Of a stretch of 64,000 nucleotides of DNA, positions 1-64,000 are shown piece after piece. Within the stretch, counting starts at the first letter, position 1; each line of letters begins with the position of its first letter. The stretch comes from Rhynchonema sp. JSB1_4. Its lineage: Eukaryota; Nematoda; Chromadorea; Monhysterida; Xyalidae. The translations under genes and the position numbers were made by a program. Under the pieces are notes generated by a model, which ran no database searches, was not told the origin of the DNA, and saw only the letters and a list, made by a program, of their open reading frames with translations. The stretch is from assembly GCA_030248065.1 (NCBI GenBank), contig JASAMV010004520.1, positions 1 to 64,000 of the forward strand. The letters run 5' to 3'.

Positions 1-940
1 ATTCGATGAATAAATGAAACCCGCTCATGTGTTCCGGGCCGGGTCACCAGAGGTTCGGCCGAAGCAGCACAACCAACATAAACATACTCATTAGAAGGCG
101 TGTGGCTGTTATTCTCGATAAATTGGGGCCAGAATGGTGCATTTGAAAGCAGCACACTCCAACAAACGGCACACACAAGTCGCAATTTACCGACAACGAT
201 TTTTGAACGCCGACCACTTTCCTACGTCGCGCGAACGGGGTCGTACCCCACGGGTACCACACCTGACCGCCCCCTTGTGCATGCACACTGCTCTGGGGAC
301 TGTATTGTGCCGCTGCGTATAATTGACGCATGATAAGTCGATGCATCTTACGGCGCAGGTCATATTCCTGAGTGCGGAATGATTCGAAGAGAAAGTGAAA
401 CGCGAAAATTGAACAACACCAATAGAAGTAAAATATGAATGCAAAGGCGCACAATTTATGAAGTAAATAAACAATAAACCGCTAAAAACAGCCAATATTT
501 AAAAAAAAACTACATCAAAGCGACCTAGAAAACCTGAACAGTGCACAAACACACGCACACCTCCTGCGTAACAGCACTCACAGTAACATAATATCGGTGC
601 GTTTTCAAAATACAGCATAACAATACACTCGTGACTCGTCAATCAATTACCAGCGCTTGTTGTCTTTCCCACAACTAAAATAACATTAATTTATCCATAA
701 AAGTGGTGACATGGTTCACAGACCGACAATACTGCATGGAGATATTTTTCAAAAGCGTTGCCTGATTCGTAAAGCGCACGCAGCCCAGCTGATCGCATCA
801 TTGATAGCTGGCTAATACGCGTTTCAAGCACTTTACGGGTTAAGAAACACGTTTGAAAAAAATCTCCCAAAATCACATTAGGCAGAGATATGTTTTGAGA
901 CAAAATAACGACAACATATTCCCCCAGTCATCCCACCCAC
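1..940. other. Left edge: no confident feature
   Basis: This stretch should contain the next downstream part of the TRPM gene, which runs right to left. I could not identify a TRPM exon here after the 941 splice donor. The open frames here (for example minus 691-903) show no family motif that I recognise. It is probably intron. Confidence 0.4.
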
Positions 941-3900
941 CTGCTGTGCCTTCCTGGCCTGTTCACATCGATCCCTGAATTCCCTTGACGTGTAGGGCGA
1001 TTGATATCCGTGACCCATCAACATCTCAATCAACAAGCCAACATCGGGCAAATAGTATTTGTCGACACCGGGAGTGAACTTGTTGACTACGTCGCGCATG
1101 ATGTAACCCAGCGTGTTGTCGGGGCCTTTGTCCTGAAATTGTTTGTGAAATTTTATTTCAAGTCACAGATTTTAAGTTTTTTTGTTGGTTGTGAGGATAA
1201 CGGAAGGCCAGACTTGAAACGCAAGCAGCGTCACCGCATGACCGCGTGAAACATGAACGACATGAACAACGGCAACAACGCAAGTTTGGAAAAAAAATTG
1301 CCAAAATATTTTCCCGAAAGAAAAACACTGAATAAAGTTGCCTGTGACCCCAGGAAGACTACCCAACAAGGTAAATAAAACGTGTCACTGAATGGATGTA
1401 TAAACCAACGGTGTTGTATAATTCCTCGAGCCTCGGAATTGTTAGCAGATTCGACATATTGACTCCATTCTCGAGCAATAATTTCACGAACTCAACTCGG
1501 TCCTGCAACAAACAAAGTTCGCTTCCGCTTTCGTGTAAGAGTGCGATTGTGCGTGACGTATGCGTCCAGCAAAAAGAGAGGATAAAAGTGTTCCACGTCA
1601 GCGATAAACAAGAGTCCATTCCTACAATCAGTCCTTTGGTTCCCGAGTACAAAAAGTCGAAATGACAAAAGCCGATATCAAACCAGGTGATTGGATCGGA
1701 TCTGTGATCGAGTGGGTCCATAAAAATTTACTTCGGTCGAAACTTCCGGATATTCCGTCACCGGATATTCCGCCGAAAAGAGTGACGTCAGTTAATCACG
1801 TGAAATAACCTTCTAAAGTTGCTCAAAAAGATTTCCTGCGATGTTGGCAAGCCCTAGTTCCAGTGGTGTCGTTGAGAAATCGAAATTTTCCCATACCCAG
1901 CCCAATTTTCGGGAAATTTCCCATACATACCCCCAAAAATCAAAAATTTCCCATACCAGGGGGGGGGTTTCTCCAAAAACTCAAAAATTTCCCATACCCG
2001 AGGGTGGGGGTTTTGAAAAAAATGACCCCAAAAATCTTCTAAAAGTGCCAAAATTGGTCTAAAAAGTGCTTAAAACAGAGTTTTCTTGCGGCAGCAAGCG
2101 ATTTTTGACATTTTTGGACAAAAATGGCCAATTTTGGTACTTCTCGGGATCAAAAAGTCATTTCTTAGGGGTGCTTGTTCCAAAAGTGAAAAATTTCCCA
2201 TACCCCATACCCCCGGCCGATTTCCCATACCCCATACCAGGGGGGGGGTAACCCCCCCCCCCCAACGACACCACTGCCTAGTTCGAATTACGATTACGAC
2301 GTTTTACACCGGTTCGTGTGTCGCGCTCTGCCTCACAGGCAGACAAAAAAAATGTTCCACATCACCTATAACTATTGATCATAACTTCGCATAAATAATA
2401 AATATTGCCGTCTGGCACAAAAATTCGTAATAATCCACCAACCAATGCCAATGCCTCAATCATGGCGAGGTCCAATGAGCCAACGGGCCAATCCTGGCCG
2501 AGCACGAATATATCAGAGCGGGCAATATCAACCCGGTTCCAGGCCAGCGCCAGTGACAATTGGTCAGGGGCCGTGAGGTTCTGGCCTGGAGCAAAAATTA
2601 TGGCTTGATAATAAGGGATCGCTTTCAATTTATTATGTGCAAAGTGACACGTTTTGGCACTTTTGGGCGTTTTAGGTGCAACACGCAACGCTTCTGGATA
2701 CGGCGCGCAATGTCCCATTTTTTAAGACGCAAATAAAAAAATTTTGAAAACATTTTGATGACAAAAAGAACAAAATTTTACGTAGAAACAGGGAAAACCA
2801 CCTTTGAGCAGCGCGGTGAGAATTGAATGGTCAATATCTTGGTTGAAGTCTTCGCCGAGACGAAATACGGTCACCTGAAGCACACAGTCGCGAGTTTTTC
2901 AGGAATTCAGAGACATAAATTCACACACCCATGATTTATGGGAGACATCAAGATAAAAATAATAAGCCAACGCTAACCAAATGCTTTTTCTGTACGCACA
3001 ATGCCAATTCAACCAGTATCTTCTTGGCTTGAGGTTTAGCGACGTCAAACGAATGCATGATACGGTCCAGACAGATTTCTGTCGCTTCCGAGGACATTTT
3101 TCTGAAAACGAAAAAAACAAAAACGTAAAAAAGTCAAATTAACAAACTAAAAAGAAACCCTGAATCCCTCACCCAGTTCCATCGTCACACGCCATACGAT
3201 GACAATAGGCGATCAGATCGGCAGCACGGCCCGAGCCTGAATCATAAAGGGATTGTCAGGCAGATCAGAAACAAAAAAATTGAAAAAAAAAACAGATAAA
3301 AACAAAAAGAAAACAACAACACCTTCAATGACAACAACAGGCACAGGCGGGTCATTAGTGACGTAGTCGATCACAGAACGAATTGTGTTCAGTCCACCTT
3401 CCAGCACCACGCACACCACCGGCACTCTGGTTAATGAAAATAAGAGATGTACCTTTTGCATGATTTTAATTGTTTTTTTTTCAGCAAATTCAGGCTTTTT
3501 GTGAACTTTTGTGTTTGTTAACGGCGATAATTTCTACCTCCCACGTTGATTGAACAACGATGATGATAAGTTCTATCTGTTACACGCATACAGCGGAACA
3601 TTTTTGCAAACAATGTGCCTGAGTCGGATTCTGTTCACAATAACGAATATTACAATACGTTTACTTTTCACAAATGTAGGCTATTTTGTGAGAAGTTACT
3701 GCTCTCGTAATGAAGAAGACTTGACAGGCACAAAGCCCGTGAGTGAAAACGGATAGGATCGACCGAAGAAACGAAAAGGCCCTTTCCCGTTTCAACCCAG
3801 ACCTTTCGCATGATGTTCACAGAGCACACTTCCAAAGTGCAACATGAAGTTCCAATGGTCCCAAATCTTCAGAACCCATAATCTTGAAGTTATTAAGTGC

Positions 3901-6900
3901 AAAAAATGCACATGAAAAGTACTGAAAAAAATCTCTGAATCCGCATATTTACACACATGCCTGACCCCCATTTACCTCCTCTTACTGCTGCCACCGCGTC
4001 CACCGATGGTGCGCTTCTGCGCAATGTGTTCCTCGAGTCTCTTCCTCAGCAATATTTCGGCGCCAAACGCCACGTGACCGACACTGCCATTGTCAACCAG
4101 TAGGAAATGTTTGTGCTTCTCGTTCAGCACCGCTAAACGACCTGCAATAAACATTTTCCGCTGCTTTTTTCAAAAACCGATATCAAACTTGGTGATCGGT
4201 CTGGCGCGTTGGTTACGTGACCGTCTGCAGCTGCACTAAGGATACTTAGACGCACACTGATGCCGCTATTTTAACCTCGCCCACCGTAAAAGCTGTTCAT
4301 TTTTTTGGTGTGCGATCAACTTTTTACGACGGTCGCGACCAGCGGCATCAGTAAATGTCGAAATAAATGCAAAAAGTTGACGTGACCAAGACACGGCCGG
4401 TAACGGGCCGAATTAAGTTTGATATCACCCTGTACATTTAATGACTTTTCCCAACAAAAGAGAAAAATCCAATTCAAGCGCACCTTTCGGCGAGAAGGCC
4501 TGCGGTCGGTACGCCGCTACCGTATCTCTGCCCAGCAGGTCTTCGCGTTTTTTGAGGCCGCCCCACGGCGCGATGCCAATCGTGATCGTTTTGCTGCAAG
4601 AATTTTTAGAGATTCCAATTTTCAAATAAAAAACTGATAAAAAATACCACAATCCAACCTCCTAGACCGACTGAACGAGTCTCCCAACGCAGCAGCCACA
4701 TGCCTGACCACACCGGCGTTGATGCCGTTTGTGATTATCCAAGCACCAGTCGTTTTGGCCGCTTTTAGCAGACCTTTGCGGAATGCCATCGCCAACTTGG
4801 CGTTCAGACTGAATATTTTTTTTAGCGAAATCAAAATTATTGATCTCATCGGTCCTGCTTTGCCCGTGCGAACTTTTGCAAAGAGAATATTTCGAGATTT
4901 CCTGATCCTTATGGAACTCATTTCGATCCGATTATTTTTTTCAGACTCTAAATATACAACTTTAACGTAGATCAAAATTTGTGCTAGGTAGCAGTTAATT
5001 ATAAATCATCCAAAAAGTCGCATGACCAAGTAAGAGCAGACCGGAGCCTCTCGGATCAAATTTGATTTGCCCATTATTATTTATTTCTATTTATTATGAT
5101 CATAAACAATAAATAACTCATATAAAAAAAACACAAAAACAGGAAACCAACTCGAAGTTCGTGTAGCCTCCGTGCACGGTGATCACGAGCGTGGGCGCAG
5201 GCAGCTTCCAGACTTTGTCAAACAACTCCATCAAATCTTGCGGCTGCGAATTGTAGGCCAGACGCACGTAGTTGGCTTTGTGCGGATGCGGCCCGCCCTG
5301 TATTTGCTGAGAATTCGTCAATATCATTATTTTAGGCCACTGCCGCTGGAGAGAGATTTTCAGTTGAGCGAGAATGAAAGGTAATTTTGAGTTGAGTTAA
5401 TTGTGCGGGTTTATGAAAGAAAAGCATTGCAAAGATCGAAATGGTTGAGAATGCTTCAATGTTGGGACATTTCATTTCCAACCCCTGCACTGCTATGTTT
5501 CGCTCATCGTAAGGTAAATGTAACGCCTTTTTGTAGGCCAACTGCCACAGGCGCTCTTCCAATCCCTGACGCTGGCACACTACCGTGATCAGAACACCCG
5601 CAGGAACGTTGCACCTGATTTACCCAGGCCATGCTCAGGGATGGGGGCTGGGTGAAGCCTGATGTTTCACGTCCAGGTGCGTGTTGAATCCAGCAGAGAT
5701 CAAGCCAAACACTGCTTGACCTATCAGACCAAAAGGGTGGGTTGTCTTGCAAGCACGCCAAACGTGCACCCAATCGATGTATATCTTCAACCCAAATAAA
5801 AATCAGAAGAAACATGAAGGAAGTATGACAAAAGCGGACAAATGTTCCCGCTAACGACAATACCCGATGAAGCAATCTAAGAAATTCGCTCTCGAGTTTC
5901 CATCACTCGCCAACGCCGAACAAAAACACGAAATAAAGTCAAACCACGCCAAAGTGAGCCCGATTTCGGAGGTGGTGTGCTTACAAAACAAATAGAAAGA
6001 AAAAAAATCTTCATGCTCCATTTTGTATTCTTCAACGTGTAACATTTGCCAAATCAGCAGCCACGTCAGAATGTTTCACTATTCTGCCATCAGCGAAATC
6101 GAGCTCGTGTTGGTGTGGTTACGTCAAGACAAACTGACATGAAACTCAATCACTCCAAACGCATCGGTGCTGCTTCTCGCCGTGCACTGTTCGATACTCC
6201 ACCTCTGCTCGAGCGAGTCTTGTTGTTCCAACCGTGCCTGTGGTTGTCCATCATGCACATCGACTGCTGTGTTGTTGGCGAGGTCATTGTCGCTGTTGTT
6301 GAGCAGAATTGAGCCGGCCGTCGCTGCGACCACACCGTGCTGGTTGAACTGACGGCCGCACACGCAGCTGCAATCATGATGATGGGGTGGATGATTGGTG
6401 GATGGGATCGGGTAATGTCGGGTGTCGGCATCCAAAAAAAGTGTGGGCCTCATTTTGAGATACCTTCGCATTTCCTCCTAAATGTCGGGCGGGGGGGGGG
6501 GGTCGGCATTTGAAAAGGTGTACATAGGTGTCGGATGCCGGCGGGTGTGTCGAGTACCCCCACCCGATACCGATCCCAAATGGTTGATTGAAGTTGGGCT
6601 TTGTGTGCGAGACGCAACTCGAAAATGTGCAACGTATCCTTTTTGTGTATTATCTGGTTCAGAGACCTCGGTCGAAGTTCTAGGTCTAATCATGGGTCTG
6701 TATCTTGCACCGACCGTCCGGTGGCCGAGCCAATTGTGGAAATCACATCTGAACAAGACCACTTTGAGCAAACGGGCAGAGCCAAAAGAACAGAGCACTT
6801 ATTTTATCCCAATGGCTCAGGCTTGGGCTGATTTAGGTATCAGGCTTAGGCTTCGGCCTACACTTAGGCTTAGTTTTGTGTTTGGGCGTAGCTTAGGCCC

Positions 6901-9900
6901 ATTTGTTTTTATGTTCTGCTCTTTTGACCTCTGCTCTTTTTCAGTTGCTCAAAGTGGTCTTGCTCAAACGTGCTTTGCTCAATTGCCCGTCCGCCGACCG
7001 ACCACCTCAAAACTATGCACCAGCTTGCCAAACTCAGAATCGAAATCAATAGGACTAACCGCAGAGTGCAAGTTTTGTTGGTTGCATGTAAGATATGGGT
7101 CACGTACACTTATCCGTTCCAGAAGCAAAAACCACAAATTATAAGAATAAAATTCCAAGCAAAACCAATTCCACCCACCCGCCAATCCTGTCATTCTTGT
7201 CTTCGGGCACAAATCGTGAACACTCGAGTTTGTGAAACGTCCGCTCAATCCAGTGAGGTTGGAGTTTTTGCGACTGAAAACGAGACAAAAACTTTAAAAA
7301 AGTTATTACATAAAAATTTCAATAAATAAATACAACTTTCTCCAAATTATTATCGTCGACATTGACAAACCAACAAGTGCCAGAACTCTTGTGGCAACTC
7401 GCCCTGCATGTTCACCAGCCGAGCACCAGCGGATAATAGACTGGTTGAGGTATTGGCACGAGTTCGTGGCGCGTTTTTGATCTTTTGCGACATTTTGGGA
7501 CAGAATCACGGACTTTACGAAATGAGACTATTTCTTAACTGATACTTGCAGGGCAGGATATAGGACAGATCTTGACAGCAGAATAGAATTTACGCGATTA
7601 TTAGTTTTAGGGCCAATAAACACACAAATTATCGCATCACGCACAGGGCACACAAACCACTTGACATTGAGCGATACAGTAGTAACTGTAAACATTCCCA
7701 AGGATGACTTGATTACATTAAACCTAAACCATACCGACGTGAAATTGACATGACAGCGCACCAGCAACACACACACAAATGTGCATTTCAAAGTTGACAT
7801 AAAATTATTTGGTATTCAAAGAAAGTAAGTATGGAATTGTGATAAATTATACCCAGCGTAATGCCTAATCAACAACAACGTTCTTCCCGAATAGTATTCA
7901 CGTGCCATGAGATCATGCAATACGGTCCTTTTCACATTACTTAATTTACGTGGTCTCAACTTCCAACGATTTTTTTTCAAACCTATGGCTTCTTTAAAAA
8001 ACATAGACGTAAATACAAATATAACCTGCCTATTTTCGTTGAAAATGGCATTCCAAACAGTGGTATTGCGAACAGTAATAAACTAACTTCATAGAGCCGA
8101 GACCGTGCTGATTTGACACTCAGCCGTCGTTTACAATTCGGGCTGGCCACCATATACGGCGAAACCGGCGGTCGAAGGTGCGTAAAAGATCGGGTTCGAG
8201 GCCTGAAGGATCCATCAGGTTCCGGTTCCGACGGAGAACCCAAACTCCGACCTGCACCACCAATCACTGACGATGCATGGCTGTGACGAGGCGAATCGGC
8301 CGGTGGTGTGATTATGGTTAGCGGAATACTGACGTGCACTGAACCGTTTTGGGTCGGTTGTTTGGGGTTGTTTGTGGTTGGCGAAACGGGAACCACCAAC
8401 GACGGTGGTGCCACGTGCATCATCGGTGGCGACGGAGCCACACGATTCCTTTTATTGGTCGGAGTCGACGTGGCCGATGTATTTCGGCTCGTTGTTGTGT
8501 TCGTGTTTTCATCAACAGTTGGGTACTCGTCGGTGTGATTCCAATCCGACCCGGTCTTGGTCTGCTTACGCGCCATGTTCTCCTCGTAGTAGAGCATTTT
8601 GCTGACAAATTTGTACTCTTGAAGAAAAGTGAAATTTCTATCAGCACATCACTCTCAACCAGCTGTAAAACACCCACACAACAGCAACAGTAGCAGAATC
8701 ACGTGAAATATTTTGATCGAAATTGCAACAGGCGCTTCATGCTGGTAACGCCCGCTAATAATCTCTCTTATCAGTGTTTCGATTGACTGACATCACGGTT
8801 AACTTCTGATCTAACAGAATAAAAGCAGTTTCTAAAACGATCTGCCCAACAATTTCGACGTTAGACGGACATTTGGTCAGTAGCACAGCTCAGGTCATGG
8901 TATTTTCCAAAGGTTTAAAAGGCGGGGGCGCATGCACAGTTTCCCACAGAACAAACTTATTTTCTGCACAGAAAGACGGTCCCGCCTTTACGATTGTCAG
9001 TTTTTTTCGGAAACCAGTTCCTACCACTTGTGACAAATAGCTGAATACAGTAGCACGTGCCACACGTGACTTGCTAAAACCACGTGAGAAAGAAGTTGCT
9101 TGTTCACTGAAGCGAGCTTGTTCGTTCAGTAAACACAGCAGCGCACAGGCACAAGCAAAAACAAGTGTGCTCTTCATAATCTACGAAACAATCACGTCAT
9201 CTGTGCACCGACGTGTACAATTAGGACATTCTCCAGCAAAACTCTCTCATCCGAAAACCTAACTTGCACCAAGAAGATTATCGGAATTTTAATGAGTTTG
9301 CAAACTCACATACACACACACACACAAGACCACGAAGAAAGCAGATTGAGGTAACCAAATACGCAACAAACAAATCACAACCGCTAGCCATCACAAGACC
9401 AAGGAACGCGCAATAAAATTGATACGAACAGTTGTCGTGTGACGGCTGTCACTGACAAACAATAATAAATGCCCCACAGGGTCAAAACTTATTGTGGTTG
9501 TAATTGAGTAAGTTCGATGTTGCATTAGATCTGCTTGGCTAGTTGAGTACCGCTCAAAGTTCACGCCCAAAACTAAAGATTCAAACAGGATATCAACCCA
9601 ATAAATAAGCTGATGCGCCTGGTTCAGTTTATGCCATCGCGGCAGCTCGAATAAGACCTGCACGCCGTACACACACACACAAAGCAGCAACGCAAAGGCG
9701 CGCCTGTTGCGTGGCACTTGAATCATTTCGGCCTGAATAGAGAAATTGTGAGTGAAGAACTATGATATGAAATATTTGCTCCACGTCTTGACAAAGTGGT
9801 GACACCAAGAATCAAAATTAAGATAAGTTAGATTTCAGTTTGATACGTGAGTTTGAGGAGGAACTATATTCGATTGGCGCAATTTTGCGCACTACCGCAA

Positions 9901-10424
9901 AGCAGTCTGACATCCACAGGACAGGAAACAGAGCCATCCACAGACGTGATTGATTTGATTGACGGCCAGCGAACCTTGGCTTGCTAGCCGACAATTGGCT
10001 TGTTGCAATTGCGCAAGGTGGTGCAATAGTCTCACGTTGGTCAAGAGTGCGCAGACGCCCGCTTGCACTTTCAAATGTCCACACAGTCGCCTTCCGATTC
10101 GGCAACAGAACACAATTTTCACGCGTAAAATGACCAACAGCAGCAAGCACAAATCAGTCAGTGACGAAACGACCAGACGATAACAATCAAATTTCGATCA
10201 CGACAGAAACAACTGACGAACCAACTGAATAAACTTTAAAAACATTTCTCGCACACAATATGACATAAACGCACAATTTTTTCTCCATATGACGAACAAA
10301 CCTGGCTTTCCTGTCGATTCCAGGGGTCCTTGGAAATCTGCCGCGACACCGACACGGACGTCGATTGACTGGTGGACTTGCGTTGTCGCAGACTCGCGTT
10401 GTTGTTCATCTTGCGCTCGCCCAT
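941..10424 (-). CDS. TRPM-family cation channel, N-terminal half (partial)
   Basis: Exons on the minus strand, high to low: 10302-10424, 8088-8615, 7179-7273, 6139-6367, 5152-5306, 4659-4808, 4484-4593, 3976-4141, 3323-3426, 3173-3236, 2978-3101, 2802-2874, 2443-2585, 1410-1502, 941-1132. All junction phases agree, giving 783 codons. TRPM/LSDAT hallmarks run in order: WIERTF, a CVCGR pair, [61 protein letters not shown] and LEELYN. Residues about 320-580 are the LSDAT-like domain and the rest is the melastatin homology region. The first 217 residues are low-complexity Ser/Thr/Pro/Asn. The pore and C-terminus lie beyond the left edge. The family forms Ca2+/Mg2+-permeable or Ca2+-activated plasma-membrane cation channels. 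The first exon (ATG at 10424) is joined by phase only and is the least certain; an internal ATG at 8597 is the alternative start. Confidence 0.9.
1861..2276. mobile_element. hAT-like MITE, CAGTGGTGTCGTT family
   Basis: Termini CAGTGGTGTCGTT and its inverse are flanked by a perfect 8-bp target duplication, CCTAGTTC (1853-1860 and 2277-2284). The ends carry repeated TATGGGAAATTT-type words and G/C runs around an A/T-rich core. There is no coding capacity. It sits in a TRPM intron. A second full copy is at 14498-14927, and lone ends lie near 34032, 40327 and 53110. Confidence 0.88.
5934..6124. repeat. Foldback element, GCCCGATTTCGG family
   Basis: The ends form an imperfect inverted repeat around GAGCCCGATTTCGGAGGTG and its complement. 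The centre carries GAATGTTTCAC. It is related to the copies at 36199-36332, 36889-37080 and 37453-37646. It lies in a TRPM intron. Confidence 0.7.
6731..7006. repeat. Inverted-repeat element with TTAGGC-like words
   Basis: Inverted arms contain CACTTTGAGCAA and TTGCTCAAAGTGG. The interior is a degenerate run of TTAGGC/GGCTTA units. Similar degenerate TTAGGC runs lie near 19270-19380, 46490-46570, 56760-57030 and 57915. The units look like a family-specific repeat word rather than a true telomere tract. The 220-codon plus-strand frame across this region (6482-7144) is not a gene. Confidence 0.55.
8890..9177 (-). CDS. Possible small secreted ORF inside TRPM intron 1
   Basis: A 95-codon frame starts with a convincing hydrophobic leader ([17 protein letters not shown]) followed by a polar, basic tail. 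I recognise no family. It lies within the long first intron predicted for TRPM on the same strand, so it could be a nested gene, an alternative first exon or chance. There is no independent support. Confidence 0.2.
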   Translation of the reverse strand: MKSTLVFACACALLCLLNEQARFSEQATSFSRGFSKSRVARATVFSYLSQVVGTGFRKKLTIVKAGPSFCAENKFVLWETVHAPPPFKPLENTMT

Positions 10425-10611
10425 TACATTTATTGCAATTCGGCGATTCCAAATTTATTTTTTTTGCTGAATTTTGTCAGATTCTGTTTCTCAACATTCT
10501 TCTAATGTATCGAACACGCCGGGTCTCGTGATTTTAGAATAAATTAAGGTCGATCAGGTAGTATGGGGTTGCGGATCAATATTTTTCAGATATCGATTTT
10601 GTGGCTTCGCG

Positions 10612-11477
10612 GTGGCGACCGCACACATACTAACATTACGATTCGAGGTCTGTTGGTTTCTGCGTTGTCGTAGAGTTATTTTATTTCTTTCTGAAAGAGG
10701 TCTCTGGAAACAGTGCTGGAGGTATACTCTGGAGGGGGGATACCTGCTGTACCGGGCTCGGAGAGGGGGGTACCTACTGTACCAGAGCCGATGGCCTGGG
10801 GGTTATGTACCCAGGGGGGTTTTGGGGGGTTAGGTTTTTGGGTGAAAATTTTTAATGTTTTTATTATGTGTGCAATCGTGTGAAAACGTTGTATTTGCGC
10901 GCGTAGCGCGCGAATTTTGGGTAATTTCAGGTAAAAACCACTGATTTTACACTAATTTTGGCCATTTTGGTCAAAAATTGGCACTTTGGGGACAAAATCG
11001 GGGGATACCTACTGTACCGTACCGGGGTGAAAATCGGGGGATACCTGCTGTACCGTGCCAAACATCGGGAGGATACCTACTGTGCCAGGCGAGGGGTTAC
11101 TGTTACTGTCATAGTATTCCCTAAAATTGAGCCCCCCCCCCCCCAAAAAAAAAATACAGCCCCCCCTAAAAGGGTTCAGTGAAAAAAAATAGAGCCCCCC
11201 AAAAATACAGCCCCCCCCCAACTTGGAATTCCCCGCTTGGGGATCGTAAAGTCAAGTTCTTGTATAAGACACCTTATGTACAACGTTTGTGGTTGAGTAT
11301 ATGATGACGTAAAGCCTTTTATGGAAGATCTGCACCTAAAAACACTCAATAATGACCAGTAGCACCCACACCCAGACAGAACTCCATTTTAGGGGTATTT
11401 TTGGAACATTTTTTGAGATTTTGGGCAGCGAAAAAATACAGCCCCCCCAAAATAGAGCCCCCCCTAAAAGGGGTCAG
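10612..11477. repeat. G-rich transposon-derived DNA, incomplete element
   Basis: A CAGTG(C/T)TGGAGG end near 10712 opens tandem GGGGGATACCTACTGTACC words. These are followed by the GCGCGCGTAGCGCGCG core and then by GGGGGGCTGTATTTTT words from a different family. I could not find the matching right end, so this is probably a truncated element broken by later insertions. The open frames here are repeat artefacts. Confidence 0.6.
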
Positions 11478-11915
11478 CAGTGTAGTTCCTGGTCCGGCGG
11501 GGAAATTAGTGTACCTCCCTACTTTTTCGGAGGGGAAATTAGTGTACCTCCCTGGGGGGAAGGGGGGGGGGAAGACCCAAAATCAGGAAAAAGTCACTTT
11601 TTGAGGTCGAAGACCCAAAATCAGGAAAAAGTCACTTTTTGAGGTCGAAAATTTGACCTATTTTTACCCCTTTTTGGAAAAAATTCTTCAGAACAAGGGT
11701 ATTTTGGCGACTTTTGAGAACATTGACCTAAAAATCACACATTTTAGGCCTAAAAATGCCCATTTTAGGCCTAAAAATGGCCATTTTAGGCAAAAATTGG
11801 GGAAATTAGTGTACCCGGAGCCCGGAGGGGAAATTAGTGTACCAGTGTACCTTGGTCGGGGAAATTAGTGTACCTTAGGGGGGTCCCCCCTCCCCCTCCC
11901 CCAGGAACTACACTG
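11478..11915. mobile_element. hAT-like MITE, CAGTGTAGTTCCTGG family
   Basis: Termini CAGTGTAGTTCCTGG and CCAGGAACTACACTG are flanked by a perfect 8-bp duplication, GGGGTCAG (11470-11477 and 11916-11923). The ends hold repeated GGGAAATTAGTGTACC words; the core is A/T-rich and non-coding. A relative is at 40654-40999. Confidence 0.9.
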
Positions 11916-12407
11916 GGGGTCAGTGAAAAAATACAGCCCCCCCCCCCCTTGTATTTTAGGTTTTACGGTAAAGAACCGTTTTTTATTTTTCGTGGAACAT
12001 TTCGTGAAACCGTTTTTTTTTTCAAGTATTTTCCAGTACTTAAGAACGTAATTTCGAAAAATATAACACTTTCAGTGCAAAATTTGTTCGAAGTGACGAG
12101 AGTGTTCTTGAAGAGTGTTGAAGTCAAGTCGGTCGAAAACACTTGGTTTGCAGTTGCACGCTTTTTGGCCCATTTTGGGCCGGTTAATTTTCGTGCTCGA
12201 GCCAATTTTTCACTAAAATTGAAAACCTCATCAGTTTTGCATTACAATTTTTGGCAAATTTGGAATAAAGTACCGATGTTTTTCCGATTCCGATCAAAAA
12301 CCGAAAAAGTACCCACGGAAAAATGAATGGAAAAGTATTCGGGTCCCGAAAAAAACGGTTTCCGTATCCCCCTCTCCAAGCCCGGTACAGTAGGTATCCA
12401 TCCCCCC

Positions 12408-12876
12408 CAGTGTTGGAGGTGGGGGGGGGGGGGGATTTTGGGGGGGGTAGCCCCCCCCCAGTACAGTAGGTATCCCCCCTCGCCTGGTACAGTAGGTATC
12501 CCCCCCGATGTTTGGCATGGTACAGTAGGTATCCCCCCCGATTTTCACCCCGGTACAGTAGGTATCCCCCCGATTTTGCTTCAAAAGTGCCAATTTTTGA
12601 CCAAAATGGCCAAAATTAGTGTAAAATCAGTGGTTTTTACCTCAAATTGCCACAAATTCGCGCGCTGCGCGCGCAAATACTACGTTTTCACACGATTCCA
12701 CACATAATAAACACATGAAAAATTTTCACCCCAAAACCTAACCCCCCCCCCCCCCAACCCCCCCCTGGGTACATAACCCCCCCCCCCCAGGCCATCGGCT
12801 CTGGTACAGTAGGTATCCCCCCCTCTCCGAGCGCGGTACAGTAGGTATCCCCCCCTCCAGAGTACCTCCAACACTG
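12408..12876. mobile_element. hAT-like MITE, CAGTGTTGGAGG family
   Basis: Termini CAGTGTTGGAGG and CCTCCAACACTG are flanked by a perfect 8-bp duplication, ATCCCCCC (12400-12407 and 12877-12884). Arrays of GGTACAGTAGGTATCCCC words surround a core that includes a GCGCGCTGCGCGCG palindrome. There is no ORF of interest. Confidence 0.9.
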
Positions 12877-13325
12877 ATCCCCCCCACCAGAGAACACTGG
12901 GACGGGATCATAGTAGTGGCTGGGGGGGGTTGGGGGGTTACCCCCCCCCCCCATCTCAGTACTTACCTACCACAAAACCCGAGGGGGGGTTGGGGGGGTT
13001 GAGTACTTACCTCTCACAACTCCAAATCATACCTCTCACAAGCAATTTTATACCTTTTTAAGGCAAAAATCGGTGTTTTTCGACCTTATTTTCCCAAAAA
13101 TCGCGCGCTCGGCGCGCAAACCCACCCATAATACCTATTTTTAGGCGATTTTCGGCGAAAATTTTGAAAAAGTACTATTTTTACCTCATTTTTTGGCCAA
13201 AATTGTATCACAAAAACGGTGTTTTTTTCGCCTTTTTGGGTGACCAAAATCATACCTCTCACGCTTCCGGTCCCAACCCCGCATCATACTTACCTCCCAC
13301 ACATGGCACTACACTGACTGGGACC

Positions 13326-13786
13326 TATACTGGCAGGCGGAAAAAAACCGGTTTTTTTTCCGGAAAAAAAAAACCGAAAAAAAACCGTTTTTTCCGAGAC
13401 CCGAATACTTTTCCATTTATTTTTCCGTGGGTACCTTTTCGGTTTTTGATCGGAAAAATATCGGTACTTTATTCCAATTTTTCCAAAAAATTGTAATGCA
13501 AAAACTGATGAGTTTTTCGATTTCAGTGAAAAATTGGCTCGAGCACAAAAATTAATCGGCCCAAAATGGGCCAAAAAGCGTGTGAACCAAGTGTTTTCGA
13601 CTGACTTCAACACTCTTCAAGAGCACTCTCGTCACTTCGAACAAATTTTGCACTGAAATTGTTATATTTTTCGAAATTACGTTCTTAAGTACTGGAAAAG
13701 TATTTGAAAAAAAACGGTTTTTTTTCGGAAAAAAAAAACGGTTTTTTTTCCACGAAAAATAAAGAACGGTTCTTTATGACAGTATA
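13326..13786. mobile_element. hAT-like MITE, TATACTGGCAGG family
   Basis: Short inverted termini TATACTG(G/T)CA are flanked by the 8-bp duplication CTGGGACC (13318-13325 and 13787-13794). The interior is long runs of A and T around GGAAAAAACCGTTTT-type words plus a mid-section partly shared with 11990-12330. The right copy of the duplication also serves as the left flank of the next element. Confidence 0.82.
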
Positions 13787-13913
13787 CTGGGACCCAATGG
13801 TGTAGCTGGGGGGAGGGGGTGGGGGTCCCCCCCAGGTACAGTAGGTAGGTTGCCGCCCCTCACCTGGTACAGTAGGTAGGTTGCCGCCCTCCCCTGGTAC
13901 AGTAGGTAGGTTG

Positions 13914-14377
13914 CAGCGGTGGGAATCGGGCCGGGCCGGGCCGAGGTTTCCGGCCCGAACGCTCGGGCCGGGCCGGGCCGGGCCGACTTTTCGGAACGTC
14001 GGGCCGGGCCGGGGTGGCCGGCCCGAAAAGGCCCGACATCATCGAATTTAAATAAAAGATCGTGATTTTTTAGACTGAATTTGCCAAAATTTCTCGCGAT
14101 TCTGCAAATTAGTACCGACTTCCTTGATTATCAGGTATTTCTAAACCAAAAAAACAGTAATTTTTGCACCAAAAAAGTGCTTCAAAATATCATCAGAAAA
14201 AGTCGGGCCGAAAAAATCGGGCCGGGCCGGGCCGGGCCGACTTTTTTCCAAGTCGGGCCGGGCCGGGCCGGACTTCCTGGCCCGAACTGTCGGGCCGGGC
14301 CGGGCCGGGCCGGGCCGACCCCCGGACCTCGTCGGGCCGGGCCGGGCCGAGGTAACCCGGCCCGATTCCCACCTCTG
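13914..14377. mobile_element. hAT-like MITE with GGGCC arrays
   Basis: Termini CAG(C/A)GGTGGGAATCGGG are inverted, and arrays of GGGCCGGGCC fill both ends. The flanking 8-mers GTAGGTTG and GAGGTTGC match only with a one-base offset, so the duplication has decayed. Related elements are at 15495-16350 and 63124-63268. Confidence 0.7.
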
Positions 14378-14389
14378 GAGGTTGCCGCC

Positions 14390-15285
14390 CAGTGTTGGAG
14401 GTACTCTGGAGGGGGGATACCTACTGTACCGCGATCGGAGAGGGGGGATACCTACTGTACCAGAGCCGATGGCCTGGGGGGGTTATGTACCTAGGGGCAG
14501 TGGTGTCGTTAGAGGGGGGGGGTTGGGGGGGGGGTTACCCCCCCCGGGTATGGGGTATGGGAAATCGGCCGGGGGTATGGGGTATGGGAAATTTTTCACT
14601 TTTGGAACAAGCACCCCTAAGAAATGACTTTTTGACCCCGAGAAGTACCAAAATTGGCCATTTTTCGTCCGGAAATGTCAAAAATCGCTTGCTGCCGCAA
14701 GAAAACTCTGTTTTAAGCACTTTTTATACCACTTTTGGCACTTTTAGACGATTTTTGGAGTCATTTTTTTCAAAACCCCCACCCTCGGGTATGGGAAATT
14801 TTTGAGTTTTTGGAGAAACCCCCCCCCCCTGGTATGGGAAATTTTTGATTTTTGGGGGTATGTATGGGAAATTTCCCGAAAATTGGGCTGGGTATGGGAA
14901 AATTTCGATTTCTCAACGACACCACTGCCTAGGGGGGGTTTGGGGGGGGGGGTTAGGTTTTGGGGTGAAAATTTTTAATGTGTTTATTATGTATGGAATC
15001 GTGTGAAAACGTAGTGTTTGCGCGCGTAGCGCGCGAATTTTGGGCAATTTGAGGCAAAAACCACTGATTTTACACTAATTTTGGCCATTTTAGTCAAAAA
15101 TTGGCACTTTTGAGGCAAAATCGGGGGGGATACCTACTGTACCCGGGTGAAAATCGGGGGGATACCTACTGTACCATGTCAAACATCGGGGGGGGGGGGA
15201 TACCTACTGTACCAGGCGTCAGGCGAGGGGGGATACCTACTGTACTGGGGGGGCTACCCCCCAAACCCCCCCACCTCCAACACTG
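14390..15285. mobile_element. hAT-like MITE, CAGTGTTGGAGG family, with nested MITE
   Basis: Same termini as 12408-12876, with a perfect 8-bp duplication TTGCCGCC (14382-14389 and 15286-15293). A CAGTGGTGTCGTT-family element at 14498-14927 has inserted into it. The core contains the GCGCGCGTAGCGCGCG palindrome. Confidence 0.9.
14498..14927. mobile_element. hAT-like MITE nested in another MITE
   Basis: Termini CAGTGGTGTCGTT and inverse, with a perfect 8-bp duplication CCTAGGGG (14490-14497 and 14928-14935). It is the reverse-oriented relative of 1861-2276, with the same TATGGGAAATTT words and core. Confidence 0.9.
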
Positions 15286-15494
15286 TTGCCGCCCCACCTA
15301 ACTTTTCACCCAAAACATTCATTTTTGGCTTAAAATTGCATAAAATTAGCATATTTGTCTGCAAATAGGCAAAAAATCGCGCGCGGCGCGCGAAATTAGT
15401 GTTTTAGGCCACATTTTCTTCAGTATTTAGACAAAAAATTTCGGTTTCCAGATGACCCCCCCAAGTGGTATGACCCCCCCCCCTAGCTCGGCTG

Positions 15495-16350
15495 CAGAGG
15501 TCGCAATCGGGCCGGGTTTGGCCGGCCCGGCCCGGCCCGAGCCCCCAAATCTCCGGCCCGGCCCGGCCCGGCCCGACCCGTACCCCCAAACCTCCGGCCC
15601 GGCCCGGCCCGAACCCCCAAATCTCCGGCCCGGCCCGATTTTTTGGCTCAGATTTTAACCCAATTTTTGTCATAATTTTTGCGATTTTTTTGAACCTATT
15701 TTTTGGTTGAAAACAACGGTGTTGCAGGGGTTGGGGGTCCCCCCTAGGTACAGTAGGTAGGTAGGTTGACGCTCCATCCTGGTACACTATGTAGGTCGCC
15801 GCCCGGCGGCTAGTACAGTAAGTTGCGATTTTTGGCTGAAAATGGTATATAAAATCGGTACTTTTCACTCCAAATTGGCGATAAATCGCCGCGCTACGCG
15901 CGAAATTAGGGTTTTAGAGCACATTTTCTTCAAAATTTCGACCGAAAAAATTTTGTTCCCCCTTAGCCCGGCCGGTACAGTAGGTAGGTTGCCGTCCCAC
16001 ATTTTTGGTGGTACTGTAGGTTGCCGCCCCGCCTGGGTAGCCACACCACTGGTTGAAAATACATTGTTTTCCATGAAATGGTCGTCAGATAGAGACAATA
16101 CTGATCACTTACTTGCCGAATCCGTCAGAAATTTTAGTATTTTTGACAAAAAAATCCCCACATTTTCAGTAAAATAAGTCACTTCAGAAGCTTCGGGCCG
16201 GGGTGCCCGGCCCGGCCCGGCCCGACCCTCCAAATCTCCGGCCCGGCCCGGCCCGGCCCGAGCCAAAAGCCCAAAATCGCGGCCCGGCCCGGCCCGGCCC
16301 GGCCCGGCCCGGCCCGGCCCGAGGTCGGGCCGGCCCGATTGCGACCTCTG
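15495..16350. mobile_element. hAT-like MITE, CAGAGGTCGCAATCGGG family
   Basis: Termini CAGAGGTCGCAATCGG and inverse are flanked by a perfect duplication CTCGGCTG (15487-15494 and 16351-16358). GGCCCGGCCCG arrays fill both ends. A further element lies inside at 15714-16051. Confidence 0.9.
15714..16051. mobile_element. Nested hAT-like MITE, CA(A/G)YGGTGT family
   Basis: Termini CAACGGTGTTGC and the inverse CCACACCACTG are flanked by a perfect duplication GTTGAAAA (15706-15713 and 16052-16059). It is a relative of the 13795-16435 outer element, with GTACAGTAGGTAGGTTGCC words and a GCGCGCTACGCGCG-like core. Confidence 0.85.
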
Positions 16351-16588
16351 CTCGGCTGGTACAGTAGGTAGGTTGCCGCCCCGCATTTTGGGTGGTACAG
16401 TAGGTTGCCGCCCCGCCTGGGTAGCTACACCACTGCTGGGACCGAGGTACCGTATTGTCGGAAATAGAACCCCCCCCGTGATGGAGAAAAGGAAAAAAAT
16501 TTCCTTTTGTTTTCATTTTGTTCCCTATTAGGAAAAAAATGAGCAAAAAAATTATTTTCCGAACTCTGGGCTTTCCCGCCATTATGGG

Positions 16589-17155
16589 TGGGCACAATAC
16601 CCAATACCCAATACCAATACCACCCAATACCAATACCAATACGTGTTTGGTATTGGTATTGGGTCTGATTCTGGTATTGGGTATTGGTATTGAAGCTGGC
16701 CTGGTATTGGTATTGGGTATTGGTATTGGGTTTGCGCAAGTATTGGGTCAAAACCAATACCCAATACTAATCCAGAAAAACCCAATACCAAACCAATACC
16801 AAACCCAATACCTGACTCAAAACCCAATACCAAACCCAATACCAACCCAATACCAGGCCAAAAACCCAATACCAAACCAATACTAAGACCAATACCCAAT
16901 ACCCAATACCAATACCAACCCAATACCCAATACTCAATACCAATACCAACCCAATACCAAACCCAATACCAGGCGCTTCAGTAGTATTGATTTGGTATTG
17001 GGTATTGGTATTGGTATTGGGTCTCGCTCGGTATTGGTATTGGGTATTGGTATTGGGTCACCAATCTGGTATTGGTATTGGGTATTGGGTATTGGTACAG
17101 GGTAGGTATTGGTATTGGGTATTGGTATTGGGTGTCAAAAGTGGTATTGTGCCCA
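16589..17155. repeat. Inverted array of GGTATTGGGTATT words
   Basis: Termini TGGGCACAATACC and inverse enclose a dense array of CCAATACC units, then the reverse complement GGTATTGG after about 16980. Open frames rich in repeated dipeptides on both strands are artefacts of the array. A short relative starts near 34897. No clear target duplication was found. Confidence 0.75.
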
Positions 17156-17531
17156 GGCCTACCCGCCATGCGATCCTAAATCTCTGAAACGAAAACGAGC
17201 TCATCTCGTTCTTTGCTTTTGTTTTTCCCGCTGGCGGTGGACTTCTGGACTTTTGAATGCGATGATATTTTTTGCATGATGAATCTTGATGAAATCGGAG
17301 CAAACGAAGCAGCACAACCAAGAAGTGGACGAGATCACAATGTGGTATAACGATGATCCCAACTCAACCCATCTTCCAGGTCACACTGATCCTCGCCTCG
17401 TCGTGGGTCATCGGAGGCAGGGTTGGAAAAAAATTTTTAAACAAGTTTTTTATGCTGTTGGACCAACGTTCTTCTTCATGCCAGTCCCGTTTATGATCTG
17501 AAGATCAGTGCGCTTGCACAAGCCTTATAAT

Positions 17532-18314
17532 CAGGGATGGATTTAAAAAAAAGTAAAAAATTTTTTGTAAAAAATAATTTTTTTTTAAAAAAAAGTTGGC
17601 CACTTTTTTTATTTTAAAATTTTAAAAAGTAAGTCCACTTTTTTTTGCTTTTTCACTTTTTTTCGTTATTTTCTGACTTTTTAAGGTAAAAAGGCATATT
17701 TTCATGTGTTTTATTGCCCATGATCCTCAAAAAATTGCCTGCGGCGCTTATATTTCAGTTTGAATTGGTGTTGTGATGGACTCATACAGTTCCCAGACAT
17801 CCCAACAACAGCTGCATGTATAATATAGGATACCCCATATCGTATATCGTATACTGTACAGTTTTTGAGCGTGTCGTACGCTATCGACAGACTCCACGTT
17901 GCTCGCCTGTTTGCAGTTGTGCGGATTAGCTATTTGTTGCTCTTGTGACACGAAGTGAGTATGGTGTGAGTCTTTATCTCTCTTCAAATCTATCCCCAAA
18001 TTCACAAACAGAAGGTTGGTCTTCCCTTTGTCATATACAGTATGTATACCCACAGTTACCTTCGAATTTCTTAAAGTTATGACCAAGGGGATTAGATCGC
18101 AGGTGATCGACGTAAACATGCAAGTCGGTGGAAAAGTTCCCTTTAGTGTCGCTCAAAACATACCTTACTAACATGATTTCAGAAATTTCATTCTTCAAGA
18201 AACCAATTTTTTGGGGGTCCGGAATAAAAAAAAGTGATTTTAAAAAAAATTTTAAAAAGTTTTTTCTTTTAAAAAAAAAGTTCGATAATAAAAAAATTTT
18301 TTAATCCAACCCTG
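17532..18314. mobile_element. Nested hAT-like element, CAGGGATGG end
   Basis: It is flanked by a perfect 8-bp duplication CTTATAAT (17524-17531 and 18315-18322). The ends are A/T runs; the middle (17748-18119, minus) holds a 123-codon frame without a recognisable family. Confidence 0.85.
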
Positions 18315-18746
18315 CTTATAATAGCACAAATCAGGGTCGGAAAAATTTTTTTTTAAAGTCTGAGATTCGGGGAAATTTTAACAAATTTGCCTAAAAACGC
18401 GCAAAAACGTGAAAAATGCAACTTTAGTTGACAAGTCACTTTTGTGCCTTGGTTTGCATCACTTATGAAGGGTGTTTACGTCACTTCGGCGCGATCCAAC
18501 TGTCTGTTTGCTTGATTTGGACCTGTCAGTCGTATATGACCGACCTGATGGGGTATGACATCGACGTACCATGTAAGTACATGCAAACTGTGTCTCATGT
18601 ATCACGGGAAAGTATAATAACATCATTTGGTGCATTTTAGGTACGAAATACATGCCCCAAAGGTGATTTTGTGAAGAAAATTTTTCGACCCTTGAGAAAA
18701 AATAACGAAAAAATAACCCCCAAAAAGGCCATTTTTGGACGTTTTG

Positions 18747-19022
18747 TAGTAAATTTCTAATTTCGTTGCCGCACGCATTCTTACGGACGCAGGGAAACTC
18801 CCGTTCGAAGTCGAAGCAGGCAACAAGCTCAACACACAGTGAACAAGCCACACAGCTGACACACACAGCTTGTGTGGCTGAAACATTCGAAACGCACACG
18901 AGCCAGAGCCAGCTGCGTCGCTTGTTGACTGTGTGTTGAGCTTGTTGCCTGCTTCGACTTCGAACCGGAGTTTCCCTGCGTCTGTAAAAATGCGTGAGGC
19001 AACGAAATCAGAAACTTACTAT
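18747..19022. repeat. Foldback element, TAGTAAATTTCTAATTTCGTTGCC family
   Basis: Near-perfect inverted arms of about 120 bp run from a TAGTAAATTTC start. The loop contains GGCTGAAACATTCGAAACG. A close copy is at 63679-63955 and a diverged one at 53627-53869. Confidence 0.85.
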
Positions 19023-19087
19023 AGAACATTTGTTCTCTCGAAAAAAAATTTAAAAAAAATTTTAAAACCTTTTTTTGCCCAACCCTG

Positions 19088-19962
19088 ATCGGAGGGTGAA
19101 GCACTTGAAAGGACACAACAAAGATGGCTGGAACATGGCCCATGAACCCACGACCACAAACTCTCACCAGGGTCTCGGCCGCATGACGGGAAACCCAAAG
19201 ACTTTTGCTGGGGGGAAATGTCCCACTCCTCCAAAATCAAATTTCGATATTTTTTGATAGAATGCACGGATTGGCTCAGGGTTTGGCCTAAGCCTAAGCC
19301 TAATGATTTTTTGCTTTGAGAACGCAACGAACCTAAGCCTAAGCCTAGTAAAGAGCCTGAGCCTAAGCCTAAGCCTAAGATAAAGGAAAGTCAAATTTCA
19401 GGCAGTCTTAGGATTTCAAAGTTCCCCCACCAAAAGTCTCATGGTTTCCCAAAGGGCATTAGGATCGGGCCGGGTACCGTGTATTGTCGGAAGTAGAACC
19501 CGGGGGTTCTATTTTTTCACTGTGGGGTCTACCGTGTTTAGGGCTGCTTGAGTTGATGATGAGATTTATTCACCACTTGAGTTGACGACTGCACCATTAG
19601 CCTAACGTACGTGTTGTTCTGATGAATGGCCGCTGTAGGTTCGTTTGTGAGACTGAGATCCGCTTGGCGATTGAGCATGTTTCTGAAAAATCGCGTCTTG
19701 TTCAACTCACGTTTTTGTGCTATCGCCCCAGCCACCTCAAGCCTGGACATGTCGATAACCATAGCATGGAAGTGGGTTAAAAAGAAATAATTTATGGATT
19801 TGGGCAATTAATTACTATATATTTTTGGAGAGTTACCAGCCGACGAGTGATTGATTGGCACCGTTTTACAGGACAACTGGCCTTTGGACTATCGCATGAT
19901 GCGATAGTCCAAAGGTGCATGTGTGTTTTGCCCGCTTATGACGTATCAACTGCGACCATTAC
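19088..19962. other. No confident gene; degenerate repeats
   Basis: This holds a degenerate GCCTAA run (about 19270-19380), part of a TAGAACCC-word repeat near 19480-19530, and a minus frame at 19538-19807 of 89 codons that I do not recognise. Confidence 0.4.
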
Positions 19963-20262
19963 GTAAAGGCAATCTACGGGAGGTTGTCACTCAGCCCCCG
20001 AATACCGTAACCCACCGTAATATTGATCTGGAAGGATCGTGTCGAGACCAATTTGTTTTTTATCTATGTTTTGCGTGTTAGCGCCAACACCAACCAGCAT
20101 TTCGAAGTTTTGGTGATCGACGCGCATGATGACAATTTCCAGCTTGTTGCCGCTAATACACGTGTCGATAAGCAGCGATCAGCATGGGTCTCGCAACGAT
20201 CGCGATTACGGTGGGTTACGGTATTCGGGGGCTGAGTGACAACCTCCCGTAGACTGCCTTTA
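19963..20262. repeat. Foldback element, AAAGGCAATCTACGGGAGG family
   Basis: Inverted arms of about 70 bp start AAAGGCAATCTACGGGAGG and end as the complement. The loop includes GATGACAATTTCCAGC. The second copy is at 37079-37376. Confidence 0.85.
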
Positions 20263-20356
20263 TGAGTGTGACGCATCCAAAAGCATTGCGCAGATTGTGA
20301 ATAAGCTCAGTTTTCCCGCAGCTGTTGTTTGCAGATTGGTTCAGTTCCGCGTCATC

Positions 20357-21923
20357 ATGTCAATCCTCAATGAAAAGCTTACGATGAACCACGTTGTGCT
20401 CGTGTTTCTTTTGTACAGTGTTCAAACCGGTGGAGCAATCAATAACACAAAAGAGGAGTGGTCGATGGGTCTTCGGTTGGTGAACACGCAAATTACTGTA
20501 GTTCCTTCGATAGAAGTCTGAGCCAAAAATAACTGTTCAGTTCCCGTGAAAGGGCCCTTTCGCATTTCAAATCTCTTTCAAACCTTGCATGTGCTTAGAC
20601 AGTGGTCTAGGCGCGTCATAAAAGTCAAACACACCGGAAATCTAACGTTCAGCATGCGACCAGGAGATGCACTTCAATAGGAATATCAGGGAACAAAATC
20701 AAATGTGGGACCGGCCCAATTTCTGGTCCCGCGCATTCAGGCAACTCACCTAATGAAAATGGCAATCAAGGTGAAGAATGTTTCGCACTATATTTGCTGC
20801 TGCCTCACTACGGAATTTCGCTTTTCTTTTTATTTCGAAATTGCAACGAATTGTTCATGTGTGGGCGCTAAATGTTTCACTCTCTGTTTGTCACGCTGGA
20901 CCAATTTGTTGATATTCGAAATATAAGGAAAAGCGAAACCAGTTAAAGTGGGGGTGCAATAACCGTTTTTTAAAAAATCAGCACCTTCTTTTTTGTCCCT
21001 GGCAGTGATTTGCGATGCGGTTTTCGAATATTGTTCACTGACGACTTCTTCCGCAATATTTCTAATTTGAGCTTAGACGTGCGTGTTGGCGATTGGTGAA
21101 CACATCCACCACGTTTATATATATTTTTCAAACACGCCAGAAACCATAGAACCCCTGCGAATAGAAACTCCCTCTGGAGGGTGCCCAAAAAATATAAGAG
21201 CAAGGCTCTTTTTAAAAACAAACACCGGTGTTTTCCCCTTAAAGCCCCGGGGGCTCTAACTGGATGTTTTCTTTTTTGGTCGGAGGGCCCATTTCCCACC
21301 AATTTCCACATTTCCAATTTCCCCCGGGCCTTTAAGTGGAAACGTTCCCACTTACAACAGCCTTTGGGTGCTTTGAGCGGAAAACTGGGTGTTTTCAGCA
21401 TTAGCAGGGATACTTTAGGTCAGTATTTTGACATTCCGATACCATTGTTGAACCTGATTAATGTCGATCTTCATCTAAACGTGGTAAAACAAACGAAAAA
21501 CATCTGAAAAGTGCGATGTTTTGGTCCTTGATGCCCTAATTTGAACTATTTTGGTAAGTTTCCTGTTGGATGAAAAATCGATGGCCCAGAAAAAAATAAA
21601 TCCAATTAGGGGCTGGGGCGCTTAAACTAAGGCGGTCCGATATTTATTGCGCCTGCAACTTTTCGGAAGCCACATTGTGGACACATAAAACACGAAACTG
21701 CATAATATGTTGCAGCACGTTGCTCTTCTGCATCCCGATCGTGGTTGGTTTCCTGCTCTGTGTCGCGTGCTGTTTTGCGTGCGTGGCGTTCGATTTGAAA
21801 CTGTGGTTGGAAAACAAGTGCTGCGCCATCAAGCTATTCAGCTGTGATGGCGTGGACGTCACTTTGGAGCCTGACAAAGACAGGCCATTGCAAGCACAAC
21901 CGTCATTTCCGCTGCCGATTTGA
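20357..21923 (+). CDS. Small predicted single-pass membrane protein
   Basis: Two exons, 20357-20475 and 21716-21923, join in phase (donor GTTGGT, acceptor TTGCAG) to give 108 residues. The N-terminus has a hydrophobic leader (MNHVVLVFLLYSVQ after an upstream ATG; the ATG at 20384 is an alternative start). A short polar ectodomain follows, then one strong transmembrane segment (residues about 41-62, cysteine-rich at its inner end), then an acidic/proline cytoplasmic tail ending LPI. I recognise no family. The intron contains a dispersed repeat (20536-20992). Support is phase, splice signals and topology only; more exons could exist. Confidence 0.42.
20536..20992 (+). repeat. Dispersed 0.45-kb repeat, copy A
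   Basis: This is homologous along its length to 47855-48312 in inverse orientation, including TTCGCTTTTCTTTTTATTTCG and the GTTTAGACAGTGGTC stretch. It carries two ATGTTTC motifs. A partial third copy is near 47540-47660. Confidence 0.75.
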
Positions 21924-22330
21924 CTGTTTGGATTAGATGCGGTACCTGACTTTTCCGGTTACAGCCCCCTTCATACTAATTCGTACTTTTTGGTAAATTT
22001 TTCTGTCCTTCTTGCACATACCAGAAGCAAAAACGGTTTTTCTGGACTTAAAACGTGTTGCAATCACGTATATGAACCATTTTCTAAAAGCACAAGATTT
22101 TTACACAGGGCTCTATTCGGAGAATGGTTCGAATAAAGCCCCATGCGGTTCTATTCGAGAATAAAAATAAATTTCAAAATCCTATTTCCCGCATGCTACC
22201 GAAACCACGACAATGAAAAAATGGTTCATTGTTCTTACGCAGTTGCTCTTCCGCTATTTTAAGCCCCTCTGGCTCTTTCCAGAGCATACCAGAAAAATAA
22301 TTACCATTTGCATTTCTGTTTGAGCGGCAG
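21100..22330. repeat. Fragments of GGGGGCTCTAACTGGA-word repeats
   Basis: Purine/pyrimidine words such as AGCCCCCGGGGGCTTTAAGTGG occur at 21190-21420. A related end is at 21960-22330 (GGGCTCTATTCGGAG), matching 29770-29880 and 31920-32040. This excludes the exon at 21716-21923. Confidence 0.5.
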
Positions 22331-22805
22331 GACAAAAGGTATCCGTTTACGCAAATGTCTGTTGTGGTGGACACTCATCTGAACCGATGTAATGTTTATC
22401 TTTTCCACTCATGGTCACATGCTTCTTCTATATCTGCACAAAATAACGACACTTTAAATCCGATATCTTGCGATAAACGATTCATTGTAAAAATATATCC
22501 GCTGCTAAATTCGTCAGAGAAACCTGAATATACTGGATCACAGCTTTCGTTGTCACAGCATTAGGATATGTGGAAAAAAATATAAATCAAAGAATACTTC
22601 TTTCATATCAGTAGCAGTAAACAAGGCGCCGACAAAAAGACCTGCATAACCATAAAACGTTCTGGCAGTTCAGGGAAAGACCTCGTAGCATAAAAGTTTG
22701 ATATCACAATTTTCGACACTTCAGGGAATTTCTGAAAGGTATTCGGCATGTGTATATTTCTAATATTTGCGATGATAAAATTTTTAAAGTGTAGTTCTGT
22801 AATAC

Positions 22806-25800
22806 CAAGACAAGATCCAGGCATCGCATGGCATCGGTCCGTATCGGCATTCACATCGTAAACGATCACGGGCTGCTTCGTGAAACACGGCACATCCCAC
22901 CCGGCAGGGTGCTTCACGTCGATCATGCCACGCACGCTCGCCAGAACTCCGTAGTTCTGCGCAAAAAAGGTTCCGTTTTTACAGTTTGGGCAAAATCAAA
23001 CTTGCGATCATCGCTGATCCAGGGCCTGTCTGACCTTTGTTCACGTTAAACAATGGCATTGAGGCTATTTCAATATTTATCCGCCTTATTTCGACCGCTG
23101 CGTAAAAGTTGTTCCCTGATCAACGTAAACAACGTTACGTTTTCAGTGTGACATAGCAGATTTCGACATTGACGCAAAAGTTCGTTTGACCATGGCAAAA
23201 CCGGACCGATCACTAAGTTTGATTTCACTCGTTTTTTACCGCATAGTCAGACTTACCAAGTCACTTGCTGCGATTCAGTGATGTCAGAAAAAATGCCCGT
23301 GTCGTTGCTTTCGACCACTTGATGCAAGCTACCGTATTTGCTCTACTATGTATCAGCCCCCGGGCTTCCATTTTTTGCCACGGTTTTAGGGGCTTCTATT
23401 ACAAGGGGGCTTCTATGGGGAGGGGCTTCTATCTCCAGGTGAGTTTGACGAAAAACGAAAATCGTTATTTAGAGTGGCTAAAATCTAAAAAAATACTTCA
23501 TGGGAAAGAATGTTTGGTGGCCAAACAAACGTTCTAAATAGATCAAAATTACAATTCATTGAACATGTATAAATATTGCTAAAAAGGAGCATTATGTAGC
23601 AATGAAATACAAGCATGTTTTAGAAAAGGATACCGAACAACCTTGGGAGGGGGTTCCATTACAAGGGGGTTCTATTTTTTCAGCCATGCTCTAAGAGGGG
23701 CTTCTGTTAGAGAAAATACGGTATTTTAGGCATCAGGCTTGGGCTCTCTCATCAAAATAGGCGGCACTCACGTTGCCCACTCCGGTCTGTTTGTCGCAGG
23801 TGTATGTCTGTCCGGGCAGGCACGCCCAATGGGACCAGGCAGTGAGCTGACAATCCGCACGATCCTCTGTCGCTTGGTTGACGGTGATCGTGTAACGCGA
23901 GTTGGATGCTTCAAGTGGGTCCGACTCGAAAAGGACCGTCTTGCTGAAAGCGGCATTGAAAGCATATGTACATACACGTCGAGCATTTTGACGTCCACTA
24001 CTTTGAAGTCAATGGACAAATTCTCTGTGCTCAACAGAACATGCTAAACAGACAATCAGTTCCAACCAACGCGCGCAACTCACGTAGGCGAAATCCACGT
24101 GGCTGGATAGAACAGGGATGTCCCACCAGCACTGGATACAGTCACGTTTTCAATGTTCCACACTGAAACGTACCGATGTTATGTGTACTGTTTCTTCGTA
24201 AAGGCTCCAGCCTCAGAACCAGGGTTGGGCAAAAAAAACGACGGCGTTTTTGCTTTAAAAAACGACGTTTTTTTTAAAAAAAACGTCTGGGTCGTTTTTC
24301 GTTTCTTTAAACGATGAATTTCCTTGATTTTCCCTCATTTTTTAGGGAAAGTCCCCTAATTTTCAAGGAAAATCAATTTTTTTGTCCCAATTTTTTCAAA
24401 AAAAAATTTCGACCAATTTTTACTTTTTGTCGAGATACCGGAGTTTTCCACTTAAAGCCCCGGGGGCTCTATGCGGAAATTGGTGGAAAATGGACCCTCC
24501 GACCAGAAAGAAAAAATCCAATTAGAGCCCCCGGGGGCTTTAAGTGGAAACGTTTCCACTTACAGCCCTCGGGGGCTTTAAGCGGAAAACTGGGTGTTTT
24601 CATCGTTGTCAGTAGGGACACTTTAGGCCAGCATTTTGACATTCTGATACCATATTTCAACCTGATTGTGAGGATCTTCATCTAAACGTGGCAAAACGTT
24701 GGTAAAACAACAGAAAAGTGCGGTATTTTGGTCAGTCTTACACTAGTTTGAACTATTTTGGCAAGTTTACTGTTCGATGTAAAATCAATGGTCCGTAAAA
24801 AAATAAATCCAATTAGAGCCCCCGGGGGCTTTAAGTGGAAAATTTTCCACTTAGAGCCCCCGAGGGCTCTATTCGGGGGGGGGCTTTAAGTGGAAAACTC
24901 CGGTACGTCGATACACGGAGTTTGACTTTCAATGATGACCCCGGCCAAAGTTGGTCCCATAATGCGGGTCTGATATGGGATGTTAACAACTCGCTAGAAA
25001 AGGATTGAAACCCGTTTATTTTGCCTTAGAACACATAGAATTACTTTATTTAACCACGTTTTCTTCCCAACAAATACTTTATTTTTGGGGCATATTTTGG
25101 TCATCTGGGCGTTTTAAAAAAACGATTTTTTGAAAAAACTTTTTTTGCCCAACCCTGCTTAGAACATGTGCCAACACATACTAACCCGTGTCTTGTTTGG
25201 TGCTTGAGTACGTGTATGAAAACCATTGTGGCAGACCAAGATCTTCAGCCACCGTGATTTCGGTATTCTCTGCCTGAAACGTTATTCGACTAAGCTAGTG
25301 CGTTTCACAGGCGTATACATAGTCCAGCCACGTGCTCATGAGACGACTCTTTTTAAAGCTTGCTTGGCCAGATTAAAAAATCCGCCGGTTACACGCGTTT
25401 TCGCAAACAAAAGAGATTGGGCCGAGAGACATGATGACAAGTTCCAGCTGCCTGACCTCAATTTGTTGCGTGCTTACGCGAACACCAAGTTCAACACACA
25501 AATGTTTTGGGAGTCAAAAGGGATCTTACGCACCGAGGTGGAGAGCGTGTTTTTAAAAAATACATGCGTTTCTCATTCATTCATTTTCGAAATACATGGA
25601 ACCGGAACATTATTGGATCCGTTCAAGTCAACTTCAAAATAAGTCGTCTCATGAGTCCGTGGTTGGACTATACTGCAAAGTGGTTGACGTTACATTTCGT
25701 AACGTGAGTGGTGAATATGTGAGCAAGACGGACCCATTTTATAAAACAGGAGAACAAAGTCATAACACTGCCCTGTCCAGCAACAAAGTTGTTAGCAGTC

Positions 25801-28102
25801 ATCGTATTAATCGGCTCCTCTGGCAGCGGTTTACCTTCGGGCCACGGGCCGGTTACGATGTAGTTACTTTTTTCCCATTTGAAGTCACCGTCCTGTTTGA
25901 GAAGACCAAGTGTGTCAAACAACCAAGAAGAAGGGGTAAATACTTGCGGCCGACCTTGAAAAATCCCAAGCTGAATCGAATGGTCAAATTTCTGTCATCA
26001 ACTCTATTCACCCAGTTCTTGGTCATAATCGATACTTGGTATTTGGCCTCACCGGGAGCAACTGAAAAGCATAGATGATTTGATTATGGACCAACCGCCA
26101 TCGGGGGCGATTGTGCCCAGGGTAAGGCAAAAAATTCAATATTTAAAAAAAGGTTTTTGAAAATTTTTTGAAAAAATTTTTTTTAAATTTTTTTCGGTGG
26201 GACGAAATGTGCTAAAACGGCAAAAATGGTTTTTTTGGGGTTATTTTAAGTCATTTTTTCTCAAGAGTCGAAAAACTTTCTTCACAAAATCACCTCTGGA
26301 GAATGTACTTTGTTACCTAAGATGCCACAAATTATGTTATTACATCTACCCGTGAGACATGAGACGCAGTGCGCGTGTATCTACGCGGTACTTCGATGTC
26401 AAACCCCATGGGATGGGTCAGATACGACTGATTCAGCCGCCCGAAATGTGTTTCTGCAGCTTATTGTCTGGATCCTGCGTTGTTTATGAGTAAATCTTGC
26501 TTATTCGACCACAAACTGTGTTCTGACACCACAAACCAACAACCATCGGAGTAAATGGTTGCGCCCCCAAACACGATGATGACAACTTCCAGCTGGCTAA
26601 CCTCAATTAGTTGCGTGCTTACGCGAACTTGCGCGTTTTGGGAACAAAAGGGACTTTACGCACCGAGTTGGAGAACGTTGATATCAAACACACCGTTGCG
26701 AAACCACCCCCCGATGGCGCATGCGCTTTCGAGAACTGGAACTTATGCTGGTCGCAATCAATTAATCAATGAACCAACATGCGACTGAACAGCTCTCCGA
26801 TTGATCTGCCTCCCCGTTCCACGCGTCACACGGCAAGTCAAGTCGTCGAGTTTCCAGAAAACTTTTCTCGATGCGATTGGGCACACCGGTCTCTGAGTTT
26901 TGGGTGTACGCAGCCTTGCGAACGCGTTTGTGCGCATTGCTGAAACTTTAGGCTCTTTTGCGCAAACATATTTTCAAGTTTCGACTCATGGGGTCAATGT
27001 ACCCCATTCCGCAACTGGCCGCACACGCCCAATCGGTCCAAGCCATAACCGCATGCTTCATTTTCAGTTTCCCATACTTCACTGGCTCATCATGATTCCA
27101 ATCCGTTGGGTCTTGTTCTTGACTGAATGCGTACGCCGGGCCACGCAGCTCTCTGTACGAGGAAATTGTGTAACCAGTGAAAGTTGAATAACTCTTGTTG
27201 AAACAATGGCCAGCAGTAAAACGAAAAATCACAAATATGTGGTTCAACTCACACATTATTCGCTTCAAATTCGTATTCGAGTTGAGTCCATTCCGTGGTG
27301 TATACCGTAACCTTGTCGATTGTCACACCTGAAAATGTGAACACTCTTCATGGTTCGGAATCTACCTAGATGCGTGTAAGGATGAACAATTGAAAATACA
27401 GTACGGATGGCCGGCTCCTGATGTCCGATGTAAATTTCTTTCAATTTGCCCACACTTGTCGGACTGCACAACTGGAAGTAAATTTCATTTTTTGCTGTAT
27501 TGAGGACGGGTGCAGAATTCAAACCCTCCAACCTCAAACCCAATCGTGCTATCTGTACTCCATAAGTCCGGTGCCGGTTTGGGTCCCGGGATCGGCAACG
27601 CGTGCTGGTTGTGGTAATCGAGCAAAATCATACTCGTCTGGTGGGTGGGACCGAAGAATTGAACGTACATGTGCGGCACGTCTGGGACCACATCTAAAAA
27701 AAGTTTGTTCAGTTTTTGTCTTAAAAATTTTAAGTTTTTAAGCTGGACCTCGCAAAATATGGACTTAACTGGCATCAGTCCCGTATCAAAAGACTTGGTG
27801 TGCACCACGAACAGATAGCGGGTTTGCCCCTCGGTACACATGGTGGACTCGAAGTAGCACTTTTCCGGTCGATTCAAATACAGCGGACTGTCTGAAACCT
27901 AAAATTCTTCAAAAATTTTAACAGTTTTTTTTAAATTTGGCACAAATTTCAACCAACCAGTCACGCAGTTTTCCAGTTGTTTCGTGCCCGGATCGTCCCG
28001 TTTGACGCGTCGTTGTGGAACGTCAGGGTTACGGTAGCGATGTTGAGCGATACAATCACACAACAACACCAACAGCAACACGATAACATCACGCATGAAC
28101 AT
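22806..28102 (-). CDS. Secreted protein with alternating PLAT-like and TSP1-like segments
   Basis: Exons, high to low: 27958-28102, 27533-27891, 27366-27471, 27253-27328, 26968-27191, 25955-26061, 25734-25892, 25186-25273, 24084-24162, 23772-23943, 22806-22956. Ten consecutive junctions keep phase. The protein starts with a signal peptide (MFMRDVIVLLLVLLC) and a basic RRVKR site. Next comes a PLAT/LH2-like unit (YLFVVHT, GKLKEIYIGHQ, VTIDKVTVYTTEW), then WTDWACAASCG, which resembles a thrombospondin type 1 repeat. A second PLAT-like unit (YQVSIMTKNW, VAEDLGLPQWF, WNIENVTVSS) is followed by DCQLTAWSHWAC, again TSP1-like. About 555 residues are seen. The last exon end is uncertain: its frame stays open to 22603. 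PLAT domains bind lipid or partner proteins; TSP1 repeats are extracellular. The combined call rests on motif spacing judged by eye. Confidence 0.65.
23330..23723. repeat. Inverted-end repeat, ACCGTATTT family, in an intron
   Basis: Ends ACCGTATTTGCTCTA and TAGAGAAAATACGGT are inverted. The interior has repeated GGGGCTTCTATTACAAG words. It is non-coding and lies in the intron before exon 22806-22956 of the PLAT/TSP1 gene. Confidence 0.7.
24220..25157. mobile_element. hAT-like element, CAGGGTTGGGC family
   Basis: Termini CAGGGTTGGGCAAAAAA and TTTTTGCCCAACCCTG are flanked by CTCAGAAC (24212-24219) and CTTAGAAC (25158-25165), an 8-bp duplication with one mismatch. The core holds GAGCCCCCGGGGGCTTTAAG words. 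It sits exactly between two exons of the PLAT/TSP1 gene. Confidence 0.82.
25319..25672. repeat. Foldback element, ATAGTCCAGCCACG family, copy A
   Basis: Ends ATAGTCCAGCCACGTGCTCATGAGACGAC-like and inverse. The middle includes GATGACAAGTTCCAGCTGCC. A full copy is at 39313-39674 and a fragment at 26560-26690. It lies in an intron of the PLAT/TSP1 gene. Confidence 0.75.
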
Positions 28103-28475
28103 GATGATGAGGGTGGGGTACGGTAAAACTTGGACACTGCTGGCTGTTTCGGATATTTTTAGAAAAATCAAGCAATGATCGAATATGCGTGTTGTGCTCA
28201 ACATTCTTACGTGGGTACGGTGTGGTGTGATGTTTCATTGATAACGTTATCACTTAGTGTAAGTTGTTTTAAAATTTCGTTGTGTCACAATTCTCACCGA
28301 CCACAATCGAAATAACAAGCATGCAGTTATGCGTTGCTGGGTTAGAAAAAATTTTAAACAATTTTTTTAGAAAATTTATAAAAACGTTTTTGAAAAGTCT
28401 CAGATTCGGCGAAATTTGACAAAATTATCCAAAAAAACGCGTAAAAAAACAAAAAAATACAACTTTAATTGATAA

Positions 28476-29562
28476 AGGAAGAGAATGACAGCGTGATTCT
28501 CTTGTAAACAATATTCATTCTTTAATTTTTCACCGCATAAACTGCTGTTGTGCGATTTGGTGGTTCCTGCGAGGTACGATCCTCGTGTTTCGCGCAGGCC
28601 AAGCGCGTGGTAGCGCCAAGAGCTACCGTAATCCTGCTGATTTTGTCACGGATTACCAAGAAAATAAGAATATGAATAAAACGTGGCGTCAAAAATTGGC
28701 CGCGGGTGAAATTCATTTCGATACATTGTGTCAAGACTTCAACAGAATCTTGACAGAAGTATTCAAGTTGGACTTGATACCCGAAGAAGTCGCGGCCCGA
28801 ACCAGCGAAATCGTCGAGACATGCCGTACGCGTGCGATGCTTTTCGATGATCTCAAGCCGTTGAAGAAATTGGCGGAATGGCTCGATGTCGAGAGGAGCA
28901 AGAAAAAGGAAAAAGAAGATTGGCTGCAGCGCGTGCAAGAATTGATGAGTTGTGCCGAACAAGCCACCGTCGACTTGCCTGAAGAATGTCCAGCCCCTGT
29001 GCCCGAACAGCCCACGAGCCCCCCTGTCGAATGCCGCAATTGCGAAGAATCGAAGGAAAGTGCCGTGGAACGAGCTGAGAATGTGAAGAAGGTGAAGGAA
29101 CGAAGAAAGAAAAAGAAAATGAAGGAAGGAGAGAAAAGGAAAGGGCGAAAGAAGCAACGTCGTCGGCTGGTGAAACAAGCGGCGAAGAAATACCACATGC
29201 GCAAGAAGCCATTCGATTGTGCCACGACGACGAATGATGACGCGGTCGAATCGAGGACATGGCCGATTGGTGATCTGGCGTTGATGTGCGACGGCGTGAA
29301 GAAAGAAATGGCCGCGCGAGGTCGGGGTGTAAAGAAAAAGAAGAGAGCTGATTTTTAGGCTCGGGTATCGATTGTGTTAGGACGTATAGGTGACAAATGA
29401 TATTGTGATTGAGTGATTTTCCACCATATATCTCTGTAAACGCCCAATTTTCTGTTCACATCCCCTGGTGGAAGGGAGGAGGAAGAGAATGACAGCGTGA
29501 TTCTCTTGTAAACAATATTCATTCTTTAATTTTTCACCGCATAAACTGCTGTTGTGCGATTT
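28476..29562 (+). mobile_element. Mini LTR element 1 (1,087 bp, identical 83-bp LTRs)
   Basis: Two identical 83-bp direct repeats (28476-28558 and 29480-29562) bound a 0.9-kb interior. The flanks are a 4-bp duplication ATAA (28472-28475 and 29563-29566). A TGG lies directly at the inner LTR edge as a primer-site-like start. A polypurine stretch (about 29467-29480) lies just before the right repeat. The only ORF is a lysine-rich protein; no reverse transcriptase or integrase is present. The LTRs start AG and end T. The element is inserted in a CAGGGTTGG-type hAT fragment whose unoccupied sequence is visible at about 59170. It is related to 50086-51506. Confidence 0.88.
28672..29358 (+). CDS. 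Lysine-rich ORF of mini LTR element 1
   Basis: This is a 228-residue protein from the first ATG (28672); in-frame codons upstream to 28585 lack an ATG. An N-terminal acidic/amphipathic part (MNKTWRQKLAAG) is followed by a conserved KEKEDWL motif. After it come an acidic Pro/Cys spacer, a long Lys/Arg/Glu tract and a C-terminus with ARGRGVKKKK. The protein of element 2 (50279-51319) shares the start, KEKEDWL, and the GVKK-M-ARGRGVKKKK end. It fills almost the whole interior of the element. The basic tail suggests nucleic-acid binding, perhaps a Gag-like role; this is inference, and I recognise no known family. Confidence 0.7.
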   Translation: MNKTWRQKLAAGEIHFDTLCQDFNRILTEVFKLDLIPEEVAARTSEIVETCRTRAMLFDDLKPLKKLAEWLDVERSKKKEKEDWLQRVQELMSCAEQATVDLPEECPAPVPEQPTSPPVECRNCEESKESAVERAENVKKVKERRKKKKMKEGEKRKGRKKQRRRLVKQAAKKYHMRKKPFDCATTTNDDAVESRTWPIGDLALMCDGVKKEMAARGRGVKKKKRADF

Positions 29563-29566
29563 ATAA

Positions 29567-30103
29567 GTCACTTTTGTGACTTGGTTTGCATAAACCGCCG
29601 CACAGAATTCAGACAATAAGCTGCAGAAACACTTGTCGGTTCGCTGAATCAGTTGTATCTGACCGACCCGATGGGGTTATGACATCGAATTACTACTACG
29701 TGTAGGTATGCATGCATGCTGAGTCTCATGTACCATGGAAAGTTATAATCACATATTTGGGGCATCTTAGGTACCGGAGTTTTCCGGGGTTACAACTCCC
29801 CCCCCCCCCGAATAAAGCCCCGGTGGGGCTCTATTTGGAAAACGTCCCAAATAGAGCCCAATGGTGCTTTATTGGTAATTTTTTCGTTCCGGTACACATT
29901 CTAAATTTACCAATAAAAAGAAGCAAAACGAGCTATTTTACATGATATTTCGTTCTTTTTGGTCAAAATCTTTGTCTTTCATGCACATAGAACCAAACAT
30001 TGCATATATATAAAGCATACACATATATACCTATACAAAAAGCATCTAAGACGCAAAAACGTGTTGCAATCAGGTTTGGACCATATTCAAAAAGTATAAT
30101 AAT
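29567..30103. other. hAT-fragment remainder and unannotated DNA
   Basis: The segment from 29567 continues the interrupted element found intact at 59054-59726 (GTCACTTTTGTGACTTGG, then GGGGTTATGACATCG). It then passes into GGGGCTCTATTTGG-word repeats at 29770-29880. No gene seen. Confidence 0.5.
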
Positions 30104-30682
30104 TAATGTGAAACTGTCTTTGCTTCATAACACTCTTTATTCCAAAGGCACACGTAAACCACGTAACCAACTCTGAAGCTCACAAGCACAAGCACACAGG
30201 AAATAAGCTGATAGAATGTGTGTAGACAAAATACAATGAATCATGTGATATTTAGTAAAGTCACGTTACACTGCTTTGCAATCCAAGGCCACATGGGGAT
30301 TCGTAACTACATCCTCCCCCTTCCGAAGAATGAATCTAAACTAAACTCTGAAAAAGTCAAATTCAATAGATCAATAAAAGTTCAGTCCAATGTCCCATTT
30401 TCTTTCTTCGTCAGAGTCTTTCATTCATTCAAGTTTTCATGCCTTCTTTCTTCTTTCAATGGACTGTTCGTTAGTCGTAGGCGAGAAATGGATAAGCATA
30501 GACGTAGAACTGGATAAGCATAGGTGATAAGGCCAACACTGTAGATACGAGTTACGAAATTGACGTCGAACACGATACGATGCGATACAATACGATAAGC
30601 ACATAGTACAATAAACGAAGTTTGCCCAAATAGCGAACTGGCAAACAAAGAACAACGCCATTCTCTCCCCCTTGAGAGCAAA

Positions 30683-31655
30683 TCACGTCTGCACGACCGT
30701 GGATTTGGCCTTCAACCGCTCCGAACGACGCAACGGTTGTGCTTCCGATTCACTTGACTTTTCGACTTGCGAAACAGCACGTTCGTCTTCCTTCTGCTCT
30801 GTTTCGTTTTCGTGCAGTTCCAGAGGGATCAACTTGCTGATTGATCGCTTCAACAAGTTGCCATTCGATACAACGATTTCAGCTGAACGACATTCCCCGT
30901 CGTCACCATGGAACAAACGTACGATTCTCGCCAATCGCCAACATCCTCTTGGCACATTACCATCGTCCAGCAAAACGACATCACCAACTTGTGGTTTCAT
31001 ATTGACAGCTCCCCTGGGCTGATCAATGCTCGACTTGTAACGTTCTCTCAAACTTGTCAGATATTCGGTCGTGTACAACTTCCATGCACGATCGAGACAT
31101 TTTGATTGCTCAGCCCAATTCCTTTTCACAATCGCCTCGGTTGACATTTCGCCTTCTTCGTAGTCAGAATCGTCACTCTCATCGTTCGCGAAACGAATTG
31201 CACCACATTCACGACCAGGTGCCAGGAAATCAATCGGACGCAACACTTGAAACGACTCGTTGTCCGAATACAAATATGTCAACGGCCTTGAATTCATCAT
31301 CGCTTCGACCTCACACAGCACCGTTTGGATCTCTTCCAGCGTCAGCAATCGTTTGCCAACAGCTGCTTTGATCATTCTCTTCATTATGCCAATCATTCGT
31401 TCAAACATGCCGCCTTTCCATGGACTTAGCGGTGTTTGCATGCGCCATTCGATTTCTTCCTTGGCCAGATAGTCGAGATATTAATCGTTGTCTGGGTTAT
31501 TTGGCCAATTTTCATTCAGGATCTTCTTCAATAATTGGAAGTGCGTGGCATTGTCGCTGTACAAATGTTTTGGTTTTCCTCTTCGGGCAATGAAACGTCG
31601 TAGCACATTGAGACATTTGTCAGTTGACAAGTCAATGGCCGTCTCCAGATGCACA
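30683..31655 (-). pseudogene. BEL/Pao integrase remnant with DUF5641-type tail
   Basis: The remnant starts inside the integrase core (an ARRGKP segment, then a YSDNA motif with the second catalytic Asp). It keeps the Glu in PWKGGMFERM. The tail has VGDVVLLDD and PRGCWRLARI, typical of the C-terminal domain of Pao-type polyproteins. One in-frame TAA interrupts it at 31481-31483, and everything upstream of 31655 is deleted. The polypeptide ends at 30683. It is non-functional as it stands. Confidence 0.9.
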
Positions 31656-31699
31656 TTCTAATCCAAAGGCCGCGGGTTCGACTCCCGCAGGGGATGCCA
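31656..31699 (+). other. 3' half of a tRNA fused to the deletion junction
   Basis: Read on the plus strand, this has a 7-nt anticodon-loop remainder with TCT, a 5-nt stem half, and a 5-nt variable loop. A perfect T arm follows (GCGGG-TTCGACT-CCCGC), then an acceptor 3' strand, a discriminator G and CCA. Spacing matches canonical positions 33-76, and anticodon TCT suggests tRNA-Arg. In element orientation the first about 18 nt are the primer-binding site; the rest exceeds any normal site. Confidence 0.82.
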
Positions 31700-31909
31700 G
31701 ATAATGTGAAACTGTCTTTGCTTCATAACACTCTTTATTCCAAAGGCACACGTAAACCACGTAACCAACTCTGAAGCTCACAAGCACAAGCACACAGGAA
31801 ATAAGCTGATAGAATGTGTGTAGACAAAATACAATGAATCATGTGATATTTAGTAAAGTCACGTTACACTGCTTTGCAATCCAAGGCCACATGGGGATTC
31901 GTCACTACA

Positions 31910-32454
31910 ATAATTTTACATGGGGCTCTGTTCGGAAGATGGTTCGAATTGGGTTCTATATGGGAATAAAAATAAGCTTCAATATCCGATTTCCCACCTA
32001 CACTACCGAATAGAGCCCCAGGAGCTGTAACCGGAAAACTCTGGTGTCCCTTGCGAAAAAAACGAAACAAAAAATAAGCCCCAAAAAGCCACTTTTGGAC
32101 GTTTTAGAGCATTTTGTTCGGCCGAGAAAAATAAAAATATTCTATTTAAATTTCTTTCAAACGCCTTTTTTATTTCTTTTTGCCCATTCCTGATCCGTTG
32201 ATGTATGAAGTATCACAATTGAACACACAACAAATCATCCAAACGCACAATATGCATCAGCATCATTCAACAACTTGACCAACATGTGTGTTTGACAACA
32301 CAGTATCATATCGGGGCGGCATCGAAACTCAACGGCACACGTAAACATATCGAACGAACACTCATTTTCCTTCTCACCGCGACCGATCAACGAACCTTTC
32401 TTGAACGTAATCTTGATTCCCGCAGCTCTGCCAGCAACATCAACACACAACGAC
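31910..32454. other. Repeat fragment and upstream region of PLAT ORF
   Basis: 31915-32040 resembles the GGGGCTCTATTCGG repeats near 22100-22330. 32060-32190 resembles the right part of the CAGGGTTGG element. 32220-32454 is non-repetitive and could be the promoter/5' UTR of the ORF at 32455. No clear TATA element was seen. Confidence 0.4.
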
Positions 32455-33035
32455 ATGTCTGCCTCGCCATCGGTCCAACTGCTGTGCGCTGGTCTGCTGC
32501 TGTTGATCGCCACGCAATCAACGACACAAGAATGTGCCAAGAAAACGTACTGGCGGCTGCAAGTGAGAACGGGAAAAATGGGTATACGAACAGCTGGGTG
32601 AAAGTGACCCTGTTCGCGCAAAAGCCCGACAGCCGAGAAGTCTTCGAGGCAGCCTCGTTCTGGTTGGACCACAACTGGTACGACGACTTCGAGAGGTACA
32701 ATGTGGACACGTACACATTGTGCCCCAATGTTGACGGCCCAATCGTGCGCATTGGCTTCTCAATTCATCCGTACCATTGGGATGAAAGATTTTGGGATCT
32801 CGACTGGGCCGCTCTAAGAATATCCGACGATGATTCGTATGCGACGAATTTTTTCTTTGACTTCTAAATCCGTCTCTACCAAGACCACAGTGGCGTGTGG
32901 AACACGCAGAAGGATGTGTCCCGTTGCGTGTATTCGGCGGACGGCGGCGGCTTGGACGATCGGGGTTGGCGCTGTCTGATCGCAAAGCCACCCGATCAAA
33001 ACTGCTCAGCCCCCGCTCCCAATCCACACCCCTGA
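32455..33035 (+). pseudogene. Secreted PLAT-like single-exon gene, disrupted
   Basis: The ATG at 32455 opens a signal peptide (LLCAGLLLLIATQS), then ECAKKTYWRLQVRTGK, the first strand of a PLAT-like fold. The PLAT-like sequence then continues in the next frame (TNSWVKVTLFAQKP, a WDLDWAALRI strand). The shift maps to a run of five A at about 32574-32579. A TAA at 32865-32867 is followed by 55 further codons in the same frame with coding-like composition (GVWNTQKDVSRCVYSADGGG), ending in TGA at 33035. Either this is a young intron-less pseudogene, or the assembly has a homopolymer error and the TAA ends the protein. It is close to the PLAT/TSP1 gene at 22.8-28.1 kb. Confidence 0.6.
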
Positions 33036-33699
33036 TCACATGTATAAGATTATTTGAATCAGTAATTATTTCTTCTTCTTCGCTAGTAGTTGCTTGTGTT
33101 CCCTTTATCTCTTCTGAGAATTCTCTCCTATGATGATATCCTTTTTCTTGGAATTAACGGATAATAATCTCTAGCTTCTAAATATTCGTGTTTTAAAAAT
33201 TTCTTTGAGTGATGATTTTATTTTCTCTCAGTATGTAATGTGGAATGGGATAAAATATGAGTGAAAACAATTTTGGATTAATGCGTCATGGTTGAAAAAC
33301 GGCATACCTGAAAAACATATCATATCAGATCGGTTATCGCGCTCAACTTTCGCATGAAGCAAGCAAGGGCGAGATTTACAGAATATCATAAACAGCATGC
33401 CAGTATCGCCCTTCATTTATTCATAATTACCAGTCTGGGACGGTAACGACATGGAGCCGTCCGCGGGCTCGGATCCCGGTGAACACCACTGTTTGAATCC
33501 CAGTTGAATCTGTCAGAATTAGTCGACCACCAGAGGCCAACCGCATCTTTTTGAAAGGAAATGAAAAAGAAAAATTGAAATAATCGCCCAATTTGATTTG
33601 AACATTGATTGAATCATTTCAGTTTCGTTCATCTCGAATTGACAGGAAGATCATTCGAGTTCTAGAAGCAATAATTCCGGCTCATTCTTTGATCGCAAA
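33036..33699. other. Intergenic spacer upstream of VTA1
   Basis: Mostly A/T-rich, with no repeat ends recognised. The proximal part presumably holds the VTA1 promoter and 5' UTR. No gene seen. Confidence 0.4.
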
Positions 33700-36600
33700 A
33701 TGGCATCGATCCCGAACGAACTGAAGCCGATCGCTCATTACATCAAGATTGCCAATGAACACAAATCGCGCGATCCTGCTGTTTATTATTGGTGTTCGTT
33801 TTTTACCTGATAGCTGATATTTGTGTGTTTTGCTGTTTTAAATGCAAACACAACCGAAAATTGTTTCCAGGTCTATTTTACGCTGTGCAAACGGGACTGA
33901 AGATTGACAAAACTGGCGATGAACCGAAAAAGTACCTTCTGTCGCTGCTGGATCTGTTGGAAACGGTTGGCTTTTGTTTGCAATAGCCTACTTGTAACAT
34001 TCACGCAGAGAAAAAATCAACTCGGTACACTCAGTGGTGTCGTTGGAAAATCAAAAAGCCAGAATACTGGATTATACTTGCGGGCCGGAAAAAAACCGTT
34101 TTTTTTCCAAAAAAAAACCGAAAAAAAACCGTTTTTTTTCCGAGGCCCGGAAAAATACGTTTTTATTTTTCCGGAAATTTTTCCAAGTGGCAACTCTTGG
34201 AAAAAAAACGGTTTTTTTTTCAAAAATTTCCGAAATATTTTCATAGGTTGCGAAAGGATGTTGTCAAAACCAATGTAAATCGGTGCTAAACAGTTCAAAA
34301 TGAGCACTTTTTAATCTCCAGGTGCATTTTTAGCCTGTTTCAGGCCATTTCCAGACAAAATTTTCTCCAAAATAGGCGTTTTTGGACCATGGGTATCCTT
34401 AAGTACTGGAAAAATATTTGGAAAAAAACGGTTTTTTTTCCGAAAAAAAACGGTTTTTTTCCAAAAATATATTTTGCGGAAAAATACGCAAGTATATACT
34501 GGATACCCATAATTCAAAATTTTTGGATACCGGATGGATGCCCAAAATGAAAAATCCCGAATCCGGGGGGGGGGGGGTGGTTGCCCCCTAAAATAAAAAA
34601 TCTCGGATACCCACTCAGGGGGCTGTTAAAAAAGGTCATTTTTAGATGAGCAAAGTCGGTGTTGGAAGTACAAAAATGGTCATTTTGGGCAGTGTAGTGG
34701 CAGGCCCGGCCCAAGCTGTGTAGTACTTGGCCAGGGTGTTGACGATAGATAGATGACCCAAGTCCAAAATCTGGGGGGTCGACCCAAACTTGTTGACGAT
34801 AGATAGATTAGCTCAAAAGTGTTGCCGATAGATAGATGAAATCAAAAAGTGTTGACGATAGATAGATGAATTTGAGGGGGACCCCCCACCCCCACTAGGC
34901 ATGGGCACCAATACCAATACCCAATCAATACCAATACCCAGAGGGGGTAACCCCCCAATCCCCCTGCCACTACTATGATTTTGGGGGTTATGCTTGCGCT
35001 AGCAAGCGATTTTGAGCATTTTGGAGGTAAAAAGGGGCGATTTTTACTGTCTTCGGAAAAATTTTGGGGTTGGACAGAAAATGCTTGGACAAAAAGTCAG
35101 TATACCGGGTACCCCCCGGGGTGAAAAATCAAGACACCTGATACCAGTGTGGGGGCAGGCCATGTCAGGCCAATCGACCCAAGATACCGTAAAAACCTAC
35201 ATACAGCCCCCCCCGCCCCGGAATAGCGCCCCCCTCGGGGGTACACTACAACTGCGTGGGTTTGGGTTGACCCACACAGTTGGAAAAAACACACGCCCAC
35301 ACAGATGAAAGAGCCACATACCGACACATTTACGCGGCTGGAGGTGGAGGTACCACACATCATTTTTTAACCAAATTTACTAACTTTTAAGCTGGTAAAT
35401 TTTTTCAGAAGCTACTAAATTTTAGAATTTAGTAGCTTTTTGCTTCTTATTTTTTCACTCGCTAAAAAGAACTAGTAAATTTTAGAAAAAGCTGCTAAAA
35501 TTTACCCTCTCAGAACCATTTTTAAGGGGAAACATCGGAAAATTTCGCGCGCTACGCGCGCATTCCGGTCACCTGCTTTGGTACCGTGCCGTTTACGGCA
35601 CAAATGAGCATGCACATCATCAGTTGGTTGATGCGTTGGCTTCAAAGCGCTAAGTGTTGCACCTAAAGTACATATAAAGGCAATCTAGCCGCTGATGTCA
35701 CCGCCGCGAAATCTACAGTATACCAGAGGCTGAGATGTTCCACCGCTTCTCGACTTAGACGTGAAGCGATATTTACGTAGTTCGATGTTTCAGGCTGCTT
35801 TTCAGCCACGCGGCTGAGCTGAGTGCTCTATCTGAGGCACAATTTTACAACACAGGGAATTTTTCTTTGGGCCACAGTTTGAGATAGAGTTGCTCCACTA
35901 ATTTCGACCAGCGTAAAAGATGTTCATTAGCTGTAGAGGAATAACTTTTACGCTGGTCAAAATTAGTGGAGCAACTCTATCTCAAACTATGGCCCAAAGA
36001 AAAATTCCCCGTGTTATAAAATTGTACCTCTTTAGAGCCATTCGGCTCACACAGTACTCTGCGCGTGGCATGAAACATTGAACTAAAGAAAAATCGCTTC
36101 ATGCATAAGTCGAAAAACGGTGTAATGGCTCAGACTGTGGTATACTGTAGATTTCGCGGTGGTGACATCAGCGGCTGGATTGCCTATAGTAACATTACGC
36201 CAACACGAGCCCGATTTCGGAGGTGGCTTGGGAAACCTTACACTTTGTAGAATGCAACGCGGTGCATGAGGATTTCTCTTTCTTTGCGTTTTGCAAGCCC
36301 GCCACCTCCAAAATCGGGCTCGTGTTGGCGAAGTTTGCCTTTACTGTTGCAGATTAATGGGTTGGGTACCAGACCGCAGACCACCAATGTGATTGTGATA
36401 TAGAAATGTTTCCCTGACCCGTTGGGATTAGGGTTAGAGGTCGGGGGGTACCCGACAGCCGACACCCGACATCTGGAACTACCCGACACCCGACATCTGA
36501 GAAAAAAGCCGACACCCCACAGTTGCAAAAAAAACCGACACCGGTTCGAAGAAAATTTTCTCCCAAAATTCTTCTCTCAGCAAAACTGATGTTTTGAACC

Positions 36601-39600
36601 GTAAGTGTCGGCTGCCGGGTCCCAAAAAACCCGACATCTGGAGGTACCCGACACCCGACACCTACACTTTTTTGGCGCCCGACACCCGACATCTCTCTAA
36701 CCCTAATTGGGATATTAACAGTTTCGGGGCAGTAGTACAGCCACAGTAGATTTCAACAAATGGGCCGGTGACGGCCAGCAGAATTTCAGTGGGTCAATGG
36801 GGAGCCTCAGCCAGTTAGGGCGCGGCCAGGCAGATGCGGACTGCGGACATTGAAAAAAAACTATGTCCAATGTCCGCAGTCCGCATCTAAAGGCAAACTA
36901 CACCAACATGAGCTCGATTTCGCAGCTGGCAGAATAGTGAAACATTCTGACGTGACTGCTGATCTGGGAAATGTTACACGTTGAAGAATACAAGGTGGAG
37001 CATGATGATATTCTTTTTCTATTCGTTTTGAATACACACCACCTTCGAAATCGGGCTCATGTTGGTGTAGTTTGCCTGTAAAGGCAGTCTACGGGAGGTT
37101 GTCACTCAGCCCCAGAATACCGTAACCAATCGCAAGCGAGATCGTTGCGAGACCCATGCTGATCGCTGCTTATCGACACGTGCATTAGCGGCAGCAAGCT
37201 GGAAATTGTCATCGTGCGCGTCGATCACCAAAACTTGGAAATGTTGGTTGGTGTTGGTGCTAACACGCAAAACATAGATAAAAAACAAAATGGTCTCGCC
37301 ACGATCCTTGCAGATCAAAATTACGGTGGGTTACGGTATTCGGGGCTGAGTGACAACCTCCCGTAGACTGCCTTTACCTGGCCGCACTTGCGGACTGCGG
37401 TTTGCGGACGATCGAAACATTTTTTGATTGTGTTTGCTAGTGCGATATACAACTAAAGGCAAACTACGCCAACACGAGCCCGATTTCGGAGTTGGTGCAC
37501 CAGCAAAACGCAAAGAAAGAGAAATCCTCATGCACCACGTTGTATTCCACAACGTGTGACGTTTCCCAAATCAGCAGCCACGTGTGAATGTTTCACTAAT
37601 CTACCACCTCTGAAATCGGGCTCGTGTTGGCGTAGTTTGCCTTTACAGGGTTGTGAATATATTGCAATGTGGAATCCTACCCTGTTGCCTGCCATTCAAT
37701 ACCATGAAACATTCTAACGTGTGTCCTTATTCTGTGTTTGCTGTGTTTGATACGTGGCAGCCGTCAGTTTGTGTGTGTGTGTTGGCAATTGATTATTGTG
37801 AGTTGGCAGATATTACATGGATGTTTCAGGCAACAGCAGAAGACAACACAGTTTTATGCACGGTGTTGAAGTTTGCATATTTGCAACCCTGTAGTTGTAT
37901 GCTTGCTGGCAAACACAATCAAAGAAATGTTTCGATTGTCCGCAGTCCGCAAGTGCGGCCAGGTATTGGTCGCACAATGATCATATAAGAATTCATCAAA
38001 TCAATCCTGATTTTCACGTTCAGTCACTCTTAACCACTGTGCTATTTGTGATTCTCACAAAACATTTTCAGCTGAAAATATAATCCAGCACCACCCACGC
38101 CGCCGCGGGCGAAACCCTCTCACCTGCGCCGCGCAACGCAACCCGCCCCCCACCCCCCCCTCGAGGAAAAAAACCCAAAACCCGCGTAGATGCGGACTGC
38201 GGACATTGGACACAGAAATCTTTCAATGTCCGCAGTCCGCATCTACCTGGCCGCGCCCAAAGATAATCCGATTAGCAGTCCCAAAAAGTTATTTCCAAAT
38301 GTAACAAACGGCCAAAAGACTAAAATTTTTACGCACACTTAGCGCGTTTGTGGTCAGTCCATGTCCGGTTGTGTGGTCAAGGATAACAGTTTTGTGTCTT
38401 TGTGTAGACAACCAGCTTTGTGTCCCATATGCTCCACCACAACTATTGTTTGTCAATGTCAACTACGAAAAAAAGGAGCAATAACTATTTCCTCCTTTCG
38501 CAGTGGGTGCCTGTTAGTGTGGATCTGTATGACAGAAGTTCCTAGCGTGTAACAAACAACCCACGGAACTGGAGCACAATGCAAAACCCACTGACCAATT
38601 CAACGAGAAGGATGATGCAAAATCCCAAAATTTTCATTATGACCAGCAGTCTCAACTCGGCTATATTTTCATTAGTGCCAAAAAAGCCATAAACGGTAAT
38701 AAAACGACGTAGTATAACCCCCTTTTGATATAAGTCGGTAAATTGTGGAAATCGACAGCAACAAGGTGGTAAAACACCTAAAAAGTGGTTTTTGGAACAA
38801 GCTAGTAAAACTTTTGAAAAGCTACTAAAATTTTTAGTTTAGTAGCTTTTTGCTAGCAGCCGAATTTGAAAAAATGAACCCTGCCACACATCCACACCCA
38901 CGTCCGATCGCTACTGTCCCTGTATTTATATATCGCTCTCTCTGTTTTCGTTTTGCAGGTCAAGAAGACGCTAAAGGAGCTAGAGGCGGTCACACACGAC
39001 ATGGTCGCACAAGCACACTTGGAAGAGTACACGTTGAAGTTGTTCATGTTTGCCGACAATCAGGACAGGGCTGGCAATTTTAACAAGTCGGTAGTCGGTT
39101 GCTGGGATTTGTTTTTGAAAAAGTTTCCGTTCCGGTGCAATTTGCACCAGATATCAAAGATTTTTATTTGGTATATTTAACTGCGTGAGACTTTTTTGAA
39201 TTGTAGTTGATACTAGACGGGGCCCGTGCCGTGCCACCCCCCCCCCCGCATACCCAAAGCTGCCCGTGAAAATTGACCCGTCCGCACCTCCGAGGGAGGG
39301 GGCCACAGACATATAGTCCAACCACGAACTCAGGAGACAACTTATTTTGAAGTTGACTTGAACAGATCCAATAATGTTCCGGTTCCACGTATTTCGGAAA
39401 TGAAAGAAAGAGAAACGCATGTATTTTTTAAAAAACACGCTCTCCGCCTCGGTGCGTAAATTCCCTTTTGACTCCCAAAACATTTGTGTGTTCAACGACG
39501 TTGCTGTTTGCGTAAGCACGTAGCAAATTGAGGTCAGCCAGCTGGAACTTGTCATCATGTCTCTCGGCCCAATCTCTTTGTTTTGTTTGCGAAAACCCGT

Positions 39601-41674
39601 GTAGCCGGCGCATTTTTGAATCTGGCCAAGCAAGCTTTAAAAAGAGTAGTCTCATGAGCACGTGGCTGGACTATACATACATACATACACAGATACATAC
39701 GTCTTCCTGTTTTAGTAGTATAGATTGAGGTCTACAGGAGCCACTAACCTCAAGCAGCCTGGAAACTGCCTCCGTAAAAGTTGTTTTAAAGCCGCTGTGG
39801 GACCGCTGCCTACGCCTCTAGAAATTAATGGCTTGATTAAATTTCTTTAATGCCGTTAATTCGAAAATGGTCACCCCTGCGTGACCAAGGCAGCCTCGAT
39901 TCAATCGCCAAATTTGGTTTCATCCATCACTGTTGCAGAAACGTGGTCAAAGCCTTCTACACATCCGGCTATCTGTTCGACGTCCTGACGCTGTTCGGCG
40001 AACTCGACGAGAAATTCCAAGAACATCAGAAATACGCCAAATGGAAAGCCGCCCATATCCATCAATGTTTGAAGAACGGTGAGACGCCGATTGCCGGCCC
40101 GCCGGGAGGCACTGATGATGACGTCACACATGATGCGCTGAACAATTTCGGGCCCGCTGTGACCCTGGACCCGGCGCCTTCCGACCATTCGGACCCACGT
40201 GGTGCTGTGCCCTCGATGGGGCAACCCTTTGTACCACCACCACCACAACAGCAACCAGTGCCTGTGGCAAACATTCCCACTAATGATGGTGAAGACGCGA
40301 ACACGACGACTGCCGGAGGTTGGTCAGTCAGTGGTGTCGTTGAGAGGGTTATAATTAACGCGGCCCTTGTTTTCGGGGGATTGAGGGCTGGCATAGCCGT
40401 GGGGTTAGAGAGGTGCCGGGTGTTGGGTGCCAGAAAAGTGTAGGTGTCGGGTGCCTCCCGATGTCGGGATTTTTGGGACCCGACACCCGACACTTACGGT
40501 TCAAAACATCAGTTTTGCTGAGAGAACATTTTTGAGAGAAAATTTTCTTCGAACCAAATGTTTCCGAAGGCGCAGTGTGTGACATTTTGGTGTTTATTTC
40601 GTGTAAAAAACTTGAATTCAGTAACTTGAGCCAAAAAATTGCACTACTGATGCCAGTGTAGTTTCTGGTCCGGAGGGGGAGATAGCGGACCCCCCGTTTT
40701 TTTCGGAGGGGGAGATAGTGTACCCCCGAGGGGGGAAGGGGGGAAGACCCAAATTCGGGAAAAAGTCACTTTTTGAGGTGGAAAATTTGACCTATTTTTG
40801 CCCCTTTTTGGAAAAAATTCTTCATAAAAAGGGTATTTTGGCGACTTTTGAGAACATTGACATGAAAATCACACAAAAATGGCCATTTTAGGCAAAAATT
40901 GGGGGAGATAGTGTACCCGGAGGGGGGATAGTGTACCACCCGAGGGGGAGATAGCGTACCCGGCCGAGGGGGGACCCCCTCCCCCCAGGAACTGCACTGA
41001 CTGATGCCAATGAGCAAAAATTTGCTTGTTTTTGGTCCAAAAACTAGATGTCGGGTGTCGGCTGTTTTTGCAACTGTCGGGTGTCGGGTACCTCCGATCT
41101 CTAACCCCAGCCATGGCTCGCTCACCCGCCGGTGGGTGTTGGATAACGTAACAGGAGTCAGCTTTGAACGCAGGCGAGAGCAGGCTAAACGCTGCTTATT
41201 CTGCCTGACCTGACCGGGGCGCTTTGTTTATTTGTCCGGTAATGCTACAGTCGAACATGAAGCGTGTTTCGGCGAATTGGTGCTGAGTTTATCAGTAACA
41301 CTGATCAGTATTCCTCCTGGATGTCGGGTGTCGGCACCCAAAAAAGTGTTGGTGTCGGCCGTCCACCCCCCCCCCCTCCCCTGATCCCGATCCCTACCAG
41401 ATGGGGCAGCAGCTTCGCAGCTGTCAGGCCTCGCTGTCAACTCGGTATCGTGCCCATTTAGTATTGCATCAGATAGAACATGCATCGGCGGTGCCTGATT
41501 TGCCACGAACGAAAAGAAATTGCAGGCGGCCCGCAACTGACCACCGCGCACTACAACAAGGCGTCCAAGCTGTGCAAGTATGCCATCAGCGCGATGCAGT
41601 ACGAAGACGCACCGGCAGCGATTGACAACCTCGTGAAAGCGATGCGAGTGCTGCAGACTGGAAAGATTGAGTGA
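33700..41674 (+). CDS. VTA1: VTA1/LIP5 homolog, ESCRT-III/VPS4 regulator
   Basis: Exons 33700-33793, 33871-33965, 38959-39086, 39939-40318 and 41526-41674 join in phase to 281 residues (human about 307). The N-terminal Vta1 domain has IANEHKSRDPAVYYW, FYAVQTGLKI, AHLEEYTLKLFMFADNQDRAG, AFYTSGYLFDV, YAKWKAAHIHQCLKNGETP and a Gly/Pro linker. The middle is Pro/Gln/Asp-rich. The C-terminal VSL helix pair (KYAISAMQYEDAPAAIDNLVKAM) binds the VPS4 ATPase. The family stimulates VPS4 to recycle ESCRT-III at endosomes. Intron 2 is about 5 kb and intron 4 about 1.2 kb, both swollen by transposon and foldback insertions. The ATG at 33700 matches the family start. It ends 475 bp before the RALBP1 ATG on the same strand. 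Confidence 0.95.
34073..34496. mobile_element. hAT-like MITE, TATACTTGCGGG family, copy A
   Basis: Termini TATACTTGCG and CGCAAGTATA with a perfect 8-bp duplication TACTGGAT (34065-34072 and 34497-34504). The ends carry GGAAAAAAACCG words. A CAGTGGTGTCGTT end lies just upstream at 34032. It is in VTA1 intron 2. Confidence 0.9.
34690..34977. mobile_element. hAT-like MITE, CAGTGTAGTGGC family
   Basis: Termini CAGTGTAGTGGCAGG and CCTGCCACTACTATG with a perfect duplication ATTTTGGG (34682-34689 and 34978-34985). The interior has four GACGATAGATAGAT repeats and some CCAATACC units. A related end lies near 12908. Confidence 0.88.
35675..36188. repeat. Nested foldback, AAAGGCAATCTAGCCGC family
   Basis: Outer inverted arms read AAAGGCAATC(T/C)AGCCGCTGATGTCACC. 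An inner palindrome at 35830-36030 has arms of about 90 bp (CACAGGGAATTTTTCTTTGGGCC) around TTCGACCAGCGTAAAAG. ATGTTTC motifs appear on both sides of the inner hairpin. It is in VTA1 intron 2. Confidence 0.85.
36199..36332. repeat. Foldback, CCAACACGAGCCCGATTTCGG family
   Basis: A short element with inverted arms CAACACGAGCCCGATTT and its complement. It is related to 36889-37080, 37453-37646 and 5934-6124. Confidence 0.8.
36429..36705. mobile_element. hAT-like MITE, TAGGGTTAGAG family
   Basis: Termini TAGGGTTAGAG and CTCTAACCCTA with flanks GTTGGGAT and ATTGGGAT (7 of 8). The ends hold CCGACACCCGACATC words. A related element is at about 40400-41109, with similar words near 6482 and 41320. 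Confidence 0.8.
36831..36888. repeat. Palindrome with GATGCGGACTGCGGACATTG arms
   Basis: A 58-bp hairpin whose arms match the palindrome at 38186-38246. Arms of the same type (GCGGACTGCGG) also bound 37377-37963. Confidence 0.8.
36889..37080. repeat. Foldback, AAAGGCAAACTACACCAAC family
   Basis: Inverted ends AAAGGCAAACTAC(A/G)CCAACA and complement, with a central GTGAAACATTCTGACGTG. It abuts the next foldback directly. Confidence 0.82.
37079..37376. repeat. Foldback, AAAGGCAGTCTACGGGAGG family, copy B
   Basis: Inverted arms of about 70 bp, homologous throughout to 19963-20262, including the AAGCTGGAAATTGTCATC loop segment. Confidence 0.85.
37377..37963. repeat. Foldback with GCACTTGCGGACTGCGG arms
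   Basis: Arms CCTGGCCGCACTTGCGGACTG and the complement enclose ATGTTTC on one side and GAAACAT on the other. A second foldback (37453-37646) is inserted inside it. Confidence 0.8.
37453..37646. repeat. Foldback nested in another foldback
   Basis: Ends TAAAGGCAAACTACGCCAACA and complement, with a centre GTGAATGTTTCAC. It is close in sequence to 36889-37080. Confidence 0.82.
38186..38246. repeat. Palindrome with TAGATGCGGACTGCGGACA arms
   Basis: A 61-bp hairpin, a second copy of the 36831-36888 palindrome. Arms are nearly perfect. Confidence 0.8.
39313..39674. repeat. Foldback element, ATAGTCCA(A/G)CCACG family, copy B
   Basis: Inverse-oriented copy of 25319-25672, in VTA1 intron 3. It ends at a short CATA microsatellite. 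Confidence 0.78.
40400..41109. mobile_element. hAT-like element with nested MITE, GGGGTTAGAGAGG ends
   Basis: Ends TGGGGTTAGAG and CTCTAACCCCA contain CCGACACCCGACA-type words. A complete CAGTGTAGTT-family element (40654-40999) sits inside. I could not define a clean outer target duplication. It is in VTA1 intron 4. Confidence 0.65.
40654..40999. mobile_element. hAT-like MITE, CAGTGTAGTTTCTGG family
   Basis: Termini CAGTGTAGTTTCTGG and CCAGGAACTGCACTG with a perfect duplication ACTGATGC (40646-40653 and 41000-41007). It has GGGGGAGATAGTGTACC words and is a diverged relative of 11478-11915. Confidence 0.9.
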
Positions 41675-42148
41675 TTCGTTTGTCGCGGGTGTCATTCGTC
41701 ATTGGTTGTTGAAGTTGTTTCGAATTTTTATTCGTGAAAATGTATGTATGATATCATCTTGTGCGTGGAAGTGAATTATCATGATGATCTACTTCTGTGT
41801 TAGTTTATTCTCTGATCAACGGCCGTAGTTTATGCCATATAGTGATTTATCCTTATTTTTTTATTCGTGGTATTGGGAACAATTATTGCATTATTCGTGC
41901 TTGTTTCCCTGTTTTCTTATACCAGTCGGTCTGTTGGAGAGAGACTGGCATTCTAATCAAGTGATCAATTTTTTGATAAAATTGCAAACATTGATTGCGC
42001 TGTTTTGCTATTTCCTGTCGATGTTAATCATATCGCGGTCCAGTCGAAACTGGTGCTTACCATTTCATTTGCAAACATGTATTTATGTTCGGCAATATCG
42101 GTTTATTCAGTTCACAGGACCCGCACCAACAAACCAACTCGCAATACA

Positions 42149-45100
42149 ATGGACAGAAAGCTGCATGGTAAGCAGTTAGGGTTGTCTGTTCGTATTCTGT
42201 GAAAATTTTATTTTGAGGATTGCTCGTTTTCAAGATTCTGCCGGCAAGAAGGGCAAACGAGACAAAAAGGACAAAACATTGCAACCCGCGTCTAGTGAAG
42301 AGGATCTCTTGGTCGAAGATTCATCGTTAGTTATTTGTTTTTCATTTGGTGCGAAATGATTGCGACCAGCTTGCCTGTGTTTTTATGTGAGTCAGTGAAA
42401 CGTCGGAAAGAAATCGATCCGGCTTTGTGTTCATCGTGCGTGCATTGTAAATTGTTTCTTGTAGTCTTTTTCCTCAGAAATTCTTTCCCCTATAGGGCGG
42501 CCTTGCGTAGAAATAGGAAATATTCCAAGCTTCAAAGAAGTAGGAAATATTTCCTGTTTTTTTTGGGAAACTAGGAAATAGGAAACTGTCACCGTGTCCC
42601 TACTATTTCCTACTTTCGTGTCCAATTTCCTAAAAAAATTTAACAAACAAAACACATCCTAATTCTTCGTCCAGTAAGGCCACCCATAAAATTACACTAA
42701 AAACAGGTTCTTGTTGCACAGCAGCGCGCGCAATACAGGTGGTGCTTTGGTATCCAAATAGGCTGTTTTTAGCGCTTTTGAAGTGAAATAGCGACAAAAT
42801 GTGGCTATCCGGTTGCCTTTATACCTTATTTATTTATGTCAACTTGCATGGCAACAGTAACATTTATAAAACACGTTGCCTTCTCCTGTGCATATACGTA
42901 TTTCAAATGTCAGTTTCTTTTGCCGCAAAAAACGTGTTTTCACACAATGTAGGTACAGTCAAACCTCCACATGGTGAACCTCTACACACTGAGGTCCTCT
43001 GTGTAGTGAACGATCGATTGGTCCCCAAATTGAGGTAGTGCTCCCAAGGGTGCTCCGCATGATCGTGAACATCCTTCACAGCGAGCAAAATTGTCGGTTC
43101 CCGTTCTGTTCTCACTATGTAGGGGTTTGACTGTATCACACCACCTGAATGCGCACCTGTGCTTGCTTGGACTGTGCAGCTTGTTTGTTGTGCACGCGCG
43201 TGTTTAGAAACTGATCAAAAGAAAAGCACCTGGGCAGTTTGCTAGTTGCTTTGCTGGTTTGGCTGTACATGCACGTCACTTCCTTTGAACTTCCTGCTAC
43301 CTGCATTTAGGTAAATAGTTGAAACCCCATTTTGATTTTTGGGCACCTTTTCTGCCTTGTAACCAAATGAGAATCTTTCTCAGCTGTGATTTATGCACAG
43401 TCGGAAACCGGCTTAGTATTAGATTCAAACACTTTGGGGCTCATGAGTCTGAGCGAAAAAACTAAACGCATAAGTGCAGTTCTGATGTCAGAAACAGCTG
43501 CTTTTGTGTATATATCTTGAACGGCTTGTTCAACTGCGTCTTATCCATAAAGTTTGCTTTTTATGACCCAGATAAACGTAACATATCTCTCACACTGTGT
43601 GTGCACCAGGCTTATTTATTGCAACAGGCACACACGCCAGATTTGTTGTTGTTACTCATACGTATTGTGTAGTGGTCACGGTTTGCCAAAAACGCATTTT
43701 GTATTGTGCATGCATACCTGCTATTTTATTTCCCATGTGAATGTATCATGTTTCACCAGCCCAGCGGACTAGTTGGCTTTCACGACGAAATCTGTATAAT
43801 TTCCGGACAAATAACCGGTTGTATTTCTGGTCAATTCGACGTAAAATATTCTGTGTGGATTATGTTTGACATTTGAGAACTGTTCAATCAAATCAAACTG
43901 CAAACAATTAAATCACGTCAAAAAAACGTCAAAATGTTGCGTTGCATAAGTGCGAGACGATCACCGTCCCAACAGCTGGATGGTGAAAAGTGCGTTTTTG
44001 ATTAAATTTTGCTGTTGTTTTCTTTATCAACAGCTTTTCGATGATATTTGCCTTTTTGTCCGCTCGAAAATGTTTTGCTAGGTTTGGACATAGAGAAATG
44101 ATTTTGGAACAAGGCACTGGCAAATGGCAATACTGGCAATACAACAAGCGCTCCTGAAACTTTGAACTGAGACTGGTGTTGAAAAAAACAATAACTAAAT
44201 TAATATAATATAATAATTAAAAATAATGCACGCAAACCAACCGCAAAAAATTTGCTTCGTTTTTCATATTTCAGCAAACCGAAAAAGGCGACCCGATTCG
44301 GCAAAAAGAAGGAAAAGACGAAAAGCAAGGACAAAGACAAACGAACATCTTCGCCGGCAGCTGGGTCGATCGGCAGACGAAAGGGGGAGAAGGAGAGCAA
44401 GGAACGGTGGTCGTACATTAATGAACAACGTGCGTTTAGCTTCACGGTACTTTCTGGGTTTCCTCAGGGTGTTTTAAGTTCTGTCCGTCCGTGGCTGCAT
44501 GTGGATTTTCCTCTGGCCGGGTCATGCACGCGTGAAACATCAGCAAGTGTTGCCCTGTTTTGGATTGTGTGCAGGTATCTCTCATTAATTATCTTACAGT
44601 TTGCGCGCATATATTAAATCCCGATGTCCACCTGATATGAAATCACCTTCATATGCCGCGTAGTTGCATTCCAATCGACTTTGGGTTGTTCCTGCTTGCT
44701 GAAAGTGACCAATAGAAGGCATGTACTCTGAATCGGACATTACGAATAACCACCGGCAGCATCCGGGCAAATGAAAGTATTTATCCACTTCTGATATACT
44801 TGCGGGCCGGAAAAAAACCTTTTTTTTCGAAAAAAACCGTTTTTTTTCCGAGGCCCGGAAAAATATGTTTTTATTTTTCCGGAAATTTTTCCAAGTGGCG
44901 GCTTTTGAAAAAAAAAACGGTTTTTTTCCAAAAATTTCCGAGAAATTTTCCAAGGTTGCCAAAGGACGTTGTCAAAACCAACGTAAATCGATGCTAAATA
45001 GTTCTAGATGAGCACTTTTTAATCTCCAAGTGTATCTTTAGCCCGTTTCAGGCCATTTCCCGACAAAATTTTCTTCAAAATAGGCGTTTTTGGACCATGG

Positions 45101-48100
45101 GTATCCTTAAGTACTGGAAAAATACAGTATTTGGAAAAAACCGGTTTTTTCCGAAAAAAAACGGTTTTTTTTTCAAAAAAATATTTTGCGGAAAAATACG
45201 CAAGTATAACTTCTGATCTCCCCGATGCAGCCGATGGTGATTCGTGATAGCCGATTCGATGTATATGATCTCCATTTGTCAGATATGGCAAGCCGCAACG
45301 GCTCTTCGTCGATTGGCATGCAACTGCATTTTGCATTCTGCACATGCTAGTTTGTCTGACATATTTTGGGTCCTCAGTTTTTCTTCGAAGGTATTTTTTG
45401 ACCAAATTATCGAAGTGGAGTCGGCACCGTTTTTTGCAAACACAACACAACTTTATGCGCTCAGAGTGCATTTGTTGTGAACAGGTTCTGCATTTTACTC
45501 ATGCTTCACGCGCAGATGACCTTGCAGAATTGTGATTTATGTTCTGATTGGTTACGCAGTTGTGTTGGCTTATTCTGAAACGAAAAAATTAAAACAAGAT
45601 GATAAAACAAGTTCTCTGACGGACCCGTTATTTCGAATTTGCATTTCAGCGCTGCGTCCCGTTTTTGGTCAACCGTTGAGCGTGTCAATAGAGAACAATC
45701 GCAGTCATGACGGTATACACGTGCCGGTGGTGGTGCGGCTTTGTATCGATTATGTTAACGAAAATGGTTGGTTTTCTGTCATTAGATGGATTACTAATGA
45801 AGAGATCAGGACTAGAATGTATATTTCTGATTCAGGTCTGGCTTGTGAAGGCATCTACCGTATATCGGCGCCTAAAACACGAATGGATGAACTGCGGTCA
45901 CAAGTTGAACAGGGCGAAACGCCTGTGTTTCAGGCAAGAAATAAAGCTGTTAATATGTTATTTTGTTTCTGGTTTTAAACAACAGGGAAGCCTTTATGTT
46001 CAGTTTACTTGTTGTGGGGTTGGCTGACTCATTGAAAGTAGTAGAGCATTTTTTGTGGCGAGTGGTCTATCTTGCGTGAAACATCAGCTGTCCTGTTCTG
46101 TGATGCGTTATTATCTTGCGTTTATTCGATCATATTGTTGATTGTGTTGTATTTGATATTTTTTTGCTAAACTTGGATAAACACAACTTGCAGGACCCAA
46201 ACGAAGCAGCGGCGCTTCTGAAAACGTTCCTGCGTGAGATGCCCGAGCACATACTCACGGACAAACTAGCGCCGATTTTTGAGAAGGCCGCGTCACGTCA
46301 GTTTGACTTTTGTTGTGTTTTGTGACAAAAAATGCACAATATTCTCTTCATGGTGACGCGAGCGGAGGAGCGCATTTTTTTGTTCACCGTATAAAATATT
46401 CACTACATGTACATAGCGGTGATTTTTTTTAAAAAAAAGGTTAACCGCTGGTTGGTACCAGTCGGGCTCTCGCCGGGCCGGATTAGGCTGTGGCTTGTTC
46501 TTAGGCTTGGGCTCAAAATGAGGCCTATTGGTTGGTGTTAGTGTAAGCCCAAGCCTAAGCCTTAATGAGCCGAAGCGTAGGTCCAAGACTGATGCAGGTC
46601 TAAGCCGGAGCCCAGACGTGAGCCACTGCCCGGCGGAGAGCCCTACTAGTATCCAATACCAGCTGGTTTGAGGACCACTATTATGTCACAATCACCACGC
46701 CTAATATGGTGCGATGGTTTATGATGAACAAATCGCAACCCACATCACTTACCCCCTCCCCTCCTCTTCCTCCGCAGAATGCCCCTGCAACATCAACAAG
46801 AGCGACAAGCCAGTGCCGTGCGTGTGCCTGACTGGTGACCGTATCAAAGCCTTGCTGACCAAACTGCCCTTGGCGCATTACACATTGTGCTCGTACGTGT
46901 GCCATCACTTCCATATGGTTGCCTCAATGGTTCGTTTAAGCGGCTGTTTTCCATACTTTCGTTGGGGACGGCGAAATAAATTTCGGCATGCAAATTGATG
47001 GGCGATATTTTTATTTCTGCAATTAGCTTTCGATTTTGCGGTTATCTGTCGGTTCTTCTCGCATTTTGGATGATTCCAATTTTGCCTATTGACGTTTTCT
47101 TGGCGGGGCCGTTGTTTGTTGAGTGTTATCTTATCAATTTATTGTCTCGGTACGCGGTTGACATATGAGCGGTTAGCGGTACTTGTGTTTCGACTTTATA
47201 GTGTGATTGAAACATCAGCTTACCTTCGGGTTCAGCAATTTGAATTGATCACTGTGCAGATGGCTGTACTTGTTCAGGAATTGTATTACATCATACGGTA
47301 ATCATGTGTTCAATCACAGATAACAACCTTCCTTGGAATTCAGGAATTTATATTATCTCATTAGTGTGACTGCCCTTTGTGTTTCAGGCAAAATACAACA
47401 AAATGACAGTGCCGAACCTGGGTGTACTGCTGCGGCAAACCTTACAGATTGAGCCGAAATTGTTGATCATTCTGCTTCTAAACACAGCCACGCACACCAA
47501 AGAGGTTTATTTTTACTTATGAATTTATACCTGCGCATTCAGGCAAACTGCTTGATCAAAAAGGTGCCAAGGCGAATGAATGTTTCGCATGAAACTTGCA
47601 ACGCCACTAACTATGGAATTTCGCTTTTCTTTTTATTTCGAATTTCAACGAATTGTTCCATCCATTGTGTCCATCTATTGAGAACCATTCCAAACCACTG
47701 CTGCCTGATTATCAGGAAAAATGTAACTACACCAGTGTCGATTTTGCGAACAAAGAGGAACCTTTCGGCGACCATTTCAGATATAAAACGGCATTTCTGA
47801 ATGGGGGTTTCTCTTGAAGAAATGATCAGTGGGATGTCTATTTTATATTTTCATCATAAAAAGAAGGTGCTGATTTTTGAAAAACGGTTATTGCACCCCC
47901 ACTTTAACTGTGGAGTTTCGCTTTTCCTTATATTTCGAATGTCAACCAATTGGTCCAGCGTGACAAGCAGAGCTTGAAACATTTAGCAGCCACGCATTAA
48001 CAAGTCGTTGCAATTCGAAATAAAAAGAAAAGCGAAATTCTATCGTGAGGCAGCGGCAAATATCGTGTGAAACATTCTGCGCCTTGACCGCCCTTGTCAT

Positions 48101-51100
48101 CAGGCGAGTTGCCTGAATGCGCAGGGAAAAATTGGGCTGGTCCACATTTGATTTTGTTCCCGGATGTTCCTCTTGAAGGGCATCTCCTGGCCGCATACTG
48201 AACGTTAGACCTCCGGTGTGTTTGACTTTTATGACGCCTTGACCACTGTCTAAACACATGCGAGGTTTGAAGGGGGTGTGAAATGCGAAAGGCCCCCTTT
48301 ATGGAAAGACTGTTCAATTGGAATATTTGTTTGATAATATTATCTGCACAGGCCACGCGTCTGTTCACTGACATGCCCATTCGCAAATATGTGAGCCCGA
48401 TACGCGCCGTGTCGGACGATATCAGCAGGACATTGCCGCAATCGCGAAAGTTGGTCGCAGCCGCTTTTCAATTGTTTTTTTTTGAAATTGCACAAAATTC
48501 GTTTCATACGACAGTGGCAGTGTGCATGAGATAAGAATGTTTCTATATATTAATATAAGATTCGCTGGGAAAATTGGTCGCTGCTCCGGAACCTAATTCC
48601 GAAATGTAAACTAACACCGAACGAAACGTTTTTCTCAGCGGATAAATAGACTGAGCCCTCATGGAATGAACATCCCACTGACTGGCCCCGTAAAATGTAA
48701 AAAAGTAATAATATTTATAAATGGCACCAAAACGTTCTATGCCACAAAATTCTCACTGCAGCGCCCTGGAGGAAGAACTGCGCAAACAGAATTCGCTACT
48801 CGAACAATTACACCAAGAAGTGGCTGCTCTGGCTCAGCAGGAGCACACGGACGACGCGAAAATGCAGCAGATCTGGGACGTACAGACGATAATCACCCAG
48901 TTGAAACGGAAGGTGCGTTGCGTTCTGCTCGATTATATTTTTCATTATTGTTGTTTTTCAAAAAGGTGGATAAAAGCCTGTAAAAACGTGCTTTGTTTTT
49001 TTTTCAGCTGAAAACGATGAAAGTCGATGAAACAACGAGTGCGCCCGGCTCGTCCCGATCGACAAACGCTGCTGGTTGGTGCGCGGGGGATGTTTTGAAC
49101 AGTCTGCTTTATCTTTGAACATTTGCCAACTTCATTTAAACTTGGCATCCCTCCATCCTCGTTATTGTGAAGTGATCGCGAGTCGTCAACGCTTTCGGTA
49201 ACGCCCTAAGAAAATGGATATTTATTCACTGTGACTAAACTCAACAGAAGGAGGAACGTACATGCTGTACATTTAAAATGAAGATTAGGCAACCGCGTTA
49301 TTGCTGTAATTTCGACCAGCCGAAAAAAGTTGTTTCCCCGTGTGCCGTGAGGAACTTTTGCGCTGGTCGAAAGCGCGGAAACAAAGAAATCGCAATGCAT
49401 CACTCAATCCATTTTGCGCCCCCCCCCCCCCGAGTCAGAAATGCACACCAGCCGTGGGGTAGGTGGACACGGTACAAAAGTGCCTGTCGACATCAGACGA
49501 TTCACCTTGCAGGATCGGGCACGGGCCCGTGCGTTGAGATGTTCGAAGAGAAACAGCTGATCGCGTTCAACGCCGAGCTCGACAAACAGATCGGGGAGGA
49601 GCAGAGAGCGATCGCCGTGTTGATTCGGGAGATGCAGTCGATCGACGTCGATGGATTGGTGGGTTATGGGGAGCGCGCTTCCTTTATTGTTGGTTGGTTT
49701 ATTGCTCTCAGTGACGCATAAAACCATGCACGTAAATTAGTGATAGAAGCACAGTTACAAGACCGGGTGGGACAATTACGGAAATGAAAATAGTTACAAC
49801 ACTGGTTATAACAAAACCACAGCAAATAAAAGCTACAAAAGCGCCAAGGAGAGAGAAAGATCACGGACATCAGGACAGATCACAGGACATGTTAACAGAA
49901 CTGAAAATTATGCATTAATCCTCGTCCTCGTCAAACGACAAATGTCGGGCTCAGAGGGCATATTGGGATCAGTCCATATTGTCAACAGTCCAGAACAGAT
50001 GGTGGGTTGGTGATTGTCCGTCACTTCCTTTATTGTTGTTGGCTCACTCGCAGACTAGCCCAGTGTATTTTCGGCCCAAAATTAGACTGGGAACCTGACA
50101 CGTTCGTGAAACCGTAACTTTATGAATAATAGAATGATGTGTTGGTTGGCAATACAATATCGGGGCGATATTGCTACTCCTTCCCCCGCCAAGGAAGCCT
50201 ATGGACAGAAACGGATTTACAGGAAAACAGGCGGTTACGACAGAAAATCACCTTATCACTCTTCTTATTACTCATGGCCTAAACACAATCAGAACCGCAG
50301 CTCAAAATCATTTTTTCTTTTTTTTTCTTTACTCCTCGACCTCGCGCGACCATAAGCTTCTTTACATCGTCGATTCTCAACGTGGCACAATCGATCAGCA
50401 ACGTCACTGGTTTGGTCGCGTGGCTGTCGGTTGGCGTCGTTGTCGTGGCGCCACGTTGCACACGTTTCTTCGACCGGCTCTGGCTCGCCTTTGGTTTCTT
50501 CTTCGGACCTTTCTCCCTTCGTCCTTTGTCCGACTTCCTTGATTCCTTTGTCTTCTTTACCTTCATCTTCTTTTTCTTCAATTCCTTTCTGTTCGCCTTC
50601 TTTTCTTTCTTCAAAACATCACGGCACCATTCAACGATTTCCTCTTCTTTTGCTAGAACGCTCGGCCAAACACTTGATCGCTCCTCTTCCACATTCTCTT
50701 CTTGATTTTCAACTTCTTTTACTTCTTTATTTTCACATTCTTTATTCACTTCTTGATCCTCTTCTTCGTTAAATTCTTTTTCCTCTTCTTTTTCTTCAAC
50801 GACCGCAATCATCAGCTTCGGGCGGGACACACGGGTTTTCACACAAAACTTGTTGAACTTCGACGAACAATTCACAATTATTGGCTCCTCAATAACTGGT
50901 TTCGGGTCCGGTCTCTTCATAACACTCTTCACAAACTTCAACCAATCTTCTTTTTCCTTTTCCTTCATTTTCTCCAGGCCCAACAACTTTTCAATTTCGC
51001 TCAAACTTTCTAAATCTTCCCACACAAACGTCCTTCCTTGACTGAACATCAGCGGCAACTCACACATGAAACCTTTCGTGCATTCTTGACTTTCAATCTG

Positions 51101-52095
51101 ACCATAAAATTCACAACACACCTCAAAATAGTGGGCCATACCGGGGTCGTTTCGGCTTCGATTCATTTCAATTTTCATAACCTTCATAATTTTTTCGGCG
51201 ATCATCCGACTTCCCGACTCTTCAATTTCTTTAAATAATTCCACAACATCTTCTTCATTCATTTTCAAAACGAGCCCGTAATTCTTCGCCGCAAATAATT
51301 TCAATTGCCACATCTTCATTTTTCCAAATTCTTCAATTTTCTTGGGCCACCAACAGCAACAGCAACGCGCTTGGCACGCGGAGCCACGAGGATCGTACCT
51401 CGCAGAGTCCGCCACTGCGAACCTGGCACGTGCGTGAAACCGTAACTTTATGAATAATAGAATGATGTGTTGGTTGGCAATACAATATCGGGGCGATATT
51501 GCTACTTTAGGTTCCAGTTTTAGTTGAAATAAAAAAATGCTAAAATCCATGATAAACACTTGGATTCGCACCCATTCAGCGCGCAGCTGCGCCAGCCCGG
51601 TCGGTGTCAACCACACAAAAACACGAAAAAATGTTTATCAGGTGATAATCGCACGTGTGATATCTCTAGTGACAGTCACATGATCGGAGGACCCATGATT
51701 TCGGTCGCCGTGAATGGTCTTAATTCTAAATGGAAGTCGAATGTCGACCTGTGTCTTATTTACTCAGCTGTTTGTTTTGTAAATTTCACATTTAAGAAGA
51801 CATTTAATTGCAGCAATCGCAATCGCTACGTCGTCCCACGCCCGTCTCGAGTGGTGGGCCTGACTGGAAAGCACTGTGTTTGGCTGAACAACAACGACAC
51901 GAACAGTTGGTCGACGAGATCATCGCGGAAAAGTGCAAAATCGCCAGATTGCGCGCCGAAATCGAACTTTTTGTCGTCACGCACAAGTTCGCGCCGTCGC
52001 CTGCACCCGCGGTGGCTGCTGCGGCCACTCAGCAGCAACCAAACACTCAGACTAGTAATGTTTCAAACGCTAATAATGTCAGTGTGAGATTGTGA
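42149..52095 (+). CDS. RALBP1: RALBP1/RLIP homolog, Rho GAP and Ral effector
   Basis: Thirteen exons: 42149-42167, 42235-42325, 44275-44429, 45650-45766, 45836-45933, 46194-46296, 46778-46929, 47388-47504, 48352-48449, 48762-48912, 49008-49074, 49513-49658, 51814-52095. All phases agree, giving 531 residues (human about 655). An N-terminal Lys-rich region is followed by a RhoGAP domain from about residue 90 (RPVFGQPLSV, HVPVVVRLCIDYV, EGIYRIS with the Arg finger near residue 136, LLKTFLREMPEHIL). The Ral-binding coiled coil follows (EEELRKQNSLLEQLH, WDVQTIITQLKRKL), then two more coiled-coil segments and a Gln/Ala-rich tail. RALBP1 links Ral GTPases to Rho/Cdc42 control and endocytosis. Intron 5 uses a GC donor. 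Introns hold repeats and, in the last, an antisense mini LTR element. Extra 5' exons are possible. Confidence 0.93.
44795..45208. mobile_element. hAT-like MITE, TATACTTGCGGG family, copy B
   Basis: Perfect 8-bp duplication ACTTCTGA (44787-44794 and 45209-45216). Homologous throughout to 34073-34496. It lies in RALBP1 intron 3. Confidence 0.9.
47855..48312 (-). repeat. Dispersed 0.45-kb repeat, copy B
   Basis: Inverse-oriented homolog of 20536-20992. It contains GTGAAACATTCTGCG and TTGAAACATTTAGC. It ends a few tens of bases before RALBP1 exon 9, within intron 8. Confidence 0.75.
50086..51506 (-). mobile_element. Mini LTR element 2 (1,421 bp, 93-bp LTRs)
   Basis: Direct repeats of 93 bp (5' LTR 51414-51506, 3' LTR 50086-50178, minus orientation) differ at only a few positions. 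A 4-bp duplication CTAA in element sense reads TTAG on plus at 50082-50085 and 51507-51510. The LTRs start AGTAGC and end CAGT, and the final T overlaps a TGG primer-site start. A polypurine stretch GGCGGGGGAAGGA lies just inside the 3' LTR. A lysine-rich ORF fills the interior; there is no pol. It is inserted in antisense in the last intron of RALBP1. Confidence 0.88.
50279..51319 (-). CDS. Lysine/glutamate-rich ORF of mini LTR element 2
   Basis: This is a 346-residue protein from ATG 51319; the open frame extends upstream through the LTR but that part is unlikely to be translated. It starts MKMWQLKLFAAKNYG, like MNKTWRQKLAAG in element 1. It shares a FVWEDL segment upstream of KEKEDWL, and a GVKK-tract C-terminus VKKLMVARGRGVKKKK. 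Between them is a long acidic Glu/Lys region predicted to be coiled coil or disordered, then a basic Lys/Arg/Ser segment. It is about 120 residues longer than the element 1 protein, mostly in the acidic region. Function unknown; Gag-like RNA binding is a guess. The reading frame is intact, which suggests selection or recent activity. Confidence 0.7.
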   Translation of the reverse strand: MKMWQLKLFAAKNYGLVLKMNEEDVVELFKEIEESGSRMIAEKIMKVMKIEMNRSRNDPGMAHYFEVCCEFYGQIESQECTKGFMCELPLMFSQGRTFVWEDLESLSEIEKLLGLEKMKEKEKEDWLKFVKSVMKRPDPKPVIEEPIIVNCSSKFNKFCVKTRVSRPKLMIAVVEEKEEEKEFNEEEDQEVNKECENKEVKEVENQEENVEEERSSVWPSVLAKEEEIVEWCRDVLKKEKKANRKELKKKKMKVKKTKESRKSDKGRREKGPKKKPKASQSRSKKRVQRGATTTTPTDSHATKPVTLLIDCATLRIDDVKKLMVARGRGVKKKKEKMILSCGSDCV

Positions 52096-53147
52096 TACGT
52101 TGGGTATGTATTGTTTTTATTCCATTTTGGTGTCATTTTTGGAATAACAACTAAAATATCTCGTTTATTTGTTGTGTGTTCTCTGTTCGTCATAATCCAC
52201 CCGCAGTGTTCAGGGATATACTGTAATTTCAATGGCACGTATTTTTCCCATCCGCACACACCGTAACACCATGCGAGCAAAGTAATATGAAGGCTGGTGA
52301 CCTTGATTTTCAAGTGATTTGCTCGTTTTGCGTTTCATTTTGGGGCAATATGCCGAAATCGCAACGTTTGGAAGGAGTTTTGAATTTCTCGAAGCATTGG
52401 GAACGCAAAAATTGGATGGTGGTTTCGCCATAAAGATATGACCGTGTGCTCGAAGAATGCCGACAGGATGAAGAAAAAATCAGGATCGAAATAAAGAAGA
52501 AAGAAGGTTCTGGACTGTTTGTTTCAGCTAATGTGGCGCGCAGAAATTAACATGTTTATGCACAAAACAGCTACTTCGACAAACTTCGCTTTTCCACCAT
52601 GATCGAATTACGGAAGCCTATGAGTTTTCAACAGCCAAGTCGATCGGAAATATTGGCTGGCCCAATCCATCGAATTAGACCGATTCCAAGGGTGGCCGCT
52701 GACAGTCCAGAGAGTGACTTAGCAACTATTTTTTTGATCGAAAGCGCAAACAGCTGAATAACAAACAACACGAAAAACCGGCTCACAACACACGAAACAT
52801 CATGCAGGCAAATCACTAATCCCTCAGCTGGGTATGTCAAGATATTGGTCGCACAATGACCATCATCAAATGAATCCTGATTTTCACGTTCAGTCACTCT
52901 TAAAAAACTGTTATTTGTGATTCTCACAAAAAAATTTTCATCGGAAAAAATTTAGCAGAGCACCCACGTTGCTGCGGCACACTTTTCGGAACAATTTTAG
53001 GGTAGGATACCCCTGGACAAGAAGTCAGGATACCGGCTACCCCTGGGTGAAAAAATCAAGATACCGGATACTGGGGGTAACCCCCTCCCTTCCCCCACCT
53101 CAACGACACCACTGGATGAGGTCAGCGACCACGGCAACGGGTGATAT
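52096..53147. other. RALBP1 3' flank, no further gene
   Basis: Contains the RALBP1 3' untranslated region, then low-complexity and unique DNA, and a lone CAACGACACCACTG element end at about 53100 preceded by CCCTGG(A/G)TA words. No coding exon recognised. Confidence 0.4.
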
Positions 53148-53343
53148 TTTCGAAACGGTGTAAAGGTCAGTTGGGTGTAAAGGCCGGTGGAAAGCTCGGT
53201 CGACAGCTCAGTGTGATAGACCTCGGTGTAAACTTGAAACATTCCACGTTAATAACAGGCAATGTTTCACGTTTACACCGAGCTACGCCGACCGAGCTTT
53301 CGACCGAACTTTACGCCCAACTGACCTTCACACCGTTTCGAAA
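53148..53343. repeat. Foldback, TTTCGAAACGGTGTAAAGG family
   Basis: Arms of about 85 bp (TTTCGAAACGGTGTAAAGGTC and the complement) surround a loop. The loop carries CTTGAAACATTCC and GGCAATGTTTCAC, mirror copies of the same core. Confidence 0.85.
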
Positions 53344-53626
53344 CTTCCACCCAACGGCACGGACATTCAGGCGATCGCAATCCGTGGCTCGCGTGTCCGT
53401 ATGCCTCGTTGAAGAATAAAAACACTTTCCTTAGTTCCATCACGCTTCCAGCAAATTGAAACTAATGCGAAAAGTAGTAATGTGCAATACGAAGCACTGA
53501 TGGTGAAAATTTAATCTATTATGAAGTAAATATTGTGCCTAACATTTATCAATTTGATAAACTAATTTCAATGAGACATAACGAGTACCGCACCTTGCTT
53601 CTATGCACAACGATTGGCATAATAGG

Positions 53627-53869
53627 TATAGTAAATTTCCAAATTCGTTGCCGCACAGTAAAATACGCCCCATAGTTAATGTCAAGTTATAAACCCGAAT
53701 GCTAACCATGCGCGGTTCTGAAACATTGCGCGCAGCTGCCTGGCTGGCTGGCAAGCTGCGTGTGTGTTGGCTGTCAGAATGTTTCACAAGCTGATTTTCG
53801 GGTTTAGAACCTGACATTAACTATGGGGCGTACTTTACTGTGCGGCAGCGAATTTGGAAATTTACTATA
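53627..53869. repeat. Foldback, TATAGTAAATTTCCAAATTCG family
   Basis: Arms of about 100 bp end in TATAGTAAATTTCC and complement. The arms also contain CGCCCCATAGTTAATGTC. The loop has both TCTGAAACATTG and CAGAATGTTTCAC. It is related at its tips to 18747-19022 and 63679-63955. A fragment lies at about 60060-60180. Confidence 0.85.
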
Positions 53870-55223
53870 TAGTAAAAATTGTTTTATTCATCACGTTCCG
53901 GTAAAACACTGCGCTACTTATAGTAAAAATTTTTGTCTTTCCCGTTAATCTCTGATTTTTCAACTTCAAGAGGTCACAAAAATCTGGAGCGCAATAATTC
54001 GATAAAATGTAATCACTGCAGGGCCCAAAGTTGAATTCCAAATTCTGGTCAAAGCTGGTCTGTGAAATAAAAATTTTACTTGAGAACATGATCACATCAC
54101 AGGCCAGGGGCCCCAATGGCACGCGTTTTATACCGTACGCAGACACTGTGACACCCAACAAGTTGTACAATCAGACTTTTGAAAACAGTAGCTCAGTAAT
54201 GCCAGAATTTTATCGGCCTACCAAAACCAGCGTACAAATTCGCGAAGCACGGTTAAAAATTGGATCCAAGTATTTTTGAAGGCATTTTAAGCATTGTGTA
54301 ATTAAGATTCACTGTATTATGTACACTGAGCGAAGACTAGTTGCACTTGCTGATTAAGTGAACGACGGAACGCAGTTCGAAGCGCATCTACTGGGGGACC
54401 CCTGATTTTAAGGTCATTGCGTTTCGTTTTGGGAATAACTACATACGATAATAATAGGCGAAATCTCAACTTTCGGATGAAATAACGGCAAGAAACCAAA
54501 ACAGTCTGATAAAATTGTCATGCGCACTAAAAATCATAAAAACAAAACACCAATAGATAACGTTAAAGTGGAATAGCATTTTTTGGACAAAAACAAACGA
54601 AAAAAAACGTTTCGGATTATCGTAACGACAGAATTGCGTGCACCCGCACATTTGTAATTGGGCTGGTTTCAGAATCACAAAACCACTTCCATGGGGAGCG
54701 GCCATAAGTGAAAAACGCAGGCATAATAATCAGACATGTGTGCTAGAAAATAATGAAACATCAACTTAGAACACACGTCTATGTTTCGTCGGGTAACGGT
54801 GACTTCCTTATGCCATTATGATCCATTGCCCCGTTGCTGTAACCATTTGCGCTTGGCAAGGGCGGCGGGGGTCCCGTATTGGAAATCTCGGACTCTTTCA
54901 CAATTGCGTCCGGCCCTCTGTTGTTTGAAACATCACCGTTCGTGTAGACTGCTGAGCTGCCGCTGAAATAATGGATGATAGTGGTGCTTCGCAGAAAGGT
55001 AGGCTGCGTGGCGACCTAAGTTTTTCGAAATCTCCATCTACCTCTGGTATGGATGTCAGACAGAAAAATTCATCAGCCCTGCCTATGTAGCTGAACTTGT
55101 CGCTAACTTTGACCAGCGTATTCCTAAACAGTCAATATCAACTTTGACGCTGGTCACCTAGACGAAGAAACAAATTCGCAACTTTTTAGAATCTGTCCAA
55201 AATATTCGCATCTATAAAAGGTG
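53870..55223. other. Intergenic DNA between RALBP1 and LRR gene
   Basis: No exon recognised. It includes GAAACAT motifs near 54752 and 54930, and a short inverted repeat TTTGACCAGCGT/ACTTTGACGCTGGTC near 55115-55160 resembling the core of the 35830-36030 palindrome. Confidence 0.4.
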
Positions 55224-58200
55224 CTATATTGCAACTGACGTTTGTGACATTTCGGCATCGTGCACTTTGCCGATCTGTTTGCGTCTGTTGCGCATCAGCA
55301 TCGCGACCACGCCCAACACCACACCGGTTACGGCGAGAAGCACCACGACGATCACAATGACCGTCGATGTTGAGCCCTTGCTCACACTCGACCCCGACTC
55401 GTCAACGCGGTAGTTCTCCTGCGCGCGACGGCTAATGTTTCAATCATCAAGAGAAGGGTGAAAGTTGAAACAAACTCATGGGTGTTGTCGGTATATGCAG
55501 TTTGTTGCCATTTGGGTTTGCATATGGGGGCTGGGTTTGTGTGCCGTACACACACCAGTTGTGCATACTGGATATAAACCACACATATACAAACATGTTC
55601 TGCATAAATATACATATGCCAAGCTATGGCTGAAATTTCACGATTGTATCGTGCAAAATCATTTGCATTCCATGCCAAAGTAAACCCGAAGTCAGTCAAT
55701 TACCCCCATCCGAATGCGAGCCGAGTGCATTGTGCGATTCGGTGATACTAGGCATTTTCATTTTTTTAAAGAAAATTTTTCTTTTTTTTCGCAACTGACC
55801 TGGAAATTCGAAAAGTCAAAGTTCCAATCAGTTGTCTTCATATCCGAATCGTCACTACTCTTGGTCGTCGACTTTGCTGGCGCGGGTGTCGTGTCAAGTT
55901 CGGGATCGTAGGGCGTCAATTCAGAATTGTTCAATTTGAGAATCGGCCGATCGCGATAGATCAACGGCCGATCACAGGTGGTTTTGAGCGAATTCCTCAG
56001 ATAAAATTTTTTTCCCTCCTGCGAATATTGCTCATCGATATAATCCAATAGCGGGATCAGCTCGGTGTCGCACAGCCACGGGTTCTGCGATAGATCAAGG
56101 GTGTTCAACATCGGAGTCGCATCGAACAGACCGTCCGGTAGATTCTGAAGGCGATTTTCGGCCAAATTCAATTCTCGAAGATCGGCTACGCCGGCGAATG
56201 TGCTCTTGTCCAACTGCTTGATGTTGGCGTTTTTTAGATCCAACTTTTTCAGTTTCGGTATCCTTTCGAGTACGGCTGGATTGATCGTGATCAAATCGGC
56301 GCTGGTCAGATTCAGCGTTTCGAGCTTGTTCAGGCCCTTGAACGTGCTGAAAAATGAAACGTTAGATTGGTGAGACTTATTCGAATACGCTCTTTTTGTG
56401 TGCACTTTTCCCCGGGTTTTGCTCATACCATACCATATGTTGCGCACAAATATGTAAGTTTCTCTGAAAAGGATTGGGTCTGATTAGGTCATGTGATCCT
56501 TTCGTGTGCATATGTTTTGCGAACCCAACGTTCCTTCACGGTGCACGTTAGGTATGAAACATCACGAAAACCTCGCGAGCGATGAAACAAAGTAGCACAT
56601 TCCATAAAAGCGTTTCAGATTCTGAACACTACCAGGCTTTTTGTGCAGGACGTGGGAAGGTGCTACGAATGTTAATTGGATTGCTGCCTGATACTAGACA
56701 GATACGTACATGATGTGAAACAACACAAGTTAGATTCCAAAGCGGTTGGTATTTTGGAGGGCGGACGGGCAATTGAGCAAAACCAATTTGAGCAAGACCA
56801 CTTTGAGCAAGTGAAAAAGAGCAGATCCCAAAAGAGCGGAACCTAAAAACTAATAGGCATAAGCCTAAGCCCCAACACAAAACTAATCTTAACTGTAAGC
56901 CTAAGCCGAAGCCTGATGTTAAAATCAGCATAAGCCTAAGCCATTGGAACAAAATAAATGCTCTGCTCTTTTGGCCCTGCTCTTTTTCACTTGCTCAAAG
57001 TGATGCTGCTCAAACCCGCGCTTTGTCCAATCGTCCGGCCACCTTTTGGAGATCTACTGTTATCACAATTCATATACGGCAAGAGCAGGTAACGAATACT
57101 GATGGCAATCCCCAACACTTCTTGAAAGAGGCTTTGAACTCGTTTGCTGCAGATTTGTTTGTTTTTCAGTTTGCTTGAGCGAATAAATCATAAATCTCTC
57201 GATTTCCCTGCGCAAAGTCATGTTTGGTGTTTGCGTTGACGTGTCGTTTGTGGTTTCGTGCCTCAGCGGAGGATCGGGTTAGGTTTTATGAGCTGTCTGG
57301 AGTGATATACCAACCAATGTGGTCCAAAAGTAGTGGATCATGTCTGTTTGTGCATCTGGAATGGCGTCTGGAACAGAAAGTCGCGTGACCAAGCCTGCAC
57401 AGCAATTCAAATCCAATGCTCTACATCATCAAGCCTGCCGTGTTTTGCAATGCGGAGAACAAAAGCTGACCTTCTGATATATATATAATTCATTAACACA
57501 TTTAGTGAAACATCAGCCAGTCAGCCAACATTTATCCACTCACCGTTCGTCCAACTTATTCAATCGCGTATATTCTAATCCTGATCGAATATCGAGATTC
57601 ACCAAATTCGGCATCGCTGCGAACGCGTTCGGCCCGATCGATTCGAATTCGTTGTAGCCGAGATCGAGCGTCTCCAGACTGTCAAGACCCGAAAACTCGT
57701 CCGGAACAATCTCCGTGAAATAATTGCCAGCCAGTTTGAGATCCTGATTTGGAAAGGCGGTGTTATTGATGTTGCTGAGATGGCAGTGCCGTGTGACGTT
57801 CTCATGTATATGTTATTCCGCGACTTTTCAGGTCCGGAAGTTCAGTCACGACCTTTACCTTTTCAGGCCCAGTTTTTCAGGCTCGGCCGATTCAGGCCCA
57901 GCATATTTGACCTATTTATGGCTTAGGCTTAGGCTCCAGCCGGGCCCGAATGGCCAGGCCTGAACCTATGCCCCGGGATTGAACCGTCGCACAGCACAAT
58001 ACATTGCTTGACTTCAAAGCTCTCGTTGTACATTAATAACGACATCTCTATGTATTTATTGCGAACTTGTAGACTGCGTTGCGAAAAAAAGTACAATTCT
58101 TTTTGGCAATCGGGAATAAAATTTTCTCTCACTTTCAGAGACTTGAGCGGCGCGAAAACGCCCGGTTCAAAACGGTCCAACTCATTGAGTCTCAAATCGA

Positions 58201-61200
58201 GCATTTGTAGTTTACCGAGACCTTTGAACGCGTCGGTCGAAATGTTGACGATGTTGTTGCGGTAGATTTGCAGTTCCTGGAATAATAAAACTCGTTTAAT
58301 TCGTGGTTTTGACTAAATGTGGGTGAAACGGAAGACAGGTACAATAAGTGGGTGTTTTCAAGCACCGCGACGCTGCAAAATGCTTCACTTGTGCAATGGA
58401 CAGGATAACACATTTCTTGACCGCACTATTGTGCGCACTTTCGGAAAAACATCAGGCGGATTCGGACTAATAATGTAGTCGTCAAATCATGTCGTCAAAA
58501 GTCGTCGAACAAGCAAAAAAGTACAATGAGCCCCAAAGCAGCGTGAACAGAATACATGTGGTTTCAGGACAACACGTAACGACATGATTTGACGACATTA
58601 TTAAGAACAGATTCGTGCTCGCTCGGCTGCAGCGTGTATACATCTATGCAGAATTTGTCCGTATCTTGAAAAACATGAAAATATGTTGGCAAGAAACGAC
58701 AACAATACATAAAAACAAACAGAAAACAAGAAAATAAACGAACAATAATCATCTAACCGTTAGTTCACTCAATTGCTCAAACGATCGCGCCGGTAATTCG
58801 CTCAATGCGATCGAATTCAAACTCAAATGCGTCAGTTTGTTCGCGTTTCTGAGCGATGGAAATATCGTGTGATTGAAGTGATTCCTCGGGCCCAACACCA
58901 GCGAGCGCAACGAAGTGAGTGGCGCAAAAGCGTCATTGGGAATGAAAACCAGATTGTTTTCGCGAATGTCGAGCTCCTGAATGAGTGAATGAATCGCATT
59001 GTATGTATGGGCAATCCATCGGCTCATGGCGCTTTTTTTTACACACAGCGCATCAGGGTTGGAAAAAAAAATTTTTTTTAAACAAGTTTTTTTTTAAAAA
59101 GTCTGAGATTCGGGGAAATTTTACCAAATTTGCCCGAAAAACGCGCAAAATCGCGAAAAAATGCAACTTTAATTGACAAGTCACTTTTGTGACTTGGTTT
59201 GCATCACTTATCAAGGGTGTTTACGTCATTTCGGTACGATCCAACAGTCTGTGCTTGATATGGACCGATGATTGCTGCTCTGTGGTATCGGACACAACAG
59301 TTTGTGGCCGAATAAGCAAGATTCACTTATAAACCACACAGAATTGAGAATATAAGCTGCAGAAATACTTGTCGGGCAGCTGAATCAGTCGTATATGACC
59401 GACCTGATGGGGTATGACATCGAGGTACCATGTAGGTACATGCATACTGTGTCCCATGTATCACGGGAAGGTATAATAACATCATTTGGGGCATCTTAGG
59501 CACCAAATACATGCCCCAAAGGTGATTTTGTGAAGAAAATTTGTCGACCCTTGAGAAAAAATGACAAAAAATAACCCCCAAAAAGGCCATTTTTGGACGT
59601 TTTAGAACATTTTGTTCCCCCGAAAATTTAAAAAAAAAAATTTTTTTTTTAAAAAAATTTTTTTTCAAAAACCTTTTTTTTTAAAAAAAATTTTTAAAAA
59701 AAAAAATTTTTTTTTGCCCAACCCTGCAGCGCATGCAGCAGCACACGCCATTTTCTAAACAGAATGTACACTTTGAGCGGGTGTCATACTTTGATGACCG
59801 CTTTTTAATTTATGCGGTTTTCATTTGCTGATTGACACAACACTTTTCTGCATTGTTGCAAAATATGGGGATGTTTCAACGGATAACTGCAGAGAATAGA
59901 TGCAATCACTGACAGAAGGAATGTAGCATGTGGCCTGTGTGCGCGAGTGCCATGAGCTGGCGGATTGCCTATATGTATAAGCACCAACCAACAGCGTTAT
60001 GTGCAAGTTTCATCGTGCAAACGCAACTGATTTCCAGATCAACGTATGTACTGTATGTATATGTATTACATTAAAATTCCCAATTCGGTGCCATGCAGGG
60101 AGGTACGCCCCATAGTCAATGCACAGTGCTGAAGCCGAAAATCAAGTCTTCAAACATTCAGGCAACAGTTTTCTTTTAAATACGCCCAGATTCCCGAAAT
60201 ATGCCCCAAAAAAGTTGGAAAACGGTCATGTTGGGAAGAAAACGTGGTTAAATGAAGTACATAATTCTATGTGTTCCGAGACAAAATAAACGGGTTTCAA
60301 CCATTTTTCTGGCGAGTTGCTAACATCCCACATCACATCAGGCCCGCATCATGGGACCAACTTTGGCTGCGATCATCATTAAAAGTCAAACTCCGTATAT
60401 CGACGTTTTTAAATTGGTCGCAAATTTTTGAAAAAAATGGGACACAAAATTGATTTTTCTTGAAAATCAGAGTACTTTCCCTGAAAAATCAAGGAAATTC
60501 TGGATGTAAAAAAGAAAAAACGCCGTCGTTTTTTTTGCCCAACCCTGATTATAACACACCAGCTTGTTGATGTTTCACAAAAAAACTGGCATGTACAGTA
60601 TGTATACCTGAAGCGAGTCGAGACCGTCAAATTGTTCTTTAGTCAACTCGGGCAAATTCGCCGACAATCTGAGTCGACGCAGTTTGGTCATTCGTGCAAG
60701 TTCGTGACGGGGCACCGCCGGCAGGTAACAGTCGGATATGGATAGATCAACTAGATGATTCTGGAAATAATCGATTGAAAACTCAAGTGTAGGACACAAA
60801 TCAAAATACATACCGTATGTAACAATGTTACTTATTCACTGTTTCAGCTGTTTGTAGTGACCGGCGGACGTGAGTCCCACGAATTTGCTATTGTTTTATC
60901 CCGGCTATATAGTCTGGTGCTGAGACACATGATGGTACTACCATCAGGCTTTTGGGGCTGGCGCACTGGGCTGGTCCATCTAATGACGAGACCCAGGCAG
61001 CCGCGGTTATTAGACTTTGGGTCGAAACCGCATCCACGCCACGGGCCATTGCGACCTGGGCACCCACGTTACCCATGTTACCCATGTTACCCACCATGCA
61101 AAAGATAGGAAGCAGATTTTTCAAAAAAAGCGGAAATAAGATTTGGAATTACAGGGTGTCAACTAAATATGTCCACGTGTGTTCGGGATTGGCAAAAAGC

Positions 61201-62840
61201 AGTTTTTTTGGCTGCTGCTGCCTCGCATATCTGCCTTTTGCCGGCTGTCGGTACCCAGGTCGCAGTTTTGGAATTTCTGCTTTTCCCATGTATAAGATTT
61301 CGCGCGCGCGCGAATTCTCCTATTTTGGGGTACCCTGGGTACCCAATTGAAAATAAATTTGTATTTGCATGCACATTTAGTTTGCACGCGCATTAGCTTG
61401 TGCATGCAGCATGCACGCGCATGCCTGCGCGTCCTGTTGGAAAATAACAATGAAAATAATCTAACTATACAGAATTTCATTGTGATGGTATGCACGCGCA
61501 TGCCTGCGCGTTCTGTGTTGTGTGTTGCCTGTGTTGCGTTGGGTGGCCCAGTTCTAGGTGCGCCACTACGGTCTCACGGTTGTCGGGGTGTCTTATTGGT
61601 GTTGGGGTGCTAATCTAAAATGTGTGTATGTGTCAAATGTCTAGTGGTGTCTTTCTAATTGTGTTTTTCCAATTGACTTGTAATTATTCAAACTATCATG
61701 ACTGCACTAAGCCTGTCTGTATGTGTCAAATGAATAGTGGTGTTCTTCTAATTGTGTTTTTCCAATTGACTTTTTCAAACACGTTTCGACGCCATGTATG
61801 GCTGCATGTTGTTATTATTCAAACTATCATGACTAAGCCCGCGGCGTGATACGGCGTTACAGTGTTCGGAAATGCTGTTTTTCTGACTATCATTTTCACA
61901 CTTACGCCGTAGTCGGCATGCATGTGCATGCAAGCGCATGCGCATTTCGACCTGGGTACCCAGGGTACCCACGCTTTTTTCGAGAACATTTCGACCTGGG
62001 TACCCAGGGTACCCAGGCTTGTGGCGCAGACCCTGTGCCTGGGTAACATGGGTAACATGGGTAACGTGGGTACCCAGGTCGAAATGCCCCGCCACGCGTC
62101 AGATGCCCCCCGTGCCCTCAAAGCACATCCGCACAGACCGCGACAGCTTGCTTCGCAAACTGCCGTTAAATGTGTGTTTTACTGCCGATTATTTTGTTGA
62201 GATCTCGTAAGAACAGATTACGGGCCAGTGCACAGGGTTGTTGGCAAAGTGCAAACTGTGTGATGGAAAACTGGACTGTGTTAGTGACCGCACCGTAAAA
62301 GTGATATACATGGAAACTCTCTCTCTTTTACGCTCTGAAGTACAGCGAACACAAACCACTGTACCGGAGCACTTTTCTGGTTTTTTCTCTCAGTTTTAAC
62401 GCGTGATTGACGATTCCAATATTTGTATTTTGTGCCGTGTATATCCTTCTAACATAAGCAGAAACAGCAACAGAAAAGAAAACAATAAAAACAGCCCTAT
62501 TGCAATGTGTTTCACGTGATGCCATTCAAATAATCGAACCATATTCGTTCTGCGCAACTAATCTGTCATCAACCACTTTGCAATTAGCCAAAAATCCAAA
62601 AATGTCGAACCTCAAACCCGTTGAGCGCTCCGTCATGCACGATTAGCGTTTCGGTCTGACTTCCATTGATGAAACAGGTGTTCATCTCCAAGCGAACTTG
62701 ATCCTCCAAGGGCAGTGAACTGAACATGTCTGTTGGGACGCCCTGAGCGAAATCCATGTGGTTGAGCAGAATCTCGGTGATTTTCAGCTCGGCATCCTTC
62801 ACGGCCGCACCCGCTTGCGTCAAGTTGGCTGGCGACGAGC
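55224..62840 (-). CDS. LRR single-pass membrane protein (5' end not found)
   Basis: Exons, high to low: 62611-62840, 60608-60760, 58758-58976, 58133-58276, 57544-57743, 55800-56346, 55224-55418. Phases agree for all six junctions, giving 562 codons plus a missing 5' part with the signal peptide. A Cys-containing N-terminal segment is followed by a run of 24-residue leucine-rich repeats (LDIRENNLVFIPNDAF, LRELNLAENRLQNLPDGLF). A C-terminal cap has NPWLCD and TCDRP cysteines. An acidic Ser/Thr stalk is followed by one transmembrane helix (STVIVIVVVLLAVTGVVLG) and a short RNRRK tail ending SVAI. Such proteins are cell-surface adhesion or receptor molecules; I cannot assign an ortholog. The gene is interrupted by repeats at 59054-59726 and elsewhere. 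Confidence 0.85.
56740..57040. repeat. Inverted-repeat element with TTAGGC-like words, copy B
   Basis: Arms AATTGAGCAAAACCA/TTTGAGCAAGACC and inverse surround degenerate AAGCCTAAGCC units, like 6731-7006. It lies in an intron of the LRR gene. Confidence 0.6.
59054..59726. mobile_element. hAT-like element, CAGGGTTGG family
   Basis: Perfect 8-bp duplication CAGCGCAT (59046-59053 and 59727-59734). A/T runs at the ends surround a 0.5-kb core shared with 18355-18720 and with the DNA around mini LTR element 1 (28340-28475 plus 29567-29770). It lies in an intron of the LRR gene. Confidence 0.9.
61030..62090. repeat. CCTGGGTACCCAGG-word repeat region
   Basis: Repeated GACCTGGGTACCCAGGGTACCC and GGGTAACAT words lie in both orientations (about 61050-61100, 61320-61345, 61945-62085). 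GCATGC-rich stretches occur between them. It is in the first visible intron of the LRR gene; no ORF of interest. Confidence 0.55.
61621..61838. repeat. Imperfect tandem duplication of about 100 bp
   Basis: TGTATGTGTCAAATG...TTCTAATTGTGTTTTTCCA...CAAACTATCATGAC occurs twice in a row, the second copy with an insertion. Confidence 0.75.
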
Positions 62841-63123
62841 CTGTATGTTGTGAAATTTGGGTTGTTACTTTTTTGTGACTGAAATTTGTAACCGGGCATT
62901 TTGTTGTATATTTTGTGGACACTGTACACGGGAAACATCAGACTGGCTTTAGGTGTTGTGAAACTGTGGAATCTTGCAATGAGGGTCTGAGCCAATGTAT
63001 GCTTTGATATTTCGCGGATAACATTGGTGGTTAAAAAAGGTAATAAAGGCATTTTTTGTGGAATAAAGGCTCCACGAGGGACTACCAACAACCCGATTGT
63101 CGGTGACTCTAATGGGTAGGTTC

Positions 63124-63268
63124 CAGAGGACGCAATCGGGCCGGGTTTGGCCGGCCGGCCCGGCCCGATACCCCAAATTTCCAGGCCGGCCCGGCCCGAT
63201 ACCCCAAATCTCCGGGCCGGCCCGGCCCGAACCAAAGGCCCAAAATCGCGGCCCGAATGCGACCTCTG
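63124..63268. mobile_element. Short hAT-like MITE, CAGAGGACGCAATCGGG end
   Basis: Termini CAGAGG(A/T)CGCA and inverse with GGCCCGGCCC arrays, a small relative of 15495-16350. The flanking 8-mers GTAGGTTC and GTAGGGTG match at 6 of 8 positions, so the insertion is either old or bounded slightly differently. Confidence 0.65.
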
Positions 63269-63678
63269 GTAGGGTGCCTGTTACCCGCAGCACTATTACT
63301 GCTTCCCATTTGCCGACCCTTCTCAGGGATTGGAAGGCTGAGTTTACCAACCACACACCACTTTGATGTTGCTCCGTCCGCTGGGGTTTTTGATTCCAGA
63401 ACTAACCAGGCCAAACACTGCTTACCAGATGGGACGGGTACACACGCTTAAACGTTGTATGGGTGTCGTGGTTCAATGAGGTAATTTATATTTTTGAGGA
63501 TCGACATGCACTGTATACAAGCTACAGTTGGTTGACCTTATGTATACAGTGCATACCATCTTCCCAGTTTATGATTATGTGACAACTTTATGCACAATAT
63601 AACCGGTCGCTGTTCTTCAGATGATGTAAAGCAGACAGAGCACCAAGTCAAATTATCAGTGCAAGTTGATCAAACTAC

Positions 63679-63955
63679 TATAGTAAGTTTCTAATTTCAT
63701 TGCCTGATGCGTTTTTACAGACGCAGGAAAACTCCCGTTCGAAGTCGAGACAGGCAACAAGCTCAACACACAGTCAACAAACCACGCAGCTGACACACAC
63801 GCAGCCTGTGTGACTGAAACATTCGAAATGCACACGAGCCAGCTGCGTGGCTTGTTGACTGTGTGTTGAGCTTGTTACCTGCCTCGACTTCGAACGGGAG
63901 TTTCCCTGCGTCTGTAAAAATGCATGAGGCAACGAAATTAGAAATATTTACTATA
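63679..63955. repeat. Foldback element, copy of 18747-19022
   Basis: Arms of about 120 bp (TATAGTAAGTTTCTAATTTC and complement) with loop GTGACTGAAACATTCGAAATG. Very similar in sequence to the copy 45 kb away. Confidence 0.85.
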
Positions 63956-64000
63956 CCACCCAGAACCGTACCAAACAAACAACTGAGCGATATCGATTTC

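Follow-up and report, generated by a model that had tools for sequence, protein, structure and literature searches.

Short, pol-less LTR elements of the nematode Rhynchonema keep a single protein-coding frame under purifying selection

The genome of the nematode Rhynchonema sp. JSB1_4 contains at least three related families of short LTR elements in which the only ORF is conserved by selection; no copy carrying pol was found among the family copies examined. We interpret them as non-autonomous LTR elements that use enzymes supplied in trans and whose ORF product aids their own propagation, most likely as a stand-in for Gag, a reading to which we assign a probability of about 0.6. That they are LTR elements at all is solidly established by their structure. 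Two of them lie in what we call the window, the whole stretch of 64,000 nucleotides that was analyzed (positions 1–64,000 of contig JASAMV010004520.1). The window is part of one contig, and the searches covered the 204-Mb assembly of 5,747 contigs.

The first element occupies positions 28476–29562 on the plus strand, and the 1,087-bp layout that a preliminary description had ascribed to it is indeed present: LTRs that are 100% identical, ATAA on both flanks, a TGG-starting stretch at the edge of the 5′ LTR, a purine run upstream of the 3′ LTR and a single ORF of 228 codons, with no pol (Table 1). The second element, at 50086–51506 on the minus strand, is built on the same plan: its LTRs share 96.8% identity, the duplication is CTAA, and the ORF encodes a protein of 346 amino acids. 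However, the two are not sister copies, as had been supposed, but members of two of at least three related LTR families. Their proteins were also said to share three blocks. BLASTP recovered two of these, the ARGRGVKKKK tail (21 of 41 positions identical) and the KEKEDWL block (21 of 62); the supposedly common start had no BLASTP match, and a loose M..W..KL.A resemblance is seen there in the multiple alignment only.

Table 1. Positions of element features and of one related empty site in the window
Feature	Positions	Strand
Element 1, target duplication, 5′ copy (ATAA)	28472–28475	
Element 1, 5′ LTR, 83 bp	28476–28558	+
Element 1, putative primer site TGGTGGTTCCTGCGAGG	28558–28574	+
Element 1, leader motif, present in each of the three families; hairpin drawn at ~28569–28586	28568–28588	+
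Element 1, ORF, 228 codons + stop, type 1a, basic C-terminal tail	28672–29358	+
Element 1, polypurine tract	29470–29479	+
Element 1, 3′ LTR, 83 bp	29480–29562	+
Element 1, target duplication, 3′ copy (ATAA)	29563–29566	
Element 2, target duplication, 5′ side (CTAA on the minus strand)	51507–51510	
Element 2, 5′ LTR, 93 bp	51414–51506	−
Element 2, putative primer site TGGCGGACTCTGCGAGG	51398–51414	−
Element 2, leader motif	51384–51404	−
Element 2, ORF, 346 codons + stop, type 2	50279–51319	−
Element 2, polypurine tract	50179–50190	−
Element 2, 3′ LTR, 93 bp	50086–50178	−
Element 2, target duplication, 3′ side (CTAA on the minus strand)	50082–50085	
Single CTAT, related empty site of family-3 copy L079 (inserted elsewhere in the genome)	40792–40795	+

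The window also holds other repeats. At 30104–31909 (minus strand) there is a third, unrelated non-autonomous LTR element with 208-bp direct repeats that show one visible difference, a 5-bp duplication (ATAAT) and a 265-residue frame with DUF5641. DUF5641, a domain typical of animal BEL/Pao elements, suggests an animal genome; the element is BEL/Pao-derived. A 28-nt stretch just inside it resembles the complement of a tRNA 3′ end plus T-arm. Positions 10700–16970 are densely packed with short dispersed and tandem repeat families that have a common GGTACAGTAGGTA-type core.

Genome-wide DNA searches returned at least 70 matches to element 1 (40 of 80 candidates scored) and at least 61 to element 2 (40 of 98 scored). 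We examined 78 stretches around DNA matches, with four further stretches added later. In the first set, a script recorded 63 entries bearing the leader motif. LTRs were paired in 52 of them and unpaired in 11, one of the latter (L002, minus strand) showing the L010 copy a second time. These 52 paired-LTR copies, which show that the direct repeats are not peculiar to the window, divide into LTR families of 29, 17 and 6 members (families 1, 2 and 3); the family-3 copies L091 and L093, from the later stretches, stand outside these counts. Most paired copies measure 0.9–1.5 kb and their LTRs ~80–94 bp, the small size typical of TRIMs. By length limits, the ORF is intact in 25 of the 52, and one further copy, L049, has a frame of 386 codons that was missed by this length rule. 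One family-3 copy (C4180:2702–5339) has ~2.6 kb between its LTR matches, about twice the usual length, and may contain a nested insert or extra sequence.

Allowing up to three mismatches, the genome contains 95 occurrences of the 21-nt leader and none of a reversed control, a number far beyond chance. Twelve of these matches are spelled differently and resemble an unrelated repeat; they were set aside after one of them (L090) had been read. Among the remaining 83, 75 lie within or adjoin matching element DNA or coding sequence. At C4246, C5734 and C2759 the match beside the leader is the LTR and leader itself, and the two that were read, C4246 and C5734, are broken copies. The eight other matches comprise four family-3 LTRs with leader (C283, C4557, C5588 and C5275), a fragment (C2598) and three places without an adjoining element match (C166, C4196 and C1035). 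In viral contigs the leader had no match. As for the places set aside, L090 (C404:14940–17440, the only one read) has long open frames without an LTR pair and reads as a repeated gene or element of undefined kind.

A simple rule could set the ends of 43 of the 52 paired-LTR copies (the other nine did not yield to it), and 35 of these 43 are flanked by an exact 4-bp target duplication, while eight are without identical flanks. All 35 duplications have TA in the middle (NTAN). Because L025 and L026 have both flanks in common, the 35 duplications amount to 34 distinct sites; L035/L038 and L058/L060 likewise share flanks. When joined flanks were compared with the examined loci in search of DNA without the insert, related empty sites with exactly one target copy emerged in five cases. 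The empty site of L079 is in the window itself (Table 1), that of L056 in L087 and that of L057 in L074, with one base of the target different; those of L049 and L008 are in repeats adjoining the element itself. Two other candidates were discarded, L082 because it sits in a short tandem repeat and L085 because it is too diverged for counting.

These sites bear directly on the idea, also raised in the preliminary description, that the ORFs are simply host genes. Some contigs are duplicated and three pairs of copies share flanks, as might be expected of an assembly artefact. Nevertheless, LTR-flanked insertions with 4-bp duplications at 34 distinct sites, together with the empty sites, refute a host gene family, an assembly artefact or a chance repeat for the group as a whole, and we regard the probability of any of these as negligible.

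Several features are those of reverse transcription. The median LTR identity is higher within copies than between them in family 1 (0.988 vs 0.919; 22 of the 29 copies), family 2 (0.989 vs 0.926; 17 copies) and family 3 (1.0 vs 0.963; 6 copies). The purine tract upstream of the 3′ LTR, where a polypurine tract belongs, is alike across the three families despite their differing LTRs. At the other end, the stretch adjoining the 5′ LTR starts with TGG, varies between copies and falls into four types, of which TGGTGGACCTGCGGGG recurs in family 1 (L005, L019), family 2 (L060, L065, L066, L070, L071) and family 3 (L093). When families 1 and 2 were placed on trees by their downstream sequence, copies with this type came out scattered, each beside copies of the usual type, except for L070, which groups with L071; these two look like one site seen twice. 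The change spans ~17 nt and the bases after it are nearly unchanged, which fits the footprint expected if the primer site had been copied from another tRNA. However, L058 and L060, which by their flanks occupy one insertion site, differ in primer site; a switch of primer is thus not the only possible origin of the change, which gene conversion or assembly error can also produce. Taken together, the duplications, the empty sites, the LTR identity within copies and the recurrent primer-site type point to reverse transcription and retroviral-type integration.

Searches for a matching primer tRNA were negative within their scope. A T-arm pattern had 16 matches across the genome, none of which fits these primer sites; seven of the 16 are occurrences of the 23-nt primer-site string of the BEL/Pao-derived element, in the window and at six other places. 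A Ser/Leu tRNA pattern matched 24 places, and of the two that were read one was a clear tRNA-Leu, with no fit. The tRNA pattern for the TGGTGGACCTGCGGGG type had no match across the genome. Rfam at its gathering threshold detected no ribozyme, tRNA or 5S RNA in the whole window, and at E ≤ 1 nothing in 28476–28700; a single weak match to a bacterial sRNA in 51300–51510, far under its cut-off, was dismissed. Folding of the leader RNA is ordinary for its composition (z from −0.9 to −1.3). The LTRs start with an inverted repeat whose sequence differs from family to family (28476–28505 and 51477–51506 in the window), and this hairpin folds better than simple shuffles in most LTRs of families 1 and 2 and weakly or not at all better in family 3.

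The encoded proteins, 228–367 residues long in intact copies, have N-terminal parts of four types (1a, 1b, 2 and 3). A KEKEDWL-like block is present in types 1a, 2 and 3, and a C-terminal VKK...ARGR.VKKKK tail in the aligned members of all types. Types 1a and 1b belong to one and the same LTR family, and their N-terminal halves look unrelated in alignments; moreover, the DNA of type-1b copies matches element 1 only at ~1–169 and 522–1087. Judging from these alignments, the N-terminal half has been swapped within one LTR family. Across eight proteins (two of each type), the pI is 10.7–11.4 over the last 110 residues; over the first 130 it is 4.4–7.8 in types 1a, 1b and 2 and ~9.2 in type 3. None of the eight contains a CCHC pattern.

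Purifying selection acts on the ORF in each of the four types. Pooled per type, with upper bounds from a codon bootstrap and with copies picked by length, a possible source of bias, pN/pS in frame was 0.565 for type 1a (4 copies; upper bound 0.74) vs 0.813 and 1.027 in the other two frames, 0.398 for type 1b (7 copies; 0.53) vs 1.072 and 1.078, 0.437 for type 2 (7 distinct of 10; 0.51) vs 0.961 and 0.944, and 0.416 for type 3 (2 distinct of 4; 0.59) vs 0.930 and 1.429. Choosing full-length copies removes stop codons, which alone would hardly be expected to produce a pN/pS of 0.4. Constraint is stronger on the N-terminal half than on the other half in types 1b, 2 and 3 (median dN/dS 0.22–0.30 vs 0.46–0.51) and about equal on both halves in type 1a (0.53 and 0.54). 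Thus, what the preliminary description anticipated, namely many copies with distinct 4-bp duplications and conserved ORFs, is what the genome contains (34 sites; pN/pS 0.40–0.57).

Elements devoid of enzymes have thus retained one basic protein, apparently because of its importance to the element that encodes it. Some copies (L006, L036, L045, L070 and L086) lack a full ORF and have identical or nearly identical LTRs and target duplications, as TRIMs would if the ORF were an unneeded passenger, such as a gene once captured. This is very improbable, given that each of the four protein types is under purifying selection. Shortened copies such as L045 (477 bp), L066 and L070 (both ~930 bp), with LTRs 98.9–100% identical and duplications intact, were either deleted after insertion or mobile without a full ORF. 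L045, which combines identical LTRs and a duplication with the lack of any ORF of at least 100 codons, suggests that the protein can be dispensable in cis.

What kind of protein might this be? In a collection of 5.8 billion proteins, neither the type-2 protein (8,000 best word-sharing candidates scored) nor a type-1b protein had a match at E ≤ 0.001; 50 relatives of a BEL/Pao-type ORF from the window were recovered there. Nine family proteins compared with Pfam hit no family over the cut-off and gave weak sub-threshold matches only, so that the GAG domain characteristic of TR-GAG elements was not detected. PDB searches at E ≤ 0.01 with the type-2 protein, an alignment of types 2 and 3 and a type-1b protein were likewise empty. 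The element-2 protein, modelled by AlphaFold from its single sequence, gave a structure too poor for fold comparison (mean pLDDT 44.3); its first 134 residues are mostly helices, at a pLDDT too low to carry weight. A diverged Gag fold is possible. The lack of a Gag match and of CCHC, together with the constant ARGRGVKKKK-type tail, would also suit a nuclear- or chromatin-targeting factor acting in import or integration, with packaging left to the donor's Gag. Since no targeting is seen past the NTAN preference, we consider such a factor improbable.

The elements have no enzymes of their own, and the preliminary description proposed looking for a pol-bearing relative with the same LTR ends and primer site. 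No pol-bearing relative appears among the matches listed for the leader, reverse transcriptase (RT; 150 of 822 candidates scored) and the integrase zinc-binding domain (150 of 198 scored), which occurs in both Ty3 and BEL elements; in a comparison of these places by eye, no leader-bearing copy among the matches listed encloses an RT or integrase match. Several candidates were rejected. At C458, same-strand integrase and RT matches are present, yet past the 3′ LTR of the element; at C2392, C3802 and C3726 the RT or integrase matches are ~10–20 kb distant; and the two best RT matches listed, L088 and L089, read as LINE-type ORFs. A search with the family-3 LTR (40 of 78 candidates scored) found no LTR pair of full-element size. 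Three family proteins searched against the whole genome matched 87, 66 and 60 places, the largest open frame over these matches being 528 amino acids. On the other hand, integrase matches in long open frames are common in the genome, which makes an enzyme donor plausible.

These results also help to weigh a reading that overlaps with our own, that the elements are TR-GAGs proper: internally deleted descendants of an autonomous LTR element that is now extinct or unassembled, with a protein that is its diverged Gag. Two LTRs, one ORF and no pol make up the TR-GAG plan as given in the accessible text of PMC8704663, and an acidic-to-neutral front followed by a basic tail is found in three of the four protein types. 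Against this, neither a pol-bearing copy nor a long fused frame came to light, Pfam returned no Gag match, and the split into three LTR families with four N-terminal types speaks for a long history of their own. We therefore consider descent by deletion rather unlikely.

Thus, of the family envisaged in the preliminary description, the multi-copy, coding and pol-less LTR elements are borne out by 52 paired-LTR copies, NTAN duplications and purifying selection; a Gag-like nature of the protein found no support in the Pfam, PDB or CCHC searches, and no donor of enzymes stood among the matches listed. We still infer trans-acting enzymes, a type of donor and a Gag-like job, a role that fits the layout and is the likeliest reading. 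Under it, the enzymes acting on these non-autonomous LTR retrotransposons of ~1.1–1.5 kb would come in trans, probably from a complete LTR retrotransposon in the same genome; they would reverse transcribe the element RNA from the primer site adjoining the 5′ LTR and insert the product at NTAN sites with a 4-bp stagger. That this donor is of Ty3 type is our guess from the 4-bp duplications and the LTR ends. The ORF product would aid propagation of the element itself, likeliest as an RNA-binding, particle-forming or RNA-escorting Gag stand-in in which a very basic C-terminal tail follows an N-terminal module that can be exchanged. We suggest more tentatively that the elements may be a miniature lineage rather than a deletion derivative, having its own Gag replacement to package or escort its RNA and using the enzymes of unrelated LTR elements.

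Non-autonomous LTR elements are usually viewed as passive parasites of a full element. One selected protein kept without any enzymes points instead to a function that is not easily obtained from others. What a Gag-like protein must do can be asked of natural material spanning three LTR families and four N-terminal types; the N-terminal exchange within one LTR family and the recurring change of primer site likewise serve as natural experiments, on template switching and on the choice of primer. Should the protein prove not to be Gag, it would represent an unrecognized route by which an RNA parasite secures its own transmission. No coding, pol-less LTR family of animals with a protein of no recognized kind was noticed in the literature searched; one may still be in print.

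Ty3/gypsy elements of the gypsy/17.6 type make 4-bp duplications at TA-centred sites. The present elements resemble them in their TA-centred 4-bp duplications and in the family-3 LTR ends (AGT...ATT), but have no pol or env, and family-1 LTRs start with AGG. CM-gag of Culex is said, by its title, to be a repeated mosquito element with a gag gene only; the likeness, a gag gene alone, is drawn from that title.

Among TRIMs, which have also been reported from bivalves (PMC6934838), the ant element PbTRIM has 4-bp duplications, mostly ATAT, and internal domains without coding capability (PMC3532108), and ta-TRIM of tapeworms has no ORF of more than 120 codons (PMC4558846), as far as the accessible text of these reports goes. 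Both are small LTR elements with a primer-binding site and polypurine tract, and PbTRIM shares the 4-bp duplications; unlike these non-coding elements, ours keep an ORF under selection. Helenus and Ajax, according to the available part of PMC10886601, are TRIMs with tRNA- or 5S-derived LTRs. They too are small, with primer site and polypurine tract, and animal Helenus has 4-bp duplications; in contrast to Helenus and TRIMp3, the LTR and leader stretches of the window elements have no tRNA or 5S match, and the elements are coding. Non-coding elements without a known parent are described in the accessible portion of a Culex survey (PMC3286476), and Ectocarpus has been surveyed as well (PMC12477816). 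Plant TR-GAGs, in the text available of PMC8704663, have LTRs, one GAG ORF and no pol; movement was seen in Arabidopsis for one, which encodes a GAG of 562 residues and resembles an autonomous element. Two LTRs, one ORF and no pol are common to both groups. However, TR-GAGs as described there have a recognizable GAG and a similar autonomous element, whereas here the protein (228–367 residues) is without a known relative, no such element is among the matches listed and the LTRs are ~80–94 bp. TR-GAG and TRIM are thus the nearest known kinds, neither definition being fully matched, and what is new is a selected protein without known relatives, swapped N-terminal halves and very short LTRs.
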